Source: Caldifarciminota bacterium
GTDB taxonomy: Bacteria; Hydrothermota; Hydrothermia; LBFQ01; DSFT01
DNA: 64,000 nucleotides
NCBI GenBank assembly: GCA_025060695.1
Contig: JANXBH010000001.1
Span: 120,565-184,564 of the forward strand
Direction of reading: 5' to 3'
Both the position numbers and the translations under genes were made by a program. Positions 1 to 64,000 of this stretch are shown here, piece after piece. The number at the start of each line of letters is the position of its first letter. Within the stretch, counting starts at the first letter, position 1. A model generated the notes under the pieces. The model worked only from the letters and a program-made list of their open reading frames with translations. It had not been told where the DNA came from and did not search any database.

Positions 1-10
1 AAAGCAACCT

Positions 11-16
11 TAAAAT
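11..16 (+). promoter_or_regulatory. -10 element, leaderless promoter of ccdA-like gene
   Basis: TAAAAT inside CCTTAAAATTTT, ending 8 nt before the ATG at 25. It matches the window-wide pattern CTTTA(A/T)AATTT placed one -10 distance from the start codon. The upstream sequence lies outside the window, so a -35 cannot be judged. Confidence 0.6.
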
Positions 17-24
17 TTTGAAAT

Positions 25-876
25 ATGGAAGAAGTAAATATTATTAGTGCCCTTATTGCAGGTTTCTTGTCATTTCTATCACCTTGTGTATTTCCACTTA
101 TCCCTGCATATATTTCGTATATTTCAGGTATTTCCATTAAGGACCTTTCAAATTCAAGAATTTCAACAAATACCATAGTAAATCTAATTTCCTTTATCTT
201 CGGATTTTCAATTATATTTATATTATTTGGTGCAAGTGCAACATTTATCGGTCAAGTACTTGCACAGAATAAGCTACTAATATCAAAGTTTGCAAGTTTA
301 GTAATTATTGTTTTTGGTTTAAATTTTATTGGAATTTTCAGATATAAAATTCAACTTCAACACAAAAAACTTATCAAAATTCTATCTTGGATAGTGTTAG
401 CACTATTAATTATAGCTTTTTACGATGTTTTCAAAAACTGGTTATTTCTTCTATTTTCAGTTATTTTAATTACTCTATTTAATTATTTGAATCTCATTGA
501 TTTTGAATTTTTAAACTATGAGAAGAAGCTAAATGTAAATACTACAAGAAGAGGTTTAGTATCTTCACTCATACTTGGAAGTTCATTTGCATTTGGCTGG
601 ACACCCTGCATAGGACCAATTTTAGCAAGTATATTATCACTTGCAGCAATTCAAGAGACTGTATATCAAGGTATTATACTTTTATCGTTCTATTCACTTG
701 GACTTGGTATTCCATTTTTCCTTGCAGGCATATTGACTGATGCTTTACTTAGAAGTGTAAAGTTTATGAAAAAATTTTTCGGTATAATTGAAGTCATTAG
801 TGGTATTTTACTGATAGTTATTGGTATACTTATATACAACGATGCATTCACAATATTTGCATCATTTTCTTCTTAA
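25..876 (+). CDS. ccdA: CcdA/DsbD-family thiol:disulfide transmembrane electron carrier
   Basis: Polytopic membrane protein of 283 residues with the paired cysteine motifs of the CcdA family: SPCVFPLIP (Cys21) and GWTPCIGP (Cys195), each in a transmembrane helix. The family passes reducing power from cytoplasmic thioredoxin across the inner membrane to periplasmic thiol proteins, often for cytochrome c maturation. It is longer than a minimal CcdA (about 230 residues), with extra hydrophobic sequence around residues 110-160. The start is fixed by a -10 element 8 nt upstream. The stop codon overlaps the convergent YfhO gene by 15 bp. The DsbC-like protein at 36812 and CcmH at 32420 could be partners, but they are far away. 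Family call secure; substrate inferred. Confidence 0.88.
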   Translation: MEEVNIISALIAGFLSFLSPCVFPLIPAYISYISGISIKDLSNSRISTNTIVNLISFIFGFSIIFILFGASATFIGQVLAQNKLLISKFASLVIIVFGLNFIGIFRYKIQLQHKKLIKILSWIVLALLIIAFYDVFKNWLFLLFSVILITLFNYLNLIDFEFLNYEKKLNVNTTRRGLVSSLILGSSFAFGWTPCIGPILASILSLAAIQETVYQGIILLSFYSLGLGIPFFLAGILTDALLRSVKFMKKFFGIIEVISGILLIVIGILIYNDAFTIFASFSS

Positions 877-3147
877 TGAGAATAATAATATGGAAAAGAC
901 TAAAACCATAAAAGTAAAAATGGAAATTATTAAAGACGAAATTTCTAATTTTGGTTCATATTTAAAAACTACTACATGACTTCCTTTATCTAATGCAATA
1001 GCCATTTGAAGATAGTTAACTATATAAATTTTCTTTTCTTTCCCATTAACGAAAGCTTTCCACTGCTTATGGTAATTATTGGAAAAGACTAAATATGCAG
1101 GATTTTCTAAGTCAACTTTAAGCTTTGCATAATTTTCAGATAAATTCATAACCTCAATATTTCCATTTATTTTATCTAAGTTTATTTTCTCAACCGGCTC
1201 ACTTTCAAAAATAAGCTTTCCTTGATAATTTCTTACATCCGAAATAGGATTATTTGAAACTTTGTACGAACTGGCTAAATAAAAAATAGGATAATAATTT
1301 GGATTTTCGTAAATTTCGTATATTCCATCATCGTATACCTTTTTATAGTTTCTTACATATTCCTGGAAAAGTTTTACAATTGGTTCGTCTGATACTTCTG
1401 GAAGTTTTTGTGTAATTACAAATCTAATAGATAGAACATCACTTAATTTAGGATTCTTTAGTATTTCAGTTGTTGTTGCAGGATTTAGCATAAGTCTATT
1501 TTCTGCTCCAATAATACTAAATAGTCTGTGAGGTTGAACTCCGTGATGACCACCAATTGTTCTAATTTCTTTTAGTGTAAAATAATTGTCATCTGTTCTG
1601 TATGCAAATGGAAATACATTAAAATAACCTTTTTGATTTTTTAAAAACATTACCACACTATCACTTTTGAATATATGCTCTTCGTTATCTACATATCTAA
1701 TAAAGTTCTTTGAAATTAAATATAGGTCAATACCACTTATAATGCTTAGAAATAAAACTAAGTTCCTATGGCTTATCCAATTATTTATGTGGGAAAGTAT
1801 TAGAACTGATGCTAATGTAGAGAATAAAAATGTCATAAATATAGAAAATCTTATTTTGTCAATTTCATACAAAACTATTTGGGCTTTATCAATAGGATTA
1901 TTAAATATGCCGTTTATCAAGGATTCAGATGAGAATAACCAGAAAATTAAAAGCGAAATTGGAATTAAAAATAGAAGTTTAGTATAAACTCTTGGATTTT
2001 CCTTTAAATTTTTTAGTGTAATAGCGGAAATTAAAATTGCGGAAAATACGCAAAGATAAAAAGCCATAGAAGGTGCTCTAAATTTTTGATATGCAGGTAG
2101 TACAGTCCATATGATTTTATATAAAAATGTAGAACCTCCAAGTGAAATAATTGAAAAGAAAACAAAAGAAAATATTAGAAAATTTCTTAGTCTGTTTTCT
2201 ATCTTGTTTAAAAAACTTAAAATAAAGAGTAAAAATACTACTATACCAAAGTATTCGGAATTTATTTTAAATGCATTAGGACCCCAATAGAATGAATAGT
2301 TAGTATCTTCTAATGAAAAACCACTAAATCCACCAATGAAAGAAGATATAAAATCTTGCCATCCAAGTGACCAAGTAGTAGCAAACTCATAACTTTCAAT
2401 TTGTCCTCTTTGAGAATAGTTAATAGTATAATCGTATATAGGTAGGAATTGACCAAAGAAAATTAGTATAGAAAGAAGCAAACTAAAAATGCCAAGAGAA
2501 AAAACCCTTATAAGTTTTTTATTATTTTCTTTAAAAACAAAATAGCTTTCATATAATACATAGAAAAATGTAAAAAGGACTAAGTAATAAATCATTTGAA
2601 TATGAGCATTTAGAGAAATTAAGCTTGTAAATAGTGATAAAAGCAAGGCATTTTTAAAGCTTGGATTTATGAAGATTTCTCTTAAATATAGAAAGTAAAA
2701 GGGAAGAATTGAAACTATTGCAAATTTTCCAAGATGACCACTATATAAATAACCAAAAAATATACCACTTAGCATAAAGGATACAGCGGAAAATAGTGCA
2801 ATAACTTTATCACTCAATATTCTATTTACCAAAATGAACATCCCAATACCTGCAATAATTAAATGAAAAATTATCCAATAGTTTAAAAAGAACTTTGCAG
2901 GCAAAATAATAAGTAATAGAAAAAATGGATAAAAACCAAATTGTAATGTTGGTATTGTAGGCATGCCATAAAAGATATAAGGATTCCAAAAAGGAAAACT
3001 TCCGCTTAGTATTTCTTTTCTTATAAACTCATAGAGATATATGCCATCAGTTATCGCATCGGTCATTATAAGTAGATTTCCAAGCAATGCTTTAAAAAGT
3101 AAAAATATTGGAATAATAGAAACTATTAGTATTTCTAAATTTTTCAT
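862..3147 (-). CDS. YfhO-family multispanning membrane protein
   Basis: 761 residues: a large N-terminal part of hydrophobic helices (residues 1 to about 475), then a soluble C-terminal domain and a last helix near residue 735-755. The order, the conserved NPYIFYGMP segment near the N-terminus and the C-terminal YLVFSNNYHKQWKAFV segment match the YfhO family (GT-C-like membrane proteins; B. subtilis YfhO is linked to lipoteichoic acid glycosylation). The acceptor here is unknown. It is a single-gene unit with its own -10 ending 10 nt before the ATG, and its 3' end overlaps ccdA. Family assignment good, function uncertain. Confidence 0.75.
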   Translation of the reverse strand: MKNLEILIVSIIPIFLLFKALLGNLLIMTDAITDGIYLYEFIRKEILSGSFPFWNPYIFYGMPTIPTLQFGFYPFFLLLIILPAKFFLNYWIIFHLIIAGIGMFILVNRILSDKVIALFSAVSFMLSGIFFGYLYSGHLGKFAIVSILPFYFLYLREIFINPSFKNALLLSLFTSLISLNAHIQMIYYLVLFTFFYVLYESYFVFKENNKKLIRVFSLGIFSLLLSILIFFGQFLPIYDYTINYSQRGQIESYEFATTWSLGWQDFISSFIGGFSGFSLEDTNYSFYWGPNAFKINSEYFGIVVFLLFILSFLNKIENRLRNFLIFSFVFFSIISLGGSTFLYKIIWTVLPAYQKFRAPSMAFYLCVFSAILISAITLKNLKENPRVYTKLLFLIPISLLIFWLFSSESLINGIFNNPIDKAQIVLYEIDKIRFSIFMTFLFSTLASVLILSHINNWISHRNLVLFLSIISGIDLYLISKNFIRYVDNEEHIFKSDSVVMFLKNQKGYFNVFPFAYRTDDNYFTLKEIRTIGGHHGVQPHRLFSIIGAENRLMLNPATTTEILKNPKLSDVLSIRFVITQKLPEVSDEPIVKLFQEYVRNYKKVYDDGIYEIYENPNYYPIFYLASSYKVSNNPISDVRNYQGKLIFESEPVEKINLDKINGNIEVMNLSENYAKLKVDLENPAYLVFSNNYHKQWKAFVNGKEKKIYIVNYLQMAIALDKGSHVVVFKYEPKLEISSLIISIFTFMVLVFSILLFSLRRK

Positions 3148-3157
3148 GATTTTGAGA

Positions 3158-3163
3158 ATTTTA
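3158..3163 (-). promoter_or_regulatory. -10 element of yfhO-like gene
   Basis: Minus-strand ACTTTAAAATTCT; TAAAAT ends 10 nt before the ATG at 3147, giving a leader of a few nucleotides at most. Confidence 0.55.
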
Positions 3164-3172
3164 AAGTTTTAG

Positions 3173-4150
3173 CTAACATATAGGCTCGTACAGGTTTTTC
3201 TTTACACATTCCTTGAACTTGTTTACCCTTTCCAATCTTAAAACTTTCCTACTTTCAGCTGACTTAAATCTTTCAATCTCATAGTCCCTCCAAGGATTAA
3301 ATTGCTTTAATGGCTCAACTGAAACAAAAGTCATATAACTACTTGCAACTTTATATCTTGTTGAAGTAAGTGGCTCTTCTTTTATTATTTTTACACCAAC
3401 TTCAATAGAGCGATGACCTACATAGTTTATACCAAGGTAGAAATGCAAGATATCTCCAGTTCTTACAGGACAAATAAAGTCAAACTCATCGATTGATGCA
3501 GTAAACGACGGGCTTTTCGCATACTGAACACTTAAAATTCCACCAAGCTCATCTAACTTCTCAAACAAATAACCTGCAAACATTGTATTAGAATATATAG
3601 TTTCATATGGAAAAACAAGTTTTGCAGAATACAAACTATAGGTAGGGACTTTTGATGTATCTAAGTCATTTATGTCTAATTTTCTATTCTTTATCCTTTC
3701 TAATCTATACGCCCTTTTTTTAAGACCCCATTCGTATATTTGTTTTTCTTTTTCATCCTTTGGGACAACTTTTATGTCTAGCTTTCTTGGTTTTCCGCTT
3801 TCATCCACTGCAACGTATCCAAAATGAGCAAGTGTGACTACTTTTAATTCATTATCCTTTGTTCTTTTAAATACAGTAACACCTACTTCTAAAGAACTAT
3901 TAAAAGTTGCCTGCACTCTTGATCTAAAAATAAGTGTATCTCCACTATGTACAGGTTCTATAAAATCTACGCTATCCATAGAGCCAATTACAACTGGTCC
4001 TTGTGCTACTTTATTTGCAGAAAGAAGACTTGCCTGACTTATAAGATATAACATTTTACCGCCAAACATTGTATTTGCAGGATTTATAAAATAAGGAAAC
4101 ACATATTCGTATATTTCTATAACTGTATCAGAAATATTTATTTCCTTCAT
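3173..4150 (-). CDS. Acyl-CoA thioesterase, tandem hotdog domains
   Basis: 325 residues with two acyl-CoA hotdog domains. The first (about residues 10-125) has NTMFGGKMLYLIS and SVDFIEPVHSGD. The second (about 165-290) has NTMFAGYLFEKLDELGG and EFDFICPVRTGD. This double-hotdog layout is typical of BFIT/ACOT-like thioesterases that hydrolyse acyl-CoAs to free acid and CoA. A TTG at 4156 is also in frame, but minus-strand TAAAAT at 4162-4157 abuts that TTG and sits 6 nt before the ATG at 4150, so 4150 is the better start. The promoter and first codons lie within the 3' end of rdgB (23 bp overlap). Substrate chain length cannot be read from sequence. Confidence 0.85.
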   Translation of the reverse strand: MKEINISDTVIEIYEYVFPYFINPANTMFGGKMLYLISQASLLSANKVAQGPVVIGSMDSVDFIEPVHSGDTLIFRSRVQATFNSSLEVGVTVFKRTKDNELKVVTLAHFGYVAVDESGKPRKLDIKVVPKDEKEKQIYEWGLKKRAYRLERIKNRKLDINDLDTSKVPTYSLYSAKLVFPYETIYSNTMFAGYLFEKLDELGGILSVQYAKSPSFTASIDEFDFICPVRTGDILHFYLGINYVGHRSIEVGVKIIKEEPLTSTRYKVASSYMTFVSVEPLKQFNPWRDYEIERFKSAESRKVLRLERVNKFKECVKKNLYEPIC

Positions 4151-4730
4151 CTTCAAATTTTAAACTTAGAAAATCTCTAAGCTTTTTTAATGCAATAGCT
4201 CTATGACTAATTTTATTTTTAACTTCCATTTCTATTTCCCCAAATGTTTTTCCAATTGGTTTATAGTAAAATATTGGGTCATAACCAAAACCTTTATCTC
4301 CTCTTATTTGAAAACCAATTTCACCCTCCACCTTTCCCTCAAATACATGGCTTTCACCGTTGTTATTTATAAACACAATGACACAATGAAAATACGCACT
4401 TCTATTTTCTTTATCTTTCATAAGTTCTAAGATTTTTTCTAAATAGTCTGGATTTCCTTTTTGAAACTCAGCTGAATGAACACCGGGAAAACCACCTAAC
4501 GCCTCTATAAAAATACCAGAATCATCAGATATTACTGGCATTCCTGTTATTTCATGAACTTTCTTTGCCTTAATTAGTGCATTTTCTAATAGCGTCTTTC
4601 CAGTTTCCTCTATTTGAATATCTAAACTTATATCTTCCAAAGACAGAAATTCTATATCCTTAAAGTCCTTGAAAAAATTTTTAATTTCTTCTATTTTATG
4701 TTTATTTCTTGAAGAAATTAGAATTTTCAG
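4128..4730 (-). CDS. rdgB: RdgB/HAM1 XTP/dITP pyrophosphatase, CTG start
   Basis: House-cleaning nucleotide pyrophosphatase that removes dITP, XTP and ITP. From the CTG at 4730 the protein is 200 residues, the normal family length. It begins LKILISSRNKHKIEEI, which matches the family N-terminus (KILLATxNxGKxxEI) that binds the triphosphate. Other family marks are DDSG at 69-72, GGFPGVHSAEF, GFGYDPIF and KNKISHRA. No ATG, GTG or TTG precedes this essential N-terminal motif in frame; the first TTG (4640) would delete 30 residues. The CTG lies 3 nt after the last nucleotide of tRNA-Tyr, with no Shine-Dalgarno sequence. Function very secure; start codon strongly implied by homology. Confidence 0.9.
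   Translation of the reverse strand: MKILISSRNKHKIEEIKNFFKDFKDIEFLSLEDISLDIQIEETGKTLLENALIKAKKVHEITGMPVISDDSGIFIEALGGFPGVHSAEFQKGNPDYLEKILELMKDKENRSAYFHCVIVFINNNGESHVFEGKVEGEIGFQIRGDKGFGYDPIFYYKPIGKTFGEIEMEVKNKISHRAIALKKLRDFLSLKFEDEGNKYF
4157..4162 (-). promoter_or_regulatory. -10 element embedded in rdgB 3' end
   Basis: Minus-strand AGTTTAAAATTTG; TAAAAT ends 6 nt before the thioesterase ATG at 4150. It lies inside rdgB coding sequence and argues against the in-frame TTG at 4156. Confidence 0.5.
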
Positions 4731-4733
4731 TAG

Positions 4734-4818
4734 TGGGCAGGGTAGGATTTGAACCTACGTAGGGCGTTAGCCCAGCAGGTTTACAGCCTGCCCCCGTTGG
4801 CCGCTTGGGTACCTGCCC
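4734..4818 (-). tRNA. tRNA-Tyr (GTA)
   Basis: Acceptor GGGCAGG pairs with CCTGCCC, discriminator A, CCA not encoded. Anticodon stem-loop GCAGG-CTGTAAA-CCTGC gives anticodon GTA. It has a long class II variable arm (bacterial tRNA-Tyr) and T arm TAGGTTCAAATCCTA. It lies 4 nt downstream of tRNA-Thr and 3 nt upstream of the rdgB start, so all three are probably co-transcribed. Confidence 0.95.
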
Positions 4819-4822
4819 AAAA

Positions 4823-4895
4823 AGCCAGCGGGCGGACTCGAACCGCCGACCTGCTGATTACAAATCAGCCGCTCTACCAACTGAGCTACGCTGGC
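4823..4895 (-). tRNA. tRNA-Thr (TGT)
   Basis: 73 nt cloverleaf: acceptor GCCAGCG/CGCTGGC, D arm AGCTCAGTTGGTAGAGC, anticodon loop TTTGTAA (TGT), T arm GGCGGTTCGAGTCCGCC. The discriminator is T and CCA is not encoded. First gene of a Thr-Tyr-rdgB unit on the minus strand. Confidence 0.95.
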
Positions 4896-4901
4896 AAGGC
4901 T

Positions 4902-4915
4902 TTATAATTTTAAAG
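4902..4915. promoter_or_regulatory. Near-palindromic bidirectional promoter
   Basis: The box TTTATAATTTTAAA (preceded by C, followed by G) reads as CTTTATAATTTT on plus and CTTTAAAATTAT on minus. Plus TATAAT (4903-4908) ends 8 nt before the ATG at 4917. Minus TAAAAT (4912-4907) ends 11 nt before tRNA-Thr. Only 21 bp separate the divergent genes, so both -10 elements overlap on the same base pairs. Confidence 0.6.
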
Positions 4916-4916
4916 T

Positions 4917-7900
4917 ATGCTTACATTACTTTTTAACCTTTCGTTTTATTATAACGAGCAAAATATTAAAAAACTTCCCATTCTATTTGAAGAAGGTTAT
5001 CCACAAATTCCATATGACTATAGACTTATTGAAATTCCTGAAAATGCAAAGAATATAAAAATTAAAAACACTTACTACCAGAAAAGTTTATACCAGTCCA
5101 ATGCTATTTTAAAATACAACGACAAGATATACTACTTTGATAGAACAGGAGCGTTAAAGACTATTGATATTCCAAGAATAAACATAGGAAATAGGTTTCC
5201 GAAATCTCCTATTGAAATAAGAAGTATTGGTTATTTCAGAGAAAAGAAATATGTTCTTGTTTTTATCTATCCTATCGTTTATGAAAATGGAAATTTGTAT
5301 TTAAATGAAGTTATTTCCTTTGATATTGAATATGAAGAAGAACAAAGGAACTATAGTATTAGACCATTGCCCGATAGCTTGGACTATGCGATATTAACGA
5401 TAAGTTTGTTAAAAGAGCCTTTCGATTCTATTGCGCACCTTTCAAGAATAAGAGGCTTTAGAACTGAAGTTTTTTTAGTAGATACTATAAAAGAAAATCC
5501 TGAGAAAATAAGAAACTTCATAATTGAGCTTTATAGAACATTTGGTATAAAATATTTACTAATTGGAGCGGATGCAAGTATAGTTAAGCCTTGGAGATTT
5601 CAAGTAAGTTTTTATGATGCCGATCAATCCTTTTTGACAGGTCCTGATGTCCATACGGACTATCCATATTCCGCACTTGATGGAAACTATATAAATGGTA
5701 AAAAGTGGAAAATGGGAGATAGTGTAATAGACCCGTTTGCAGACATTGGCATAGGTAGATTACCTGTAATTAATACCTACGAAGTTTTTAACTACTATAG
5801 AAAATTAAAGGACTGGACATTTAACTTTCAAGGAAATACCAATAGCTTTGCTTGTCTTGAAAGTGAAATTGCACTTAACTACTTCGGTAATTATTGCGAA
5901 CATATTGTATTAGCCTCCAATTTACCAAAAATCACAAGACTTTATGAACCTTTCTTCAATGGTCAACTAACTCCTCAAATACTTTTTGACTCACTAAATA
6001 CAAACAAACCACAATTTTTCTTCTATATAGGACATGCTAATGGTTTTTATATTGCGTCAAGCTATGCAAATCCAACCTATTATGTAGGGATACAGGACTT
6101 CTATAATGCTTCTTTAAACTATAGTGCTCCATATATTGCGATGTTTGGAGGATGTTGGACAGGAGACTTGGAACATACTGCACTCGTAAAGAACATACTT
6201 ACTATGCCTGAAAGAGGTTCTATATTTTCTATTGGAGCAAGCAAACTTGATAATACAGGTTCTGAAACTGCAAGAGGTATGAATTTCTTTTACGCATTCA
6301 ACAGTTATAATGCTAAAACAATAGGAGATGCATATTTGCATATGGTTATGGGATTTGCAGGCTCACTATTTGGTGTATATTCTAAATTGAACATGTTCGG
6401 AGATCCTACTATTGAACCTTATTTCAATGGGAAAAATTACATTAGTGCAAACCATGACAATTCATTTTCAGATTCGCTTATTATAAATACAATACCTAAT
6501 GCAAGAGTTTTGCTATATGATGGAGAATTATATGTCTATACTAAATCTAACAATTCAGGTAAAGCAATTTTAAGATATAATAGTAATCAAGCGAAAACAC
6601 TATTGCTCTCTATTTCAAAACCATCGCATATTCCATATTATACTTATGTAAACTACTATCCTTCAGAAGTTATATTAGATAGTATTTCACTAAATTCAAA
6701 TTCTGTAATTCCGGGAAATACGTACGAATTGAAATTCTATCTTTCTAATATTAGTTCAAATAATATAAATGTAAACTTTAAGGTAAAATTCAATAATGCT
6801 ATTCCTGACAGTATAGTTCAAAACTTAGATTTTAGCCCTCAAGAAAGTCAAATTATTAGCTCAACAATTACAATCAAACCTGATGCAAAGAACCTTTTAG
6901 TATCTATATTTATAAATAACAATCTGATTAAGAGATTCTCCTATATAGTGCAAAAACCTGAAATAAAGTTAGTTGGAGTAAAATGGGAAAATGATAGTAT
7001 AGCCTTGGACATTTATAACAAATCAAATATTAATATATATAATATTGAACTGAAGTTCCTGTCCTCAAATGTAAGCAAAACACTTGATTCTATAAGTGCA
7101 AAATCCAATACTTCTTATACTACCAAATTACCAAGAATATCAAATAATCCAAAACTCGTAATATCTTACGCAGGGAAACAAGATACCTACAATTTAAACT
7201 ACCAGCTTCCATTAAATCCTCCTCAATTTTACTTATTTCCAAGAAGAGAGGGTATATATATAACTTTTGATACTTTGGACAATAGCTCAAGGTTCTATAA
7301 AATTTACAGAGCAAAGAGTCCAAATGGAGAATATAAATTTATTGATATAACCAATGAACTCTCAAAACTACATATGGATTATGTAGATAGCTTTGAGTTT
7401 TACTATTACAAAATTTCAAGCTTAGATTTTTACTACAACGAAGGGTATATATCTAACTACAAATCTCAAATAAAGAGTCCAAACTATAGTATATATAGAC
7501 CTACCTATTTACCACAGCAGGGAGAAGTTCCACCGATAATTGGGAAATTTAATAGTTTAGAACAAAACAAGCAAGTTTTAGTATTTTCACCGATTTATGC
7601 AAGTTTTTATAACCATCAAGGTATTAATTTTAATGACTATCCAAAAGAACTAAAATTTAGGGCACTTTCAAGCGCTCTTTCAGACATTGATGGAGATGGA
7701 ATAAATGAAGCAATAGTTTCAGCACAGAAAGATGGAAAGTCATTTCTACTATTGGTAAAATTAGACAAAATTGATACTATATTTATATCAAACTATTGGG
7801 GTGATGTTTCAATATATAACAAAGGTTTAGTTATTGCTAACTTTATAGGTGATACACTTCCTGAGATAGCACTTAAAACTTATTACTCTGACGGTAATAA

Positions 7901-9062
7901 CTATAAACAAAGAATTATTATAATCGACCCAAGAACAGAGAGTATAGTAAATGAATTTAAGTATTTCAAAGGAAACGTATCAGCCAATTGGGATATATGT
8001 GCAAGTGATTTTGATTATGATAAGATGTATGAAGTAGTGTTTTTGGACTCAATGGGTTTTCTTCATATTAAAAAAACAAACGGACAAAGTATAAATAATT
8101 TTCCAATTGATATAAAACCTTATCTTCCATCTTCAAATATTGATAACTTGGGTCAGTTTTCTTGTGCGATAGATGCCAAGAACAATAAAATAATATTAGG
8201 AAGTACGATGTCAGGAACACTTAACATCATTCTCATAAATGTGAATAGTGGAATGGTTGAGATGGTCCAAAGTATAAATCAATTTATAAATAATAATCCT
8301 ATTGACAATTTTGCACTATCACTTGGAGACTTAGATAACAATCAAATACCAGAAATTATTCTAATTACAAATCACAATTACTATCATTCAAAATACATAC
8401 TTATTATTAAACAAAATGGTAGTTTACTTACAAAATTTACTGGTCCTGAAAAAGATTGGGTTTGGTATTCACCTGCAAGCATAGTAGATATATGGAATGA
8501 CAACAAAATAGAGTTGGTAATTAGTCTTCCAAGAAGAGTATTTATACTAACTTATCAAGATAGTCTATTTCATAATTTTGGTTCACCTATATTACTTGCG
8601 GACGACACACTACCTGAAGGTTATCCATATTATTCACCTATATTTGAGGATATAGATAATAATAACAAAGTAGAAATGTTCGTAATGCAGTTATCAAATC
8701 CCTTATACTCTTTTGATTTGGGAATAGCTGGGAAAATTCAATGGAATGGAAATAGAGCAAATCCTTTAAATACAGCGGAATGGGGGAAAAGAGAGTATAC
8801 CACAGTGGAAGAAAAACTTTCTAACTATGTAAAGTTTAACTCCAAGTTATTCGCAATTGAATATAACTTAATTAGAACTGAAAACTATGTGCTTAGAATT
8901 TATGATATTTCAGGAAGAGAAGTTTATGAAGACAAAGGAAATATAGAAGGAAAGGGTGTTTTGGAACTTAGAAAATTAAAATTAAAGACTGGAATTTACA
9001 TAGTAGATTTTCATTCGGATAATTATAAATTAAGGACAAAAGCCTTAAATCTTGGTTTATAA
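4917..9062 (+). CDS. Gingipain-like C25 cysteine protease with FG-GAP repeats and T9SS sorting domain
   Basis: 1381 residues, secreted. A propeptide-like region is followed by a C25 (gingipain) domain with the catalytic pair in FYIGHANGF (His373) and MFGGCWTGDLE (Cys413). Ig-like beta regions follow (about 520-770), then repeated calcium-binding FG-GAP-type strands such as DIDGDGINEA, DFDYDKMYEV, DLDNNQIPEI and DIDNNNKVEM (about 930-1290). The last ~65 residues (YVLRIYDISGREV, then GIYIVDF) look like a type A T9SS C-terminal sorting signal. The protein would cross the inner membrane by Sec and the outer membrane by T9SS. The N-terminus MLTLLFNLSFYY is a very short, uncharged signal. Start set by TATAAT 8 nt upstream. 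No T9SS core genes lie in the window. Confidence 0.85.
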   Translation: MLTLLFNLSFYYNEQNIKKLPILFEEGYPQIPYDYRLIEIPENAKNIKIKNTYYQKSLYQSNAILKYNDKIYYFDRTGALKTIDIPRINIGNRFPKSPIEIRSIGYFREKKYVLVFIYPIVYENGNLYLNEVISFDIEYEEEQRNYSIRPLPDSLDYAILTISLLKEPFDSIAHLSRIRGFRTEVFLVDTIKENPEKIRNFIIELYRTFGIKYLLIGADASIVKPWRFQVSFYDADQSFLTGPDVHTDYPYSALDGNYINGKKWKMGDSVIDPFADIGIGRLPVINTYEVFNYYRKLKDWTFNFQGNTNSFACLESEIALNYFGNYCEHIVLASNLPKITRLYEPFFNGQLTPQILFDSLNTNKPQFFFYIGHANGFYIASSYANPTYYVGIQDFYNASLNYSAPYIAMFGGCWTGDLEHTALVKNILTMPERGSIFSIGASKLDNTGSETARGMNFFYAFNSYNAKTIGDAYLHMVMGFAGSLFGVYSKLNMFGDPTIEPYFNGKNYISANHDNSFSDSLIINTIPNARVLLYDGELYVYTKSNNSGKAILRYNSNQAKTLLLSISKPSHIPYYTYVNYYPSEVILDSISLNSNSVIPGNTYELKFYLSNISSNNINVNFKVKFNNAIPDSIVQNLDFSPQESQIISSTITIKPDAKNLLVSIFINNNLIKRFSYIVQKPEIKLVGVKWENDSIALDIYNKSNINIYNIELKFLSSNVSKTLDSISAKSNTSYTTKLPRISNNPKLVISYAGKQDTYNLNYQLPLNPPQFYLFPRREGIYITFDTLDNSSRFYKIYRAKSPNGEYKFIDITNELSKLHMDYVDSFEFYYYKISSLDFYYNEGYISNYKSQIKSPNYSIYRPTYLPQQGEVPPIIGKFNSLEQNKQVLVFSPIYASFYNHQGINFNDYPKELKFRALSSALSDIDGDGINEAIVSAQKDGKSFLLLVKLDKIDTIFISNYWGDVSIYNKGLVIANFIGDTLPEIALKTYYSDGNNYKQRIIIIDPRTESIVNEFKYFKGNVSANWDICASDFDYDKMYEVVFLDSMGFLHIKKTNGQSINNFPIDIKPYLPSSNIDNLGQFSCAIDAKNNKIILGSTMSGTLNIILINVNSGMVEMVQSINQFINNNPIDNFALSLGDLDNNQIPEIILITNHNYYHSKYILIIKQNGSLLTKFTGPEKDWVWYSPASIVDIWNDNKIELVISLPRRVFILTYQDSLFHNFGSPILLADDTLPEGYPYYSPIFEDIDNNNKVEMFVMQLSNPLYSFDLGIAGKIQWNGNRANPLNTAEWGKREYTTVEEKLSNYVKFNSKLFAIEYNLIRTENYVLRIYDISGREVYEDKGNIEGKGVLELRKLKLKTGIYIVDFHSDNYKLRTKALNLGL

Positions 9063-9076
9063 ATAAACATATCCTT

Positions 9077-9082
9077 TATAAT
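9077..9082 (+). promoter_or_regulatory. -10 element of membrane protein gene
   Basis: TATAAT in TCCTTTATAATTTC, ending 9 nt before the ATG at 9092. It gives this gene its own start site just behind the protease gene. Confidence 0.55.
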
Positions 9083-9091
9083 TTCAACACT

Positions 9092-9571
9092 ATGAAACTT
9101 TTAGGTTGGTCATTTGTATTAAGTCCTCTGGTAATTGGTGGCATTATGATGCCTTTCGCATGGCTATCTTTGGCTAAAAAGACAAACGAGAATATTTACA
9201 AATGGGCAGGTATCTTCGGAATAATAACTATTGCTATTGCAATAATCTCGGCTCCTTTTCTATTCGTTTCACTATATGAATTCTTTACTAATAACTACTC
9301 AATCGAAGATCTCGCTAGCACGACGACTTTTCTATCACTTCTGGGTATTGCATCTATAGCAGGAATTATCTACTTGGTTTTTACAATAATGTCACTCTTT
9401 AAGGTATCCCAAATACATAATGTTCAAAATTTAAAAAATCTCACAATTGCTCTTATTGTATGCCTTGTTTTAACTTTAATTCCATTCATAGGGTTTCTTG
9501 CCTCTATAGCTCTTATAGTAGTGTATGTTTTAATAGGAATTCAGATTCTTAATATTAAAGAAGCACAATAG
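9092..9571 (+). CDS. Small four-helix membrane protein, function unknown
   Basis: 159 residues with four predicted transmembrane segments (about 5-27, 42-65, 77-103, 116-151) and little soluble sequence between them. I do not recognise a family. It follows the gingipain-like gene on the same strand but has its own -10 element, so a functional link is not implied. The start is well placed relative to TATAAT. The 147 bp after it are noncoding. Confidence 0.6.
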   Translation: MKLLGWSFVLSPLVIGGIMMPFAWLSLAKKTNENIYKWAGIFGIITIAIAIISAPFLFVSLYEFFTNNYSIEDLASTTTFLSLLGIASIAGIIYLVFTIMSLFKVSQIHNVQNLKNLTIALIVCLVLTLIPFIGFLASIALIVVYVLIGIQILNIKEAQ

Positions 9572-9718
9572 CAGAAAAGCTTATTACAAAATTTTCCATA
9601 TCAAAGTTCTTTGGACATTTTCTAGAGTTTTCTCTATTGTTATTCTACCTGATTTATCTGAATCTCACAACAGCTGTAATTCTTTTAGAAGTGTAGCAAA
9701 TGCTGAAATATTATACTT
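9572..9718. other. Intergenic region, possible decayed gene fragment on minus strand
   Basis: The longest gene-free stretch in the window (147 bp), between two converging genes. One minus-strand frame reads about 45 codons interrupted by a single TGA (before: AFATLLKELQLL; after: DSDKSGRITIEKTLENVQRTL). It looks protein-like but has no start or promoter and I cannot name it. No clear hairpin-plus-T-run terminator was seen. Confidence 0.25.
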
Positions 9719-10405
9719 TCAAAATATTTGAGCATTTTTAATCTCCAATATAACTTTGTTTATTGCTTCAACAGGGTCTTCAGAATTTGTAATAGCTCTC
9801 CCAATTACCAAAAAGTCAGCTCCATTCTTTATAGCCTCCCTCGGAGTTATTATTTGTTTTTGGTCATTAGCTTTAGAATAAAATTCTAGTCTAACCCCAG
9901 GAACAATAGTTAGAAAATTTCTTCCAATTGTTTCCTTTATCTTTTTTACATATATTCCTGAAACTACGACACCATCAAGACCACACTCTTTAGCTAAAAA
10001 ACTTCTTTTAATAGTTAGAGCACTCATAGGCAAACTTATGCCTATATCCTTTAAATCTTCTTGATTTAAACTAGTTAAAACAGTAACACCAAGTAATTTT
10101 ATCCTATCAGTGCTTTCCCTTGCTGAGACTAACATATCCCTACCTCCTGAAACATGAAGTGTCAAATAGTCAATATCAAAATTATTTAGAACCTTAATTG
10201 TCCTACTAACTGTATTTGGAATATCTTCTAATTTTAAATCTAAAAAAACGGTAGCACCCCTAATTTTTAAATATTCTATAACTTTAAAACCTTCTGCTGA
10301 AAAAAGCTCAAGTCCAACTTTATAGAGTTTGTGAATATCAATAGTTTTATCTACAAAAGACTTAAATGATTTAAAATCACTAAAATCAAGAGCTATGAAA
10401 AACAC
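9719..10405 (-). CDS. pyrF: Orotidine 5'-phosphate decarboxylase
   Basis: 228 residues. Decarboxylates OMP to UMP, the last step of pyrimidine synthesis. Substrate-binding ALDFSD lies at residues 5-10, the catalytic DxKxxD tetrad motif is FLDLKLEDIPNT (Asp56, Lys58, Asp61), and PGVR and GRAITNSEDP are near the C-terminus. The start is GTG at 10405, with minus-strand TAAAAT ending 5 nt before it. Single-gene unit divergent from the tRNA-Ser pair; no other pyr genes nearby. Confidence 0.93.
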   Translation of the reverse strand: MFFIALDFSDFKSFKSFVDKTIDIHKLYKVGLELFSAEGFKVIEYLKIRGATVFLDLKLEDIPNTVSRTIKVLNNFDIDYLTLHVSGGRDMLVSARESTDRIKLLGVTVLTSLNQEDLKDIGISLPMSALTIKRSFLAKECGLDGVVVSGIYVKKIKETIGRNFLTIVPGVRLEFYSKANDQKQIITPREAIKNGADFLVIGRAITNSEDPVEAINKVILEIKNAQIF

Positions 10406-10410
10406 ACAAA

Positions 10411-10416
10411 ATTTTA
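10411..10416 (-). promoter_or_regulatory. -10 element of pyrF
   Basis: Minus-strand AACTTTAAAATTTTG; TAAAAT ends 5 nt before the GTG start, the shortest spacing among these promoters. Confidence 0.55.
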
Positions 10417-10435
10417 AAGTTATTAGCTTGTCCTT

Positions 10436-10441
10436 TAAAAT
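10436..10441 (+). promoter_or_regulatory. -10 element of the tRNA-Ser pair
   Basis: TCCTTTAAAATTG; TAAAAT ends 13 nt before the mature 5' end of tRNA-Ser(TGA), leaving a short leader for RNase P to remove. Confidence 0.5.
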
Positions 10442-10454
10442 TGTAATACTTTTT

Positions 10455-10540
10455 GGAGGGGTGCGCCGAACTGGTAAGGCAGCGGATTTGAAATCCGCCG
10501 GGGCTTAGGCCCCTTAGGGGTTCGAGTCCCCTCCCCTCCG
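10455..10540 (+). tRNA. tRNA-Ser (TGA)
   Basis: 86 nt class II tRNA: acceptor GGAGGGG/CCCCTCC, discriminator G, anticodon stem-loop GCGGA-TTTGAAA-TCCGC (TGA), long variable arm, T arm GGGGTTCGAGTCCCC. CCA is not encoded. Five nt upstream of the next tRNA-Ser. Confidence 0.95.
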
Positions 10541-10545
10541 TTTCT

Positions 10546-10637
10546 GGAGAGGTGGCCGAGCGGTCGAAGGCGGGGGCTTGCTAAGCCTTTTCTCAGGTTA
10601 AAAGCCTGAGACGAGGGTTCAAATCCCTCCCTCTCCG
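10546..10637 (+). tRNA. tRNA-Ser (GCT)
   Basis: 92 nt class II tRNA: acceptor GGAGAGG/CCTCTCC, discriminator G, anticodon loop TTGCTAA (GCT), extended variable arm around CTCAGG/CCTGAG, T arm GAGGGTTCAAATCCCTC. CCA not encoded. Its 3' end is 1 bp from the convergent dehydratase stop codon at 10639. Confidence 0.94.
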
Positions 10638-10638
10638 C

Positions 10639-11877
10639 TTACAGTTTCTTTACTTTATAAATATATGGATTTTCAGTAGCTTCTATGGTTTCATTATCTG
10701 AAAAAAGTTTTTCTTCCAGCTTTTCACCCTTTCTCAAGTCAGTAAAAATTATCTGAATATCTTTATAAGGTTCATAACCGAGAAGCTTTAATAAGTTTTC
10801 AATTGCACTTCTAACATTTATCGGTTCTCCCATATCAAGAATAAGAATATCTCCACCATTTGAAATAATTGGAGAATATAAGACTAACAAAACCGCTTCT
10901 TTCGGAGTTATAAAGTATCTCTTTGCATCTTTATGAGTAATTTTTACATAACCCTTTTGAACCTGTTTCAATATAGTAGGAATTAAACTTCCTCTTGAAC
11001 CAATAACATTACCAAACCTTACCGCTATGTAATTATTTTCAATCACTAAATCCTCTGCTATACTTTTTGTCTTACCCATTATGCTTGTAGGCTCCACTGC
11101 CTTATCAGTGGATATAAATACAAATTTTTTAATACCATTCCTTTTTGAAAACTCTACTAATTTCTTAGTCCCAATGAAATTTACTTTATATGCCATATAT
11201 TCAAAGTTTTCTAATATTGGAACATGTTTATATGCAGCACAATGAAATACTAAATCAATATGATTCTGAAAAACATCATAAAGACAATAATCATCAGTAA
11301 TATCTCCAAGATAAATAATCAATCTATCATCATCTAAGTCATTTGACAATTCGTATAATCTGGTCTCATCTATATCCATAGCTATTACTTTTCTTACATT
11401 GAAATTTAGAACTTCCTTTACTAAATATGAACCAATTGAACCCGCTCCACCTGTTATTAAAATATTTTTATTTTCATAAAATAGCTTTAAAGCTTCATAG
11501 TCTATCTGCATCTCTCTTTTTTTGAAAACGTCAAAAATATCAATTTCTACAACATGTTTTAAAAATACTCTATCCTCCTTTACATAATAACTCGGCACAA
11601 TCTTAATATCCTTAATACCTAATCTTAAAGAGAGCATTTCTATTTCTCTTATTCTTTGAATACTTGCAGAAGGCATAGCAATTATCAGACTATCTATATT
11701 CTTGAGTTTCCCAATAGAATTTATATCTCCAATTACTTTTATATTTTTATACTCTAAGTTCCACTTATTTTTATCGTCGTCCAAAAAACCAACTATTTTA
11801 TAGTTTCCATTTTTCAATATATCATCTGCTACTTGTTTGCCTGCTTCTCCAAAACCATATATTATAACTCTTTTCAT
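10639..11877 (-). CDS. Nucleotide-sugar 4,6-dehydratase, FlaA1/PglF type without membrane domain
   Basis: 412 residues. An N-terminal Rossmann domain (IIYGFGEAGKQVA, residues 4-16) is followed by an extended short-chain dehydrogenase domain with TGGAGSIGS (near 140), CAAYKHVP, STDKAVEP and SIMGKTK, where the usual catalytic Tyr is Met as in FlaA1/CapD inverting dehydratases. Members convert UDP-GlcNAc to 4-keto-6-deoxy sugars for glycans or envelope polysaccharide. The usual four N-terminal transmembrane helices of PglF/CapD are absent. Its first 56 bp overlap the 3' end of the WecA-like gene, which suggests coupled translation and a shared glycan pathway. Family secure, exact sugar not. Confidence 0.85.
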   Translation of the reverse strand: MKRVIIYGFGEAGKQVADDILKNGNYKIVGFLDDDKNKWNLEYKNIKVIGDINSIGKLKNIDSLIIAMPSASIQRIREIEMLSLRLGIKDIKIVPSYYVKEDRVFLKHVVEIDIFDVFKKREMQIDYEALKLFYENKNILITGGAGSIGSYLVKEVLNFNVRKVIAMDIDETRLYELSNDLDDDRLIIYLGDITDDYCLYDVFQNHIDLVFHCAAYKHVPILENFEYMAYKVNFIGTKKLVEFSKRNGIKKFVFISTDKAVEPTSIMGKTKSIAEDLVIENNYIAVRFGNVIGSRGSLIPTILKQVQKGYVKITHKDAKRYFITPKEAVLLVLYSPIISNGGDILILDMGEPINVRSAIENLLKLLGYEPYKDIQIIFTDLRKGEKLEEKLFSDNETIEATENPYIYKVKKL

Positions 11878-12829
11878 AACCTAAAACTCCTACAATTATA
11901 AAACATAAAAATGCTATCAACCATAGATAAATTTCATCAAGCTTATATGTAAGTATTGCTAATACACTAAAAAACAGCTGTAAAGTAGAAATTATGAAAA
12001 CCGTCATAAATTTACCAAATCTTCTATATAGAATGTGATGTAAGTGTCTCTTATCTGAATAAAATATAGGATATTTAGAGAGAATTCTTCTAATGATTGT
12101 CCAAATGGTATCAAATATTGGTATTGAAAGAATAATAACAGGAACTATAGGATATATGGAATTTTTTCCTTGAGTTAGGAATAATGAAAATGAAGCGGAC
12201 AGAAAACCAAGAGTAAGTGCTCCCACATCTCCCATAAACACTCTTGCAATTGGAAAATTAAAGAAAAGAAATCCAAGCAAAGCAGAAATTATCCCAATAG
12301 AAAAAATAAAAAGCTCGGTATTTCCTAAAATAGAGAAGAAATAAGAAAATGTTGAGAATATAATAATACTAACTAAGGTTAATAATCCATCTAATCCATC
12401 AAGCATATTGAATGCATTTATAACACCAACAAAGCCAATAATAGTAATTACAAATCCAATAGCTGGATGTAAAACTACATCAAATCCAATAGTTTTTATA
12501 CCATAACCTGATAGAAATATAAAACTTGCAGAAAAAAATTCAAATGTAAACTTTTGTGAAAAATGTAAATTAGCAATATCATCAAACAAACCTTCAAACA
12601 CAATGATTAAAAGGGCAATTGTGAAAAGGGTCAATTTTTCTAATATATCTGTGAATAAGAAGGTTGATAGAATTATAGGAAGAATAAATCCAAGACCGCC
12701 AATTCTTGGAACTGGATAATTATGCATCTTTCTACCGTTTGGATAGTCATAAATCTTTAGTTTATGCGAAATCTTTATGATAATTAATGTGAAAATTATT
12801 GAAAGTATTAAATTTATCAAAAATATCAT
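11822..12829 (-). CDS. Polyprenyl-phosphate sugar-1-phosphate transferase (WecA/MraY family)
   Basis: 335 residues, about ten transmembrane helices. Conserved cytoplasmic motifs are present: the N-terminal PNGRKMHNYPVPRIGG, FDDIANL, NMLDGLDGL, FMGDVGA and a His-rich SDKRHLHHIL loop that marks the WecA/TagO branch rather than MraY. The enzyme moves a GlcNAc-type phosphosugar onto undecaprenyl phosphate to begin O-antigen-like or cell-wall glycan synthesis. Its start overlaps the CorC-like stop (ATGA type) and its end overlaps the dehydratase by 56 bp. The sugar donor is inferred. Confidence 0.87.
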   Translation of the reverse strand: MIFLINLILSIIFTLIIIKISHKLKIYDYPNGRKMHNYPVPRIGGLGFILPIILSTFLFTDILEKLTLFTIALLIIVFEGLFDDIANLHFSQKFTFEFFSASFIFLSGYGIKTIGFDVVLHPAIGFVITIIGFVGVINAFNMLDGLDGLLTLVSIIIFSTFSYFFSILGNTELFIFSIGIISALLGFLFFNFPIARVFMGDVGALTLGFLSASFSLFLTQGKNSIYPIVPVIILSIPIFDTIWTIIRRILSKYPIFYSDKRHLHHILYRRFGKFMTVFIISTLQLFFSVLAILTYKLDEIYLWLIAFLCFIIVGVLGYEKSYNIWFWRSRQTSSR

Positions 12830-13593
12830 ATTTTTTTCATTCTGACAGTTTTTATTTTATATCCGTCTATCTCCAATATTTCAAAAACAAATCCATCCAA
12901 CTCTATAGTATCTCCAACTTTTGGGACTTTGCCGAGTTTTTCCAAAAGAAGTCCTGAAAGTGTAGCATAAGTGCTATTAGGTTCAATTTCTATATTAACG
13001 CTAAAGTTTTCTTTTATAAATTCTGAAAATTCATCGATAGAAATGGAAGAGGATATTTTATATTCATCGTCGGAAATTCTTACAATATCTGAAAATTCAT
13101 ATTCATTCTTTATATCACCTACTATTTCTTCTAATAAATCTTCCATAGTAACCATACCGATAACCATACCATTCTCATCTACCACAAGTGCAATGGAGAC
13201 TCGTTTTTCCCTTAAAAACTCTATGGCATCAATTATACTATAACTATATGGAATATAGTGAGCAGGTTTAGTTAATTTTCTTATAGTAGTTTCGTTCATC
13301 TTATCAATATTCCTTATTAAGTCCCTTATATAAAAAATACCTACAAACTCACTATCGTCATTTACTACAGGATACTTTGTATAATTTAGATCCCTTATCT
13401 TTTCATACGCAAATGAGAGCAAGTTATTTTCATTCAAAGTTATAATAGATGACTTTGGTTTCATAGCCTTAAGTAAATTAGTTTCAGTTAACTTAATTAA
13501 ATTTCTAATTAGTTTAGCAAATCGCTTATCTTTTTTGGCATATCTAAAAATTTTAAGTATGAAACTAAGTCTTTTACCTAACGAACCTTCCAT
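12826..13593 (-). CDS. CBS-pair and CorC/HlyC domain protein
   Basis: 255 residues. A tandem CBS pair (about 40-155; KYPVVNDDSEFVGIFYIRDL and IALVVDENGMVIGMVTMEDLLEEIVG) is followed by a CorC_HlyC domain (about 170-250) with DEFSEFIKENF and GLLLEKLGKVPKVGD. This is the soluble E. coli CorC/YbeX layout, without the DUF21 membrane domain of full hemolysin-C-like transporters. A role in Mg/Co efflux or envelope homeostasis is inferred from the family. It begins 1 nt after the nadA stop and overlaps the WecA-like gene. Confidence 0.85.
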   Translation of the reverse strand: MEGSLGKRLSFILKIFRYAKKDKRFAKLIRNLIKLTETNLLKAMKPKSSIITLNENNLLSFAYEKIRDLNYTKYPVVNDDSEFVGIFYIRDLIRNIDKMNETTIRKLTKPAHYIPYSYSIIDAIEFLREKRVSIALVVDENGMVIGMVTMEDLLEEIVGDIKNEYEFSDIVRISDDEYKISSSISIDEFSEFIKENFSVNIEIEPNSTYATLSGLLLEKLGKVPKVGDTIELDGFVFEILEIDGYKIKTVRMKKI

Positions 13594-13594
13594 A

Positions 13595-14512
13595 CTAAGC
13601 TATCTGAAGCATTCTTCTAATTGGAATAGATGCTTTTTGAATAATCTCACTACTTAAATCTATCTCGTATTTCAGTTCTTTTAATGATAGAAAAACTTTT
13701 TCAAGTGTTATCATTTTCATGTATTTACATATAGCATTTTCATCTGCAGGTATAAACTCCTTTTGAGGACTTGCTTTTTTTAATGGATATAAAATACCTG
13801 TTTCAGTTACTACTATAAACTTATTACTTTTACTTTCCTTTGCATTTCTTATCATACCACTCGTAGAAAGGACTTTTACATTACCATTAAAATGATATAA
13901 ACATTGGGTAGTGCATCCGCACTCAGGGTGAAGCATTACTTCCGCATCAGGGTTTTCTTCCATCTTTCTTAATAAATCTTCATATCTAAAACCTGCATGA
14001 ACATGACATTCACCTGGCCAAATATGAATATTTTCTCTACCTGTTTGCTTTTTTATCCACATACCTAAATACATATCGGGCAAAAATAGTATTTCCTTAT
14101 CTTCAGGTATAGATTGGATAACTCTTATTGCGTTAGAAGAGGTGCAACAATAATCACATTCAGTTTTAATATCCGCATTAGTATTTATATAACAAACAAC
14201 TATCGCATTTGGATGCTCACTTTTCCATTTTCTTAGTTGTTCTAAATTTATTGAGTCAGCAAGTGAACAACCTGCATCTAAATCAGGTATTAAAACTTTC
14301 TTGTCTGGATTTAATATCTTAGCAGTTTCTGCCATAAACTTTACACCGCAAAATACTATAACGTTCGCATCTACTTGACTTGCCTTTCTTGAAAGTTCCA
14401 AACTATCTCCTACAAAATCCGCAATATCTTGAACTTCTGGGACTTGATAATTATGTGCTAAGATAATTGCATTTCTTTCTTTTTTTAATTTTAATATCTC
14501 TTCTTTTAACAT
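13595..14512 (-). CDS. nadA: Quinolinate synthase A
   Basis: 305 residues. Condenses iminoaspartate with dihydroxyacetone phosphate to quinolinate for NAD synthesis, using a [4Fe-4S] cluster. It has the triplicated family fold with AHNYQVPEVQDIADFVGDSLELS near the N-terminus, CGVKFMAETAK, the HPECGCTTQC cysteine region and TETGILYPL. It has its own -10 inside the intergenic boundary with the upstream acyltransferase gene. No nadB or nadC nearby. Confidence 0.95.
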   Translation of the reverse strand: MLKEEILKLKKERNAIILAHNYQVPEVQDIADFVGDSLELSRKASQVDANVIVFCGVKFMAETAKILNPDKKVLIPDLDAGCSLADSINLEQLRKWKSEHPNAIVVCYINTNADIKTECDYCCTSSNAIRVIQSIPEDKEILFLPDMYLGMWIKKQTGRENIHIWPGECHVHAGFRYEDLLRKMEENPDAEVMLHPECGCTTQCLYHFNGNVKVLSTSGMIRNAKESKSNKFIVVTETGILYPLKKASPQKEFIPADENAICKYMKMITLEKVFLSLKELKYEIDLSSEIIQKASIPIRRMLQIA

Positions 14513-14519
14513 CTATTAA

Positions 14520-14525
14520 ATTTTA
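14520..14525 (-). promoter_or_regulatory. -10 element of nadA
   Basis: Minus-strand GCCTTTAAAATTTA; TAAAAT ends 7 nt before the ATG at 14512. It overlaps the stop codon of the acyltransferase gene, so nadA can be transcribed independently of the genes upstream. Confidence 0.55.
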
Positions 14526-15095
14526 AAGGCTGTCATAAAGATTTTCTAATGCCTCTTTTCTAATTACATTTCTTTCGAATTCTCCAAACTTTACCAAGAC
14601 TTGATTGTTTAAAATCTTAAATACTAAGGCAATTGAAACAAATGGCTTTAGATATTCTAAAAACTTATATAAACTCGGATTAAAATTTAAAATACCTTCA
14701 CTTTCGCTATGCAAAACTCCCTCAGGGAATATAAAAAAATAGTACTTTTGAGGATATGTATTTAGCAGTTCTATTGTTTTTCTCATTGAAATTATTTTTT
14801 CATGAGTAGTTTTAAATGGTAATACTTTTGCGAATTTTTCAAAATAAGGATAATTTCTATATTCCTCCATCCAAATAAGAATCTTCCTATCTTTCAAAAT
14901 GGTTTTTCTCAGCCTATTTAATATATGAACATCGTAGTAGTAAAAATGGTTAGAATAGATAATAATTTTTTGTTCCTTATATAAGCTAAACTCTGGTGCA
15001 TTTAATACCTTAAATGACTTAAATCTACTTAGCTGACTCTCAAGAGTAAAATCTACTAAAAACTTTGGATAAAACTTTTTAAAATATTCTAACAT
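14523..15095 (-). CDS. PlsC-like acyltransferase
   Basis: 190 residues, short for the family. The glycerolipid acyltransferase motif H(x4)D is present as SNHFYYYDV (residues 48-56) and the FPEG motif lies near residue 123 (IFPEGVLH). These place it in the PlsC/LPLAT superfamily, which transfers acyl groups to lysophospholipids or related acceptors. No transmembrane segment is obvious. It overlaps the MCE gene by 17 bp, suggesting a lipid-handling operon. Acceptor unknown. Confidence 0.72.
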   Translation of the reverse strand: MLEYFKKFYPKFLVDFTLESQLSRFKSFKVLNAPEFSLYKEQKIIIYSNHFYYYDVHILNRLRKTILKDRKILIWMEEYRNYPYFEKFAKVLPFKTTHEKIISMRKTIELLNTYPQKYYFFIFPEGVLHSESEGILNFNPSLYKFLEYLKPFVSIALVFKILNNQVLVKFGEFERNVIRKEALENLYDSL

Positions 15096-15909
15096 TAATG
15101 TATCTACTCGGATTTTTCTTTATATCTTCAATTAATTCTTGAACTTTCTTTATGGAAGATTTTAATTCTAAATATAGTGAATCACTTTGGGTTAATTTGC
15201 CTACAGTTCCTCTATATCTAATACTATCAACTTCAATTTTTATTTTATCTATCAACGAGTCTATAGAATTTAAAGTTAGTCTTCCAGCACTTATTAATGA
15301 ATTTACATTGTGCCAAGTACTATCTAAATTCTCATTTTGATTATCAACGAGATATTTTACTTTATATACAAGACTATTTAAATTATTTAAAGATGTTTTC
15401 AGTTCGGAGGATATAATAATAATCTCGCTATTAGTAGACTTTACTAAATTATTGACATTTGATAAAATAGTATCAACTTTATCGTATAACTTTAAAACAA
15501 TGTTCATTACTTCATCAAAGGATGGACTATCGTATCCAACTATAGTATCGTTCATGTTTAAAAATTCACCATTTCCTGGTTCAATATCAATTAGCCTATT
15601 ACCAAGTGCTGAAGGAGAAATAATCTGAGCATAAGCATTTTTTCTTAACCTATAGTCCTTTAATCCAAATTTTACTATTACAAAATTCTCTTTAATTTCA
15701 ACACTGATGACACTACCTATTGGAACTCCTTTCACTAAAACTCTTGTCCCGGGTGATATTAATGTCGCTCTTGGGAGCTTTATATAATAGGTATAATTAT
15801 GTTTTTGTCTCTTTTGAGTACTTATCCAATTATATCCAATAAAAAAAGCGACTAACATAACTAAGACAAAAATTCCTACTTTTATATAATCTAATCTATT
15901 AACTTCCAT
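15079..15909 (-). CDS. MCE/MlaD-family lipid-transport protein
   Basis: 276 residues: one N-terminal transmembrane helix (about 9-28), an MCE domain (about 38-110; RATLISPGTRVLVKGVPIG, SPSALGNRLIDIEPG), then a long helical coiled-coil tail. MlaD-type proteins form periplasmic hexamers that carry phospholipids between inner and outer membranes with an ABC permease (MlaE/F). No mlaE or mlaF is in the window. It overlaps the thiolase stop by 11 bp and the acyltransferase start. Confidence 0.85.
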   Translation of the reverse strand: MEVNRLDYIKVGIFVLVMLVAFFIGYNWISTQKRQKHNYTYYIKLPRATLISPGTRVLVKGVPIGSVISVEIKENFVIVKFGLKDYRLRKNAYAQIISPSALGNRLIDIEPGNGEFLNMNDTIVGYDSPSFDEVMNIVLKLYDKVDTILSNVNNLVKSTNSEIIIISSELKTSLNNLNSLVYKVKYLVDNQNENLDSTWHNVNSLISAGRLTLNSIDSLIDKIKIEVDSIRYRGTVGKLTQSDSLYLELKSSIKKVQELIEDIKKNPSRYINVRIF

Positions 15910-17080
15910 ATACCTCTAATATCATGCTTGCACCCATACCTCCACCTACACAAGCACTAACTATACCATAACCACCACCTCTTTTTCTTAATTCATGTAT
16001 TAATTTCGTTGTTAAAATAGCACCAGTTGCACCAAGTGGATGTCCAAGCGATATTGCTCCACCATTTACATTTAACTTCTCCAACGGTATGGGTAGTTCT
16101 CTTAATACCGCAATAACTTGTGTAGCAAATGCTTCATTTAGTTCAATAAGCTTTATATCATCTAATTTTAAGTTTGCTTTTCGTAATGACTTTGGAATAG
16201 CATATGCGGGTGCTATGCCCATTATTTCCGCAGGAACCCCAACAACTTGAAATGTAATAAATCTTGCAAGTGGCTTTAAACCAAGTTCTTTAGCTTTTCT
16301 CTCACTCATCATTAAAACCGCACTTGCACCATCACTCCTTTGAGAAGCATTACCTGCTGTAACAGTCCCATCTACCTTAAAATATGGTTTTAAACTCAGA
16401 AGTCCCTCTAATGTAGTATCTGGTCTTGGACATTCATCATGTTCAAAAATTTTTTCAATTAATTGACTATTTCCATCTTCATCTTCTATTCTAACTTTCA
16501 CTTTTATTGGGACAATTTCTTCTTTAAATTTTCCACTTAATACTGCCTGAGCTCCTCTTGTGTGAGATAAATATGCAAATTCGTCTACTTCCCTTCTTGT
16601 AATATTATAAATAGGAACTAAGTTTTCCGCAGTTAGTCCCATATTTAAATAGTAGTGTGGAAAATTTTGAGCAACATATGGCTCAGGTCTAAATTTATAA
16701 CCCGGCATAGGAACTAAACTCATATTTTCAACACCACCCGCTATTGCAACATCTATTTCACCAACTATAATCCTATGAGCAGTCTGAGCTATAGTTTGTA
16801 TAGATGATGCACAGTATCTATTAACTGTTACAGCAGGAATTGAGTTTGGAAGCCCTGCTCTGTAAATTACTGTTCTTGCAAGGTTCATACCCTGATATGC
16901 CTCAGGAAACGCACATCCAATAGACACGTCTTCTATTATATATGGTTCTATTTTCGTTTCATCCAATATAGCTTTAATTACTTCAGATAGTAGATATTCT
17001 GGTCTTGTGTCCTTTAGTGTTCCTTTAATTGCTTTTCCTATAGCTGTTCGCTTTGCACTAACAATTACAGCGTTGTTCAC
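15899..17080 (-). CDS. Acetyl-CoA C-acyltransferase (thiolase)
   Basis: 393 residues. Full thiolase with nucleophilic Cys90 in VNRYCASSIQ, His347 in SLGHPLGATGA and Cys377 in VSACVGGGMGAS. Thiolases cleave 3-ketoacyl-CoA or condense two acetyl-CoA; the direction cannot be told from sequence. The start is GTG at 17080, with a TAAACT -10 ending 7 nt upstream. First gene of the minus-strand unit with the MCE protein and acyltransferase, which suggests lipid metabolism, together with the enoyl-CoA hydratase at 51559. Confidence 0.93.
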   Translation of the reverse strand: MNNAVIVSAKRTAIGKAIKGTLKDTRPEYLLSEVIKAILDETKIEPYIIEDVSIGCAFPEAYQGMNLARTVIYRAGLPNSIPAVTVNRYCASSIQTIAQTAHRIIVGEIDVAIAGGVENMSLVPMPGYKFRPEPYVAQNFPHYYLNMGLTAENLVPIYNITRREVDEFAYLSHTRGAQAVLSGKFKEEIVPIKVKVRIEDEDGNSQLIEKIFEHDECPRPDTTLEGLLSLKPYFKVDGTVTAGNASQRSDGASAVLMMSERKAKELGLKPLARFITFQVVGVPAEIMGIAPAYAIPKSLRKANLKLDDIKLIELNEAFATQVIAVLRELPIPLEKLNVNGGAISLGHPLGATGAILTTKLIHELRKRGGGYGIVSACVGGGMGASMILEVYGS

Positions 17081-17087
17081 AACTGAA

Positions 17088-17093
17088 AGTTTA
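17088..17093 (-). promoter_or_regulatory. -10 element of thiolase gene
   Basis: Minus-strand TACTTTAAACTTTC; TAAACT ends 7 nt before the GTG start. A C replaces A at position 5, as at 17874 and 37380. Confidence 0.5.
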
Positions 17094-17105
17094 AAGTAGA
17101 TGCTT

Positions 17106-17111
17106 TAAAAT
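17106..17111 (+). promoter_or_regulatory. -10 element of tRNA-Val and glycosyltransferase unit
   Basis: TGCTTTAAAATTTTG; TAAAAT ends 11 nt before the mature 5' end of tRNA-Val. No other promoter is visible for the glycosyltransferase that follows. Confidence 0.55.
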
Positions 17112-17122
17112 TTTGGAAAATT

Positions 17123-17196
17123 GGGCGGGTAGCTCAGCTGGTGAGAGCGCTGCCCTTACAAGGCAGAGGTCAGAGGTTCAAGTCCTCTCCCGCCCA
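17123..17196 (+). tRNA. tRNA-Val (TAC)
   Basis: 74 nt cloverleaf: acceptor GGGCGGG/CCCGCCC, discriminator A, anticodon stem-loop TGCCC/CTTACAA/GGCAG region (TAC), T arm AGAGGTTCAAGTCCTCT. CCA not encoded. It ends 2 nt before the probable ATA start of the glycosyltransferase. Confidence 0.95.
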
Positions 17197-17198
17197 TA

Positions 17199-17864
17199 AT
17201 AAAATATATTATCATTGTCCCAACTTATAATGAATTTCCTAAGATAATCCAAACAATTGAAAATCTAAAAAACTATAATTACGATGTATTATTCATAGAT
17301 GATGGATCAAGCGATGGAACATTTGAAGTTATTAAAAGTTCTGGTTTTAAATATATAAAAAATCAAAAAAATTTTGGAAAGGGTTATAGTATAAAAAGGG
17401 GTTTAGAATATGCTATCTTAAATAACTATCAAGTAGTAATCACATTAGATGCGGATGGACAACATCCAATAGAATACATTCCGAAATTCATAGAGAAGAT
17501 TCAAAACTACGATATTGTTATTGGTTCAAGAAGAAAACTTATGCATCCAAAAAATATGCCATTTGATAGGTATATTTCCAATAGACTAAACTCTTCAATT
17601 GTTTCAATTTTTTGCAATAAAATTATACCAGATGCACTCTGTGGCTATAGGGCAATTAGAACCAAGATTTTAAAGGATATTAACTTTAATTGTAATAGAT
17701 TTGAATTTGAAATAGAGTTCATAGTAAAAGCTTGTAAATATGGATTTAGTATTGGATTCTTAGATATACCTTTAATTTATAAGGATGAAAAAAGCCATAT
17801 AAGAAAAGTCTTAGATACATTAAGAGTAATGAAATTATACTTCAGCTTTATCTTGTTTTCTTAG
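17199..17864 (+). CDS. Family 2 glycosyltransferase, DPM1-like, probable ATA start
   Basis: 221 residues from ATA at 17199, reading IKYIIIVPTYNEF. GT-A motifs are complete: VPTYNE, FIDDGSSDG, NFGKGYSIKRG, LDADGQH (nucleotide/metal binding), GSRR, and ALCGYRAI in the acceptor region. It has no transmembrane segment and resembles soluble dolichyl/polyprenyl-phosphate sugar transferases. The frame is open from 17145, inside tRNA-Val, yet has no ATG, GTG or TTG before the ATG at 17541, which lies past the catalytic motifs. A start at 17541 would give a dead 107-residue fragment. Hence an AUA (or nearby AUU) start, or a sequencing error at that base. Confidence 0.82.
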   Translation: MKYIIIVPTYNEFPKIIQTIENLKNYNYDVLFIDDGSSDGTFEVIKSSGFKYIKNQKNFGKGYSIKRGLEYAILNNYQVVITLDADGQHPIEYIPKFIEKIQNYDIVIGSRRKLMHPKNMPFDRYISNRLNSSIVSIFCNKIIPDALCGYRAIRTKILKDINFNCNRFEFEIEFIVKACKYGFSIGFLDIPLIYKDEKSHIRKVLDTLRVMKLYFSFILFS

Positions 17865-17873
17865 TTATAGCTT

Positions 17874-17879
17874 TAAACT
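17874..17879 (+). promoter_or_regulatory. -10 element of nrnA
   Basis: AGCTTTAAACTTTA; TAAACT ends 10 nt before the ATG at 17890. Confidence 0.5.
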
Positions 17880-17889
17880 TTAGGGCTTT

Positions 17890-18846
17890 ATGAAAACATT
17901 GGAATATCTTATTAATTTTGAAGGCAAGATATGTCTTATTGCACATAGTAATCCCGACCCTGATTGTATTGGGAGTATGTTAGCACTATATAATTACCTT
18001 AATAAGTTTAATAAAGATGTTATTATGATTTCAAAAGACGAGCCTATAGGAACTATAAAATATTTAAAAGGTTTTGACAAAATAATTAGAATAGGGAATT
18101 TACCTGAGACGGATTTATACGTACTAATTGACCAGTCTGAAGTGGAAAGAAGCGGAATAAATCCAGAGGAATTTAAAGATAAAAACATAATAAAAATTGA
18201 CCATCATATTACAAATAAAAAATATAGTGAATATGACTATATAGATGAAAATGCTCCATCAACAACTTCATTAATGTTAGAACTTATGAGAAACTACAAT
18301 GAAGAATTAATAGATGAAAATATAGCTGAGTGTATATTCGTAGGCTTGTCAGCAGATACAGGAAACTTTTCGTTCTCTAATTTAAAAGTAGCATTTGAAA
18401 ATGCTCTATATTTAGCAAATAGGGGATTTAATATAAATAGATTTTCTGAGAAGTTTTTAAGAAATCAGTCCATAAATAGAATGGAGTTAATAAGATTAGC
18501 ACTATCTACATTAAGGTATGAAGATAACATTGGATATATTATAATAAGAAAAAAATTTTATGAAATTTCAGGAGCAAAGAAATATGAAAATTATGGAATA
18601 GTAGATATTCCTTTATCTTTAAGTAATGTGAAAGTTGCTCTGAAATTTGAAGAAATGGAAAATGGCTGGAAAGTGAATTTAAGAAGTAAAGAAAATATTG
18701 ATGTTCAGAAATTTGCTGAAAAGCACAATGGTGGTGGTCATAAAAATGCATCCGCTTTTAGAATTAATGAGAAAATTCCTGAAAGTGAACTTATAGAGCG
18801 TATTATTGAAGATTTGAAAAACTACTTAAAAACTATTCATGAATAA
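17890..18846 (+). CDS. nrnA: DHH/DHHA1 phosphoesterase (NrnA-like oligoribonuclease / pAp phosphatase)
   Basis: 318 residues. The DHH domain has HSNPDPDCIGS (residues 19-29), LIDQSE, IDHHITN (the DHH motif) and GLSADTGNF. The C-terminal DHHA1 domain has the substrate motif GGGHKNASAF. The NrnA family degrades 2-5 nt RNA fragments and can hydrolyse pAp with Mn2+. Single-gene unit with a -10 ending 10 nt upstream; its 3' end overlaps the convergent NtrC-like gene by 14 bp. Confidence 0.9.
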   Translation: MKTLEYLINFEGKICLIAHSNPDPDCIGSMLALYNYLNKFNKDVIMISKDEPIGTIKYLKGFDKIIRIGNLPETDLYVLIDQSEVERSGINPEEFKDKNIIKIDHHITNKKYSEYDYIDENAPSTTSLMLELMRNYNEELIDENIAECIFVGLSADTGNFSFSNLKVAFENALYLANRGFNINRFSEKFLRNQSINRMELIRLALSTLRYEDNIGYIIIRKKFYEISGAKKYENYGIVDIPLSLSNVKVALKFEEMENGWKVNLRSKENIDVQKFAEKHNGGGHKNASAFRINEKIPESELIERIIEDLKNYLKTIHE

Positions 18847-19960
18847 TAGCTTTGATTTCTTTTATTTCTTCGCCATTTTTAACATTTAAAACTTCTAATA
18901 GTCTATCAAGGTCATTGTTAAGAAATTCATAAATAAAGCGAATAATATTTTTAAAGTTTCTGTCAGTTAATTGTTTTAACTCATTATAGCTAATACTTCT
19001 TAAATGAAAGAGCATAATTTTGGAAAAGAAATCAATAATATTTAAGTTATAATCCTTTTCAAAGAAAGCTTTTATGTGAATAGGTAAATTTTTAAACTTT
19101 AAAAGTTTTTTCTCAATTGATAGTGCATATCTAATAGCATTTTCTATCTCACTAAAATTTCCAAACCAAGGATAAGTTAAGTACGCTCTATAAAAGTCCT
19201 CTTCAATTTCTACCATTTCATTCGTAATATTTCTTAAAAAGTGCTCTAATATAAGTAGTTTCTCTTTATGGTTTCTTTCAGAGATAGATGGTATATAGAT
19301 TGATGGTACTGTAGAAAGATTTATAGGTGGAGAGATATTGTCCGTAATGAATACAATTCTTCCTTTCTTTTTATATATACTATTTACAGCAAAATTAAAT
19401 TCAAGAATACTTTCAAATAGGTCTATATTCATTATAATTATTGACTTAGTCTTTTCTTTTTCTTTTCTAAAACCCACTTCCTTTTCCTCAATTTCAAAAT
19501 AGTCTACTGCTCTATCTCCAATTATAGAGCGTATAATTGTATATTTACCAACACCCCTTTGACCATATATCAAAATCCAAGGTTCATACTCACTATTTAG
19601 TAGTATTTCAAGTTTTCTATATATGTCATCTGTTTTTCCATAATAGCAAACAAAGTTTACATTTGCAGGCTTTAAATCGTTTATAGCATAGTATTTATTA
19701 TAAAATTCTATCATTCTTTGTCTAATAGTTTTTTTTGAATAGACTTCAAGAAAGTTATTTAAATCATCTTCGTTTTCAAAAGAATAGTCTATAGTTTGTA
19801 AGTTAGAAGAGCCTATAGTTATAGTTGTAAAATTCAGAGATATTTCATACAGTTCCTTGTAATTATTATCAGCAATTACAACGTCTGGGAATTCATCTAT
19901 GTTTACTTGATTGTAGCTTTCCTTTATTTTAATATTTTTAGATAAATTAAGAATTTTCAA
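18833..19960 (-). CDS. Degenerate NtrC-like AAA+ protein, TTG start behind tRNA-Gly
   Basis: 375 residues from TTG at 19960 (LKILNLSKN). An upstream TTG at 19990 lies inside tRNA-Gly and is unlikely. The N-terminal ~75 residues look like a worn receiver domain (FPDVVIADNN) without a full acidic pocket. The AAA+ part has Walker A GQRGVGKYT (near 139-147), a sensor region FITDN, PSISERNHKEKLLILEHFL and YPWFGNFSEIENAI, which matches the YPWPGNxRELEN box of sigma-54 activators. The GAFTGA loop that contacts sigma-54 is absent and no Fis helix-turn-helix is seen at the C-terminus. It may be a non-transcriptional paralogue. The start is 3 nt after the tRNA. Confidence 0.65.
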   Translation of the reverse strand: MKILNLSKNIKIKESYNQVNIDEFPDVVIADNNYKELYEISLNFTTITIGSSNLQTIDYSFENEDDLNNFLEVYSKKTIRQRMIEFYNKYYAINDLKPANVNFVCYYGKTDDIYRKLEILLNSEYEPWILIYGQRGVGKYTIIRSIIGDRAVDYFEIEEKEVGFRKEKEKTKSIIIMNIDLFESILEFNFAVNSIYKKKGRIVFITDNISPPINLSTVPSIYIPSISERNHKEKLLILEHFLRNITNEMVEIEEDFYRAYLTYPWFGNFSEIENAIRYALSIEKKLLKFKNLPIHIKAFFEKDYNLNIIDFFSKIMLFHLRSISYNELKQLTDRNFKNIIRFIYEFLNNDLDRLLEVLNVKNGEEIKEIKAIIHE

Positions 19961-19963
19961 AAG

Positions 19964-20035
19964 AGCGAGCGACGGGACTTGAACCCGCAACCCCCAGCTT
20001 GGAAGGCTGGCGCTCTACCGTTGAGCTACGCTCGC
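19964..20035 (-). tRNA. tRNA-Gly (TCC)
   Basis: 72 nt cloverleaf: acceptor GCGAGCG/CGCTCGC, discriminator T, D arm AGCTCAACGGTAGAGC, anticodon loop CTTCCAA (TCC), T arm GCGGGTTCAAGTCCCG. CCA not encoded. The NtrC-like gene starts 3 nt downstream. Confidence 0.95.
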
Positions 20036-20045
20036 TAAGTATAAA

Positions 20046-20051
20046 ATTTTA
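20046..20051 (-). promoter_or_regulatory. -10 element of tRNA-Gly unit
   Basis: Minus-strand TGCTTTAAAATTTTA; TAAAAT ends 10 nt before the tRNA 5' end. It overlaps the stop codon of lpxK. The downstream NtrC-like gene has no other visible promoter. Confidence 0.55.
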
Positions 20052-20909
20052 AAGCATAGATAAAATTCTTTGAGAATCATAAACTTGTAAATCAATGTCC
20101 AAGTAGTATATATTTTCTTTATTTTCAATTTTTACAAAGTCCTTTAAAGTGGTTATTATAGGAAGGTTGAATTTCCTTAATGGTTTTAAATCACTTTCTT
20201 TATAGTAGTGATGGTCAGGAAATTCTTTAAAATATATAAGATTAAATGTTTTACTTACTATATTCTTAAAACTCCTACTATCCGCAATGCCACAGAAAGC
20301 CACAACATCTTTAAAGTTATATGGATTTATTATTTTATATCTTATGCTGACAGCAGGCTTTCCATAAAATTCAGAAATCTCAAAAAACTCAGAAAATTTA
20401 AAATTTATTACTATAAAATCTACCCTCTTTATTTCAGTTATAGGTTCTCTATATTTCCCAAATGGAAATACTTTCCAACCCCTAAGTTCATTGTAGTTTA
20501 TAATCAATATTTTTTTATCAAAGTCTATCCTCCAATACTGTAATGCATCATCAAATAGTAAAATATGAGGTTTAAATAGTTCAATGCCAATTTTTGATGC
20601 AAGAAATCTGTCTTTATATACAAGAACTTTCAAACCTGTTTTAAGATGTATTAAATATGGCTCATCACCTACTAAGCTGACATCTATATCTTTGTCCCTA
20701 ATTAACTGAACATGCTTGTTTTTCCTCTTATAACCTCTACTTAGAACAATTACATTATACCTCTGTTTTAGCTTATTTGCTAAGAATATAGTAAATGGAG
20801 TTTTCCCTGTTCCACCAAATGAAAAATTTCCAATAGCTATTGTTTTTGCATCTAACTTTTCTGGCTTTATTAAAGATCTATGTATCTTAGAGATATAGTA
20901 GTAAATCAC
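20049..20909 (-). CDS. lpxK: Tetraacyldisaccharide 4'-kinase
   Basis: 286 residues. Phosphorylates the lipid A disaccharide at 4' on the inner membrane. The P-loop GGTGKTP (residues 32-38), VLSRGYKRK, VGDEPYLI, and LLFDDALQYW in place of the common DDGFQ mark the family. It shows that the cell makes lipid A. GTG start overlaps the ribA stop (GTGA), so translation is probably coupled. It is somewhat shorter than proteobacterial LpxK (about 330). Confidence 0.9.
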   Translation of the reverse strand: MIYYYISKIHRSLIKPEKLDAKTIAIGNFSFGGTGKTPFTIFLANKLKQRYNVIVLSRGYKRKNKHVQLIRDKDIDVSLVGDEPYLIHLKTGLKVLVYKDRFLASKIGIELFKPHILLFDDALQYWRIDFDKKILIINYNELRGWKVFPFGKYREPITEIKRVDFIVINFKFSEFFEISEFYGKPAVSIRYKIINPYNFKDVVAFCGIADSRSFKNIVSKTFNLIYFKEFPDHHYYKESDLKPLRKFNLPIITTLKDFVKIENKENIYYLDIDLQVYDSQRILSML

Positions 20910-21493
20910 ATTATTTCTTTTTCATCTATAAGATGACCCATTTTTTTAATCTTCGTTAAAATGTAATTTTTATTGTATTTATTTGCTTTTACATAAACTG
21001 GTATTCTCTCCACAATTTCAATACCACATATACTAAGATGTTTTATCTTTTGTGGATTATTCGTCATTAATCTTACCTTTTTTACACCTATATCTTTTAG
21101 AATTTCACATGCAACTTTATAGTTTCTTAAATCAGCTTCAAAACCAAGCTGGTGATTTGCTAAAACTGTATCATATCCCAAGTCCTGTAAATAGTAAGCT
21201 TTTACTTTATTTATAAGTCCTATTCCTCTACCCTCTTGGTTTAAATATATCAAAATTCCTCTTCCTTCACTTGAAATTTTTTCTAATGCATATTTTAATT
21301 GAGCTCCACAATCACATCTTAAAGAGCCAAATGTATCCCCCGTAATACATTGCGAATGTACCCTTACTAATATATTATCTCCAACTTCACCCATAATCAA
21401 TGCAATGTGCTCTTTACCACCTTCAGAGTATACTCTTATAGTAAATTCACCAAAAATTGTAGGAAGACTTGCTTGAGCTTCAAATTTCACCAT
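20906..21493 (-). CDS. ribA: GTP cyclohydrolase II
   Basis: 195 residues. Opens GTP to the first riboflavin intermediate. Zinc-binding cysteines in DTFGSLRCDCGAQL, catalytic LNQEGRGIGL and the LMTNNPQK motif are all present. It is a single-domain RibA without the RibB domain. The start overlaps the lipA stop by 14 bp and the end overlaps lpxK, giving a lipA-ribA-lpxK unit. Confidence 0.95.
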   Translation of the reverse strand: MVKFEAQASLPTIFGEFTIRVYSEGGKEHIALIMGEVGDNILVRVHSQCITGDTFGSLRCDCGAQLKYALEKISSEGRGILIYLNQEGRGIGLINKVKAYYLQDLGYDTVLANHQLGFEADLRNYKVACEILKDIGVKKVRLMTNNPQKIKHLSICGIEIVERIPVYVKANKYNKNYILTKIKKMGHLIDEKEIM

Positions 21494-22337
21494 AGAAAAC
21501 TTTATCCGCTCTATATGAGCTTCTTACGAGTGGTCCTGAGAATACTTCTTTAAATCCAATTTCTAATGCTCTATCTCTATACCATTTGAATTTATACGGC
21601 GGAACATATTCTACTACGCTTAAGTGTCTTTTTGAGGGTTGTAAATATTGTCCAATTGTTAATATATCCACACCCACATTTCTTAAGTCTTTCATAGTTT
21701 GAATAACCTCCTCCTCAGTTTCTCCAAGTCCAACCATAATTGAACTTTTAGTTAATATATTGCTACTTTGATTCTTTGCATGTTCCAAAACAAAAAGTGA
21801 TTGTTTATAGCTTGCCCTTGGGTCTCTTACTATAGACGTTAGTCTTTCTACCGTTTCTATGTTATGTGCAAATACATCAAGTGGAGATTTTGCTACTAAA
21901 CTAATAGAGTTTCTATTTGCTTGAAAATCTCCAACAAGTGCCTCAATTTTAATATCTGGGAAATTCTTTCTTATTTCTAATATAGTTCTATATACGTGAA
22001 ATGCACCACCATCTACTAAATCATCCCTATCAACCATAGTAATTACTACATATCTTAGATTTAGATGTCTAATAGTTTCTACTACGTGAATAGGTTCTAA
22101 TGGATCAATCCAACCTTTTGGATTTCCAGTTTTTACAGCACAAAATTTACAATTTCTGGTACAAGTATCTCCAAGTATCATTATAGTAGCTGTCCCGTGC
22201 GACCAACATTCGTTTATATTTGGACACTTCGCTTCTTCACAAACTGTATACAGTTTTTTATTTCTTAATATATCCTTGACTTCATAAAATTTATCATTAT
22301 ATTCAAGCTTAATTTTTAACCACTCAGGTTTGTTCAT
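21480..22337 (-). CDS. lipA: Lipoyl synthase
   Basis: 285 residues. Radical-SAM enzyme that inserts sulfur into octanoyl groups on lipoyl domains. Both clusters are visible: auxiliary CEEAKCPNINEC (Cys33, 38, 44) and radical-SAM CTRNCKFC (Cys59, 63, 66), plus the C-terminal RSSYRAD that ligates the auxiliary cluster. First gene of the lipA-ribA-lpxK unit; two TTTAAAATTT boxes precede the ATG. Confidence 0.95.
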   Translation of the reverse strand: MNKPEWLKIKLEYNDKFYEVKDILRNKKLYTVCEEAKCPNINECWSHGTATIMILGDTCTRNCKFCAVKTGNPKGWIDPLEPIHVVETIRHLNLRYVVITMVDRDDLVDGGAFHVYRTILEIRKNFPDIKIEALVGDFQANRNSISLVAKSPLDVFAHNIETVERLTSIVRDPRASYKQSLFVLEHAKNQSSNILTKSSIMVGLGETEEEVIQTMKDLRNVGVDILTIGQYLQPSKRHLSVVEYVPPYKFKWYRDRALEIGFKEVFSGPLVRSSYRADKVFYGEI

Positions 22338-22346
22338 TATTTTAAA

Positions 22347-22352
22347 ATTTTA
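22347..22352 (-). promoter_or_regulatory. -10 element of lipA unit
   Basis: Minus-strand TAAAAT ending 9 nt before the ATG at 22337. A second TAAAAT lies 1 nt from the ATG and is too close to act as -10. Confidence 0.45.
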
Positions 22353-22370
22353 AAACACATTTATTCACTT

Positions 22371-22376
22371 TAAAAT
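22371..22376 (+). promoter_or_regulatory. -10 element of the 22384 gene
   Basis: CACTTTAAAATTTA; TAAAAT ends 7 nt before the GTG start. Confidence 0.55.
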
Positions 22377-22383
22377 TTAAAAA

Positions 22384-23202
22384 GTGTCAAAAATTGTATA
22401 CGATAAAATAAAATATGATGGGATTTCAAGTAGTTTTATTATTACACATGCGTTTGAAAAATTTCTAAAAGTCAACGTTTTTAATGGTTATATAATATTT
22501 AATAACAAGGATTTTGTATATGTACTAAACGGTGAACTCTATGGAATTAAGAAACTTGAAGATGCAAAGCAACCATGGATTGCTAATGTATACGAATTAA
22601 ATTCAAAAACACTAATACTATTTATGAACTTTAAAAACTCAAAAAATTTAGAAAGTTTAAAGATATCTTCAAGACTTTTTGATACACTAATATCTGAAAC
22701 TCTTGAAATTACTAAATTTTTTTGGATTGAGATAAAAGATGGTAATAATCTTTACGATTTGGCATACTTTTTAGGAGAAGTTGTAGGGATTTATAGGAAT
22801 TCTGTAAGGATCTTAGAATTACCCGAAAACGAATTATCAAACAGAATTGAGGTAAATGTTTTTGATTTTAATGAATATCTTGAAACAAAAAAGGCAGAGA
22901 TACTTAAGAACTTCTATATAAAAAGGTTTGAAAACATTTGGCAAAAATACAAAGAGACATTAATTATAGAATATAGTAAGGAGAAGGCTGAAGTGGAATT
23001 TAGAAAATTACAAAAAGAATTATCAAAAAAATACTCAATTTTAGACCCATTGCTTGGTATTGTGGACATAGATAAGAACTTTGACTTAAAAGTCCAATCA
23101 CTAAATGAAGATGAGGTCTTCATAGTTAGAGAACTACTTCTGAATTTTTATTCAAAAACTATACCGAAGAAACTTGAAAAGATAAAAGAAGAGTTAGCAT
23201 GA
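22384..23202 (+). CDS. Uncharacterised 272-residue protein, possible signalling scaffold
   Basis: GTG start with a leaderless-type promoter. No signal peptide or transmembrane segment. The N-terminal ~80 residues (GYIIFNNKDFVYVLNGELYGI) loosely resemble the beta-hairpin pattern of DUF4388/PATAN domains, the middle (about 95-150) has Roadblock-like strand/helix spacing, and residues 165-235 form a charged coiled coil. I cannot assign a family firmly. It overlaps the HAMP-like membrane protein gene by 4 bp, so the two are likely co-translated, and both sit upstream of the MglA signalling module. Confidence 0.5.
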   Translation: MSKIVYDKIKYDGISSSFIITHAFEKFLKVNVFNGYIIFNNKDFVYVLNGELYGIKKLEDAKQPWIANVYELNSKTLILFMNFKNSKNLESLKISSRLFDTLISETLEITKFFWIEIKDGNNLYDLAYFLGEVVGIYRNSVRILELPENELSNRIEVNVFDFNEYLETKKAEILKNFYIKRFENIWQKYKETLIIEYSKEKAEVEFRKLQKELSKKYSILDPLLGIVDIDKNFDLKVQSLNEDEVFIVRELLLNFYSKTIPKKLEKIKEELA

Positions 23203-23918
23203 GAAAATTCTCAGATATTGTATTTTCAAGATTATCAAATGTTTTTAGAAGTTTATTTATAGCAATTATAGTAATAAATGGTGTTTTGTTATTTTCTCTT
23301 TCTAAAATTTTTGAAAAATCTTCAGATATTGGCTTTTTAAGAGGACAATTAACCTCATTTTCTCTAATGATTTATGATATTATTGCAGGGATACACTCAA
23401 AGGAGTTTGCAAAATTATCACTTTCTGAAAGTATAAATAAAACTGAGCCAATATTAAAGAAATATAGAGATGATGTTTGGTCAAAGGATTTTGGAAGATT
23501 CATTGAAAAATTTAAACTTTTTATAGAAAATCCAACTCAAAAAGCAGCAAATGAAATATTTCTATTAGCTGAAAATTTAAATAGAAAACTGATTGAAATT
23601 GATGAAGAAAGCAGAAAAATTAGTTCAATGGGGGTTATTGTAGTAATAGCTTTAAATATCTTTTTTCTCGGTGCTTTAGGATTCTTTATGATAAACTACA
23701 CTTATAAACTGTCTTCAGAGTTTTCCGCACCACTTATTGAAATAAGGAACATTATTTCAAAAATAGCCATAGGTAGTATAGATAAAGCGGTAAAATATGA
23801 GGGTAATATAGAGGAAGTTTATGATATATTCCAGAGTATTGAAACCTTAAGGGAAGATTTGTATCAAAGTAAGCTTAGGATACAAGAAATATTAAAGAAA
23901 TACAGAGAAGGGAAATAG
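23199..23918 (+). CDS. HAMP-type membrane sensor without output domain
   Basis: 239 residues: transmembrane helix at about 15-36, extracytoplasmic region of about 110 residues, second helix at about 147-168, then a HAMP-like linker (SAPLIEIRNIISKIAIG, then EGNIEEVYDIFQSIE) that ends in a short coiled coil. This is the front half of a chemoreceptor or histidine kinase with nothing after the HAMP. The effector may be the overlapping 272-residue protein or the kinase at 27912. Inference from layout only. Confidence 0.6.
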   Translation: MRKFSDIVFSRLSNVFRSLFIAIIVINGVLLFSLSKIFEKSSDIGFLRGQLTSFSLMIYDIIAGIHSKEFAKLSLSESINKTEPILKKYRDDVWSKDFGRFIEKFKLFIENPTQKAANEIFLLAENLNRKLIEIDEESRKISSMGVIVVIALNIFFLGALGFFMINYTYKLSSEFSAPLIEIRNIISKIAIGSIDKAVKYEGNIEEVYDIFQSIETLREDLYQSKLRIQEILKKYREGK

Positions 23919-23921
23919 CTT

Positions 23922-23927
23922 TAAAAT
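23922..23927 (+). promoter_or_regulatory. -10 element of recN
   Basis: AGCTTTAAAATTAT; TAAAAT ends 6 nt before the ATG at 23934. Confidence 0.55.
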
Positions 23928-23933
23928 TATAGT

Positions 23934-25619
23934 ATGATATTAAATTTGAAAGTGAAAAATTTCTTGCTATTAAAGGAAGCACATATAGAATTTGATAAGG
24001 GTTTTAATGTGCTAACAGGTGAAACTGGAGCAGGAAAGTCATTATTACTAAAAGCATTAAGTTTAGCACTTGGAGATAGAATTGATTGGGAAATATTTAC
24101 TGAAGAAAAGTCCTTAATTGAAGTTCAAGTTTTAGTTCCAGACGAGTTTTTAAGTCTCTTTGAAAATTATGGTATAGAATTAGATGGAAATTTACTAATA
24201 ATAAGAAGAATTATAGAAGGTGATAAAAGAAGAAGTAGAATATATGCAAATGACAATCTTGTTCTTTCAAAGACTATAAATGAAATAATAAGAAATCTGA
24301 TAGAAATTCACGGACAATACGATACATATAAGTTATTCAATGAAGAGTATCAGATGGAAGTAATTGATAGATATGCAAAATCAAGAGTTTTTGAGAACGA
24401 TTATCAAGCCAATATTTTAGATAAATATGCAAACAATGAAAACTTAATAGAAAGCTACAGAAAAATTTATAAAGATTGGCTTTACTTAAATAATATCTAT
24501 AACGAATATAAGGAAAAGGAAGAGAAATATATTCAAGAACTTGAGTTTTTAAAATATCAATTGAATGAATTAGAAGAAGCAAATTTAAAAATAAATGAAG
24601 AGCAAGAATTGTTAAGGAAATTAGAATATTTAAGAAAAATAGAGGAAATTAGAGAAATAAAGCAACTAATTAAAAATATTGTTTTTGAAGGAGAAGAGAA
24701 TGTAATTTCTAAGTTATACTTTATTTTAAGAAAACTTGAGAATTTAGAAGATATTCAGGAATTTAGGGAATTAAAGGAAAAATTCGAGAATATTATATAT
24801 GAACTAAAGGAGCTAAAACACTACTATAAAGATAACAATTTGGAAGAATACGAAAGCTTAGACTTTATACAAGAAAGGTTATTTTTACTAAATAGACTAA
24901 AAAAGAAATATTCAAAAAGTATTGAAGAATTACTAAACTATAAGGAGGAACTAAAGGAGAAAATAAAAAAGATAGAGAATTTACCTTTTGAAATTAAGAA
25001 TTTATCTGAGAAAATTAAAGATTTAAGTAAAAATTTAGAAAACTTGGCAAATGAAATAAGTAAGCGTAGAAAGAACGCAAGCAAGAATTTTAGAGAAGAA
25101 ATTATTAAAACTTTAAAGGAACTTGGAATGCCAGATGCGGAGTTTTTAACAAAATTTGAAGAAATACCTTTAGGTTATAATGGTAAGGATAGGGTTGAAT
25201 TTTTGTTTTCTGCTAATAAAAATTTTCCACCAAGACCATTAAGGAAAATAGTATCAGGTGGAGAGCTTTCGCGCTTTGCTCTTTCACTAAAACTTGCAAT
25301 AGCAGGTAAAGAAAGTCCCACAACATTAATATTTGATGAGATTGATACAGGTATAGGTGGAGAAACTGCTCTAAAAGTTGCACAAAAACTGCAAGAACTT
25401 TCAAAATTCTACCAAGTTATAGTAATTACACATTTACCTCAAATTGCAAGCAAATCAAACAAGCACTTTTTAATAATGAAAAAAGACGGTATAGCCCAAA
25501 TAAATGAATTAGATGAAAAAGAAAGAGTTTTAGAAATTGCAAGAATGCTATCTGGTATAGTTTCAGATGAAAGTTTAAAACATGCAAAGTTTTTACTTTC
25601 TAACAGAAGTGCTTTATAA
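23934..25619 (+). CDS. recN: DNA repair protein RecN
   Basis: 561 residues. SMC-like ATPase for double-strand-break repair. Walker A GETGAGKS lies near residue 28-35, then HGQYDTYKL, long coiled coils (about 150-390), the ABC signature VSGGELSRFALSLKLA, Walker B TLIFDEIDTGIGG and ITHLPQIAS. Its coiled coil is very rich in Lys/Glu. Own leaderless-type promoter. Confidence 0.95.
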   Translation: MILNLKVKNFLLLKEAHIEFDKGFNVLTGETGAGKSLLLKALSLALGDRIDWEIFTEEKSLIEVQVLVPDEFLSLFENYGIELDGNLLIIRRIIEGDKRRSRIYANDNLVLSKTINEIIRNLIEIHGQYDTYKLFNEEYQMEVIDRYAKSRVFENDYQANILDKYANNENLIESYRKIYKDWLYLNNIYNEYKEKEEKYIQELEFLKYQLNELEEANLKINEEQELLRKLEYLRKIEEIREIKQLIKNIVFEGEENVISKLYFILRKLENLEDIQEFRELKEKFENIIYELKELKHYYKDNNLEEYESLDFIQERLFLLNRLKKKYSKSIEELLNYKEELKEKIKKIENLPFEIKNLSEKIKDLSKNLENLANEISKRRKNASKNFREEIIKTLKELGMPDAEFLTKFEEIPLGYNGKDRVEFLFSANKNFPPRPLRKIVSGGELSRFALSLKLAIAGKESPTTLIFDEIDTGIGGETALKVAQKLQELSKFYQVIVITHLPQIASKSNKHFLIMKKDGIAQINELDEKERVLEIARMLSGIVSDESLKHAKFLLSNRSAL

Positions 25620-25620
25620 T
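25615..25620 (+). promoter_or_regulatory. -10 element of FIST gene and signalling operon
   Basis: TGCTTTATAATTTTGG; TATAAT ends 14 nt before the ATG at 25635, so a leader of about 7 nt is expected. It overlaps the recN stop codon. Confidence 0.5.
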
Positions 25621-25634
25621 TTTGGCACATAATT

Positions 25635-26843
25635 ATGATAAGTAAAATTAGTGAAAGTAAAGTTCTAGCAAATAGTCTAAGGAGCATTTCTGTGGGATTT
25701 TCTAATAACGAAAAACCTTATATGGCAGGTATAGAAGCTGTAAAGGAAGCAATGGAATTGCTTATGATAAAAGACATTTCATTTGCAATAGCTGTAATTT
25801 CAAAAGATTACGAATATAAAAAAGTTATAGAAGGAATAAAGCAGATTATTCCAAAAGCAACACTAATTAGTTTATTTTCAGATAACATAACTACTTATAG
25901 CTTCATGTCTAACAAGGGAGTTGCAGTTTTGCTATTTACAAGTGAGATAAATGTCAATTATCACATAGCAAAAGGATTTTCTTTAAGTGTAAAAAAATCC
26001 TTAAGTGAACTATTTTCCGAAATAGACCTTGAAAAAAAATCATACAAGAATGATATACTTATATTTTTCATACCCGGCTCTATACCACTGCCTGGGCAAA
26101 ATAGTATATCGGTTATTGAAAATTATATTAAGGACTTTAACTGCATAGTAGGTGGGGTGTTTGGAACTCTCAATTTAGTTGAATATCAAACATTTATCAT
26201 AGACGAGAAAGTTTTAACTGACCACGCAATAGCTCTAAGAATACAAACGAATAATAATTATACAGTTTCACAAAGTTATGGTTTTCATCCTGTTAGACCA
26301 TTCGTAGTATCGAGTGTAAAAGGGGATATGATAATTAGTTTAGATGATGGATCTGCATTTTATTCATTAGCAAATGTTCTCACAAAAAGAGGAATAGACG
26401 ATGGAATACTTAAAGACCCCATAAAAGCACAAAGACTCCTATCTAAATATCAGTTTGCAGTTGCTAACAAGGAAAAACCTGGTCTATTTAGGTCAATAGT
26501 TCCCTTGGCTATTACGGAAAGGGGTATAAAGGTTAACTCGTTTATAGAAAAAGATTCTACAATCTGGCTCATGGAATTTAGTAAAGAAGAGATATTTGAA
26601 GGCGTAGATAAAATGTCAAGTAGAGTTTTAAATAGTTTAAAGTCTATATCAGGAGGCATCATCTTTGAGAATGTTGTGAGAAAATATCTACTTGGTGAAG
26701 ATTATGTGAAAGAAAAAAGAATTATTTGGGATAATCTAAAAGTTCCATTTATTGTTCTTGAGACGATTGAAGAAATTGTATATAGTGAAAACACATATGG
26801 AGGTTCGCATAGTGGTTCAATATTAGGACTGTTTTTTGAATAA
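25635..26843 (+). CDS. FIST-domain sensor protein
   Basis: 402 residues, soluble, with FIST N-terminal (about 15-200; SNNEKPYMAGIEAVKEAME, GGVFGTLN) and FIST C-terminal (about 220-400; AITERGIKVNSFIE, ENTYGGSHSGSILGLFFE) domains. FIST domains are predicted small-ligand sensors, often linked to signal transduction. First gene of an eight-gene run; the next gene starts 10 nt after its stop, from a strong Shine-Dalgarno site. Ligand unknown. Confidence 0.82.
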   Translation: MISKISESKVLANSLRSISVGFSNNEKPYMAGIEAVKEAMELLMIKDISFAIAVISKDYEYKKVIEGIKQIIPKATLISLFSDNITTYSFMSNKGVAVLLFTSEINVNYHIAKGFSLSVKKSLSELFSEIDLEKKSYKNDILIFFIPGSIPLPGQNSISVIENYIKDFNCIVGGVFGTLNLVEYQTFIIDEKVLTDHAIALRIQTNNNYTVSQSYGFHPVRPFVVSSVKGDMIISLDDGSAFYSLANVLTKRGIDDGILKDPIKAQRLLSKYQFAVANKEKPGLFRSIVPLAITERGIKVNSFIEKDSTIWLMEFSKEEIFEGVDKMSSRVLNSLKSISGGIIFENVVRKYLLGEDYVKEKRIIWDNLKVPFIVLETIEEIVYSENTYGGSHSGSILGLFFE

Positions 26844-26850
26844 GGAGGAG
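26842..26850 (+). promoter_or_regulatory. Shine-Dalgarno site that sets the Roadblock start
   Basis: AAGGAGGAG ends 3 nt before the ATG at 26854 (core AGGAG further away). It shows that the in-frame TTG at 26836 is not the start, since that TTG would lie upstream of the ribosome site. Confidence 0.7.
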
Positions 26851-26853
26851 GTT

Positions 26854-27312
26854 ATGGAAAAAATAGAGGAACTTTTGAATCAACTTATAAGGAAGGTTCC
26901 ACAAATAAGAGCAGCAGCGGTAGTAAATACTGAAGGCATAGTTATTGCATCAGTATTAGAAGGAAACATAAGTGAAGAGAATTTTGGAGCAATGTCTGCT
27001 GCTTTACTGGGTCTTGGAGATAGCGTGCTTTCAGAAGTAAAAGGAGGAAAGCTTTCGGAAATATATGTAAAGGGCAATGAAAAGATGATACTACTTTCAA
27101 AGATATCAAAAGACCAATTACTATCCCTCTCTATTTCATCTGATGCACCATTAGGTTTGCTTTTAGTAGAAGTTAGAAAAACTGCTAAGATGATTGGTGC
27201 TATTCTCTCAGAAATGGAGAAAACACAAACTGTTACGGATATAAGCGAACTATTAGGTGGAGATACCTCTATAATAGAGGGCTTGTCATTCAAGGATTTA
27301 TTAGAAGAATGA
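26854..27312 (+). CDS. Roadblock/LC7-domain protein (MglB-like)
   Basis: 152 residues. Roadblock/LC7 fold: helix EKIEELLNQLIRKVPQIRAAAVVNTEGIV with the typical beta strands, then SAALLGLGDSVLSEVKGG. It sits directly before an MglA-type GTPase, as MglB does in Myxococcus, where it acts as GTPase-activating partner. Residues 115-152 form an extra acidic tail. ATG chosen over an upstream TTG because of the Shine-Dalgarno site. Confidence 0.87.
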   Translation: MEKIEELLNQLIRKVPQIRAAAVVNTEGIVIASVLEGNISEENFGAMSAALLGLGDSVLSEVKGGKLSEIYVKGNEKMILLSKISKDQLLSLSISSDAPLGLLLVEVRKTAKMIGAILSEMEKTQTVTDISELLGGDTSIIEGLSFKDLLEE

Positions 27313-27324
27313 GGAGAATTTGAA

Positions 27325-27915
27325 ATGTTTATAGATACTAAGAAGAAAGAAATCAATGTGAAAATTGTGTATTATGGTCCTGCCCTCTCTGGTAAAACTA
27401 CTAATTTGAAAGTAATATATGCAAAACTAAATCCAAAATTTAGGGGTGATCTTGTTACTGTTGATACAAAAGGTGAAAGAACGCTCTATTTTGATTTTTT
27501 ACCTATTGAAATAACATTGGCCGGTGGATTTAAGGTGAAATTTCACGTATACACAGTGCCAGGGCAAGTTTTTTATAAAGCGTCAAGAAAGTTAGTTCTA
27601 AAAGGTGCGGATGGCATAGTTTTTGTAGCGGATTCCTCACCTGAAAGAAGAGAATCAAACATTCAAATAATGCAAGAACTTATTGAAACTCTTGAGGAAC
27701 AAGGCATATCATTAAATTCCATTCCACTTGTGATACAATACAACAAGCGAGATATTCCTAATGCTATGAGCATAGATATAATGAATGCGGATATAAATCA
27801 TTTAAATAATCCCTACTTTGAAGCCATAGCAAGTCAAGAAAAGGGAGTTTTTGAAACCTTGGATGCAATTGTAAAACTCGTAATTAAAAAGCTAACTACG
27901 AAAACCCCTGTATGA
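27325..27915 (+). CDS. mglA: MglA-family small Ras-like GTPase
   Basis: 196 residues. G1 GPALSGKTTN (residues 18-27), VDTKGERTLYFDFLP, G3-type region YTVPGQVFYKASRKLVLKGADGIVFVADSS, and G4 YNKRDIP. These are MglA hallmarks, including the long insertion-containing switch region. MglA proteins set cell polarity, gliding or pilus direction. GAGGAG precedes the ATG; it lies between a Roadblock protein and a histidine kinase. Confidence 0.92.
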   Translation: MFIDTKKKEINVKIVYYGPALSGKTTNLKVIYAKLNPKFRGDLVTVDTKGERTLYFDFLPIEITLAGGFKVKFHVYTVPGQVFYKASRKLVLKGADGIVFVADSSPERRESNIQIMQELIETLEEQGISLNSIPLVIQYNKRDIPNAMSIDIMNADINHLNNPYFEAIASQEKGVFETLDAIVKLVIKKLTTKTPV

Positions 27916-29207
27916 TTACAACAATAGGAAATTTAATAGACCTAAGTTCAGATATATTGGTTGAACTTGATAACAATTTTAATATTAAACTATGCAATGC
28001 AAAATTTAAGGATTACTTTGGGGACATTACGAACTTTTTTAGTATCTTTCCATTAGCATATAGGGAAGTTATACTAAGGCTTATAGAAAATGCACAAAAA
28101 ACCTTAACCCCGCTCAATATTAGAATACCTATTTTAAGAGGAGAAAAACAAGAAATAGTTTATATGAAAGTATTTCCTGTTGAGAAGGGTTTATTTATTT
28201 CCATAAGACCACAAAAATCATCAAGTATCTCTGAAGATATAATAAATTCAATTGATTATGGAGTAATACTAATTTCAAAGGAAGGTAATTTAATATACAA
28301 CAACAACTATGCCAAGAATTATGAAGAATATTGGAACGAGCTAATAAAGGAAAGCTTAAAGCAACAAGATAGAAACTTTGAAGTTAATGTCAAAGGCAAA
28401 ACATTTGAAGTATTTCAAAAAGAATTTGAAAGAAAAATTTCAGGCAAAATATTACTTTTTAGAGATATTACTCAAATCAAGAGGATGCATGATTTAATGT
28501 CACTTGTTGATAGGTTAAGTTCAGTAGGTCTCATAGCAGCATCACTTGCCCATGAAATAAAAAATCCACTAACAAGCATAAAAGTTCTATCACAAGTTTT
28601 AGCTAATGACTTAAGCAATGATAAAAAAGAAATAGCTTTAAGGATCTCAAGACAAATAGATAGAGTAAATGAGCTTATTTCAAAACTTCTTATATACACA
28701 AAGCCTTCAAAGTCAAAACCAGTCTATGTAAATCCAACCGAGATTATAAATGAGCTTGAAGGTATCATTTATGGACAACTTATAAGTAAAAAAATTAGGC
28801 TTTATAAAGATATAGATACGAACGTTGAGATATTTGTTGATCCGAAAGACTTACACCAGATATTACTAAATTTAGTTCTAAATTCAATAGACGCGTTAAG
28901 TGAAGGTGGATATATTAAAATAGAGGCTGGCATATCAGGTATAGTTTCAACTGAATTAGAACCATTAGCATACATTAAAGTAATAGATAATGGTTGTGGT
29001 ATTCCAAGAGAAAAACTAAAGGAGATATTCTATCCATTTTACACAACCAAAAAAAGTGGCACAGGATTAGGACTATTTGTTGTTCATAAACTTGTAAAAG
29101 ATAATGGAGGAATGATAGAAGTAGAGAGTGAAGTGGGACAAGGAACCACATTTACAATTTACTTTAAAGGGAGGGTAAAAAATGCGAAGAATAATGATAG
29201 TAGATGA
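27912..29207 (+). CDS. Sensor histidine kinase, soluble, PAS type
   Basis: 431 residues with no transmembrane segment. Two PAS-like regions (about 1-85 and 95-180) precede HisKA with phospho-acceptor His214 in SLAHEIKNPLTS, and HATPase with N box LNLVLNSIDALSEGG, G1 DNGCGIP, F box FYPFYTTK and G2 GTGLGLFVV. NtrB-like family. It overlaps the mglA stop (ATGA) and the response-regulator start by 26 bp, so it is tightly coupled to both. Confidence 0.92.
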   Translation: MITTIGNLIDLSSDILVELDNNFNIKLCNAKFKDYFGDITNFFSIFPLAYREVILRLIENAQKTLTPLNIRIPILRGEKQEIVYMKVFPVEKGLFISIRPQKSSSISEDIINSIDYGVILISKEGNLIYNNNYAKNYEEYWNELIKESLKQQDRNFEVNVKGKTFEVFQKEFERKISGKILLFRDITQIKRMHDLMSLVDRLSSVGLIAASLAHEIKNPLTSIKVLSQVLANDLSNDKKEIALRISRQIDRVNELISKLLIYTKPSKSKPVYVNPTEIINELEGIIYGQLISKKIRLYKDIDTNVEIFVDPKDLHQILLNLVLNSIDALSEGGYIKIEAGISGIVSTELEPLAYIKVIDNGCGIPREKLKEIFYPFYTTKKSGTGLGLFVVHKLVKDNGGMIEVESEVGQGTTFTIYFKGRVKNAKNNDSR

Positions 29208-30228
29208 CGAAGAAGATATAGTTTTAGGTCTTTCTAGATATTTAAAGAAAAATGGATATGATGTTGTACATGAAACAAGTCCTAAAAAAGCTTTAGAAAT
29301 ACTGTCAGCGGAACCAGTTGATATTTTAATAGCGGATGTCAAAATGGATGAGATGTCGGGTTTAGAATTAATAAATCAAGCAAGACAAAAAAATTCAGAT
29401 ATTAAAGTAATTATCATGACCGCAAGGGGTTCAGAAGAAGTAGAGAGAATAAGCTATGAAAGAGGGGCATTGGAATACCTTGAAAAACCATTTGATGTGA
29501 GCTATCTTTTAGAAGTTTTAAAGAAAATAGAGGTAGGTGGCTTTAAAGGTGTTGTAAAGGAGTTAGGCTTAGTAGATTTTTTGAACATACTAAATATGGA
29601 AAGAGCTATAGCTGTTGTAAATGTTACATCCGCTATAGGTAGTGGAAAGATTTATTTTGAAAATGGAGAAATAGTACACTCACAATTTCAAGACAAAGAA
29701 GGTATAAATGCATTAAAAGAAATATTAAATTTAAAAGGAGGTTCATTTAGTGTAGAAAGGAATGTTAAAACACCAAAGAAAACAATAAATATGCCATTTA
29801 GTAATCTCATGCTTGAAGTTTATGCAAGGACCGATGAGGAAAAAGTAGATATACCATTTGAAGATTGGAGTATTATAACGGAAGAGGTTAAAGTTTTAAG
29901 TGATGAAGTATATACTAAACTTGACAAGGAGATTAACTCAATTTTTAGTTTTGATACAAATCTTAAGGGCATATCGATATACGATTTTCAAGGAAATACT
30001 TTATATTTAAAGGGTAATGACTATAAGTCGTTAGTATTGGAAATCACAAAAATAGAAGCATTTAGTGAGGGAGTATTGGAGTTATATAATAATCAGATTA
30101 TATACATTAAAAGGGATAATGAACTATTTTTTGTCATTGAAATATCGAATACTTCCTTATCTCTTGTGAAGGTGAGATTTAACAAGATTATAGCAAACCT
30201 AAGTGAGATTATAAAAGGAGGAAAGTGA
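29182..30228 (+). CDS. Response regulator with PATAN (DUF4388) domain
   Basis: 348 residues. The REC domain (1-120) has acidic pair Asp8/Asp9, phospho-acceptor Asp52 in LIADVKMD and Lys in LEKPFD. It is followed by a PATAN/DUF4388 domain (about 125-205; LVDFLNILNMERAIAVVNV, GKIYFENGEIVHSQF) and a C-terminal Roadblock-like region (about 240-345). PATAN proteins control motility in other bacteria by protein contacts rather than DNA binding; no HTH is present. GGGAGGG Shine-Dalgarno upstream. Probable partner of the preceding kinase. Confidence 0.87.
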   Translation: MRRIMIVDDEEDIVLGLSRYLKKNGYDVVHETSPKKALEILSAEPVDILIADVKMDEMSGLELINQARQKNSDIKVIIMTARGSEEVERISYERGALEYLEKPFDVSYLLEVLKKIEVGGFKGVVKELGLVDFLNILNMERAIAVVNVTSAIGSGKIYFENGEIVHSQFQDKEGINALKEILNLKGGSFSVERNVKTPKKTINMPFSNLMLEVYARTDEEKVDIPFEDWSIITEEVKVLSDEVYTKLDKEINSIFSFDTNLKGISIYDFQGNTLYLKGNDYKSLVLEITKIEAFSEGVLELYNNQIIYIKRDNELFFVIEISNTSLSLVKVRFNKIIANLSEIIKGGK

Positions 30229-30229
30229 T

Positions 30230-30616
30230 ATGGATAAGATTCAAGAAATACTATATGAAATGTCAAAGGATATACCTGGTTATGTTGCAGGTGCTGTTGT
30301 TGAAAACGAAGAAGGACTAACCATTGTAGAAGAAAGAAACGTCCCAGATATAGATATACAAATATCCGCAGCTTATAGTGTAGAGGCCTTAAAATTTCAA
30401 GAAAGAGTGGTTAGTGCACTAAATTCTAATGACAAAGCAAGAGCAATTATATCAATTAGTGGAAATTACTTAATAATTACACAACCAATAGGAAGTAGTA
30501 ATTTTTGCTTACACATAATAACAAATAGAGAAAAGAGTGCTCTTGGTATAATCTTGGCTTTACTTTCAAAATATGAGCAAATATTGAACAAAGCAGTTTC
30601 AGAATGGGTCTTATGA
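30230..30616 (+). CDS. Roadblock-like protein
   Basis: 128 residues with the Roadblock/LC7 secondary-structure pattern (IQEILYEMSKDIPGYVAGAVV, then EEGLTIVEE, final helix LLSKYEQILNKAVSE). It is the second stand-alone member beside the MglA gene and has a strong AGGAGG 7 nt before the ATG. The role as a GTPase regulator or scaffold is inferred from context. Confidence 0.7.
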   Translation: MDKIQEILYEMSKDIPGYVAGAVVENEEGLTIVEERNVPDIDIQISAAYSVEALKFQERVVSALNSNDKARAIISISGNYLIITQPIGSSNFCLHIITNREKSALGIILALLSKYEQILNKAVSEWVL

Positions 30617-31392
30617 AAGGGAGGGCATATGGTATAACTGACTTAGGGAAAAAACGTGTAAAAAATGAAGATTTTTTTGCAGTTGATCCTTCTATTGGGC
30701 TATTTATAGTAGCAGATGGTCTTGGTGGAAGAATGTCAGGTGATAAAGCCAGTTATGAAGCAACACAAACATTTATTGAAAAATTAAAAAGCTTAATAAA
30801 TATCTATAATGAGCCTAAAATCATTTTAGAAAGTGCATTTAAAGAAGCAAGTAAAAAGGCTTATGAAATAAGCAATTCAGATGAATATTATGGAGCTATG
30901 ACTACATTTACAGCTTTATTTCTATATAAATCAAAATACTATATAGTTCATGTAGGAGACACAAGAGCATATTTACTTAGATTAAATAGATTTTTTTATC
31001 AAATTACTGAGGATGACACACAAGCACAAATATTAGTAAGAAAAAAAGCACTATCACCGAAAGAAGCAGAACATCACCCGTCAAAACACGTTCTTACAAA
31101 AGCACTCGGTCATAAACCCCTAATAAGACCTAAACTTTATGTTGGACATGTAATGGATGGAGATAAGTTTCTTCTATGTTCGGATGGTCTATATATTTAC
31201 TTTTCAAATGACGAGATGAGAGAAATTCTTATGAAATACAAACCAAAGGAGGCAATAGAAATACTCGTAAAACTTGCAAACGATAGAGGTGGTGAGGACA
31301 ACGTAACAGGCATAGTTATTGAGTTAATTAAATCTGATAGTGGTATAGTAAGTCAATTTAAAGCAATTTTAGAAACAATCCTAAGAAGATGA
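30613..31392 (+). CDS. PP2C-family protein phosphatase
   Basis: 259 residues. PPM/PP2C metal-binding motifs: KNEDFF, FIVADGLGG, HVGDTRAYL, FLLCSDGLY and GGEDNVTGIV. It dephosphorylates Ser/Thr-phosphoproteins and pairs with the kinase that follows. Two in-frame ATGs exist, 30604 and 30613; the latter overlaps the previous stop as ATGA and is preferred. Its stop overlaps the kinase start in the same way. Confidence 0.93.
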   Translation: MKGRAYGITDLGKKRVKNEDFFAVDPSIGLFIVADGLGGRMSGDKASYEATQTFIEKLKSLINIYNEPKIILESAFKEASKKAYEISNSDEYYGAMTTFTALFLYKSKYYIVHVGDTRAYLLRLNRFFYQITEDDTQAQILVRKKALSPKEAEHHPSKHVLTKALGHKPLIRPKLYVGHVMDGDKFLLCSDGLYIYFSNDEMREILMKYKPKEAIEILVKLANDRGGEDNVTGIVIELIKSDSGIVSQFKAILETILRR

Positions 31393-32444
31393 TAGGTACA
31401 GTTATCGCAGATAAATATAAAATTACAAGAAAAATAGCTTCAGGTGGTATGGCAGAAGTTTATGAAGCAATACAACCTATAGTAAGAAGAAAAGTTGCAA
31501 TAAAAATACTATATCCACAATATTCAAAAGATGAAAAAGCCAGAGAATTATTTTTTAGAGAAGCAAGAATCGTAGCACAAGAGCTTGAACATCCTAACAT
31601 AGTAAAGGTGTACGATTTTGGTATAATTGACGACAACCTTTATCTTGTAATGTACTACGTAAGCGGAGAGACACTTGAAAGAATAATTAAAAGAGAAGGG
31701 AAATTGGATATTAAAGAAGCTTGCTATATAGTCTTAGAAGTTTTAAAAGCATTAGACTATGCACACCAAAAAAATATAATACACAGGGATATTAAACCTG
31801 GGAATATTATGATAACTCCTGAAAAAAGAGTTTATTTATTAGACTTTGGTATTGCTGCACTTTTAACAGAAGATAGAGAGAAAGGAAGAGTTCCTGGTAC
31901 ACCTGAGTATATGTCGCCCGAGCAATTTAGAGGGAAAATAGACAAAAGAAGCGACCTATATTCACTCGGTGTAGTTCTATATGAAACTCTTACAGGACAA
32001 TTACCATTTAAAGGAAATGATATTTGGGAATTACAAAGGAAAATATTTACAGAACCACCTATCCCTCCATCCCATCATAATCCAAACGTTCCAAAATCAT
32101 TAGACGATATCGTTCTAAAAGCTTTAAATAAAATTCCATCTGAAAGATTTCAAACAGCATATGAATTTGCAAATGCTATATTAGATACCAATATTATTGA
32201 AAATTACTATATAGAATTTAAAAAGACTGATGTGAAAAATGAAGTTATAAGAGGTGGTATAGTTCAAGAGGAAGAAACTGAAAAAGGGAAAAAAACTCAA
32301 TTTGTCCCAATTTCAGATGATAGCGAAACCGAATTTGAATTTATAGAGGAAAAAACAAAATTCAATAAAAACATAATAATTTTAGTAATTTTAGGGATTT
32401 TAGTCTTAGGAGGATTTCTATGGTTTTTATTATTTTCTCGATAG
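31389..32444 (+). CDS. Hanks-type Ser/Thr protein kinase with C-terminal membrane anchor
   Basis: 351 residues. The kinase domain (9-270) has the Gly-rich loop ASGGMAEVYEA, Lys39 in VAIKIL, catalytic HRDIKPGN (Asp134), DFG (Asp152) and PEYMSPEQF. A charged linker is followed by a transmembrane helix at 328-348 and only a few residues beyond it, so there is no extracellular sensor (unlike PASTA kinases). Paired with the PP2C phosphatase upstream; 25 bp overlap with ccmH. Confidence 0.94.
   Translation: MIGTVIADKYKITRKIASGGMAEVYEAIQPIVRRKVAIKILYPQYSKDEKARELFFREARIVAQELEHPNIVKVYDFGIIDDNLYLVMYYVSGETLERIIKREGKLDIKEACYIVLEVLKALDYAHQKNIIHRDIKPGNIMITPEKRVYLLDFGIAALLTEDREKGRVPGTPEYMSPEQFRGKIDKRSDLYSLGVVLYETLTGQLPFKGNDIWELQRKIFTEPPIPPSHHNPNVPKSLDDIVLKALNKIPSERFQTAYEFANAILDTNIIENYYIEFKKTDVKNEVIRGGIVQEEETEKGKKTQFVPISDDSETEFEFIEEKTKFNKNIIILVILGILVLGGFLWFLLFSR
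32408..32413 (+). promoter_or_regulatory. Shine-Dalgarno site for ccmH inside the kinase gene
   Basis: AGGAGG 6 nt before the ATG at 32420, within the codons of the kinase transmembrane helix. It fixes the ccmH start and hence its short N-terminus. Confidence 0.65.
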
Positions 32445-32758
32445 ATACGATAAATTTAGATAATAAAGTATTTGAAATAGCTAAAAAATTAAATTGTCAA
32501 GTTTGTGCAGGTGAAAATGTAGCATATTCACAAAGTGATTTAGCAGTAGACATGAGAAACAAAATAAGAGAATTGCTAAGGGAAGGAAAGACAGAAAAAG
32601 AAATATTGGATTATTTTGTATCCGTATATGGTGAGCAGGTTTTAGCAGAACCACCTAAAAAAGGTTTCTTTAATTTTCTTTGGATTATTCCCAATGTAGT
32701 TATAATACTATCTATCTTAGGTATCTTGTTATACTTTGCAATAAAGAAGAAGAACTAA
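32420..32758 (+). CDS. ccmH: CcmH/NrfF-type cytochrome c biogenesis thiol protein
   Basis: 112 residues. Redox pair Cys26/Cys29 in LNCQVCAGENVAYS matches the LxCxxC motif of CcmH, followed by DMRNKIRELLREGKTEKEILDYFVSVYGEQVL and a C-terminal helix (about 87-108). CcmH reduces apocytochrome c before heme attachment. The N-terminal hydrophobic stretch is only MVFIIFSI. No ccmF, ccmG or cytochrome gene is adjacent; the nearest related gene is ccdA at 25. Confidence 0.87.
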   Translation: MVFIIFSIDTINLDNKVFEIAKKLNCQVCAGENVAYSQSDLAVDMRNKIRELLREGKTEKEILDYFVSVYGEQVLAEPPKKGFFNFLWIIPNVVIILSILGILLYFAIKKKN

Positions 32759-32759
32759 T

Positions 32760-33500
32760 ATGTTCATCAAGTTTAAAAAAATGGATGCTTGTGGAAATAA
32801 TTTTATAGCAATGACAGAAGATGAATTTGAAAAAATAGATGATCCATATCTTTTTACAACTGAAATATGCAATAGTAAAAAATACATCGGGGCGGATGGG
32901 TTAATAGTAGCAATGAAAGATGAAAACTACGACTTTAGATTTAAATATATTAACTATTTAGGAAAGGACGTGCCATTTTGCGGTCATGCTATAAGATGCT
33001 TAACATTTCTTGCATACTACGAAGGATTTGTCAAGAAGAAAGAAATGCATATTTTAACAGAAATTGGAGTTAAGAAAACAATTATAAGGAATATTTCTGG
33101 CTGGAAGGCATTTATAGGTTTAGAGTTTGAGAATTTTGAAATTGGAGTAAAGCACTATGTAAAAAGTGTAGAAAATGTAGAAAGTTATAATATTAAGGAA
33201 ACTGCTATGGAATTTTTTAAAAATTCAGAGAAGCATTTTAATGTATATAGTGAAATAGAAGAAGGTAAAATTATGATTAGGACTTGGGAATATGGAAGAG
33301 ATAGGGAGGAACTTAGTTGTGCAACAGGTGGTCTTGCTTGTGCATTAGATTATAATAAAGCAAAAAAATTAAACTCAATAGAAGTTATCCCAAAATCTAA
33401 AATACCCATATATATTGAAATACTAAAAAACAAAGCCATTCTATGGTCAGATGTAAGAATAGTTCTTCAAGGGGAAATATATGAACCTATTAATTTTTGA
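32760..33500 (+). CDS. dapF: Diaminopimelate epimerase
   Basis: 246 residues. Converts LL- to meso-diaminopimelate for peptidoglycan and lysine. N-terminal FKKMDACGNNF; catalytic base/acid cysteines are Cys74 in VPFCGHAIRC and Cys187 in LSCATGG. It is shorter and more diverged than typical DapF (about 275), with GH in place of GN after the first cysteine. The end overlaps gmhB by 20 bp. Confidence 0.87.
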   Translation: MFIKFKKMDACGNNFIAMTEDEFEKIDDPYLFTTEICNSKKYIGADGLIVAMKDENYDFRFKYINYLGKDVPFCGHAIRCLTFLAYYEGFVKKKEMHILTEIGVKKTIIRNISGWKAFIGLEFENFEIGVKHYVKSVENVESYNIKETAMEFFKNSEKHFNVYSEIEEGKIMIRTWEYGRDREELSCATGGLACALDYNKAKKLNSIEVIPKSKIPIYIEILKNKAILWSDVRIVLQGEIYEPINF

Positions 33501-33927
33501 TAGAGATGGGACCATAATAGAAAATTCACATTATCCAGGCTATCCATGGCAAATAAAATTAAAAAAGGGTATAAAGGAAAAACTCATGAAATATAGCAAA
33601 GAATATAAATTTTTTATAATTAGTAATCAATCGGGTATAAAAAGAGGATATTTTTCTCTAAACCATCTAAATACCATTCAAAGATATATTGACCTAATGC
33701 TTTATCCTATAAAATTCGAAAGGGTATACTATTGCACACATCATCCAAATGAAAACTGCTCTTGTAGAAAACCAAAGAACTATTTTTTAAGGAAAATTTT
33801 ATATTCATATAATTTTAATAAATGCTATGTGGTAGGAGATAGAGAAAGTGATGAATTACTTGCAAAAAGTCTAAATATTAGATTTATTCATATAAATGAA
33901 TTTTTACTACTTCCAAACCTTCCTTGA
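33481..33927 (+). CDS. gmhB: HAD phosphatase, GmhB-like (heptose bisphosphate phosphatase)
   Basis: 148 residues. HAD motif I FDRDGTII (Asp7, Asp9), SNQSGIKRGYF, the GmhB/HisB zinc loop CTHHPNENCSCRKP, and motif IV VGDRESDELLA. In LPS inner-core synthesis GmhB removes the C7 phosphate of heptose bisphosphate; histidinol-phosphatase is an alternative in this family. GGGGA Shine-Dalgarno before the ATG. Overlaps the convergent permease by 21 bp. Confidence 0.85.
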   Translation: MNLLIFDRDGTIIENSHYPGYPWQIKLKKGIKEKLMKYSKEYKFFIISNQSGIKRGYFSLNHLNTIQRYIDLMLYPIKFERVYYCTHHPNENCSCRKPKNYFLRKILYSYNFNKCYVVGDRESDELLAKSLNIRFIHINEFLLLPNLP

Positions 33928-35331
33928 ATAAGCATATCCATATAGTGCGTAAATCAAAATACCAATAACAAGCCAAATAATAAATCTCATCCAAGTTAAG
34001 GGTGGAAGTCCTGAAGTTACAAAAATTATCAGTCCAAGATTTATGGGTATAAGTATCCAAGGAATGGGAACTCTATAAGTCCCACCTGGTTCCTTTTTAA
34101 TTCTTAAATATAAAACCGCTAAACCCACTACAAAGTAAGCAAACAGTGTCCCTATGTTTACAAGCTCCGCAAGTTCTGTTAATGGTACAAATCCTGCAAG
34201 AATACTTAATAGTATTGCACCTACAATTGTTGATACATATGGAGTTTTAAATTTTGGATGTATGTTAGAAAATGCACTAAATAAAAGACCATCTCTTGCA
34301 AGAGCATATGCAATTCTTGTAAAACCAAGACCCATGGTAATCATTACACTTGTAATAGTAATAATTGCACCAATTGCTATAATATTTCCTACTAAATTTT
34401 GACCATGAATATACATTGCCTTTGCAAGTGGATCAGATACATTTAACTCCTTATATGGAGCAATCCCAACTAAAACAAAACTTACACTAATATATAAAAA
34501 TGTACTTATAAGTAGAGCTAAAAGAACTCCAAGTGGAACAGTTTTTCTTGGTTCTTTTGCCTCTTCAGCAACTGTAGAAACAGCGTCAAATCCAAGATAT
34601 GCAAATATTATAATACTTGCAGCTCTTAATACTCCAAACCATCCATATGCACTCTCTCCTTTTATATTCTCACCAGGAGGAGGAACAAATGGATTTAAAT
34701 TGCTAAAATCTATACCTACTATGAAAAGTCCAACCGCTAAAAACAAACCCAAAGTAAATAATTTAATAAATACAATAAACAAGTTTACATTTGAACTCTC
34801 CTTAATACCAATAAAAAGCAGTATAAAAACCAAAATTACAACTAAAAATGCAATCAAGTCAAAGTGAAGACCAAAGAAAATTGGCACTTTTCCGCTTATA
34901 ACATCAGGAAAGTGAATATTTAGACCTTTCTCAAGAAGTGATCTAAAATAACCAGACCATCCACTTGCTACCGCAGCAACCGAAACACCATACTCCAATA
35001 ATAAATTCCAACCTACAAGCCATGCCAAAAACTCACCAAATGATACATAAGTATAACTATATGCACTACCTGTAATTGGATATCTTGAACTTAACTCTGC
35101 ATATACAAGAGCACTAATAAGAACAGTTAAACCTGCTAATATAAAAGAAAGCACTATTGCAGGACCTGCATAGTTTGCAGCAACCTGACCCGTAATTACA
35201 AAAATACCCGCACCTATAATAGCACCTATTCCTATACCCGTAAGGTCCAATACACCAAGCTTTCTAACAAATTGAGTTTTTTCTACATCGTATACCTTCT
35301 TTCTAAAAAGCTCAGAAAAAAACTTATTCAT
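33907..35331 (-). CDS. APC-superfamily amino acid permease
   Basis: 474 residues with twelve or more transmembrane helices. N-terminal GIGIGAIIGAGIFVITGQVAA is the unwound TM1 substrate site of APC transporters. SSRYPITGSAYSYTY and the FAYLGFDAVSTVAEEAKEP signature place it in the cationic amino acid transporter (YfnA/CAT) branch. It is last in a four-gene minus-strand unit and has GGAGGTAG before the ATG. Substrate inferred only. Confidence 0.88.
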   Translation of the reverse strand: MNKFFSELFRKKVYDVEKTQFVRKLGVLDLTGIGIGAIIGAGIFVITGQVAANYAGPAIVLSFILAGLTVLISALVYAELSSRYPITGSAYSYTYVSFGEFLAWLVGWNLLLEYGVSVAAVASGWSGYFRSLLEKGLNIHFPDVISGKVPIFFGLHFDLIAFLVVILVFILLFIGIKESSNVNLFIVFIKLFTLGLFLAVGLFIVGIDFSNLNPFVPPPGENIKGESAYGWFGVLRAASIIIFAYLGFDAVSTVAEEAKEPRKTVPLGVLLALLISTFLYISVSFVLVGIAPYKELNVSDPLAKAMYIHGQNLVGNIIAIGAIITITSVMITMGLGFTRIAYALARDGLLFSAFSNIHPKFKTPYVSTIVGAILLSILAGFVPLTELAELVNIGTLFAYFVVGLAVLYLRIKKEPGGTYRVPIPWILIPINLGLIIFVTSGLPPLTWMRFIIWLVIGILIYALYGYAYSRKVWK

Positions 35332-36121
35332 TTTCTACCTCCTTCAATTTTGATTTTAGAAATTTTATAGCAGAGACTATATTAGGACCAGGTTTATTAA
35401 ATAAATTTTCATCAACTAATATTATTTTGTTATTCTTTATTGCATTTATTTTATTCCAAAACTTCCTGCTTTTTATATTGATAATACTAATATTTGAATG
35501 AGCAACTATGATAATATCAGGATTTCTTTTTATAACTTCTTCTTCGCTAACTATAAAATATCCACTCCTATCATCAAATATGTTTCTTAGTCCTATTAAA
35601 TTTAATGCATCGTTAATAAATGTTTTGTTTCCTGCAGTCCAGAGCGGATTATCCCAAATCTCATAAAAAACACTGTTATTTAAGATAATTTTTTCACTTT
35701 TTAGACTATCTAAAATTAACTTCAAACTATCTACTATAAACTGCGCCCTTTTGCCATGTTTTAAAAACTCACCTAATTTTAAAATGGTTTCAAATATTTC
35801 ATCAATACTTTCAGGGTTTACAAGAATAGTATCTATACCAAGTTTTAGAATTTCTTCAGAAACCTTCTTATGTAGTGGAAAAGTTAAAATCACATGACTT
35901 GGTCTTAATTTTATAATCTTCTCATAGTCTGGATTTATCATATCTCCCACCTTTTCCTTACTATAGTTGTCTTGATTACTAATACCCACTAAAAAACTAT
36001 CCGCATTTAGTAGATAGATAATATCAGTAGCTGAAGGGACAAGCGAAACAATTCTTAAATGTTCTTTTTTATATTCAAAGCATCCAAATAATATTGAAAG
36101 AACAAAAAGTTTACGGAACAA
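35324..36121 (-). CDS. BtuF-like periplasmic binding lipoprotein
   Basis: 265 residues. Lipoprotein signal with lipobox LFGC (Cys14) and a basic n-region. A helical-backbone-type binding fold (Peripla_BP_2) with RIVSLVPSATDIIYLLNAD and MINPDYEKIIKLRPSHVIL is typical of cobalamin/heme/siderophore binding proteins. TTG start, overlapping the upstream lipoprotein gene by 11 bp. No ABC permease or ATPase is near, so it is an orphan; ligand unproved. Confidence 0.8.
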   Translation of the reverse strand: MFRKLFVLSILFGCFEYKKEHLRIVSLVPSATDIIYLLNADSFLVGISNQDNYSKEKVGDMINPDYEKIIKLRPSHVILTFPLHKKVSEEILKLGIDTILVNPESIDEIFETILKLGEFLKHGKRAQFIVDSLKLILDSLKSEKIILNNSVFYEIWDNPLWTAGNKTFINDALNLIGLRNIFDDRSGYFIVSEEEVIKRNPDIIIVAHSNISIINIKSRKFWNKINAIKNNKIILVDENLFNKPGPNIVSAIKFLKSKLKEVENE

Positions 36122-36815
36122 CTATATAAACTTTTCTTCTTTTCAATACAGATATAGAAAAAACACCTTCAGCACCTAAAATATTCCCCTTTCCTGTGTT
36201 TATATATGTATATAAGTCATGGTTTATTGACATTACATTCAAAGTATGAAAACCACTCTCTTTGAAAAGGTATGGATATTTAAACAAATCAGAAATTGTA
36301 TCATTTGATAAGTAGGGAATTTGAGAGCCAGTTGCGGTATCCCTCGGAAACTTGTATATATTTAACTTATACAAAAAAGCACCATCACTCTTAGTCCAAA
36401 CAATAGCTTTATTAGATGGAATAAATATAGTCTCACCTTCAATAGGACTTATAATATCAAAATTACCTGGTGATATAGTTTTTGAGTATAGTGTCTCGTT
36501 GTCTGGGGTAATGACTATTAGGAAAAATGTATCATTTGGACTTGGATTAAATACGCTATAGTAGTACTTCATAGTATCTATTATCTTTGGAAAAGAGAAA
36601 GTATAAATATTATTTTTTACTTGGACAAAAATTTTTGCACCTTCTAAACCTTTTCCATGTTCCTCAGTAGGCTTATATGTTTTATCAAAAAATACATATT
36701 GTGTGTCATTACCTACTATTAAGTTTGCTATAACGTTGTATTTTGAAATGCTTGGAATAGTATTATCTAACTTAATGCAAGATAGTAAAAACAAAAAAAT
36801 AAAGATTTTTTTCAC
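36111..36815 (-). CDS. Putative lipoprotein, DUF4249-like
   Basis: 234 residues. Lipoprotein signal MKKIFIFLFLLSC (Cys13). The beta-rich body has LEGAKIFVQVKNN near residue 55 and the C-terminal GKGNILGAEGVFSI, reminiscent of Bacteroidetes DUF4249 proteins found beside outer-membrane receptors. The assignment is tentative. GTG start overlaps the stop of the DsbC-like gene (GTGA). Confidence 0.5.
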   Translation of the reverse strand: MKKIFIFLFLLSCIKLDNTIPSISKYNVIANLIVGNDTQYVFFDKTYKPTEEHGKGLEGAKIFVQVKNNIYTFSFPKIIDTMKYYYSVFNPSPNDTFFLIVITPDNETLYSKTISPGNFDIISPIEGETIFIPSNKAIVWTKSDGAFLYKLNIYKFPRDTATGSQIPYLSNDTISDLFKYPYLFKESGFHTLNVMSINHDLYTYINTGKGNILGAEGVFSISVLKRRKVYIVVP

Positions 36816-37321
36816 TTTAACTCAATTTTAAACCTCTCTGACAACGTTTTTCTTATTGTTTCGTAATCAGGTGGGGCACCACTAATGCCAACTGTATCTT
36901 TTTCAGTAAATATTATAAATGTAGGTGTTCCTCTAATTCCTAAGTTATAACCGTATTCCAAATCCTCCTGAACAATTTTTTCTCCATTACAGTCCTTAAT
37001 ATCAGATTTTACATCTTTACCTTGAATTAGAAGCTCCTTTGTTTTAAAGTAGTCCTTTGAACAAGCAAGTATTGTAGATTTTCTCTTTGCGTCAGGATGA
37101 ATATCAAGTGGGAAATATCTTATATAAATTGCTACTTTATCTTGATTATTTTCATATAGCTGTTTAAAAAAAGGTATTGCTTTTCTACAAAATGGGCAAT
37201 CTGGATCATCAAAAATTACAATTTTTAGTGATGCTTTTTCATTACCAAGTATAGGTTTTCTATTTTCTACTATTTTTGAAAGGATGTTATCAGTTTGAAG
37301 TAAAGTTGTAATTAAAATCAT
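36812..37321 (-). CDS. DsbA/DsbC-like periplasmic thioredoxin-fold protein
   Basis: 169 residues. Active site DCPFCRK (Cys42, Cys45) and cis-Pro loop RGTPTF mark a disulfide oxidoreductase or isomerase of the DsbC/DsbG-DsbA group. An upstream in-frame TTG at 37357 would add 12 residues, but a -10 lies between the two, 7 nt from the ATG at 37321, which is therefore the start. The exported N-terminus is then only MILITTLLQT. Likely electron partner: CcdA at 25. Confidence 0.83.
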   Translation of the reverse strand: MILITTLLQTDNILSKIVENRKPILGNEKASLKIVIFDDPDCPFCRKAIPFFKQLYENNQDKVAIYIRYFPLDIHPDAKRKSTILACSKDYFKTKELLIQGKDVKSDIKDCNGEKIVQEDLEYGYNLGIRGTPTFIIFTEKDTVGISGAPPDYETIRKTLSERFKIELK

Positions 37322-37328
37322 AAAGGAA

Positions 37329-37334
37329 ATTTTA
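37329..37334 (-). promoter_or_regulatory. -10 element of DsbC-like gene
   Basis: Minus-strand GACTTTAAAATTTC; TAAAAT ends 7 nt before the ATG at 37321 and decides the start. Confidence 0.55.
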
Positions 37335-37379
37335 AAGTCAAAAGGATATAATTGCAAAAAGAAAATAATTAATTGCCTT

Positions 37380-37385
37380 TAAACT
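37380..37385 (+). promoter_or_regulatory. -10 element of V-ATPase IKE unit
   Basis: GCCTTTAAACTTTT; TAAACT ends 11 nt before the ATG at 37397. Confidence 0.5.
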
Positions 37386-37396
37386 TTTAGACTTTT

Positions 37397-39187
37397 ATGA
37401 TTAAACCCCTTTTGAAGTTTGAAATAGTAGGGGATAAAACGAAATTTTTAGAGATTTTAAGTAGAATAAAGGAACTTGGTATAGTCCATATTGAAGAATA
37501 TCCTCAAAAGTATAAAAATCCCGATATTACAATAGAAAATGAAGAGTTCTATATAAAACTTAGGACAATTCTATCAGATATTGAGCATATTATAGGAAAA
37601 ATCCCTATAGGTGATAAATTCACAGAAATTAGTAATAGGACTATTAATGAATTAGAGAGTATACTATCTAAGGTAAGAGAACTTGTGTCAAAAAAAGAGG
37701 AATATCTTTCAAAGTTAAATCTTTTAGAGGATTATCATAGCACATTATCTAAAATCTTTAATATTCCAAGAGCAAATATAGTTTTGATTTTCAATAAGAA
37801 AGAATTAAAGAAATTTAAGAGTTTAAACATAGGAAACTATAGACTATTAGACATAGGAAGAGAAAGGGTTTTAGCACTAATATACGAGGATGTAAGGCAA
37901 ATAGTTTATAAAGAAGGTTTTAATGAATTTACACTACCCTTTGAATATCAAAATTTAGATATAAAAAGTGCATTCTATAAAATTTCAAGCGATATAGAGA
38001 TATTGAAGGAGAATATTAAAAACTTAGATAGTGAAATAAATGAGATAAAAACAAGATATTTAGAATACCTATCAAATGTAAAGCTTACTATATTTGAAAA
38101 ATTCGAGGATTTGAATATTTTAAGGAAGTACGCCACATTTTCTGAATATGCATTTTTTCTAAAAGGATGGGTAGAAAAAAGTCAAAAGGAAAATTTAATA
38201 AATGCACTAAAGCAATATGAAAATTATTATTTCATAAAGTTTGAAGAACCAGTTATTTTTGAATACGATAAAGTTCCTACACTTTTAAAGAATATAAATA
38301 TCTCAAAACCATTTAGAAGAGTTTTAGATTTTTATGGATATCCTAAATACGGAACTATTGACCCTACATTTTACTTATGGTTATTTTTCCCTCCCTACTT
38401 TGGTATGATGCTTGGTGATATAGGTTATGCAGTGATAATGCTAATTATTACTTTATTTGTAAGATTTAAGTTTTATACAAACGAAATAATAAAAGATTTA
38501 ACAACTATTTATATATGGGCATTATCATGGGCTATTTTCTTTGGATTTCTATATGGTGAAGCATTTGGAGAATTATTTTATAAACTTGGACTGCTTAAGC
38601 CTATTATTCATAGAACACACTCCGCAGAAATTATAGTAGGAGTATCTATAATTTTAGGAATAGTTCAGGTAGTTTTAGGTATAGTATTTGGAATATTTAA
38701 TAATGTGAGATTAAAAGATATTCACCTTGCATTATATGAGTTGTTTAGACTAATAGGTATAATAGGAATTATATTGATTGGACTTGTATTTTTAAAAATT
38801 GCTCAAGTTTCCATATTTTTATATATTGCATTGGGACTATTATTAATTGCAATAGTTGGTGTTATAATAACACATGGTCCTATTGCTCCGATTGAGCTTA
38901 TTTCAACCGCAGGTCAGATATTAAGTTTTGCAAGATTAGCAGCAGTAGCTCTTGCCTCAGCAGTTCTTGCAGAGATAGGAAATGTATTTTTTGGAATGAT
39001 ACCATCTGTAGTCTTTGCAATAATCGTAGCACTCGTTTTTCATAGCTTGGCTTTTGTTTTAGGCTTCTTAGACCCTACCATACAGGGTCTTCGTTTACAA
39101 GTTGTTGAATTTTTTATGCAATTTTATAAAACAGGAGATAAAATTTTCAAACCTTTTAGAAGAGGAGGTATGAACTATGTTTCGTAA
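37397..39187 (+). CDS. ntpI: V/A-type ATPase subunit I (a subunit)
   Basis: 596 residues. The N-terminal cytoplasmic half (1 to about 310) is coiled coil and beta; the C-terminal half has seven or so helices with PPYFGMMLGDIGYA, RLAAVALASAVLAE (the half-channel helix containing the essential Arg) and HSLAFVLGFLDPTIQGLRLQ. It forms the stator and proton/sodium channel with the K ring. First of three genes I-K-E. Confidence 0.92.
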   Translation: MIKPLLKFEIVGDKTKFLEILSRIKELGIVHIEEYPQKYKNPDITIENEEFYIKLRTILSDIEHIIGKIPIGDKFTEISNRTINELESILSKVRELVSKKEEYLSKLNLLEDYHSTLSKIFNIPRANIVLIFNKKELKKFKSLNIGNYRLLDIGRERVLALIYEDVRQIVYKEGFNEFTLPFEYQNLDIKSAFYKISSDIEILKENIKNLDSEINEIKTRYLEYLSNVKLTIFEKFEDLNILRKYATFSEYAFFLKGWVEKSQKENLINALKQYENYYFIKFEEPVIFEYDKVPTLLKNINISKPFRRVLDFYGYPKYGTIDPTFYLWLFFPPYFGMMLGDIGYAVIMLIITLFVRFKFYTNEIIKDLTTIYIWALSWAIFFGFLYGEAFGELFYKLGLLKPIIHRTHSAEIIVGVSIILGIVQVVLGIVFGIFNNVRLKDIHLALYELFRLIGIIGIILIGLVFLKIAQVSIFLYIALGLLLIAIVGVIITHGPIAPIELISTAGQILSFARLAAVALASAVLAEIGNVFFGMIPSVVFAIIVALVFHSLAFVLGFLDPTIQGLRLQVVEFFMQFYKTGDKIFKPFRRGGMNYVS

Positions 39188-39488
39188 GGTTGTTTCAATA
39201 ATTTTTGCAATTATCGGGATGTTGATTTTCATAAGCTTAGCTTTTGCAGCAGAACAAACTGGGACTTTAGGTGATATGGCAAAGCTTGGTAAATACATAG
39301 GTATGGGATTAGCAATTGGACTAACAGGTATTGGAACAGGTTTGGCTCAAAGTAGAATAGGTGCCGCAGGTGTTGGAGCCATTGCAGAAGATAGAAGTAT
39401 GTTTGGACCAGTAATTACACTATTTGTAATACCTGAAACAATAGTAATATTTGGTTTTGTAGTTATGTTCTTAATAATGATACAATAA
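39177..39488 (+). CDS. ntpK: V/A-type ATPase subunit K (proteolipid ring)
   Basis: 103 residues. A signal-like first helix ending LAFA is followed by two membrane helices: IGMGLAIGLTGIGTGLAQSRIG and VIPETIVIFGFVVMF with the ion-binding Glu. Two-helix proteolipid. The start overlaps ntpI by 11 bp with GAGGAGG upstream. The ion (H+ or Na+) cannot be assigned with confidence. Confidence 0.92.
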   Translation: MFRKVVSIIFAIIGMLIFISLAFAAEQTGTLGDMAKLGKYIGMGLAIGLTGIGTGLAQSRIGAAGVGAIAEDRSMFGPVITLFVIPETIVIFGFVVMFLIMIQ

Positions 39489-40051
39489 TGGAGCATATTG
39501 AAAATATTATTTTAAGTAAGGCGAAAGAAGAAGCGGATAGTATCATATCTGGTGCCCTATCGGGTGCCTCTGAAATTATACAAAAAGCAAAAGAGAAAAC
39601 ACAACATATTTTTGAAAGCTATAAAAATAGAGCTAAAAATTATATTGAATTAGAAAAGCAGAGGATTTTTGGAAAAGTTCAACTTGAAATAAACTCAAAA
39701 ATGATAAATACGGAAAATGAAATTGTTGATAGGATTTTTGAAGGGATAGAAAATGAAATATTAGAATTATTTAAGGATAGTAAGAACTATGAAAACTACT
39801 TAAGAAATATCATAAACGAAACACTAAATAATAATAGGTTTGAAAAACCAACGATTTTGGTTAATCCTAAAGACTACGAAGTTGTAAAGGATATAGTAAA
39901 AGATAAAGAGGTGAGAACTGACGAAAGCGTTAGCTATGGTATTAAGGTTATTGATGAAGGTAGAGGATTTGTGGTTACTAATACATTAGAAACAAGAATT
40001 GAAAGGGTAAGGCAAATAATTTTAGAAAAAGTTAGAGAATTTTGGAAGTAG
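39488..40051 (+). CDS. ntpE: V/A-type ATPase subunit E (peripheral stalk)
   Basis: 187 residues. The N-terminal half is a long charged helix (ILSKAKEEADSIISGA, then IIQKAKEKTQHIF) and the C-terminal half is the globular domain ending GFVVTNTLETRIERVRQIIL, as in stalk subunit E. Starts at the last base of the ntpK stop. The catalytic A and B and the C, D, F subunits do not follow; the operon ends here. Confidence 0.88.
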   Translation: MEHIENIILSKAKEEADSIISGALSGASEIIQKAKEKTQHIFESYKNRAKNYIELEKQRIFGKVQLEINSKMINTENEIVDRIFEGIENEILELFKDSKNYENYLRNIINETLNNNRFEKPTILVNPKDYEVVKDIVKDKEVRTDESVSYGIKVIDEGRGFVVTNTLETRIERVRQIILEKVREFWK

Positions 40052-40182
40052 GGCTTTAAAATTTGTTATAACACAAAGGTTATAAAGGAAAAATATTAAA
40101 ATATTTGGTAATAGAAAATTAAAGATTTTAAAGCTTTATTAAGACGTTTATCTGAAATTTTTAGTAGCAGGAGGTAAGTTGT
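40052..40182 (+). promoter_or_regulatory. 131 bp leader of the dynamin-like operon
   Basis: AT-rich region with a CTTTAAAAT box at its start (TAAAAT 40057-40062), a second TAAAAT near 40095-40100 within a local palindrome, and a repeated GTTATAA (near 40065 and 40080). AGGAGG (40169-40174) precedes the ATG. If the first box is used, the 5' leader is about 110 nt, in contrast to the leaderless genes around it. No riboswitch recognised. Confidence 0.4.
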
Positions 40183-41889
40183 ATGAATAAGTCTATAAAG
40201 GTTGAAATTGATAGGCTTTTAGATATGATTTCATCTTTTCCCAAATCTATAGAATCAGGACATAGAGAGTTATCAGAAACAATAATAAGTTCTGAATTTA
40301 AGTCTCTAATGAATCAAAAAGTCTCAGGTCTATTAAAAAACGTAGAAATCAAAACAAATTCATTAAATAGAACTGTTAAAGGTTTATTAGATAGCTTAGA
40401 ATGGAAAACTCTAAATGTGGGATTTTTCGGAGAAACTAATGTAGGAAAAAGCACGATTATAGAAGCTTTGTCATGCGGTGATGGTTCTTCTATTGGAGAC
40501 GGGAGAAAAGACTATACTAAAGAGGTTATTGAAAGGGAAGTTTATATAAATGGATATAAGGTCAAACTAATTGATATGCCTGGTATAGAAGGCAATGAAA
40601 GATATGTCCAAGAAAAAATAAAAAAAGCAGTTAATAGTTGTCATATAGTATTTTTTATGTTAAATTCAGGTAAAGAGATAGAAAGAGGCACTTTAGAAAA
40701 ACTTAAATCCTATTTAAATGAAAGAGCTTTGGTCTTTGGTTTAATAAATAGAAGACTGAATATCCAGAAACTAAAATACAGCACAAATCTTCTTGATGAA
40801 GATACTATAAAAACAGCAAACAGAGTTCATGAACAAATGAGAATAGCACTTGGTAATTACTATGGCGGAAGAGTTATAGTAATTGATGCACTCTTAGCTT
40901 TCTTAGGTAGAGGTAGGTTAGTAAGATCTCTTTATAGTTTCAACGATAAAATAGCAGAATTTCTTTACTATAAGGAAAAAGTCTTACAAATACTTGGAAA
41001 AGAAGAAGAAGTAATAAAAGCCAGTAGAATTAATAGTTTAATATCCCTACTTGGTGAAGTATGCAAAATGCAGGAGCTTTATATTCTCAGATATAATGCA
41101 AGTAAGATAGCAAAGGAAATGAAAGATTGTGTAGAAAGTATTGAAAGAGAGATTGATACTTTTGCAAGTAGTTTATCGTTTAGCAGAAAAGAGTATGAAT
41201 TATTGAAAGATGCAGCAAAGGAGTTTCGCTATACTAAAACAAGAATAGAACAGCTTATAGATGATATTCTTAGAAATGTGAAAAACAAAGTATTGGAGGA
41301 AGGGTTTAATAAGATAGAGGCAGGTGAAGAGCAGTTTTCAATTGATATTTCAAAGTATATACAACCAGAGAGTGGTAAAATTATAGAAATTGTAGCTATG
41401 GAACTTGATAACTTCGCTAAATCATTGAAGAGAAAGCTAAAATGGTTAAATATTTTAAATGTTAATCAGAAAAATACACTATTGATAAGTTTAGACAATA
41501 CGATAAATATTAAAACAAGTGAGTGGAATCCTTTCTGGGAAGGAATCAAAGGTGGAGCAATGGGTGCATTATTTGGTATTGGACCAATTGCGCTATTTAC
41601 CACAGCAGCTGGTATAATTATTAATCTATTTCTATCGTATGAAAAAATAAAGGAAAAGAGAAAGCAAGAATTTCTAGATACATTAGAACAGAAATTTTCA
41701 TTATTAAAACGGGAGATTATGAATAAGGTAAACCCAATTTTAAACACAATAGAGACAAAGCTTAATAATACTATATTACTATTGGAGCAAGAACCTAAAA
41801 GAATAGAAGGTTACGTAAATAGCTTAAAATCCAAAATCAAAGAAGTTATGCACCAGGTTAACAGTTTTGCTGATTATATAAAAACTTAG
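40183..41889 (+). CDS. Dynamin-like GTPase, first of a pair
   Basis: 568 residues. The GTPase domain (about 75-270) has G1 GETNVGKST (83-91) and G3 DMPG (131-134), but G4 is degenerate (LINRRL instead of NKxD). Long helical regions follow, with a hydrophobic segment at about 452-485 (GGAMGALFGIGPIALF) that could insert in membrane like a bacterial dynamin paddle. No signal peptide. It shares the translation signal AGGAGGTAAGT with the next gene, 10 nt downstream. LeoA/DynA-like function (membrane remodelling or protection) is inferred; I cannot name the subfamily. Confidence 0.7.
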   Translation: MNKSIKVEIDRLLDMISSFPKSIESGHRELSETIISSEFKSLMNQKVSGLLKNVEIKTNSLNRTVKGLLDSLEWKTLNVGFFGETNVGKSTIIEALSCGDGSSIGDGRKDYTKEVIEREVYINGYKVKLIDMPGIEGNERYVQEKIKKAVNSCHIVFFMLNSGKEIERGTLEKLKSYLNERALVFGLINRRLNIQKLKYSTNLLDEDTIKTANRVHEQMRIALGNYYGGRVIVIDALLAFLGRGRLVRSLYSFNDKIAEFLYYKEKVLQILGKEEEVIKASRINSLISLLGEVCKMQELYILRYNASKIAKEMKDCVESIEREIDTFASSLSFSRKEYELLKDAAKEFRYTKTRIEQLIDDILRNVKNKVLEEGFNKIEAGEEQFSIDISKYIQPESGKIIEIVAMELDNFAKSLKRKLKWLNILNVNQKNTLLISLDNTINIKTSEWNPFWEGIKGGAMGALFGIGPIALFTTAAGIIINLFLSYEKIKEKRKQEFLDTLEQKFSLLKREIMNKVNPILNTIETKLNNTILLLEQEPKRIEGYVNSLKSKIKEVMHQVNSFADYIKT

Positions 41890-41893
41890 GAGG
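41888..41893 (+). promoter_or_regulatory. Shine-Dalgarno site of second dynamin-like gene
   Basis: AGGAGG followed by TAAGTC and the ATG at 41900. The same AGGAGGTAAGT string precedes the first gene, suggesting matched translation of the two proteins. Confidence 0.6.
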
Positions 41894-41899
41894 TAAGTC

Positions 41900-43669
41900 A
41901 TGAAGAAAGTAGATATTATAAACAAACTACAAACACTCAAAAACCTGGTTATCCAAATAAAGGAAAACTTGAATAAGATAATGACTTCAACACAAAATTC
42001 CCAAGGTTTAGAATTGCTAAAAGGATTCGATGAACTAATGGAAAAGATAGATAGAACTATAGAGGATATAAATAAAGAAAAGGTTTCCATAGCACTCTTT
42101 GGAGCATTTTCCGATGGAAAGTCAAGCGTTGTATCTGCAATTACTAAGAATTTCAACATAAAAATAGCACCTGAACCAACCACGGATAAGATTACTTTCT
42201 ATGAGTATGGAGATTACTTTATAGTGGATACTCCAGGAACATTTTCTCATAAAGATTTACATGATGAAAAAACCAGAAAATACATATCAGAAGCCAATGT
42301 TATATTGTTTGTTGTTGATGCAGTAAATCCAATTAAGGACTCACACAAGGAGTTAGTAAAAGAAGTGCTTATAGATATGAGAAAGTTAGAAAATACTATA
42401 TTTGTCCTAAACAAAATGGACAATGTAGTTTTAGACTTTGAAAATGAAGAAGAATACAAAAGAAAAACTGAAATAAAGAAAAAAGCCCTTTTAGAGGCAC
42501 TTGAGTATCTTAATTTATCTGATAATGATAAAAGGAAGATAAAAATCGTTGCAGTTAGTGCAAATCCTAATAGTTTAGGATTTGAATATTGGTCTAAATC
42601 ATGGAACGAATATATGAAACTTTCAAGAATGGAAAATCTTATTAGGGAAATTCAGGAAGTATATCAGAAAGATAAAGAAAAAATAGTTTACAGTAAAGGT
42701 GTTAGTGTAATTTTAGATGTAATAGATGAATTGCAAAGAATAATCAACTTAAATGACTTTAAGGAAGCAGCGGATAGATTAAGTGAATTAGAAAAATTAA
42801 TAAGGGATTCATACTATGAAATGAATAAACGTATTAATGAAGCTTTTCAACTTTATAGAAATAAGATAGAAGCAGTTAAGCAAGACTACTATCTAAGACT
42901 TGATTTGTGCACGAATCTCAATGAATTATCAGACTTTGTAAAAAACTACATAGGTGAGACGGAGGAAATGGAAAAAATATATGATAGAATAAGAAATGAG
43001 ATTGGAGGTATTTTGCAGGTTACAATTGCGTCAATTGAGGAGTTTTTCAATAATCTTAAATTGTTAGAAGAGTTTGCGAGTGTGAAGGAGAATGAAATGA
43101 ACTATATAGAAAATGCGAGTGAGATGAAAAGAAATTTACCATCAAACTTGTCAATATCAAGAAGAACAAATTACAAGACTCTCTTTCAAGTAGGTGGAGC
43201 ACTTGTAGGATTAGGAAATTTTATACTTTCTAGTGGTAAACTTCAGATAATGAGAGGTTTACTTCATTTTAGAAACATCTCTGGACTAAGTAATTTTATA
43301 ACATTTACAGGTAGAGGAACACATATGATATGGGCATCTAAATTAGCTTCTGTAATAAGAGGTTTTGGTAGCGTTGCAAGGGTAGCAGGAGTAATCCTTA
43401 ATATAGTAGCTGTAGGAGCGATGGTATTAGAAAGGAAGATATTTGAAGATAATAAAGCAAAGTTGAGAGAGTTTATAGAGAAGTTATTTTCTCAGATTAA
43501 TAGTTTGGAATTTCTACTTGAATTGGCTGGAATACAAAGATCAAATTTAGAGAAACACTCTAGTGATTTAATGAAAGTTATAGAGAATGAAAAAAACATA
43601 TATCAGAAATACTATGAAAGTCTGGATTTAATATTTAAATCATTAGAGCAACTAAGGAAGTCAGTTTAG
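41900..43669 (+). CDS. Dynamin-like GTPase, second of a pair (LeoA-like)
   Basis: 589 residues. G1 GAFSDGKSS (68-76), G3 DTPG (110-113) and G4 NKMD (171-174) are intact. The GxFSDGKS form of the P-loop is the one seen in LeoA-type dynamin-like proteins. Residues about 250-420 are helical and charged; about 430-515 are hydrophobic and Gly-rich (VGGALVGLGNFIL, VARVAGVILNIVAVGAMVL), a likely membrane paddle; the C-terminus is coiled coil. A heteromer with the preceding protein is inferred from pairing and co-translation. Confidence 0.75.
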   Translation: MKKVDIINKLQTLKNLVIQIKENLNKIMTSTQNSQGLELLKGFDELMEKIDRTIEDINKEKVSIALFGAFSDGKSSVVSAITKNFNIKIAPEPTTDKITFYEYGDYFIVDTPGTFSHKDLHDEKTRKYISEANVILFVVDAVNPIKDSHKELVKEVLIDMRKLENTIFVLNKMDNVVLDFENEEEYKRKTEIKKKALLEALEYLNLSDNDKRKIKIVAVSANPNSLGFEYWSKSWNEYMKLSRMENLIREIQEVYQKDKEKIVYSKGVSVILDVIDELQRIINLNDFKEAADRLSELEKLIRDSYYEMNKRINEAFQLYRNKIEAVKQDYYLRLDLCTNLNELSDFVKNYIGETEEMEKIYDRIRNEIGGILQVTIASIEEFFNNLKLLEEFASVKENEMNYIENASEMKRNLPSNLSISRRTNYKTLFQVGGALVGLGNFILSSGKLQIMRGLLHFRNISGLSNFITFTGRGTHMIWASKLASVIRGFGSVARVAGVILNIVAVGAMVLERKIFEDNKAKLREFIEKLFSQINSLEFLLELAGIQRSNLEKHSSDLMKVIENEKNIYQKYYESLDLIFKSLEQLRKSV

Positions 43670-43714
43670 AACTTCATAGTAAGAACAAGAGTGCTAAAAT
43701 TTTAAGTAATCCTT

Positions 43715-43720
43715 TAAAAT
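43715..43720 (+). promoter_or_regulatory. -10 element of efflux operon
   Basis: TCCTTTAAAATTTTC; TAAAAT ends 7 nt before the ATG at 43728. Another TAAAAT lies at 43695-43700. No inverted repeat that would serve as a TetR operator is obvious by eye. Confidence 0.55.
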
Positions 43721-43727
43721 TTTCAAT

Positions 43728-44315
43728 ATGACTGAAAAGTCATCAAAAAGGGATAAGATAATAGAAATAGCTAAAAAACACTTTATAGAAAAAGGTTATT
43801 ATAAAACTAACTTAGACGAAGTAGCAAAAGAACTAAATATTGCAAAAGGAACGATATATCTTTATTTTCAAAGCAAAAGCGAATTATTCATAGAAATCGT
43901 AGAAAATGATCTAAGAAGCCTTATAGATGACTTAAAGGATATTATGAATAAAGAAAAAGAACCAAAGAAAAAATTAGAGAGGTTTATAGATATCCTATGG
44001 GATAAGCTATACGAATTTAGAAATTCCTTGAGGATGCCGGAGATAAGCCAAAGGGAGTTTATATTTGACGAAGAAATATTTCCGTTATATATGCATAGAA
44101 TTTATCCTATAATATCAGAACTTAAAACTATAACAAGAAGTATTATTATGGAAGGTATACATGAAGGACAACTTAAAGACTTAGAAGTCAGTGCATTAAG
44201 TTATTTTATAGGTCTTTCAATTAAAGCCTTTTTTATGAGATTTGAAGACCCTGTAAGATACGAAGATAAGGAAATAATAAAAGAAGTTATACTAAGAGGA
44301 GTTTTAAAGTCATGA
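43728..44315 (+). CDS. TetR/AcrR-family regulator of the efflux operon
   Basis: 195 residues. N-terminal TetR helix-turn-helix (about 8-54): IIEIAKKHFIEKGYYKTNLDEVAKELNIAKGTIYLYFQSK pattern with the KGTIYLYF recognition region. C-terminal ligand-binding helices. It is the first gene of a five-gene TolC-MFP-RND operon, so it probably represses its own transcription until a toxic ligand binds. Stop overlaps the next start. Confidence 0.9.
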   Translation: MTEKSSKRDKIIEIAKKHFIEKGYYKTNLDEVAKELNIAKGTIYLYFQSKSELFIEIVENDLRSLIDDLKDIMNKEKEPKKKLERFIDILWDKLYEFRNSLRMPEISQREFIFDEEIFPLYMHRIYPIISELKTITRSIIMEGIHEGQLKDLEVSALSYFIGLSIKAFFMRFEDPVRYEDKEIIKEVILRGVLKS

Positions 44316-45643
44316 TAAATACAATAATAAACTTAATAACGCTTAACATAGATAAAGCTGTGGAAATTGGCATAAAGAACAACATTCAAATTCTTCAAGC
44401 TCAGAAGGAAAACGAAAAACTAATTTCGGACCTCATAAAAGCAAGAAGTCAATTACTTCCTCAAGTATCAATAAATAGCATATATACCTATACAGCTAAC
44501 CCAGCAGTCATAAAGTTCGGTGCTCCTACTAAATATATAGGTTATCCTGATCCAAACAATCCAAATCAATTTATAATATATCCTGACCCAAACTCCATAG
44601 TATATTCCGAAATACCATTTAGACCATCTAACTCCTACAATCTACAACTCACGATTAGGCAATCTATATTTAGTTGGTTTAGGGAAATAAATGCTATAAA
44701 ACTTGCTGAGCAACAACTAAAAATACAATCTGATATTATTAGTTTAAATCAACATAGATTGGCAAACCAAATTAAGAGCTTTTATCTTGATATTCTTTTC
44801 TTCAAGGAAACATTTATAATATATGAAAAAACTCTACAGGATTTAGAATTGGTTTACAATACAACTAAAAAGAGGTTTGAAAATGGTTTAGCGTCTGATA
44901 TTGAACTAATGCAAGCTAAGGTAAATTACGAAAATGCGAGATTTAACTATGAAAATGCAAAGAAAACCTATATTGACTTGCTAAATAATTTAAAAACAAT
45001 TCTTAACATACCATCAAATGAAGAAGTAGTAATAGAGGACAATATAGATATAGTTAAAATTGATACAAACATAGTGATAGATGAGACTAAAATAAAAAGA
45101 AGAAAAGACTTATTAGTGCTTGAAGAACAAATGAAGAATTTACAAAGACTTGCAGAAATTCAAAATTCTTTAAATAAACCTAATATCTTTGGACAAATTC
45201 AATATGTTGCTTCAATACCATCACCAAGCTTAGAAAACAAACTCGGAGGAACTTGGACATTTTCCATTATTTTTAATTGGAATGTTTTTGATGGTTTTTC
45301 AACAAATGCAGAAGTAAAAAAAATAAATGAACAAATTAATGAGTTAAAACTCATATATGACTTTCAAGTTCAAAGCTCTCAAAATCAGCTAAAAAGTGCT
45401 ATTGAAAACTTAAATATATCAAGAGCAAATCTTGAGAGAACAAAAGAAAATGCTCAATTATCAGAAAAGTTATTAAATAGTGCTAAAGCACAGTTTGAAA
45501 ATGGACTAATTTCAAACTTACAGTTTTTTGAAATACAAAGAAGCTATATAGCAAGTCAAATTTCATATAAACAGGCATTAAAGGACCACTATAAAGCAAT
45601 TTTAGATTTAGACTTAATCTTAAATGCAGGTAAAACACAATGA
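44312..45643 (+). CDS. TolC-family outer-membrane efflux channel
   Basis: 443 residues with the duplicated TolC repeat: long coiled-coil helices with KRFENGLASDIELMQAKVNYENARFNYENAKKTY-type and KAQFENGLISNLQFFEIQRSY-type segments at the two equivalent places. It forms the outer-membrane exit duct for the RND pump encoded downstream. The exported N-terminus is a short uncharged MINTIINLITL. ATGA overlap with the regulator gene. Confidence 0.92.
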   Translation: MINTIINLITLNIDKAVEIGIKNNIQILQAQKENEKLISDLIKARSQLLPQVSINSIYTYTANPAVIKFGAPTKYIGYPDPNNPNQFIIYPDPNSIVYSEIPFRPSNSYNLQLTIRQSIFSWFREINAIKLAEQQLKIQSDIISLNQHRLANQIKSFYLDILFFKETFIIYEKTLQDLELVYNTTKKRFENGLASDIELMQAKVNYENARFNYENAKKTYIDLLNNLKTILNIPSNEEVVIEDNIDIVKIDTNIVIDETKIKRRKDLLVLEEQMKNLQRLAEIQNSLNKPNIFGQIQYVASIPSPSLENKLGGTWTFSIIFNWNVFDGFSTNAEVKKINEQINELKLIYDFQVQSSQNQLKSAIENLNISRANLERTKENAQLSEKLLNSAKAQFENGLISNLQFFEIQRSYIASQISYKQALKDHYKAILDLDLILNAGKTQ

Positions 45644-45649
45644 GGAGGA
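45643..45649 (+). promoter_or_regulatory. Shine-Dalgarno site that sets the MFP start
   Basis: AGGAGGA 5 nt before the ATG at 45655. The earlier ATG at 45640 lies upstream of this site and would put five residues ahead of the lipoprotein signal, so 45655 is the start. Confidence 0.65.
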
Positions 45650-45654
45650 ATTAT

Positions 45655-46503
45655 ATGAGAAAGACAATATTTTTAAGCTTTGTGCTTTTTATATTCTCTT
45701 GTAGAGGGGAAAACAAGAATATTGAAAATATTCAAAAAGATGAAGATATATTTCCCGTATATGTATCTAAACCTAAAATAACTTCAATTGAATACAGTGA
45801 AACTTTTACAGCAAATATCAGCGGTGATCCTCTTACTTTTGTTCTACCAGAAGTTCCAGGAAAGTTTATAAGATATACAGTAACTGAAGGACAATATGTA
45901 AACAAGGACGATATTATAGCATATTTAGACAGAAGCACAGTAGGAGTTGAATTTAAGGAATATCCAGTTAAGGCACCTACAAGTGGTAAAGTTCATTTAT
46001 TGAATATAAACTCAGGTCAATTAGTATCCCCTACGAATCCAATAGCACAAATTTATGGAAATCCAGTAGCTATTGTAAAGTTGCCATCAATATATTATAA
46101 AAAAATAAACATAGGAGACAGTATTAAAATATATTCAGATGATCTTGGTATTAGTGAAAGTTCAAAAATTTATTATAAAAGTGGAATAATTGACCCTTTA
46201 AGTCAAACTTTTGAAATAAGAGCGAAAGCAAATAAGTTTCCCATAGGTTCATTTGCAAGTGCAATAATTACAATAGATAAAAAACAAAAAACCCTTGTTA
46301 TTCCTACTTCCGCTATTTTAGGTTTAGACAAAAAATATGTTTTTATCGTAGAAGGAGATAAAGCGTATAAGAGGATAGTCAAAATAGGCATTTCAAATGA
46401 AAACTTTACGGAAATCTTGGATGGTTTAAGCGAAAATGACTTAGTAGTAGTGGAAGGCCAATATAACTTACAAGATGGTTCAAAAGTGAGGGTTGAAAAA
46501 TGA
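45655..46503 (+). CDS. RND periplasmic adaptor lipoprotein (MFP)
   Basis: 282 residues. Lipoprotein signal MRKTIFLSFVLFIFSC (Cys16). A split lipoyl/barrel-sandwich domain (VTEGQYVNKDDIIAYLD, then VKAPTSGKVHLLNINSGQLV) lacks the usual long alpha-hairpin between its halves. A beta-barrel follows (GSFASAIITIDKKQKTLVIPTSAI) and ends with LVVEGQYNLQDGSKV. It bridges the RND pump and TolC channel. Short for the family (usually 350 or more) because of the missing hairpin. Confidence 0.88.
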   Translation: MRKTIFLSFVLFIFSCRGENKNIENIQKDEDIFPVYVSKPKITSIEYSETFTANISGDPLTFVLPEVPGKFIRYTVTEGQYVNKDDIIAYLDRSTVGVEFKEYPVKAPTSGKVHLLNINSGQLVSPTNPIAQIYGNPVAIVKLPSIYYKKINIGDSIKIYSDDLGISESSKIYYKSGIIDPLSQTFEIRAKANKFPIGSFASAIITIDKKQKTLVIPTSAILGLDKKYVFIVEGDKAYKRIVKIGISNENFTEILDGLSENDLVVVEGQYNLQDGSKVRVEK

Positions 46504-49500
46504 TAAGGATAGCAGTAAAAAGACCAGTCTTGACCTTCGTAGTATTTGCAATTTTAAGTATATTTGGTATATTTTCTCTTCTAAATTTAAAAATTGACCT
46601 ATTTCCTAAGGTTACACTTCCATCAATCTCTCTTATAACTTTTTATAGAGGAGCAAGTAGTGAGGACATTGAAAAGTTGGTAACTGAACCTTTAGAAAGA
46701 GTGCTTTCTACTATACCAAATGTAAAAAATATAAGGTCTTTTTCACAAGAAAACATCTCTACTATAATTTTGGAATTTGAGCAAGGAACTAACCTTGATG
46801 CCGCATCAAATGACATTAGAGATAGGTTGGATTTTACATTAAGATTATTACCATCTGGTGTGGAAAGACCTACTATATTTAAATTTGATATATCACAGTT
46901 TCCAATATTGCAAATTGCTATATATTCGGACGATACTTTAAGAGATATCAGAAACGAATTTGAAAGCTATATAAGAACTGAAATTGAGAGAGTTCCAGGA
47001 GTTGGTCAAGTTCTTTTATTTGGAGGAGGAAGAAAAAGACAGATTAATGTTTTGGTTGATAAATCAAAACTTGAAGCATATAATTTAACTTTATTTGATA
47101 TTGTAAATATAATAAGCTTAAACAACCTTAGCATCCCTGCGGGAAGTATTAAATATGGTTATATTGACTATAACATAAGAATAGACGGAAATATCAAAAA
47201 TCCAGATGAAATAAAAAATATTCCAATAATCAGAAGAGATGGAAGTATAATAAAAATTTCAGATATTGCAAAAGTAGAATATTCTTACGAAGATAAAATA
47301 AATCAAATAGATGTTATGGGGAAAAATGCACTATTTCTCGGAATTTTTAAGCAAGCGGATGCCAATGCGGTTGAAGTAGGAAATAGAGTAAAACAAAAGC
47401 TATCTGAAATTTCAAAAAGATATAATTTAAAATACGTTATAGCTGCGGATTTTTCAAAAAATGTAGAAAATTCTATAAATAACCTTACAAAGGAAGCACT
47501 CTTTGCAACAATTTTTGTAATACTGGTAACATTCCTAATTTTAAGAAATATCACTGCATCTACTATTATATCTATAGCAATTCCTACATCTATAGTAGTT
47601 GCATTTATTTATCTTTATCTTTCAGGAACTACTATTAATATAATATCATTAACTGCATTAGCACTTGCGGTTGGTCTTGTAGTAGATGATGCAATAGTAG
47701 TAATGGAAAATATATTCTACCATAGAGAAAAAGGTGAAAATCCCATAAGTGCTTCAATATTTGCAACAGAAGAAGTATCTCAGGCTGTAATAGCATCAAC
47801 AATTACAAGAGTTGCAGTAGTTTTACCGCTTTTACTTGCAGGGGGCTTTGTAGGTCTTTTCTTTAAAGAGCTTGTATTTTCCATAGGCGTAGTTTTATTA
47901 ACCTCACTCTTTGTTTCATTTACACTAACTCCAATGCTTGCATCTAAGTTCTTAAGAAATCCAAAGCCACCAACAACAAAAATAGGAAGGCTACTTGAAA
48001 GTTTTTTAAATGCTCTTGAAAATGGACATAAGAACCTTCTTAAATGGTCAGTTAATCATAAGTTCCTTGCAATTTCAATTTCAATTCTTATTTTCATACT
48101 TGGATTCTCTGTATTTAGATTTGTAAAGACTGAGTTTATTCCTGAGATAGACACAGGAGAAATTAGAATAACTGTCTTACTCCCATCAGGAACAAAACTT
48201 GAAAAGACGATAGAAGTCATGGAAAAATTTAAAAATATTGTAAAAAGTAATCCAAATGTAGAAAGTTATTTCTTTAGAGCAGGACCTACTGAAAGCGGTT
48301 TTGGCTCAATTACAGGTTTAGTAGAAGAAAGCAACTTCTTTGGTGCTTTTATACAACTAAAAAAAGATAGAGATAAATCCACAAAAGATATAGCAAAGGA
48401 GCTTGAAATTGAGTTTAAGAAAATACCGGGACCACAAGCTGTGGAAGTTATTACAGGCAACATAACTGGTCAAATTCTGTTCGGTGGTGGAAAACCAATA
48501 TCTATACAAATACTTGGTGATGATATAGAGAAAACAGATAGTATAGCCAATTTAATAAAGGAAAAAGTAGAAAAAATTGACGGAATTATAGGAACTACAA
48601 TATCAAGGCAATCATCTAACCCTGAAATTAAAATTAGTTTTGATAAGAATAAATTAGCAAAACATGGAATTACGATAAGTCAAGCGGGTTCATATATTAG
48701 AAATGCTCTAATTGGTAGCGCAGCTACAAGTGTAAAGATGGAGGGTTTAGATATAAATGTTCTTGTAAGACTTGATGAAGACTATAGAAATAATATTGCA
48801 ATTTTAAATAATTTGCAACTTCCTTCACCTTTTGGATATAGTGTTTATTTATCAGATATTGCGAAGATTGAATATGGATATGGACCACTTGTAATTGAAA
48901 GATTAAATAAAAGAAGGATAGTAAAAGTAGAAAGTGATTACTTTAAGAGGGCTTTAAATGAAATTATTAGAGATGTTGAAAAAGCTATTAGTGAAATAAA
49001 ACCACCTCCAGGAATTGATATAAAAATTAGTGGTTCTTTTGAAAGGCAAAGGGAATCATTTGGACAACTATTTATAGCACTAATACTTGGTATTGCTTTA
49101 ATATACCTTGTAATGGCAGGGCAACTCGGTTCATTCCTATATCCTGCAATTATAATGCTTTCAGTCCCATTCTCATTTGTAGGTGTTGCTCTAATATTTG
49201 CTATTACCCAATTTCCACTATCTGTTAATGGCTTTGTGGGTATTATATTGGTAACAGGTATAGTTCTTTCTAATGCTATATTGATGACTGACTATATGAA
49301 TATACTAAAATCAAGAGGATATGACCTTATTAGTGCGGTAATTGAAGGTGCAAGTAGGAGACTAAGACCAATACTTATTACTACACTTACTGTAATTTTT
49401 GGAGCATTACCATTGGCTCTATCTAAAGGAGAAGGTGCTGAGCAGTTTAAACCACTCGCCATTGCCATAATTGGAGGTTTAACCTTTTCTACAATTATTA

Positions 49501-49565
49501 CCCTATTTTTTATTCCAACGGTTTATTCCGTATTTGAAGCTATAAAATTAAGGAGGAAAAAGTGA
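46500..49565 (+). CDS. RND-family efflux transporter permease
   Basis: 1021 residues, AcrB-type with twelve helices and two large periplasmic loops. N-terminal KRPVLTFVVFAILSIFG; proton-relay Asp pair in GLVVDDAIVVMEN (helix 4); GASRRLRPILITTLTVIFGALPLA near the C-terminus. Exports hydrophobic compounds using proton motive force with the MFP and TolC proteins. It overlaps both neighbours by 4 bp. Confidence 0.95.
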   Translation: MIRIAVKRPVLTFVVFAILSIFGIFSLLNLKIDLFPKVTLPSISLITFYRGASSEDIEKLVTEPLERVLSTIPNVKNIRSFSQENISTIILEFEQGTNLDAASNDIRDRLDFTLRLLPSGVERPTIFKFDISQFPILQIAIYSDDTLRDIRNEFESYIRTEIERVPGVGQVLLFGGGRKRQINVLVDKSKLEAYNLTLFDIVNIISLNNLSIPAGSIKYGYIDYNIRIDGNIKNPDEIKNIPIIRRDGSIIKISDIAKVEYSYEDKINQIDVMGKNALFLGIFKQADANAVEVGNRVKQKLSEISKRYNLKYVIAADFSKNVENSINNLTKEALFATIFVILVTFLILRNITASTIISIAIPTSIVVAFIYLYLSGTTINIISLTALALAVGLVVDDAIVVMENIFYHREKGENPISASIFATEEVSQAVIASTITRVAVVLPLLLAGGFVGLFFKELVFSIGVVLLTSLFVSFTLTPMLASKFLRNPKPPTTKIGRLLESFLNALENGHKNLLKWSVNHKFLAISISILIFILGFSVFRFVKTEFIPEIDTGEIRITVLLPSGTKLEKTIEVMEKFKNIVKSNPNVESYFFRAGPTESGFGSITGLVEESNFFGAFIQLKKDRDKSTKDIAKELEIEFKKIPGPQAVEVITGNITGQILFGGGKPISIQILGDDIEKTDSIANLIKEKVEKIDGIIGTTISRQSSNPEIKISFDKNKLAKHGITISQAGSYIRNALIGSAATSVKMEGLDINVLVRLDEDYRNNIAILNNLQLPSPFGYSVYLSDIAKIEYGYGPLVIERLNKRRIVKVESDYFKRALNEIIRDVEKAISEIKPPPGIDIKISGSFERQRESFGQLFIALILGIALIYLVMAGQLGSFLYPAIIMLSVPFSFVGVALIFAITQFPLSVNGFVGIILVTGIVLSNAILMTDYMNILKSRGYDLISAVIEGASRRLRPILITTLTVIFGALPLALSKGEGAEQFKPLAIAIIGGLTFSTIITLFFIPTVYSVFEAIKLRRKK

Positions 49566-49798
49566 AAACCTACTTTATATTTTTAGATGCAGCATATGAA
49601 ATGGACTTTAGAAATGAGATTGATAGTATAGTAAGTGAATATGTTATTATTCCTAAGGTTTTTTATAGAGGGGAAATTTCTCAATTTGACGATATTGTTT
49701 GGCCTGGATATAGAATAGGTATTATTCTAAGGGCAAATGAAAATATCCTTGAAATTTTGGAAAAATGGAAAGATAAATTAATATACTTTGTCTTTTAA
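49562..49798 (+). CDS. Small RND-operon protein, PG0541-like
   Basis: 78 residues, GTG start overlapping the RND stop (GTGA). No signal peptide. The pattern of strand-helix-strand with DIVWPGYRIGIILRANENILEILEKW resembles the PG0541 family of small PII-like proteins found after RND pumps in Bacteroidetes and relatives. A regulatory role on the pump is a guess. Overlaps the convergent MetE-like gene by 21 bp. Confidence 0.6.
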   Translation: MKTYFIFLDAAYEMDFRNEIDSIVSEYVIIPKVFYRGEISQFDDIVWPGYRIGIILRANENILEILEKWKDKLIYFVF

Positions 49799-50689
49799 GT
49801 ATTTTAAAAAGTCCAATTTTTTATTAGCAATATCCCTTGGAAGAAAGTAGAAATCTGAAGAACCTGTTAATATTAAGAACTTTGGTTTTAAATTGTCCAT
49901 TATTCTATCTAATAGTTTCTTTACATTGTCATATCCTTCAATATACGAATTATTCGTATCAACTATACCTGCTACAAGCCCAAGGTCCCTATTTTTCCAA
50001 TATCTTGTTATAGTTTCAATATCATTAAGTGTAAAATCAATACCTATTCCATCAATTTCAAACTCAAAAATCTTTCCAATAACTTCAGAAATATCTGCAA
50101 AATATGTATTTAGTATCATTTTTCCATTTACTCCACTTCTTATTCTCTTAAAAAACAACTTAAGCTCATCTAAAAGTTCAAAGTCCTTGTAAAACCCAAG
50201 TGATGGTTCCTGAAAATAGAAATGACTATAGCCTTTCTCATTTAATAGCTTCAATATTTCCCCATAAATATCAACGATTTTATCTAAATTATAATTCTCA
50301 CTAAAATACTTAAAAATGCCTAAAGAAGGTAAAATTGCCAAGTTTCCGAATTTAAAAAACTCCAGAAATTTATCTATATTTTTTAACTCATAGTCATTAA
50401 ATTTAATAACTCTATAGAATGTGTTCGTTTCAAAATATCTTTTTAAGCCGTTAATTTCACAATTGCATAAAACGGAAAATGGTCTAAGCAAATCCTGCCA
50501 CATTAAAAGACCATCAGAAACTATATTAAAATCACTTTGCAAATTTTTTAATTCTTTGTAGTCTTCATCATATATTCTTAATAGTTCTTCATAACTTATT
50601 CTATTTCTATCATAATCTCGTGTTGCTTTTATTAATTTTTCACTTCTTGGATATATACCATTCAAAGATACTTCTATCTCCATTTCCAT
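49778..50689 (-). CDS. MetE-like (beta/alpha)8 protein without clear zinc ligands
   Basis: 303 residues. It resembles the N-terminal folate-binding half of cobalamin-independent methionine synthase: VSDGLLMWQDLLRPF, HFYFQEPSL, LNTYFADISEV, IDGIGIDF, GLVAGIVDTNNSYIE and the last ILTGSSDFYFLPRDIA. The zinc ligands of the catalytic half (a His-x-Cys pair and a late Cys) are not seen at the expected places. It lies behind and overlaps an MTHFR-like gene, so a methyl-folate role is likely, but methionine synthesis is unproved. ATGs at 50689 and 50683 are both possible. Confidence 0.65.
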   Translation of the reverse strand: MEMEIEVSLNGIYPRSEKLIKATRDYDRNRISYEELLRIYDEDYKELKNLQSDFNIVSDGLLMWQDLLRPFSVLCNCEINGLKRYFETNTFYRVIKFNDYELKNIDKFLEFFKFGNLAILPSLGIFKYFSENYNLDKIVDIYGEILKLLNEKGYSHFYFQEPSLGFYKDFELLDELKLFFKRIRSGVNGKMILNTYFADISEVIGKIFEFEIDGIGIDFTLNDIETITRYWKNRDLGLVAGIVDTNNSYIEGYDNVKKLLDRIMDNLKPKFLILTGSSDFYFLPRDIANKKLDFLKYLKDKVY

Positions 50690-51546
50690 ATCTCCTTTAT
50701 CCTATGAACTGTATACGCAGCGACTTGTAAATTATTATACATTACGTGCTCTATATTTACTCCAAGGTTATTTATATTTAAAAAGCAGAGTTCATGGAAT
50801 AGACTTTCGATAATCTCTATACTTCTCTTTTCAAGCTTTTTCTCATCTTCCAATATGAAACTTTCTATATCCTTTGGAATATATACACCTAACCACTTTA
50901 AGAATTCAACATCTTTTAGTTGGCTAACTGGAGCAAAACTTATGAAAATTTTTGAAGGTTCTATGTTTTCTTCTCTGCATAATTTAATATATTCATTTAT
51001 TACAAATTTCGCGCTTTCAAGTTCAAAAACTATTTGAGATACAAACGCTTTCATGCCCGCTTTCGTTTTTTCCAATAGCCTTTTAGCTTCATCCCTTCTA
51101 TGAAAAATAGTTATACCATATATATTTTTAAAATGGTTTCTTGCTATAATTGTTGCAGGAATTGGATAATAACCTTCGTATCTAATCTTTGAACTCTCCC
51201 CACCTACTATTAGCAAGTAATTAAATTTTTTAGAATTTTGCTCTATCCAACTTTCAAATTCTTGCTTATCCATAATTACTGAAATTTTATTTACAATAAT
51301 CTCCAAATCCCTATCAAAACTTTTTATCATCTCTCCAAATACAACATTGTCAATTTTCATTTTAAATGGGATAATTCTATGTCCTCTACTCCTCTCCTCT
51401 ACTACTTCAGGAAGACTTATAAAATTTATGTCCAAAACTTTTGTAATATTTGCCACTTCAAATGCTTTTCTTTCTACTTTTGAAATATCCCACTCTAAAG
51501 GCGGCGGAATTACAGTGAATATAATCTCTAAATCCTTACAATTCAA
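50674..51546 (-). CDS. Methylenetetrahydrofolate reductase-like protein
   Basis: 290 residues. A TIM-barrel protein with MTHFR-like marks: ISLPEVVEERSRG, LLIVGGESS, ITIFHRRDEAKRLLEKTKAGMKAFVSQIVFE. In MTHFR the corresponding strand places substrate beside FAD. It diverges from E. coli MetF and may use a different electron donor. Start TTG at 51546 with TAAAAT ending 9 nt upstream. Overlaps the MetE-like gene by 16 bp, so the two probably pass a methyl group in one pathway. Confidence 0.68.
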   Translation of the reverse strand: MNCKDLEIIFTVIPPPLEWDISKVERKAFEVANITKVLDINFISLPEVVEERSRGHRIIPFKMKIDNVVFGEMIKSFDRDLEIIVNKISVIMDKQEFESWIEQNSKKFNYLLIVGGESSKIRYEGYYPIPATIIARNHFKNIYGITIFHRRDEAKRLLEKTKAGMKAFVSQIVFELESAKFVINEYIKLCREENIEPSKIFISFAPVSQLKDVEFLKWLGVYIPKDIESFILEDEKKLEKRSIEIIESLFHELCFLNINNLGVNIEHVMYNNLQVAAYTVHRIKEIWKWR

Positions 51547-51555
51547 AGCTGGAAA

Positions 51556-51561
51556 ATTTTA
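51556..51561 (-). promoter_or_regulatory. -10 element of MTHFR-like unit
   Basis: Minus-strand CCTTAAAATTTTC; TAAAAT ends 9 nt before the TTG start. It overlaps the stop codon of the enoyl-CoA hydratase gene. Confidence 0.45.
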
Positions 51562-52323
51562 AGGTCCTCTATTTAAAAACGCATTTATCCTACTAAGTGC
51601 TTCCTGTGAACTTCTTGCTCTTGAAATTGTTTCTATACAATAGTCTATAATTTCCTTATCTGTTCTTGGTCTTAGTTTGGTAAGTAATTGCTTTGTGAGT
51701 TTTATACCATTTTTCCCATTTTTCCTGATAATTTTAATAAATTCATTTACCTTTTCATCTAAGTTCTCATGCTTTACAACTTCATGAACAAGTCCCATGT
51801 GCTTAGCAGTATAACTATCAAAGATTTCTCCTGTAAGAAAATATCTTCTTGCATAGCTATCATTTACTTTTCTTATAGAAAATGTTGAAACAACAGCGGG
51901 GACAAGACCAAGTTTAACCTCAGTCCATCCAAACTTTGCACCTTCTTCACTAATTACTATATCACAGCAACTTATTAGACCCATACCACCACCAAGAACA
52001 TATCCATGGACTTTTGAAATTAAAACACAAGAACAACTATCAATAGTTTCGTACATTTTCCACATTAAATATGCGGATTTTCTATTTTCTTCAAATGAAC
52101 TTTCACCCATTCTTTTCATCCAGTCTAAATCAGCTCCCGCACAAAAACTATCACCCTCTCCATAGAGAATAACAACAAGAATATCTTCAGGAATATTACT
52201 AAATGCATGTGTTAGCTCTTCTATTAAATGTTCATTAAAAGCGTTTCTACTTTGAGGTCTATTTAAACCCACATATAAAACATCTTGCTCTTGTAAGATT
52301 TTTAAAAACTTATAATTTTCCAT
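51559..52323 (-). CDS. Enoyl-CoA hydratase/isomerase family protein
   Basis: 254 residues. Crotonase fold with CoA/oxyanion-hole motifs GEGDSFCAGADLDWMKRM and HGYVLGGGMGLISCCDIVI, and the catalytic-region FGWTEVKLGLVPAVVS with one Glu. It is closest in pattern to methylglutaconyl-CoA hydratase-like members of leucine degradation, but the substrate is not certain. Single-gene unit with a -10 ending 8 nt upstream. Confidence 0.88.
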   Translation of the reverse strand: MENYKFLKILQEQDVLYVGLNRPQSRNAFNEHLIEELTHAFSNIPEDILVVILYGEGDSFCAGADLDWMKRMGESSFEENRKSAYLMWKMYETIDSCSCVLISKVHGYVLGGGMGLISCCDIVISEEGAKFGWTEVKLGLVPAVVSTFSIRKVNDSYARRYFLTGEIFDSYTAKHMGLVHEVVKHENLDEKVNEFIKIIRKNGKNGIKLTKQLLTKLRPRTDKEIIDYCIETISRARSSQEALSRINAFLNRGP

Positions 52324-52331
52324 TCTTTGAA

Positions 52332-52337
52332 ATTTTA
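52332..52337 (-). promoter_or_regulatory. -10 element of enoyl-CoA hydratase gene
   Basis: Minus-strand GCCTTAAAATTTC; TAAAAT ends 8 nt before the ATG at 52323. Confidence 0.5.
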
Positions 52338-52352
52338 AGGCAAAAGAAACTT

Positions 52353-52358
52353 TAAAAT
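52353..52358 (+). promoter_or_regulatory. -10 element of GH1 gene
   Basis: AACTTTAAAATTTTT; TAAAAT ends 6 nt before the ATG at 52365. Confidence 0.55.
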
Positions 52359-52364
52359 TTTTTT

Positions 52365-53492
52365 ATGTTATGGGGGAGTGGTATTAGTGCATATCAGGCT
52401 GAGGGTGATAATGTAAATAGCGACTGGTGGGTTTATGATAAAGGAAAAAGTGCAAAAGCAAGTTATTTTTGGTATAAATGGAAAGATGATATTGAACTAT
52501 TAAAACAATTAGGTCAAAACGCATTTAGGTTTTCCTTTGAATGGAGTAGAATTTACAAAAGCGAAAATGAAATAGACTATAGTGCACTTGATACATATAG
52601 AAAAATTGTAGATAAACTCTTAGAATACAATATAGAACCTATCGTTACACTATGGCACTTTAGCAATCCTATTTGGTTTTACAATAAGGGGGGCTGGTTA
52701 AGAAAGGAAAATATTGGTTATTTTCTTGATTTTGTAGAACTAATTAGCAAGTATTTTCAAGATATAAGATATTTTATAATTCTAAATGAGCCAAACGTGT
52801 ATAGTTTTAAAAGTTATGTTGAAGGTTCTTGGCCACCTTGTGAAAAAAGCATAAAAAAAGCATTAATAACTTTAAACAATTTATCAAAAGCCTATATTAA
52901 AGCATATCAAATATTAAAAAATAGCAAAAGACTATTAAGTGTTGCACAAAACTTAGTTATTTTTAGACCTTATAAGCTTTACAATCCAATAAATGTTATT
53001 TCTTCGTTCTTAAATGACAAGTTATATAATTTCCTATTTTTGGACAAGGTAAAAAAATACCTTGACTTTATTGGCATAAATTACTATACGAGAGTTTTTG
53101 TAAAGTTCTTTTCTAATTTTGTATATAAAAAAGATAGGGACAAAAACTGTCTTGGATGGGAGGTCTATCCAAAGGGAATATATATTATTACAAAATTGGT
53201 ATATAGAAAATACAAAAAGCCTATAATGATTACAGAAAATGGCATATGTACTAATAATGACTTTCAAAGAATTAACTTTATAAAGGAACATGTTGAGTAT
53301 ATAAAAAAGTGTATAAAAGAAGGCATTAAAATTATAGGTTATATTTATTGGGCTTTTTTGGACAACTACGAGTGGGCCGAAGGCTTTGGACCAAGGTTTG
53401 GTTTAATAGAGGTAGATTACGAAACAGGAAATAGGAAAATAAGAAATAGTGCTTATTTTTACAGGGAGTTAATATATAATGAAAAAAGATAG
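52365..53492 (+). CDS. Family 1 glycoside hydrolase (beta-glucosidase type)
   Basis: 375 residues, cytoplasmic. GH1 marks: GSGISAYQAEG at the N-terminus, RFSFEWSRIY, TLWHF, acid/base Glu142 in LNEPN, nucleophile Glu291 in ITENG, and YWAFLDNYEWAEGFGPRFGLIEVDY. Shorter than usual GH1 (about 440-470), with inner loops trimmed. Substrate (beta-gluco- or galactosides) cannot be fixed. Overlaps the next gene by 14 bp. Confidence 0.92.
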   Translation: MLWGSGISAYQAEGDNVNSDWWVYDKGKSAKASYFWYKWKDDIELLKQLGQNAFRFSFEWSRIYKSENEIDYSALDTYRKIVDKLLEYNIEPIVTLWHFSNPIWFYNKGGWLRKENIGYFLDFVELISKYFQDIRYFIILNEPNVYSFKSYVEGSWPPCEKSIKKALITLNNLSKAYIKAYQILKNSKRLLSVAQNLVIFRPYKLYNPINVISSFLNDKLYNFLFLDKVKKYLDFIGINYYTRVFVKFFSNFVYKKDRDKNCLGWEVYPKGIYIITKLVYRKYKKPIMITENGICTNNDFQRINFIKEHVEYIKKCIKEGIKIIGYIYWAFLDNYEWAEGFGPRFGLIEVDYETGNRKIRNSAYFYRELIYNEKR

Positions 53493-53871
53493 AACTATAA
53501 AAGACATTTTAAATGTTGTAAAAAAACTTCACTACATATATAGAAAAAACGAAAAAGTATTAGATGAAGTTGTAAATCTTAGAAATGAAATATTACGAAA
53601 GTTTTCACATATTGAAACATCAAAGTTGGCTTTGTTAGAATTAGAGAAATTAGAAAGAAGTGCAAGAAAATTGAGAAAAACTATTAAAAATGATAAGTTT
53701 GGTTTTCGTAAACTTTTTACAATTGTTCTTATTATTTTTAAGATAAAAAACATAAAAGAGTATAGAGACAAAGAAGTTCATATATGGTTGGAAGATAATG
53801 TTGCTATACATTTTGATTTTAAAGATGGTTCAGTTTCTATTACCAAGGATGGAGAAATATTAATTCTGTGA
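53479..53871 (+). CDS. Uncharacterised coiled-coil protein
   Basis: 130 residues, very Lys/Glu/Asn-rich. Residues 10-60 form a helical coiled coil (LDEVVNLRNEILRKFSHIE), followed by a basic segment and a C-terminal beta-like tail (VAIHFDFKDGSVSITKDGEILIL). No family recognised. It sits between GH1 and miaA with overlaps on both sides, so it is translated as part of that unit. Confidence 0.5.
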   Translation: MKKDRTIKDILNVVKKLHYIYRKNEKVLDEVVNLRNEILRKFSHIETSKLALLELEKLERSARKLRKTIKNDKFGFRKLFTIVLIIFKIKNIKEYRDKEVHIWLEDNVAIHFDFKDGSVSITKDGEILIL

Positions 53872-54743
53872 AAATCCCAATTATTACAGGTCAAACCGCA
53901 AGTGGAAAAACAGACCTTGCACAAAAGATAATAGAAAGATATTTGGATTTAGTAGTAATTTCAATTGATTCAAGGAAATTATATAAATACATGGATATAG
54001 GAACTGCAAAACCAAAGTTTCCATATAGAAATCACTATAAAATGATAGATTTAATTGAGCCAAATGAAGTATATAATGTAGGATTGTATTTTAAAAATGC
54101 ACAAATTGAAATAAAAAAGGCACTTGAAAATAATAAAAAAGTTTTACTTGAAGGAGGAACTATTTTATATTTAAAGGCTATAATAGAAGGTCTTAGTATA
54201 TTTCCAGAACCACCTTTGGATGTCATAGAGTATATTAAATCCAAAAAAACAGAAGAGCTATATAGTGAACTTTTAAAGTTAGATAAAGAGAGGGCTATTG
54301 AAATTCATCCAAATGATAGATTTAGAATAGAAAGAAGTTTAATAGTAGTTTTAACTGCAAATATGCCATATAAGGATGCATGCAGGGAATTTTATAAAAA
54401 GCCCGATTTTGAATATGAAGTATATATACTTGAGATTGAAAATAGGGCTTTATATAGGAATATTGAAAATAGAGTAAAAAATATGTTAAATGAGGGGCTC
54501 TTAGATGAAATAAATTTTTTAATTAAGAAATATTCAAAAGATGCAGTTGGATTAAAAAAAACTATTGATTATTTTGAGTTTATTGACTACTTTGAAGGAA
54601 AAATAAGCTTAGAAGATGCAATTAGAAGAACAATAGCAGATACTAAGGAGTTTGCAAGAAGACAAAAAAGATTTTTAAAGCAAGTTCAAGGAAAAAGATT
54701 GAATTCTGATGCTATTTTAAGAAATATCAGGTTTTCTACTTAA
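53868..54743 (+). CDS. miaA: tRNA dimethylallyltransferase
   Basis: 291 residues. Adds dimethylallyl to A37 of tRNAs reading UNN codons. P-loop GQTASGKTDLA (8-18), SIDSRKLYKYMDIGTAKP, LLEGGTILYLKAI, and the insertion RIERSLIV with later FARRQKRFLK are MiaA features. GTG start overlaps the previous stop (GTGA). Its 3' end overlaps the convergent OGG1 gene by 27 bp. Confidence 0.94.
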   Translation: MKIPIITGQTASGKTDLAQKIIERYLDLVVISIDSRKLYKYMDIGTAKPKFPYRNHYKMIDLIEPNEVYNVGLYFKNAQIEIKKALENNKKVLLEGGTILYLKAIIEGLSIFPEPPLDVIEYIKSKKTEELYSELLKLDKERAIEIHPNDRFRIERSLIVVLTANMPYKDACREFYKKPDFEYEVYILEIENRALYRNIENRVKNMLNEGLLDEINFLIKKYSKDAVGLKKTIDYFEFIDYFEGKISLEDAIRRTIADTKEFARRQKRFLKQVQGKRLNSDAILRNIRFST

Positions 54744-55634
54744 TGCATAAAGATACTCTTGAACCCATCCAGCCCACTTTCCATACTTTCTTCTAAAGAA
54801 TGCACTAATAGTTTTATATTCTTTATCAGTTAAACTTCTATTTTCTTTTAAATTTAGTTCATCTCTATAGTATTTAAATACCATATTTTTTATATGAACG
54901 TCTATTGGAAATGCTTCATCAAAGTCTAACGAAAATAACAATATGCAGTCAGCTATCTTATTTCCAATTCCTTTTATTGAAGTTAGGGTTTGGTGTGCTA
55001 ACTCGTAATTGTAGTTTACTAACTTATAAAGATTAAAGCCATTTAGGACATGTTTTGAAAACTCAATAGCACTAATAACTCTATTTTCAAACCTTACTGG
55101 CAATTCTTTTAAGTCTTCTACTTTTAATTTAGATATAAACTCAGGAGTTGGAAATATTAGGTCTTTTGAATACTTCTTTGACAATAAGTAAACGCTTTTT
55201 GCTATATTATATACAGTATTTTGTGCAGAAAATATAAAAGTTATCGTGGTTTCAAATGGTTCTTGCCTTAATATTCTAATTCCTCTATGAATTAGTGCAT
55301 CTTTTAGTATTCTATCCTTTTCCATAATTCTATATAGCTCAGTAATGTTTTTATCAAATTTAAAATAAAAGTGCAAAAATTCTTCAATATTTAAGGTTTT
55401 TCCTATTTGTGGAATATAGAACTTATCGCTACTTGATTTATAGTAAATATAATCTTTCTCCTGCTTTAAAGCTAAAAAATTGTTATATACTATACTCCAA
55501 ATAAAGCCTTCACCATCTAATTTTGCATAACTAAACTTACCATCTCTATACAAACCCCATCTAAATGCCTGACCACAAGTTAACGTCTTATATAAGTCTA
55601 AATCATCTAAAATCTTAAATTTCCCTTGAACCAT
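54717..55634 (-). CDS. ogg: OGG1-type 8-oxoguanine DNA glycosylase/lyase
   Basis: 305 residues with the eukaryote-like OGG1 layout: N-terminal antiparallel domain with LTCGQAFRWG (18-27), then the HhH-GPD domain with SIKGIGNKIADC holding the catalytic Lys226 and PIDVHI with Asp245. It excises 8-oxoG opposite C and cleaves the strand. The N-terminal domain separates it from the shorter archaeal Ogg2/AGOG types. Starts inside the nuoG 3' end (20 bp overlap). Confidence 0.9.
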   Translation of the reverse strand: MVQGKFKILDDLDLYKTLTCGQAFRWGLYRDGKFSYAKLDGEGFIWSIVYNNFLALKQEKDYIYYKSSSDKFYIPQIGKTLNIEEFLHFYFKFDKNITELYRIMEKDRILKDALIHRGIRILRQEPFETTITFIFSAQNTVYNIAKSVYLLSKKYSKDLIFPTPEFISKLKVEDLKELPVRFENRVISAIEFSKHVLNGFNLYKLVNYNYELAHQTLTSIKGIGNKIADCILLFSLDFDEAFPIDVHIKNMVFKYYRDELNLKENRSLTDKEYKTISAFFRRKYGKWAGWVQEYLYALSRKPDIS

Positions 55635-57978
55635 ACTTATTTAAATATAGATTAATCTTGCTATCAAAGAAAAGAGGTCTATAGATTAATACATTATCTA
55701 CTACATTTTCATTTACCACTATACTAAACTCTTCATCTTCTAATTTGAACTTTTCGTCAATAGACAAACTTGCTATAGTCTTTGAATTTGCCTCTATAGT
55801 CCTTATATATGGCTTTATATAACTATAGAATATTTCGCATCTGGATGCATAATATGAGCTTTTGTATATATGAGGAGAGAGAATAACTAAAGGTTTTACT
55901 TCTTTTGCTTCTGGTTCAATAAGTTTAAGATTTTTATATCGCATTGGATATTTTGCTAAATCATACTCATAATACTTAATTAGCTTTCTTATGCTTGGTA
56001 TAAATGGAGGATAGTTTCTATACCTTGGTCTCTTATCAAAATCCACTTCACTATAATAGTAAATCTCTTTTTTCATGAGTTTTCTAATATCTTCAATTGA
56101 GTCTATTTTTAAAGAAATGCCAAATCTTTTAATCAAACCTTTAAATATCCACCATGAAGGCATACTGTCTTCATAATTTAATAGTGCTTGCTTGTGTATT
56201 TGAACTCTTCCTTCAGTATTCGTTCTAGAGCCATCCTCTTCAAATATTGTAGTTTCTGGCAAGATATATTTTGCATACTTTATAGAATAGTCAGCAAAAG
56301 GAGAAATATATATAACAATAGGTATTTTACTTAATGCACTTTCAATTTCAGACCTGTTAGGATATTCTAATAATAAGTCCGTATGCCATAAAAATAGAAC
56401 TTTTATTTTTCCTAAGTTTGCCTTCTCTATAATCTCATATATACTTTTATCCTTAAAGCCTACATCTATAAATCCCTGTTTATTTGGTTTTGTTCTTAAT
56501 ATTAAAACTTTGGCATTATCATGATAAATACTTGCTATTAGAAGATTTCTCAAAACTCTATATGGCAAGTTATCAGGTAATATTAATACAGTCTTTCCCC
56601 GAAATTCATTATTTTTAACTTTTAGTGAAAGTTCATATGCAACTTTTTCAATCTCATATGGATGAAATATAATACCTTTTGCCCAATTTTCAAGTATATA
56701 TCTTTCCTTATAGTAATTATATACAAAAATATTAGCTCCATTTCTGCTTGACCTAATTAGTCTTATTCCAAGAATAGGAAAGCTATTTTTAATATCTCCA
56801 AAAATAATAATATTCTTAGCATCGTCTATATCACTTATGGTAGCATTTGATATAGAATATCCAAAAACCTCTTCAATAGCATCCTCTCCTATCTCTGAAA
56901 AGCCTACATTTTCAGTAAATAGTATTTCCTTAAATAGTATCTTTGAAAGATATGCGCTTTCGTTTGAACTTCTTGCAGAGGTAATAAGTGCCACTTCTTC
57001 ACTATTTACATCTTTTATATCACTATAAATTGCATCTAATATGTATTCCCAATTTACACTTCTATATGTGCCATTTTCCTTTATTGTAGGATATGCTATT
57101 CTATTGTTTGCATTTATCCAACTATAGGAATATCTTTCCCTATCTGAAAGCCAATAGTCATTTACTTTTGGATTATCTCTTGAGGTTATTCTATATACTT
57201 TAAATAAGTTAGTTCTTCTTCCACCGATTTCAAATGGTCCTCTACTCTTTGGATATTTCTTTCTTATATCTACATAAATATTAGAACCAATTGAATCATC
57301 AGGAGCAATGCTTTCAATACTTTCTATTTCCCAAGGTCTTGCCTTAAATTTATAACTTCCATCATTTATTGCACCAAGCGGACATATTTCCCACATATTA
57401 CCAGAGAATTCATTTTCAATAATTTCCTTTTTCCATACTCCAAATACTTCATACCACCCTCTATTGTAAGTTCCCCATTCAGTTCCTCCACCAATCAAAT
57501 GAAAGAATCTACTACATCTATCGCACTCAATACACCTGTTCGGATACAAGTCTAAAAATGGACTAAAGTTCTTTCTTTCAAATTCTCTTTTTGGAAATTC
57601 ATATCTACTCCTATCACTACCAAATCTTAATGTTAATTCCTGTAAATCGCACTCCCCTCCAGCATCACAAGTAGGACAATCAAGTGGATGATTTAATAGT
57701 AAAAGTTCTAATACACCTTTTTGAATATCATTTTTAATTACATTACTATTAGTAATAATTTCCATGTTTTCTTGACATAATGTGGCACAAGCAGGCATAA
57801 TCCTTGTGCTATTTGAAATTCTTACTTCTACATTGCAAATTCTACAAGCTGCAACATAAGGCATTTTTGGATGATAACAAAAAACAGGAATAAATATATT
57901 ATTTCTCCAAGCAACTTCTAATATAGTTTCCCCATCTTTAAATTCATATTCTTTTTTGTCTATTACAATCTTTGGCAT
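55615..57978 (-). CDS. nuoG: NADH-quinone oxidoreductase subunit G (NuoG-like)
   Basis: 787 residues. N-terminal [2Fe-2S] ferredoxin domain (CYHPKMPYVAACRICNVEV, PACAT), His-Cys3 [4Fe-4S] motif HPLDCPTCDAGGECDL, a further cluster region RCIECDRCSRF with CPLGA, then a molybdopterin-oxidoreductase-like fold (about 270-700). In complex I it carries electrons from NuoF to NuoI. No nuoE, nuoF or other nuo genes flank it, so it may belong to a dispersed complex I or another hydrogenase/dehydrogenase. Leaderless-type promoter. Confidence 0.88.
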   Translation of the reverse strand: MPKIVIDKKEYEFKDGETILEVAWRNNIFIPVFCYHPKMPYVAACRICNVEVRISNSTRIMPACATLCQENMEIITNSNVIKNDIQKGVLELLLLNHPLDCPTCDAGGECDLQELTLRFGSDRSRYEFPKREFERKNFSPFLDLYPNRCIECDRCSRFFHLIGGGTEWGTYNRGWYEVFGVWKKEIIENEFSGNMWEICPLGAINDGSYKFKARPWEIESIESIAPDDSIGSNIYVDIRKKYPKSRGPFEIGGRRTNLFKVYRITSRDNPKVNDYWLSDRERYSYSWINANNRIAYPTIKENGTYRSVNWEYILDAIYSDIKDVNSEEVALITSARSSNESAYLSKILFKEILFTENVGFSEIGEDAIEEVFGYSISNATISDIDDAKNIIIFGDIKNSFPILGIRLIRSSRNGANIFVYNYYKERYILENWAKGIIFHPYEIEKVAYELSLKVKNNEFRGKTVLILPDNLPYRVLRNLLIASIYHDNAKVLILRTKPNKQGFIDVGFKDKSIYEIIEKANLGKIKVLFLWHTDLLLEYPNRSEIESALSKIPIVIYISPFADYSIKYAKYILPETTIFEEDGSRTNTEGRVQIHKQALLNYEDSMPSWWIFKGLIKRFGISLKIDSIEDIRKLMKKEIYYYSEVDFDKRPRYRNYPPFIPSIRKLIKYYEYDLAKYPMRYKNLKLIEPEAKEVKPLVILSPHIYKSSYYASRCEIFYSYIKPYIRTIEANSKTIASLSIDEKFKLEDEEFSIVVNENVVDNVLIYRPLFFDSKINLYLNKYGSREI

Positions 57979-57985
57979 ATTTAAA

Positions 57986-57991
57986 ATTTTA
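57986..57991 (-). promoter_or_regulatory. -10 element of nuoG-ogg unit
   Basis: Minus-strand AGTTTAAAATTTTA; TAAAAT ends 7 nt before the ATG at 57978 and touches the uvrC stop. Confidence 0.55.
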
Positions 57992-59764
57992 AACTTTTAA
58001 ATATAGATGTATCTTTCTTGCAAGTTTTTCACCAATACCCGGAACCTTCTTTAACTCTTCAATACTTGCTTTTCTAATTTTCTCTATACTTCCAAAATAC
58101 CTAATAAGTTCAAGTTTTTTTCTTTCGGATATTCCTGGTATAGTGTCTAAAATTGAAGTTTTTGGCAGTTTTTCCCTTAGTTTTCTTTGATACTGAAGGG
58201 CAAATCTATGAGCTTCATTTCTAATATGTTGAATTAGTCTTAAAGCAAGGGAATGAACTGGTAAGCTTATAACTTTTCCATTTTCTAATACTATTTCTTC
58301 ATACCTTTTTGCAAGTGCTATAGCTCTTATGCTCAAGTTAAATTCTCTTATAACTTTTAAAGCACTATTTAGCTGACCTATACCACCATCTATAAGTATT
58401 AAATCTGGCAAATCCTTATTTTCCTCCAATAGTCTTCTAATTCTTCTCCTTACTACTTCCTCAATAGACTTATAATCATCTATCTTTCTATCTTTTAAGT
58501 TTTTTATTTTATACCTTCTATATTCCCTCTTTTGCGGTCTTCCATTTATAAATACTACTACTGAGCCTACTTTACCTTCTCCATAGTAATGAGATATATC
58601 TATTGCCTCAATTCTTTCAACCTTTTCTAATTTTAATAACTTCTTTAGTTCTTCAATTGAAGGATGCTCTTGCTTTTTAGATAAACTATTTACATATCTT
58701 TTTAAATTCTCTTCTGCATTTTCCATAGCAATTCTATAAGTTTTCATTTCTTCACTATTTGGCTTTCTAATTATAATATCCCTATTTATCCTTGAGCTAA
58801 TAAGATTTTTAAAATCATTTAAAAATTCTTCTGAGAATTCGTAGTCTATAACTAATGACCTAAAATTCAAAAGAGCATTTTCGTAGTGAGTTAAAATAAA
58901 TTTTTCTATATGATTGTCTAATGAAGAGGTAATGATATATTCTTCTTTTCCTATTACTCTACCATTTCTCCATATAATTTTTGAAATGCTGGTGTATTTA
59001 TTAGATATAGCATAGCCAATAAAGTCTCTATCTTCGCTCCCATCAGTCCAAATGCCATTTGTATTAGAAATTTCCAAGATAGCCCTTAGACCATCCCTTA
59101 ACTTTATTGCCTTTTCAAACTTTAACTCTTTTACACTACTTTCTATTTCTTCCCTTAGGTATTTTTCAATACTTTCAGTATTTCCCTTTAGTAGTTCAAT
59201 TGCAAGGCTAACACTCTTATTGTATTCTTCTTTACTTATTATTTTTGCACAAGGTCCAGAGCACCTTCCTATGTGATATTCTATACAAAGCTTATGTTTT
59301 TTTTCTGAAGGAAGTCTTAGATTGCAGTTTCTTATTTTAAATATCTCTCTTGTAATAGATATTAGTTTTCTTGGAAAAGAAGGATTCACATACGGACCAA
59401 AGTATATTTTATTTTGTTCTTTTGTATTTCTTGTTATTTCAATTCTTGGAAATTCTTCTTTTGTAATTGCTATATAGGGATATGGTTCTCCTTTTAGTTT
59501 TATGTTATATGGAGGGTCATACTTTCTAATTAGTGAAAGTTCTAATAAGAGTGCGGATTTTTCATCGTCAGTAATAATATAGTCAATACTATTGGATTTT
59601 TCAATTAGTTCAATAACTTTTTGGGATTTATCACTTAAATACGAACTTAATCTATTCTTTAAGTTTATTGCTTTTCCTACATATAGGACCTTTTCGTTTT
59701 TTTTAAATAGATATACTCCTGGCTTTTCTGGAACATTTTCTAAGATTTTCCTTAAATCTATCAT
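57989..59764 (-). CDS. uvrC: Excinuclease ABC subunit C
   Basis: 591 residues. GIY-YIG nuclease at the N-terminus (PGVYLFKKNEKVLYVGKA), a cysteine-containing segment (CIEYHIGRCSGPC), a UVR motif (about 205-240), the RNase H-like 5' nuclease with EAIDISHYYG and LILIDGGIGQL, and a C-terminal helix-hairpin-helix pair (ILDTIPGISERKK, LKKVPGIGEKLA). It makes both incisions in nucleotide excision repair. Its start overlaps the purQ stop (ATGA). Confidence 0.96.
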   Translation of the reverse strand: MIDLRKILENVPEKPGVYLFKKNEKVLYVGKAINLKNRLSSYLSDKSQKVIELIEKSNSIDYIITDDEKSALLLELSLIRKYDPPYNIKLKGEPYPYIAITKEEFPRIEITRNTKEQNKIYFGPYVNPSFPRKLISITREIFKIRNCNLRLPSEKKHKLCIEYHIGRCSGPCAKIISKEEYNKSVSLAIELLKGNTESIEKYLREEIESSVKELKFEKAIKLRDGLRAILEISNTNGIWTDGSEDRDFIGYAISNKYTSISKIIWRNGRVIGKEEYIITSSLDNHIEKFILTHYENALLNFRSLVIDYEFSEEFLNDFKNLISSRINRDIIIRKPNSEEMKTYRIAMENAEENLKRYVNSLSKKQEHPSIEELKKLLKLEKVERIEAIDISHYYGEGKVGSVVVFINGRPQKREYRRYKIKNLKDRKIDDYKSIEEVVRRRIRRLLEENKDLPDLILIDGGIGQLNSALKVIREFNLSIRAIALAKRYEEIVLENGKVISLPVHSLALRLIQHIRNEAHRFALQYQRKLREKLPKTSILDTIPGISERKKLELIRYFGSIEKIRKASIEELKKVPGIGEKLARKIHLYLKV

Positions 59765-60426
59765 TTTAGAAAATCATAAATACTTTTAAATAGTCTATAT
59801 CCATCTTTTGAGCCTTCAGAAAGTATACCATCAAATCTCCTTTCAGGATGAGGCATAAGCCCCAAAACATTAAATTTTCTATTTAAAATACCCGCAATAT
59901 TCATAATAGAACCATTAGGATTATCTACATATTCAAAGCATACTAAGTTATCTTTATATAAACTTTTTGGATTTTCATGAAAATATCTTCCATCTGAGTG
60001 TGCAATTGGAATTTTTAGAATTTCACCTTTTTCATAATATTTCGTAAACGGACTATCATTATTTATTACCTTGATTTCTATTAGCTTGCATATAAATCTA
60101 TTATTTACATTTCTTAAAAGACCACCTTCTAAGATATTTGCTTCGGTTAATATTTGAAAACCATTGCAAATACCAAGCAATAATCCCATTTCTTTTTCTA
60201 TAAATTCATATATACTTTCCATTATTGGAGAAAACTTTGCAATTGCACCCGGTCTTAAGTAGTCTCCATAGGAAAATCCACCAGGTAAAACTATTAGTCT
60301 ATAGTTAAAAATATTTTTTTCCTTATGAAATACGAAGTCTACATCAAAATTTAATTTCTTTAGGGCATAATAAACATCTCTATCACAATTTGAACCCGGA
60401 AATACTACAACTCCAGCCTTTATCAT
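59761..60426 (-). CDS. purQ: FGAM synthase subunit PurQ (glutaminase)
   Basis: 221 residues. Class I glutamine amidotransferase giving ammonia to PurL in purine synthesis. FPGSNCDRD near the N-terminus, LPGGFSYGDYLRPGAIA, nucleophile Cys in LLGICNGFQ (residue 86-87) and the HPERR motif near the C-terminus with its upstream His. Overlaps sufT-like and uvrC by 4 bp on each side. No purL or purS in the window. Confidence 0.95.
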   Translation of the reverse strand: MIKAGVVVFPGSNCDRDVYYALKKLNFDVDFVFHKEKNIFNYRLIVLPGGFSYGDYLRPGAIAKFSPIMESIYEFIEKEMGLLLGICNGFQILTEANILEGGLLRNVNNRFICKLIEIKVINNDSPFTKYYEKGEILKIPIAHSDGRYFHENPKSLYKDNLVCFEYVDNPNGSIMNIAGILNRKFNVLGLMPHPERRFDGILSEGSKDGYRLFKSIYDFLK

Positions 60427-60743
60427 ATATTAAAGCCATACGTCCTTAAAACTTCCCTTCCATCTTCAGTAATTCTATCCATGGTCCAAGGTGGTTCAAA
60501 TGTAATTTCTACATTTACATCAGTTATGCCTTCTATTTGCATAAGTTTATCTTTTATTTCAAAAGCAATAGTATCTCCAATAGGACAACCTGGTGCAGTC
60601 AACGTCATCAATATATCTACTTTTCCCTCTTCAGTAATCTCAATACCATATATTAATCCAAGATCTACTATATTTACAGGTATTTCTGGGTCGTATACTG
60701 TTTTAAGAACTTCAATAATATGCTCTTTTTTAATAGTAGTCAT
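60423..60743 (-). CDS. MIP18/DUF59-family Fe-S assembly protein (SufT/PaaD-like)
   Basis: 106 residues. DUF59 domain: VLKTVYDPEIPVNIVDLGLIYGI, MTLTAPGCPIGDTI with the conserved cysteine, and VEITFEPPWTMDRI. The family helps to mature Fe-S proteins; likely clients here include LipA, NadA and NuoG. First gene of a sufT-purQ-uvrC unit, with TAAAAT ending 6 nt before the ATG. Confidence 0.9.
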   Translation of the reverse strand: MTTIKKEHIIEVLKTVYDPEIPVNIVDLGLIYGIEITEEGKVDILMTLTAPGCPIGDTIAFEIKDKLMQIEGITDVNVEITFEPPWTMDRITEDGREVLRTYGFNI

Positions 60744-60749
60744 ATAAAA

Positions 60750-60755
60750 ATTTTA
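60750..60755 (-). promoter_or_regulatory. -10 element of sufT-purQ-uvrC unit
   Basis: Minus-strand AGCTTTAAAATTTTT; TAAAAT ends 6 nt before the ATG at 60743. Confidence 0.55.
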
Positions 60756-60771
60756 AAGCTCATAAATACTT

Positions 60772-60777
60772 TATAAT
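60772..60777 (+). promoter_or_regulatory. -10 element of peptidase-barrel gene
   Basis: TACTTTATAATTTTGG; TATAAT ends 7 nt before the ATG at 60785. The in-frame TTG at 60779 and GTG at 60782 lie only 1-4 nt from the -10 and are less likely starts. Confidence 0.55.
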
Positions 60778-60784
60778 TTTGGTG

Positions 60785-63496
60785 ATGCTTGAATTAATAA
60801 TAATTTCGTATTTTGGAAAAAACAAGATACAATATAAGAGTTTTGATTGGAAAGTTGCACAAAGTGAACATTTCAAGGTTTTTTACTATGATGGAGGGGA
60901 GCATTTAAAGGACTTTGCAATATCTGTTCTGGAAAAAGCTTTTGATGAATTTAAAACTATAATGCCAAGAATACCAAAAAACAAAATACCTGTTATTATA
61001 TATAATTGTCCTGAGGACTTTAGACAAACTAATGTAATATTTGATTTAATTGATGAAGGTGTGGGGGGTTTTACTGAAGTATTTAAAAATAGAATTGTTG
61101 TACCATTTTCTAACTCTTATGAGGATTTTGAGCATGTTTTAAGACATGAGCTTGTTCATGCTTTTCAATATGAAGCACTTTCTACAACAGGAGCGCTACT
61201 TTCTAATATAACAAGGGTTCCGCTGTGGGTAATGGAAGGTATGGCGGAATATCTTTCAATCGGTTGGGATATTACGGGTGAAACTTATATGAGGGATTTA
61301 GTGCTAAACGACTTAGTTGTCCCACTTGAGCAACTATCGTTTTATGGTGGTTATTTAATATACAAGCAAGGTCAGGCGGTATTTTACTTTATTGAAAGAG
61401 AATATTCTAAAAATAAATTAAAGGAGTTTATTTCCAATGTTTTGACAATATATGATATAAATTCTGCAATAAGAAGGGCTTTTGGTATGAGTTTTGAGGA
61501 GTTTTCAAGGAAGTTTAATATATTCTTAAAGGAGAGATACTATCCTGATGTAAAAGAATTTAAATTTCCTTCTAATGTAGTTAGAATTACTAATAGAAAA
61601 AAGGGTCAAGGATATTTTAATATTGCACCTGCGATAGATCCAAATGCAAACAAAGTTGTATTTATATCAGATAGAACTGACTATACTGATATATTCGTAT
61701 CAACTATTACAGGTTATTCTCAAAGGAAAATTATATCAGGTCAAACCAAACCTGATTTAGAAAACCTTCATCTTCTTTCTGCAAAAATAGCATTTTCAAA
61801 CGATGGAGAAAGTTTTGCATTTTCTGCAAGGGGAAGAGGACGTGATATTATATATATTTCAAACCTAAATGGAAAAATCATAAAGAAAATTGATTTTAAG
61901 GAACTTGATGGAGTAAACTATCCAAGCTTTTCAAAGAATAACAATTTAATAGCATTCGTAGGTTTAAAAGACGGAAAACAGGATATTTATGTATATAACT
62001 TAAGAACAAAGGTTCTAAGGAGGCTAACTAACGACTATTTTAATGATTTATTTCCTGTTTTCTTGGATAACCAAAATATATACTTTATAAGCGATAGAAA
62101 TGAGAATATCTATAACTTCGGTAATTATGCGGTTTTCAGGTATGATTTAAATAATGATAGTATATACCAAGTAAGCCCATATTTTGGTAAGGTACACTAT
62201 TTTGAACTTAGAAATGGAAATCCAGTTTTAGCATTAGAATATAGAGGGACAATAAATGTTTTTGAATATAATAATAATAGGCTTTATAAACTCACCAACT
62301 TTATTAGTGCAGTATATAGCTTTTCTTTTGATAAATCAGGTAGTAAAATGGTAATAAATTTACAGCATGAAGGAGCAAGGGAGATTTTCTATTTGCCAGA
62401 AGTAAGAATTATTGATAGTGTTGAAATTCCAAGTAGTAATTTTTCTAACTTTCAGTTAATGGACTATAAAAATTATAAATATAGAACTGAACTTTCACTA
62501 AGTTGGCTTTCAGGATTTGCAACAGGTGATGCATTTGGAATTGGTGGATATATTACTTTTGGTTTTAGCGACTGGACTGGAGATAACTGGATAATATTTC
62601 AAACTCAATCATATGTTCAAGATATTACTAATGCTACATTTTTCTTGGACTATCTTTATTTAAAACGAAGATGGGATTTAAATGCTTCAACCTATCAATA
62701 TTGGACAATTAACTATATTGATGCTTTTAATAAGTATAGCTACGATAAAATACTTGGAAGTGGTATAAAACTATACTATCCGTTTAGTAGATTTGATAGG
62801 TTAGAGTTTGGAGTTTCTTATAACTACTATACAAGGTTTTTGGGTGATTTTACAATATTCGGCTTTTTCTTAGATACAGTCTTGTATAAAAATAGTTTTA
62901 GTGGTTATTTTGCTTTTTCAAGAGATAAAATTTTGTATTATCCTTGGGGACCTGTAAATGGTCATGGATTTCTTATAGCCTTCCTTCCATCTCTTCCATT
63001 TTCCCAAATTAAGAATAATATAGTTTATGGAGATTTTAGATATTATCTAAGATTTGCAAAAAGATATACTTTAGCATTTAGAACAATTGGATATAAGTCA
63101 TTTGGAGAGGACAATGAGGGCATCATTTTATATGGTCCTGATTTAATTAGAGGCTGGACGCTTGATACTATTCTTTTAGGAAATAATGCATTTATAACTA
63201 ATTTAGAATTTAGGTTTCCATTTATAGACTATCTAAAACTTGGTTTTCCAATCCCTATAACAATATCTTCAATTAGAGGGGCAATATTCTATGATATAGG
63301 TTCTACTTGGTTTGATGAAGAAGTATTTAAATTCTTTGATGGAGATAGTTTGTATACTCCAAAATCTTCTGTTGGATTTAATATATCAATTTTTCTTGGA
63401 TTTGGAAATGTTTATTTTAATTGGGCGTGGAGAACGAATTTAAGGAATATAGAAAACAAAGCAAAATTTAGCTTTTATTTGGGTTTGGATTATTAG
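60785..63496 (+). CDS. Surface protein: gluzincin peptidase, WD40-like propeller and outer-membrane barrel
   Basis: 903 residues. An N-terminal peptidase_MA-like domain with zinc motif HELVH (His121, Glu122, His125) and downstream EGMAEYLS (Glu151); a beta-propeller of PD40/TolB-type repeats (about 280-560; VVFISDRTDYTDIFV, IAFVGLKDGKQDIYVYNL, IYFISDRNENIYNF); and a C-terminal D15/BamA-like barrel (about 580-903) with LYGPDLIRGW and the terminal aromatic residues FYLGLDY. It is probably anchored in the outer membrane by the barrel with propeller and peptidase outside or in the periplasm. N-terminus MLELIIISYF is a minimal uncharged signal. Confidence 0.8.
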   Translation: MLELIIISYFGKNKIQYKSFDWKVAQSEHFKVFYYDGGEHLKDFAISVLEKAFDEFKTIMPRIPKNKIPVIIYNCPEDFRQTNVIFDLIDEGVGGFTEVFKNRIVVPFSNSYEDFEHVLRHELVHAFQYEALSTTGALLSNITRVPLWVMEGMAEYLSIGWDITGETYMRDLVLNDLVVPLEQLSFYGGYLIYKQGQAVFYFIEREYSKNKLKEFISNVLTIYDINSAIRRAFGMSFEEFSRKFNIFLKERYYPDVKEFKFPSNVVRITNRKKGQGYFNIAPAIDPNANKVVFISDRTDYTDIFVSTITGYSQRKIISGQTKPDLENLHLLSAKIAFSNDGESFAFSARGRGRDIIYISNLNGKIIKKIDFKELDGVNYPSFSKNNNLIAFVGLKDGKQDIYVYNLRTKVLRRLTNDYFNDLFPVFLDNQNIYFISDRNENIYNFGNYAVFRYDLNNDSIYQVSPYFGKVHYFELRNGNPVLALEYRGTINVFEYNNNRLYKLTNFISAVYSFSFDKSGSKMVINLQHEGAREIFYLPEVRIIDSVEIPSSNFSNFQLMDYKNYKYRTELSLSWLSGFATGDAFGIGGYITFGFSDWTGDNWIIFQTQSYVQDITNATFFLDYLYLKRRWDLNASTYQYWTINYIDAFNKYSYDKILGSGIKLYYPFSRFDRLEFGVSYNYYTRFLGDFTIFGFFLDTVLYKNSFSGYFAFSRDKILYYPWGPVNGHGFLIAFLPSLPFSQIKNNIVYGDFRYYLRFAKRYTLAFRTIGYKSFGEDNEGIILYGPDLIRGWTLDTILLGNNAFITNLEFRFPFIDYLKLGFPIPITISSIRGAIFYDIGSTWFDEEVFKFFDGDSLYTPKSSVGFNISIFLGFGNVYFNWAWRTNLRNIENKAKFSFYLGLDY

Positions 63497-63509
63497 GATA
63501 CTTTCACTT

Positions 63510-63515
63510 TAAAAT
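63510..63515 (+). promoter_or_regulatory. -10 element of SBBP-type gene
   Basis: CACTTTAAAATTTA; TAAAAT ends 9 nt before the ATG at 63525. Confidence 0.5.
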
Positions 63516-63524
63516 TTAAAAACT

Positions 63525-64000
63525 ATGATAGTTAATCTTTTAATAGCGTTGAGTAGAGTGTTGAATAACTATGAACCAGAAGCTGTAAAAGAATGGATGA
63601 ACTCCTATGTGTACAATCTAAACGGCTTCACACCGAACAAAGGGCAAGTAGCTACGGATGAAGGAAAAGAGGCAAAAGAAGTCATATTCTATACGAGAAA
63701 TGGAAATCTAACTGCATACATAACAGAAAAAGGAATAAGCTATGTAATAAACACAAAAGATAACTTCTCAAGAATAGACTACGAGCTAATAGGCTCAAGA
63801 ATAGACAAGAGCAAAGTAGAATACTACGATGAACTACCGGGCTATGAGAATTACTACTTAGGACATTGTCCTGATGGCATACTATTTGTAAAGAGTTATA
63901 GAAAAGTAGTAATAAATGAAGTATATCCAAATATCAACTGGGTATTTAGATATGACGAATATGGGAGATTGCATCATGAATTTGAGATAAAGAAAGGAGG
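63525..64000 (+). CDS. Secreted SBBP/DUF7948-type protein, N-terminal fragment
   Basis: 158 codons, open to the window end. After a short uncharged hydrophobic start (MIVNLLIALS), the sequence FTPNKGQVATDEG, then VIFYTRNGNLTAYITEKGISYV, LPGYENYYLGHCPDGI and VVINEVYPNINWVFRYD, follows the N-terminal module of large secreted proteins with SBBP beta-propeller repeats, often exported by T9SS in Bacteroidetes-like bacteria. It uses more C-ending codons (TAC, AAC, GGC) than its neighbours. The end and any sorting domain lie outside the window. Confidence 0.7.
   Translation, partial: MIVNLLIALSRVLNNYEPEAVKEWMNSYVYNLNGFTPNKGQVATDEGKEAKEVIFYTRNGNLTAYITEKGISYVINTKDNFSRIDYELIGSRIDKSKVEYYDELPGYENYYLGHCPDGILFVKSYRKVVINEVYPNINWVFRYDEYGRLHHEFEIKKG

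Follow-up and report, generated by a model that had tools for sequence, protein, structure and literature searches.

tRNA punctuation of a mitochondrial kind with AUA- and CUG-tolerant leaderless initiation as the best reading of a tRNA-Val/glycosyltransferase junction in a WOR-3-phylum bacterium

The tRNA-Val/GT2 junction

The window (the whole stretch of DNA analysed, 64,000 nt) belongs to a genome designated G000, and was compared with a second species of the same genus (G001) and with two more distant members of the same family (G002 and G003). At its centre of interest, a promoter-like TTTAAAATT box, a tRNA-Val gene, and a glycosyltransferase gene (hereafter GT2) follow one another within a short distance, and a gene for a DHH-type phosphoesterase lies 3' of GT2 (Table 1). 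The ends of the tRNA-Val are placed at 17123-17196 by Rfam, with the acceptor stem GGGCGGG/CCCGCCC, and at 17122-17197 by ARAGORN, i.e. one base more on each side. A divergent gene on the minus strand, of the thiolase family by its sequence, starts at 17080; because this gene lies on the opposite strand, transcription of GT2 must begin between 17080 and 17199. The box at 17104-17112 is the sole TTTAAAATT box between 17080 and the GT2 frame, and a search for an internal promoter in tRNA-Val found no TTTAAAATT box besides the one 5' of the tRNA. The ATG of the phosphoesterase gene is preceded by CTTTAAACTTT, which is a one-base variant of the TTTAAAATT box.

As described in a previous sequence-only reading of this DNA, the GT2 frame runs without interruption from position 17145, which lies within the tRNA, up to 17864 (stop codon, 17862-17864), and its first ATG, GTG, or TTG is found at 17541. 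The ATA at 17199 is in this frame, 2 nt past the tRNA-Val discriminator, and these 2 nt make a Shine-Dalgarno site between the tRNA and the ATA impossible, both as previously stated. The 5' sequence of GT2 from 17199 reads ATA AAA TAT ATT ATC ATT GTC CCA ACT TAT AAT GAA. The product matches PF00535 (Glycos_transf_2) with 98.4 bits (cutoff, 23.3) over residues 5-161, contains the catalytic motifs (DDGS and DxD, with invariant D34 D35 and D84 D86 QH), and has dolichol monophosphate mannose synthase 5mlz as its nearest PDB sequence (E 1e-18).

Table 1. Features of the tRNA/gene junctions in the window and of genes with non-standard starts elsewhere in the genome (positions are those of the window unless a locus is given)
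Feature	Position	Strand	Remarks
TTTAAAATT promoter-like box	17104..17112	+	10 nt 5' of tRNA-Val
tRNA-Val(TAC)	17123..17196	+	discriminator A at 17196; CCA not encoded
Spacer TA, 2 nt	17197..17198	+	longest leader that a processed mRNA could have
Putative ATA start codon of GT2	17199..17201	+	ATA in G001, ATG in G002/G003, same column
GT2 glycosyltransferase, 221 aa, polyprenyl-phosphate sugar transferase-like	17199..17864	+	PF00535, PDB match
DHH-type phosphoesterase gene, 3' of GT2	17890..18846	+	named by sequence inspection, no family search
TTTAAAATT box of tRNA-Thr/tRNA-Tyr/rdgB	4906..4914	-	
tRNA-Thr(TGT)	4823..4895	-	first of a tRNA pair
tRNA-Tyr(GTA)	4734..4818	-	
rdgB (Ham1 family)	4128..4730	-	CTG start at 4730, 3 nt past tRNA-Tyr; Pfam
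TTTAAAATT box of tRNA-Gly	20045..20053	-	
tRNA-Gly(TCC)	19964..20035	-	
AAA+/NtrC-like gene	18833..19960	-	TTG start at 19960, 3 nt past tRNA-Gly
suhB (inositol monophosphatase family)	L268:2439-3209; in G001, L277	-	leaderless ATA, no tRNA nearby
coaX (type III pantothenate kinase)	L071:15311-16003	-	apparently leaderless ATA
polA	L069:18690-20000	+	apparently leaderless CTG; first ATG is codon 81
lepB (signal peptidase I)	L266:19411-20000	+	CTG 6 nt past TTTAAAATT box; TTG in G001

Conservation of the ATA codon

The proposal that GT2 starts at ATA 17199 had been accompanied by the suggestion to compare orthologous junctions in related genomes, and this comparison supports it. G001 encodes a GT2 orthologue (64% protein identity) that likewise follows tRNA-Val, and its ATA occupies the corresponding position (junction 'CCCGCCCA TT ATA AAG TAT CTT'). 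In G002 and G003, the orthologues carry ATG in precisely the alignment column of the ATA, and no tRNA was found within 1.5 kb upstream of GT2 in these two genomes.

Among the 12 ATA codons of GT2, 5 (including the start) are kept as ATA in G001, and a single conserved ATA would alone be weak evidence for a start codon. It carries weight because G002 and G003 have ATG in its place, because there is no other candidate, and because ATA is the only candidate start in a leaderless position for other genes of G000 as well. A recoding of AUA to methionine throughout the genome was ruled out: internal ATA codons are freely exchanged with ATT between G000 and G001, and AUA inside genes is therefore still read as isoleucine. 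On these sequence comparisons, the interpretation of ATA 17199 as the start codon of GT2 appears supported.

tRNA/gene junctions in the window and the genome

Two further junctions noted earlier, tRNA-Tyr/rdgB and tRNA-Gly/AAA+-type (NtrC-like) gene, have the described layout. The start codon of rdgB is CTG in both G000 and G001 and ATG at the same column in G002 and G003, and the TTG start of the AAA+/NtrC-like gene is found behind the same tRNA in G001 and G002 as well. The pattern extends from these three junctions to the entire genome, and AUA and CUG starts also occur at genes without any link to a tRNA.

In total, 42 tRNA genes were identified in G000, none of which encodes CCA (0/42, script count), and 35 of them are the last in their group (terminal). 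At 26 of the 35 terminal tRNAs, an ORF start is located 0-9 nt past the discriminator; by inspection of the listed junctions, these starts comprise 12 ATG, 10 TTG, 3 CTG, and 1 ATA. With a strict gene-start criterion, a start was found within ~8 nt at 16 of 26 terminal tRNAs, compared with 2.1% of random positions (755 kb; the genome statistics cover 755 kb of the 1.5 Mb plus the tRNA loci). In the window genus, the starts cluster 0-4 nt past the tRNA. The layout is common to G000 and G001 and is mostly absent in G018, a more distant member of the class.

The three CTG junction genes encode RdgB, an O-antigen-ligase-like membrane protein, and a HAD phosphatase. The HAD gene lies behind the same tRNA in both species, and its CTG in G000 is aligned with an ATG in G001; the CTG starts of rdgB and the HAD gene are thus confirmed by the aligned ATG codons of their orthologues (G002/G003 and G001, respectively). 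A TTTAAAATT box is present 6-16 nt 5' of most tRNAs that head a group. tRNA-Gly(CCC) (L258, 4496-4567, minus strand; also found in G001, L107) lacks such a box in G000, and the leaderless gene behind it is a separate one that has a TTTAAAATT box to itself; this tRNA may depend on transcription from the upstream gene.

Leaderless expression and non-standard starts away from tRNAs

The distance from an exact TTTAAAATT box to the first start codon downstream has a sharp peak at 14-19 nt; at many protein genes, the gap between box and start is ~5-10 nt, often ~6 nt. In other genes, Shine-Dalgarno-like words are most frequent at -11 to -14. The 3' end of the 16S rRNA has the usual anti-Shine-Dalgarno sequence CCTCC. 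In the 755 kb, 215 boxes are followed by a standard start 4-11 nt downstream (ATG, 156; TTG, 36; GTG, 23). This spacing points to leaderless mRNAs, from which a sizeable share of G000 genes appears to be expressed, and an mRNA released by tRNA processing would be leaderless too.

Several genes in such positions offer only non-standard starts (Table 1), and their identities were confirmed by Pfam. The suhB gene starts with ATA in both G000 and G001, with the box 7 and 4 nt upstream, respectively, and with ATG in G002 and G003. In a PCuAC gene, the ATA of G000 is aligned with an ATG in G001, and each of the two stands just behind the box. The first standard start of coaX is codon 65. In relatives, the ATG of coaX is one codon off, and for coaX and polA generally it lies one or two codons from the proposed start, which counts against the assignment of these two starts. 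The start of an EamA gene is either ATT or ATA.

An unbiased scan for frames behind a box that lack a standard start yielded four, all with CTG, ATA, or ATT 6-8 nt past the box. Three of the four are recognisable genes, each with CTG or ATA 6-7 nt past the box. An ATT hit in L261, which looks like a spurious or antisense frame, was left out. An ATT start considered for an RND transporter gene was rejected, as the TTG of the G001 orthologue aligns with an in-frame TTG in G000. An unusual initiator tRNA was also sought and rejected: the gene looks ordinary, with the 1-72 position unpaired and GGG/CCC anticodon-stem pairs. IF3 is present in G000.

The GT2 junction in other families of the class

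In several other families, the GT2 orthologue is located directly behind tRNA-Pro(GGG). In G018, G023, and G026, which belong to one genus (g6), the A of the GT2 ATG is the discriminator base of the tRNA-Pro, and G013 has ATA at the same discriminator-overlapping place ('CGCCCCG ATA TAT AAA TTT'). The discriminator-overlapping starts were found at loci L013, L019, L020, and L016. In G035 (L017), CCA of the tRNA-Pro is encoded and the GT2 frame offers only ATT, which shares the last A of this CCA. The ATG of GT2 is located ~10-20 nt past the tRNA in G020, G027, G034, and G039. These junctions across families show that the tRNA/GT2 arrangement is old and that ATA arose at the junction at least twice. 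In genus g6, a normal tRNA cut would destroy the start codon that overlaps the discriminator, so that cutting and translation would compete, and one transcript may become either a tRNA or an mRNA.

Proposed expression of GT2 and alternative readings

The anatomy of the junction, its conservation, and the genome-wide pattern are direct observations; that tRNA and gene are co-transcribed, that the transcript is cut at the 3' end of the tRNA, and that translation begins at AUA with methionine is what we infer. In the proposed mechanism, tRNA-Val and GT2 would form one transcription unit from the TTTAAAATT box 5' of the tRNA, and excision of the tRNA-Val would leave a GT2 mRNA with a leader of ~2 nt. 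The formation of this mRNA by tRNA 3' processing fits because no other promoter box lies between the tRNA and the gene. The ribosome would then initiate without a Shine-Dalgarno site, as it presumably does on many leaderless mRNAs of G000. Leaderless initiation in this lineage would accept AUA, CUG, and UUG besides AUG, with AUA used in GT2 and presumably read by the ordinary initiator tRNA. We regard this sequence of events, a bacterial counterpart of mitochondrial tRNA punctuation, as probable (roughly 0.7).

Two observations weigh against this mechanism: the g6 start codons that a normal cut would destroy, and the outcome of the search for the nuclease. With TIGR02651, the only match in G000 (assembly 95% complete) was a below-cutoff, lactonase-like one at C3:23519-23935, which was rejected as an RNase Z since it is closer to metallo-beta-lactamase/hydroxyacylglutathione hydrolases. 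TIGR02650, a model that cross-matches 11 of 14 control genomes, detected no RNase Z in five WOR-3-phylum genomes (G000, G001, G002, G003, and G018). A canonical RNase Z was thus not found in the five genomes, though their tRNAs are mostly without encoded CCA; either RNase Z has diverged, or it is missing from the drafts, or another nuclease acts. The broader proposal that the lineage evolved a mitochondrion-like punctuation, with most tRNA genes serving as 5' processing signals, leaderless AUA and CUG starts, and a nuclease that is possibly not RNase Z, seems to us evenly balanced.

It is also conceivable that the AUA start is real but that ribosomes initiate on the uncut tRNA-mRNA, in which the folded tRNA would act as a structured leader, a given transcript ending up as either tRNA or mRNA. 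The failure to find a canonical RNase Z and the overlap of the GT2 start with the tRNA-Pro discriminator (ATG in g6, ATA in G013) are in favour of this possibility. However, neither the tRNA 3' arm nor the spacer contains a Shine-Dalgarno site, the narrow 0-4 nt range of starts in the window genus is what a 5' end produced by the cut would give, and G000 uses leaderless starts on many other genes; initiation on the uncut transcript is therefore considered unlikely. A start of GT2 at another unusual codon nearby, either ATA 17196, which includes the discriminator, or an isoleucine codon such as ATT 17208, is less probable still: both codons are in frame, and starts that overlap the discriminator occur in other families, but in G001 the position of ATA 17196 reads ATT and the fourth codon is CTT. 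By contrast, ATA 17199 is kept in G001 and aligns exactly with the ATG of G002 and G003.

The window assembly is a draft of 77 contigs, and a true ATG could have been changed to ATA by a sequencing or assembly error. This explanation is very improbable and was rejected for GT2, because the same ATA is present in the independently assembled G001; in addition, suhB starts with ATA in both species, and several non-AUG starts recur at orthologous positions. Finally, the N-terminal half of GT2 could be a relic, with translation limited to the 107-aa ORF that begins at 17541, the first standard start codon. This idea can practically be dismissed, as the GT2 domain match extends over residues 5-161 and codons 1-114 are more conserved between G000 and G001 than the remainder (71 and 57% amino acid identity, respectively). 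Codons 1-114 have a dN of 0.19, a dS of 1.04, and a dN/dS of ~0.18, a sign of purifying selection from which it follows that the sequence 5' of the first ATG is also translated in the GT2 frame.

Comparison with known systems

In animal mitochondrial DNA, tRNAs punctuate the transcript: they are excised, and the mRNAs are leaderless and start with AUA, AUU, or AUG. G000 resembles this system in that tRNA and ORF are at most a few nt apart, a leaderless mRNA would result, AUA is among the starts, and the majority of terminal tRNAs are used in this way. It differs in that most tRNAs or groups of tRNAs are preceded by a TTTAAAATT promoter instead of all lying in one polycistron, and in that AUA inside genes still reads as isoleucine. 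Leaderless initiation is considered to need a strong match between start codon and anticodon, as the mRNA has no other hold on the ribosome. To our knowledge, AUA starts are rare in bacteria, and leaderless AUA starts are not known there.

Leaderless genes led by a -10-like box ~10 bp before the start, without a Shine-Dalgarno site, have been described in Actinobacteria and Deinococcus-Thermus (PMC3160421, PMC4633059, PMC3848588). The -10-like box ahead of start codons without a Shine-Dalgarno site is likewise found genome-wide in G000, but here UUG is common (TTG at 36 of the 215 boxes), and CUG and AUA occur. In Propionibacterium acnes, which was reported to be without an obvious RNase Z, leaderless starts are AUG (68%), GUG (29%), and UUG (3%) (PMC3848588). 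The leaderless mRNAs of mycobacteria start only at AUG or GUG (PMC4633059), which counts against the AUA reading; this rule is not universal, it does not hold in G000, and the conserved AUA and CUG on leaderless messages contradict it.

Natural AUA starts are found in infC, ccpN, and citZ of S. aureus, and AUU in cvfC1; the conserved cases (infC, ccpN, and cvfC1) have extended Shine-Dalgarno motifs and were read as attenuated expression (PMC13009471). In GT2 and suhB, AUA is similarly the conserved start of a chromosomal gene, in both species, but GT2 is without any Shine-Dalgarno site. In Nanoarchaeum equitans, a tRNA half forms the 5' UTR of valS (PMC3491384), so that a tRNA sequence is directly 5' of a coding gene in one transcript, as at our junction; unlike in G000, this is one archaeal case, in which the tRNA half is kept as a leader, there is no AUA start, and the arrangement is not a general layout.

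Leaderless genes, rare AUA starts, and mitochondrial tRNA punctuation are thus known singly. In the open-access literature, we found tRNA punctuation described for mitochondria only, with no bacterial description, and none of a bacterial combination of the three or of AUA and CUG on leaderless mRNAs. The best reading of our data is a WOR-3-phylum bacterium in which leaderless initiation tolerates AUA and CUG and tRNA punctuation is of the mitochondrial kind. In such genomes, gene finders restricted to ATG, GTG, and TTG would truncate or miss essential genes (e.g. polA by 81 codons, coaX by 65, and rdgB by 30). With this lineage, both tRNA punctuation and its non-AUG starts could be tested in a bacterial setting and not in organelles alone.
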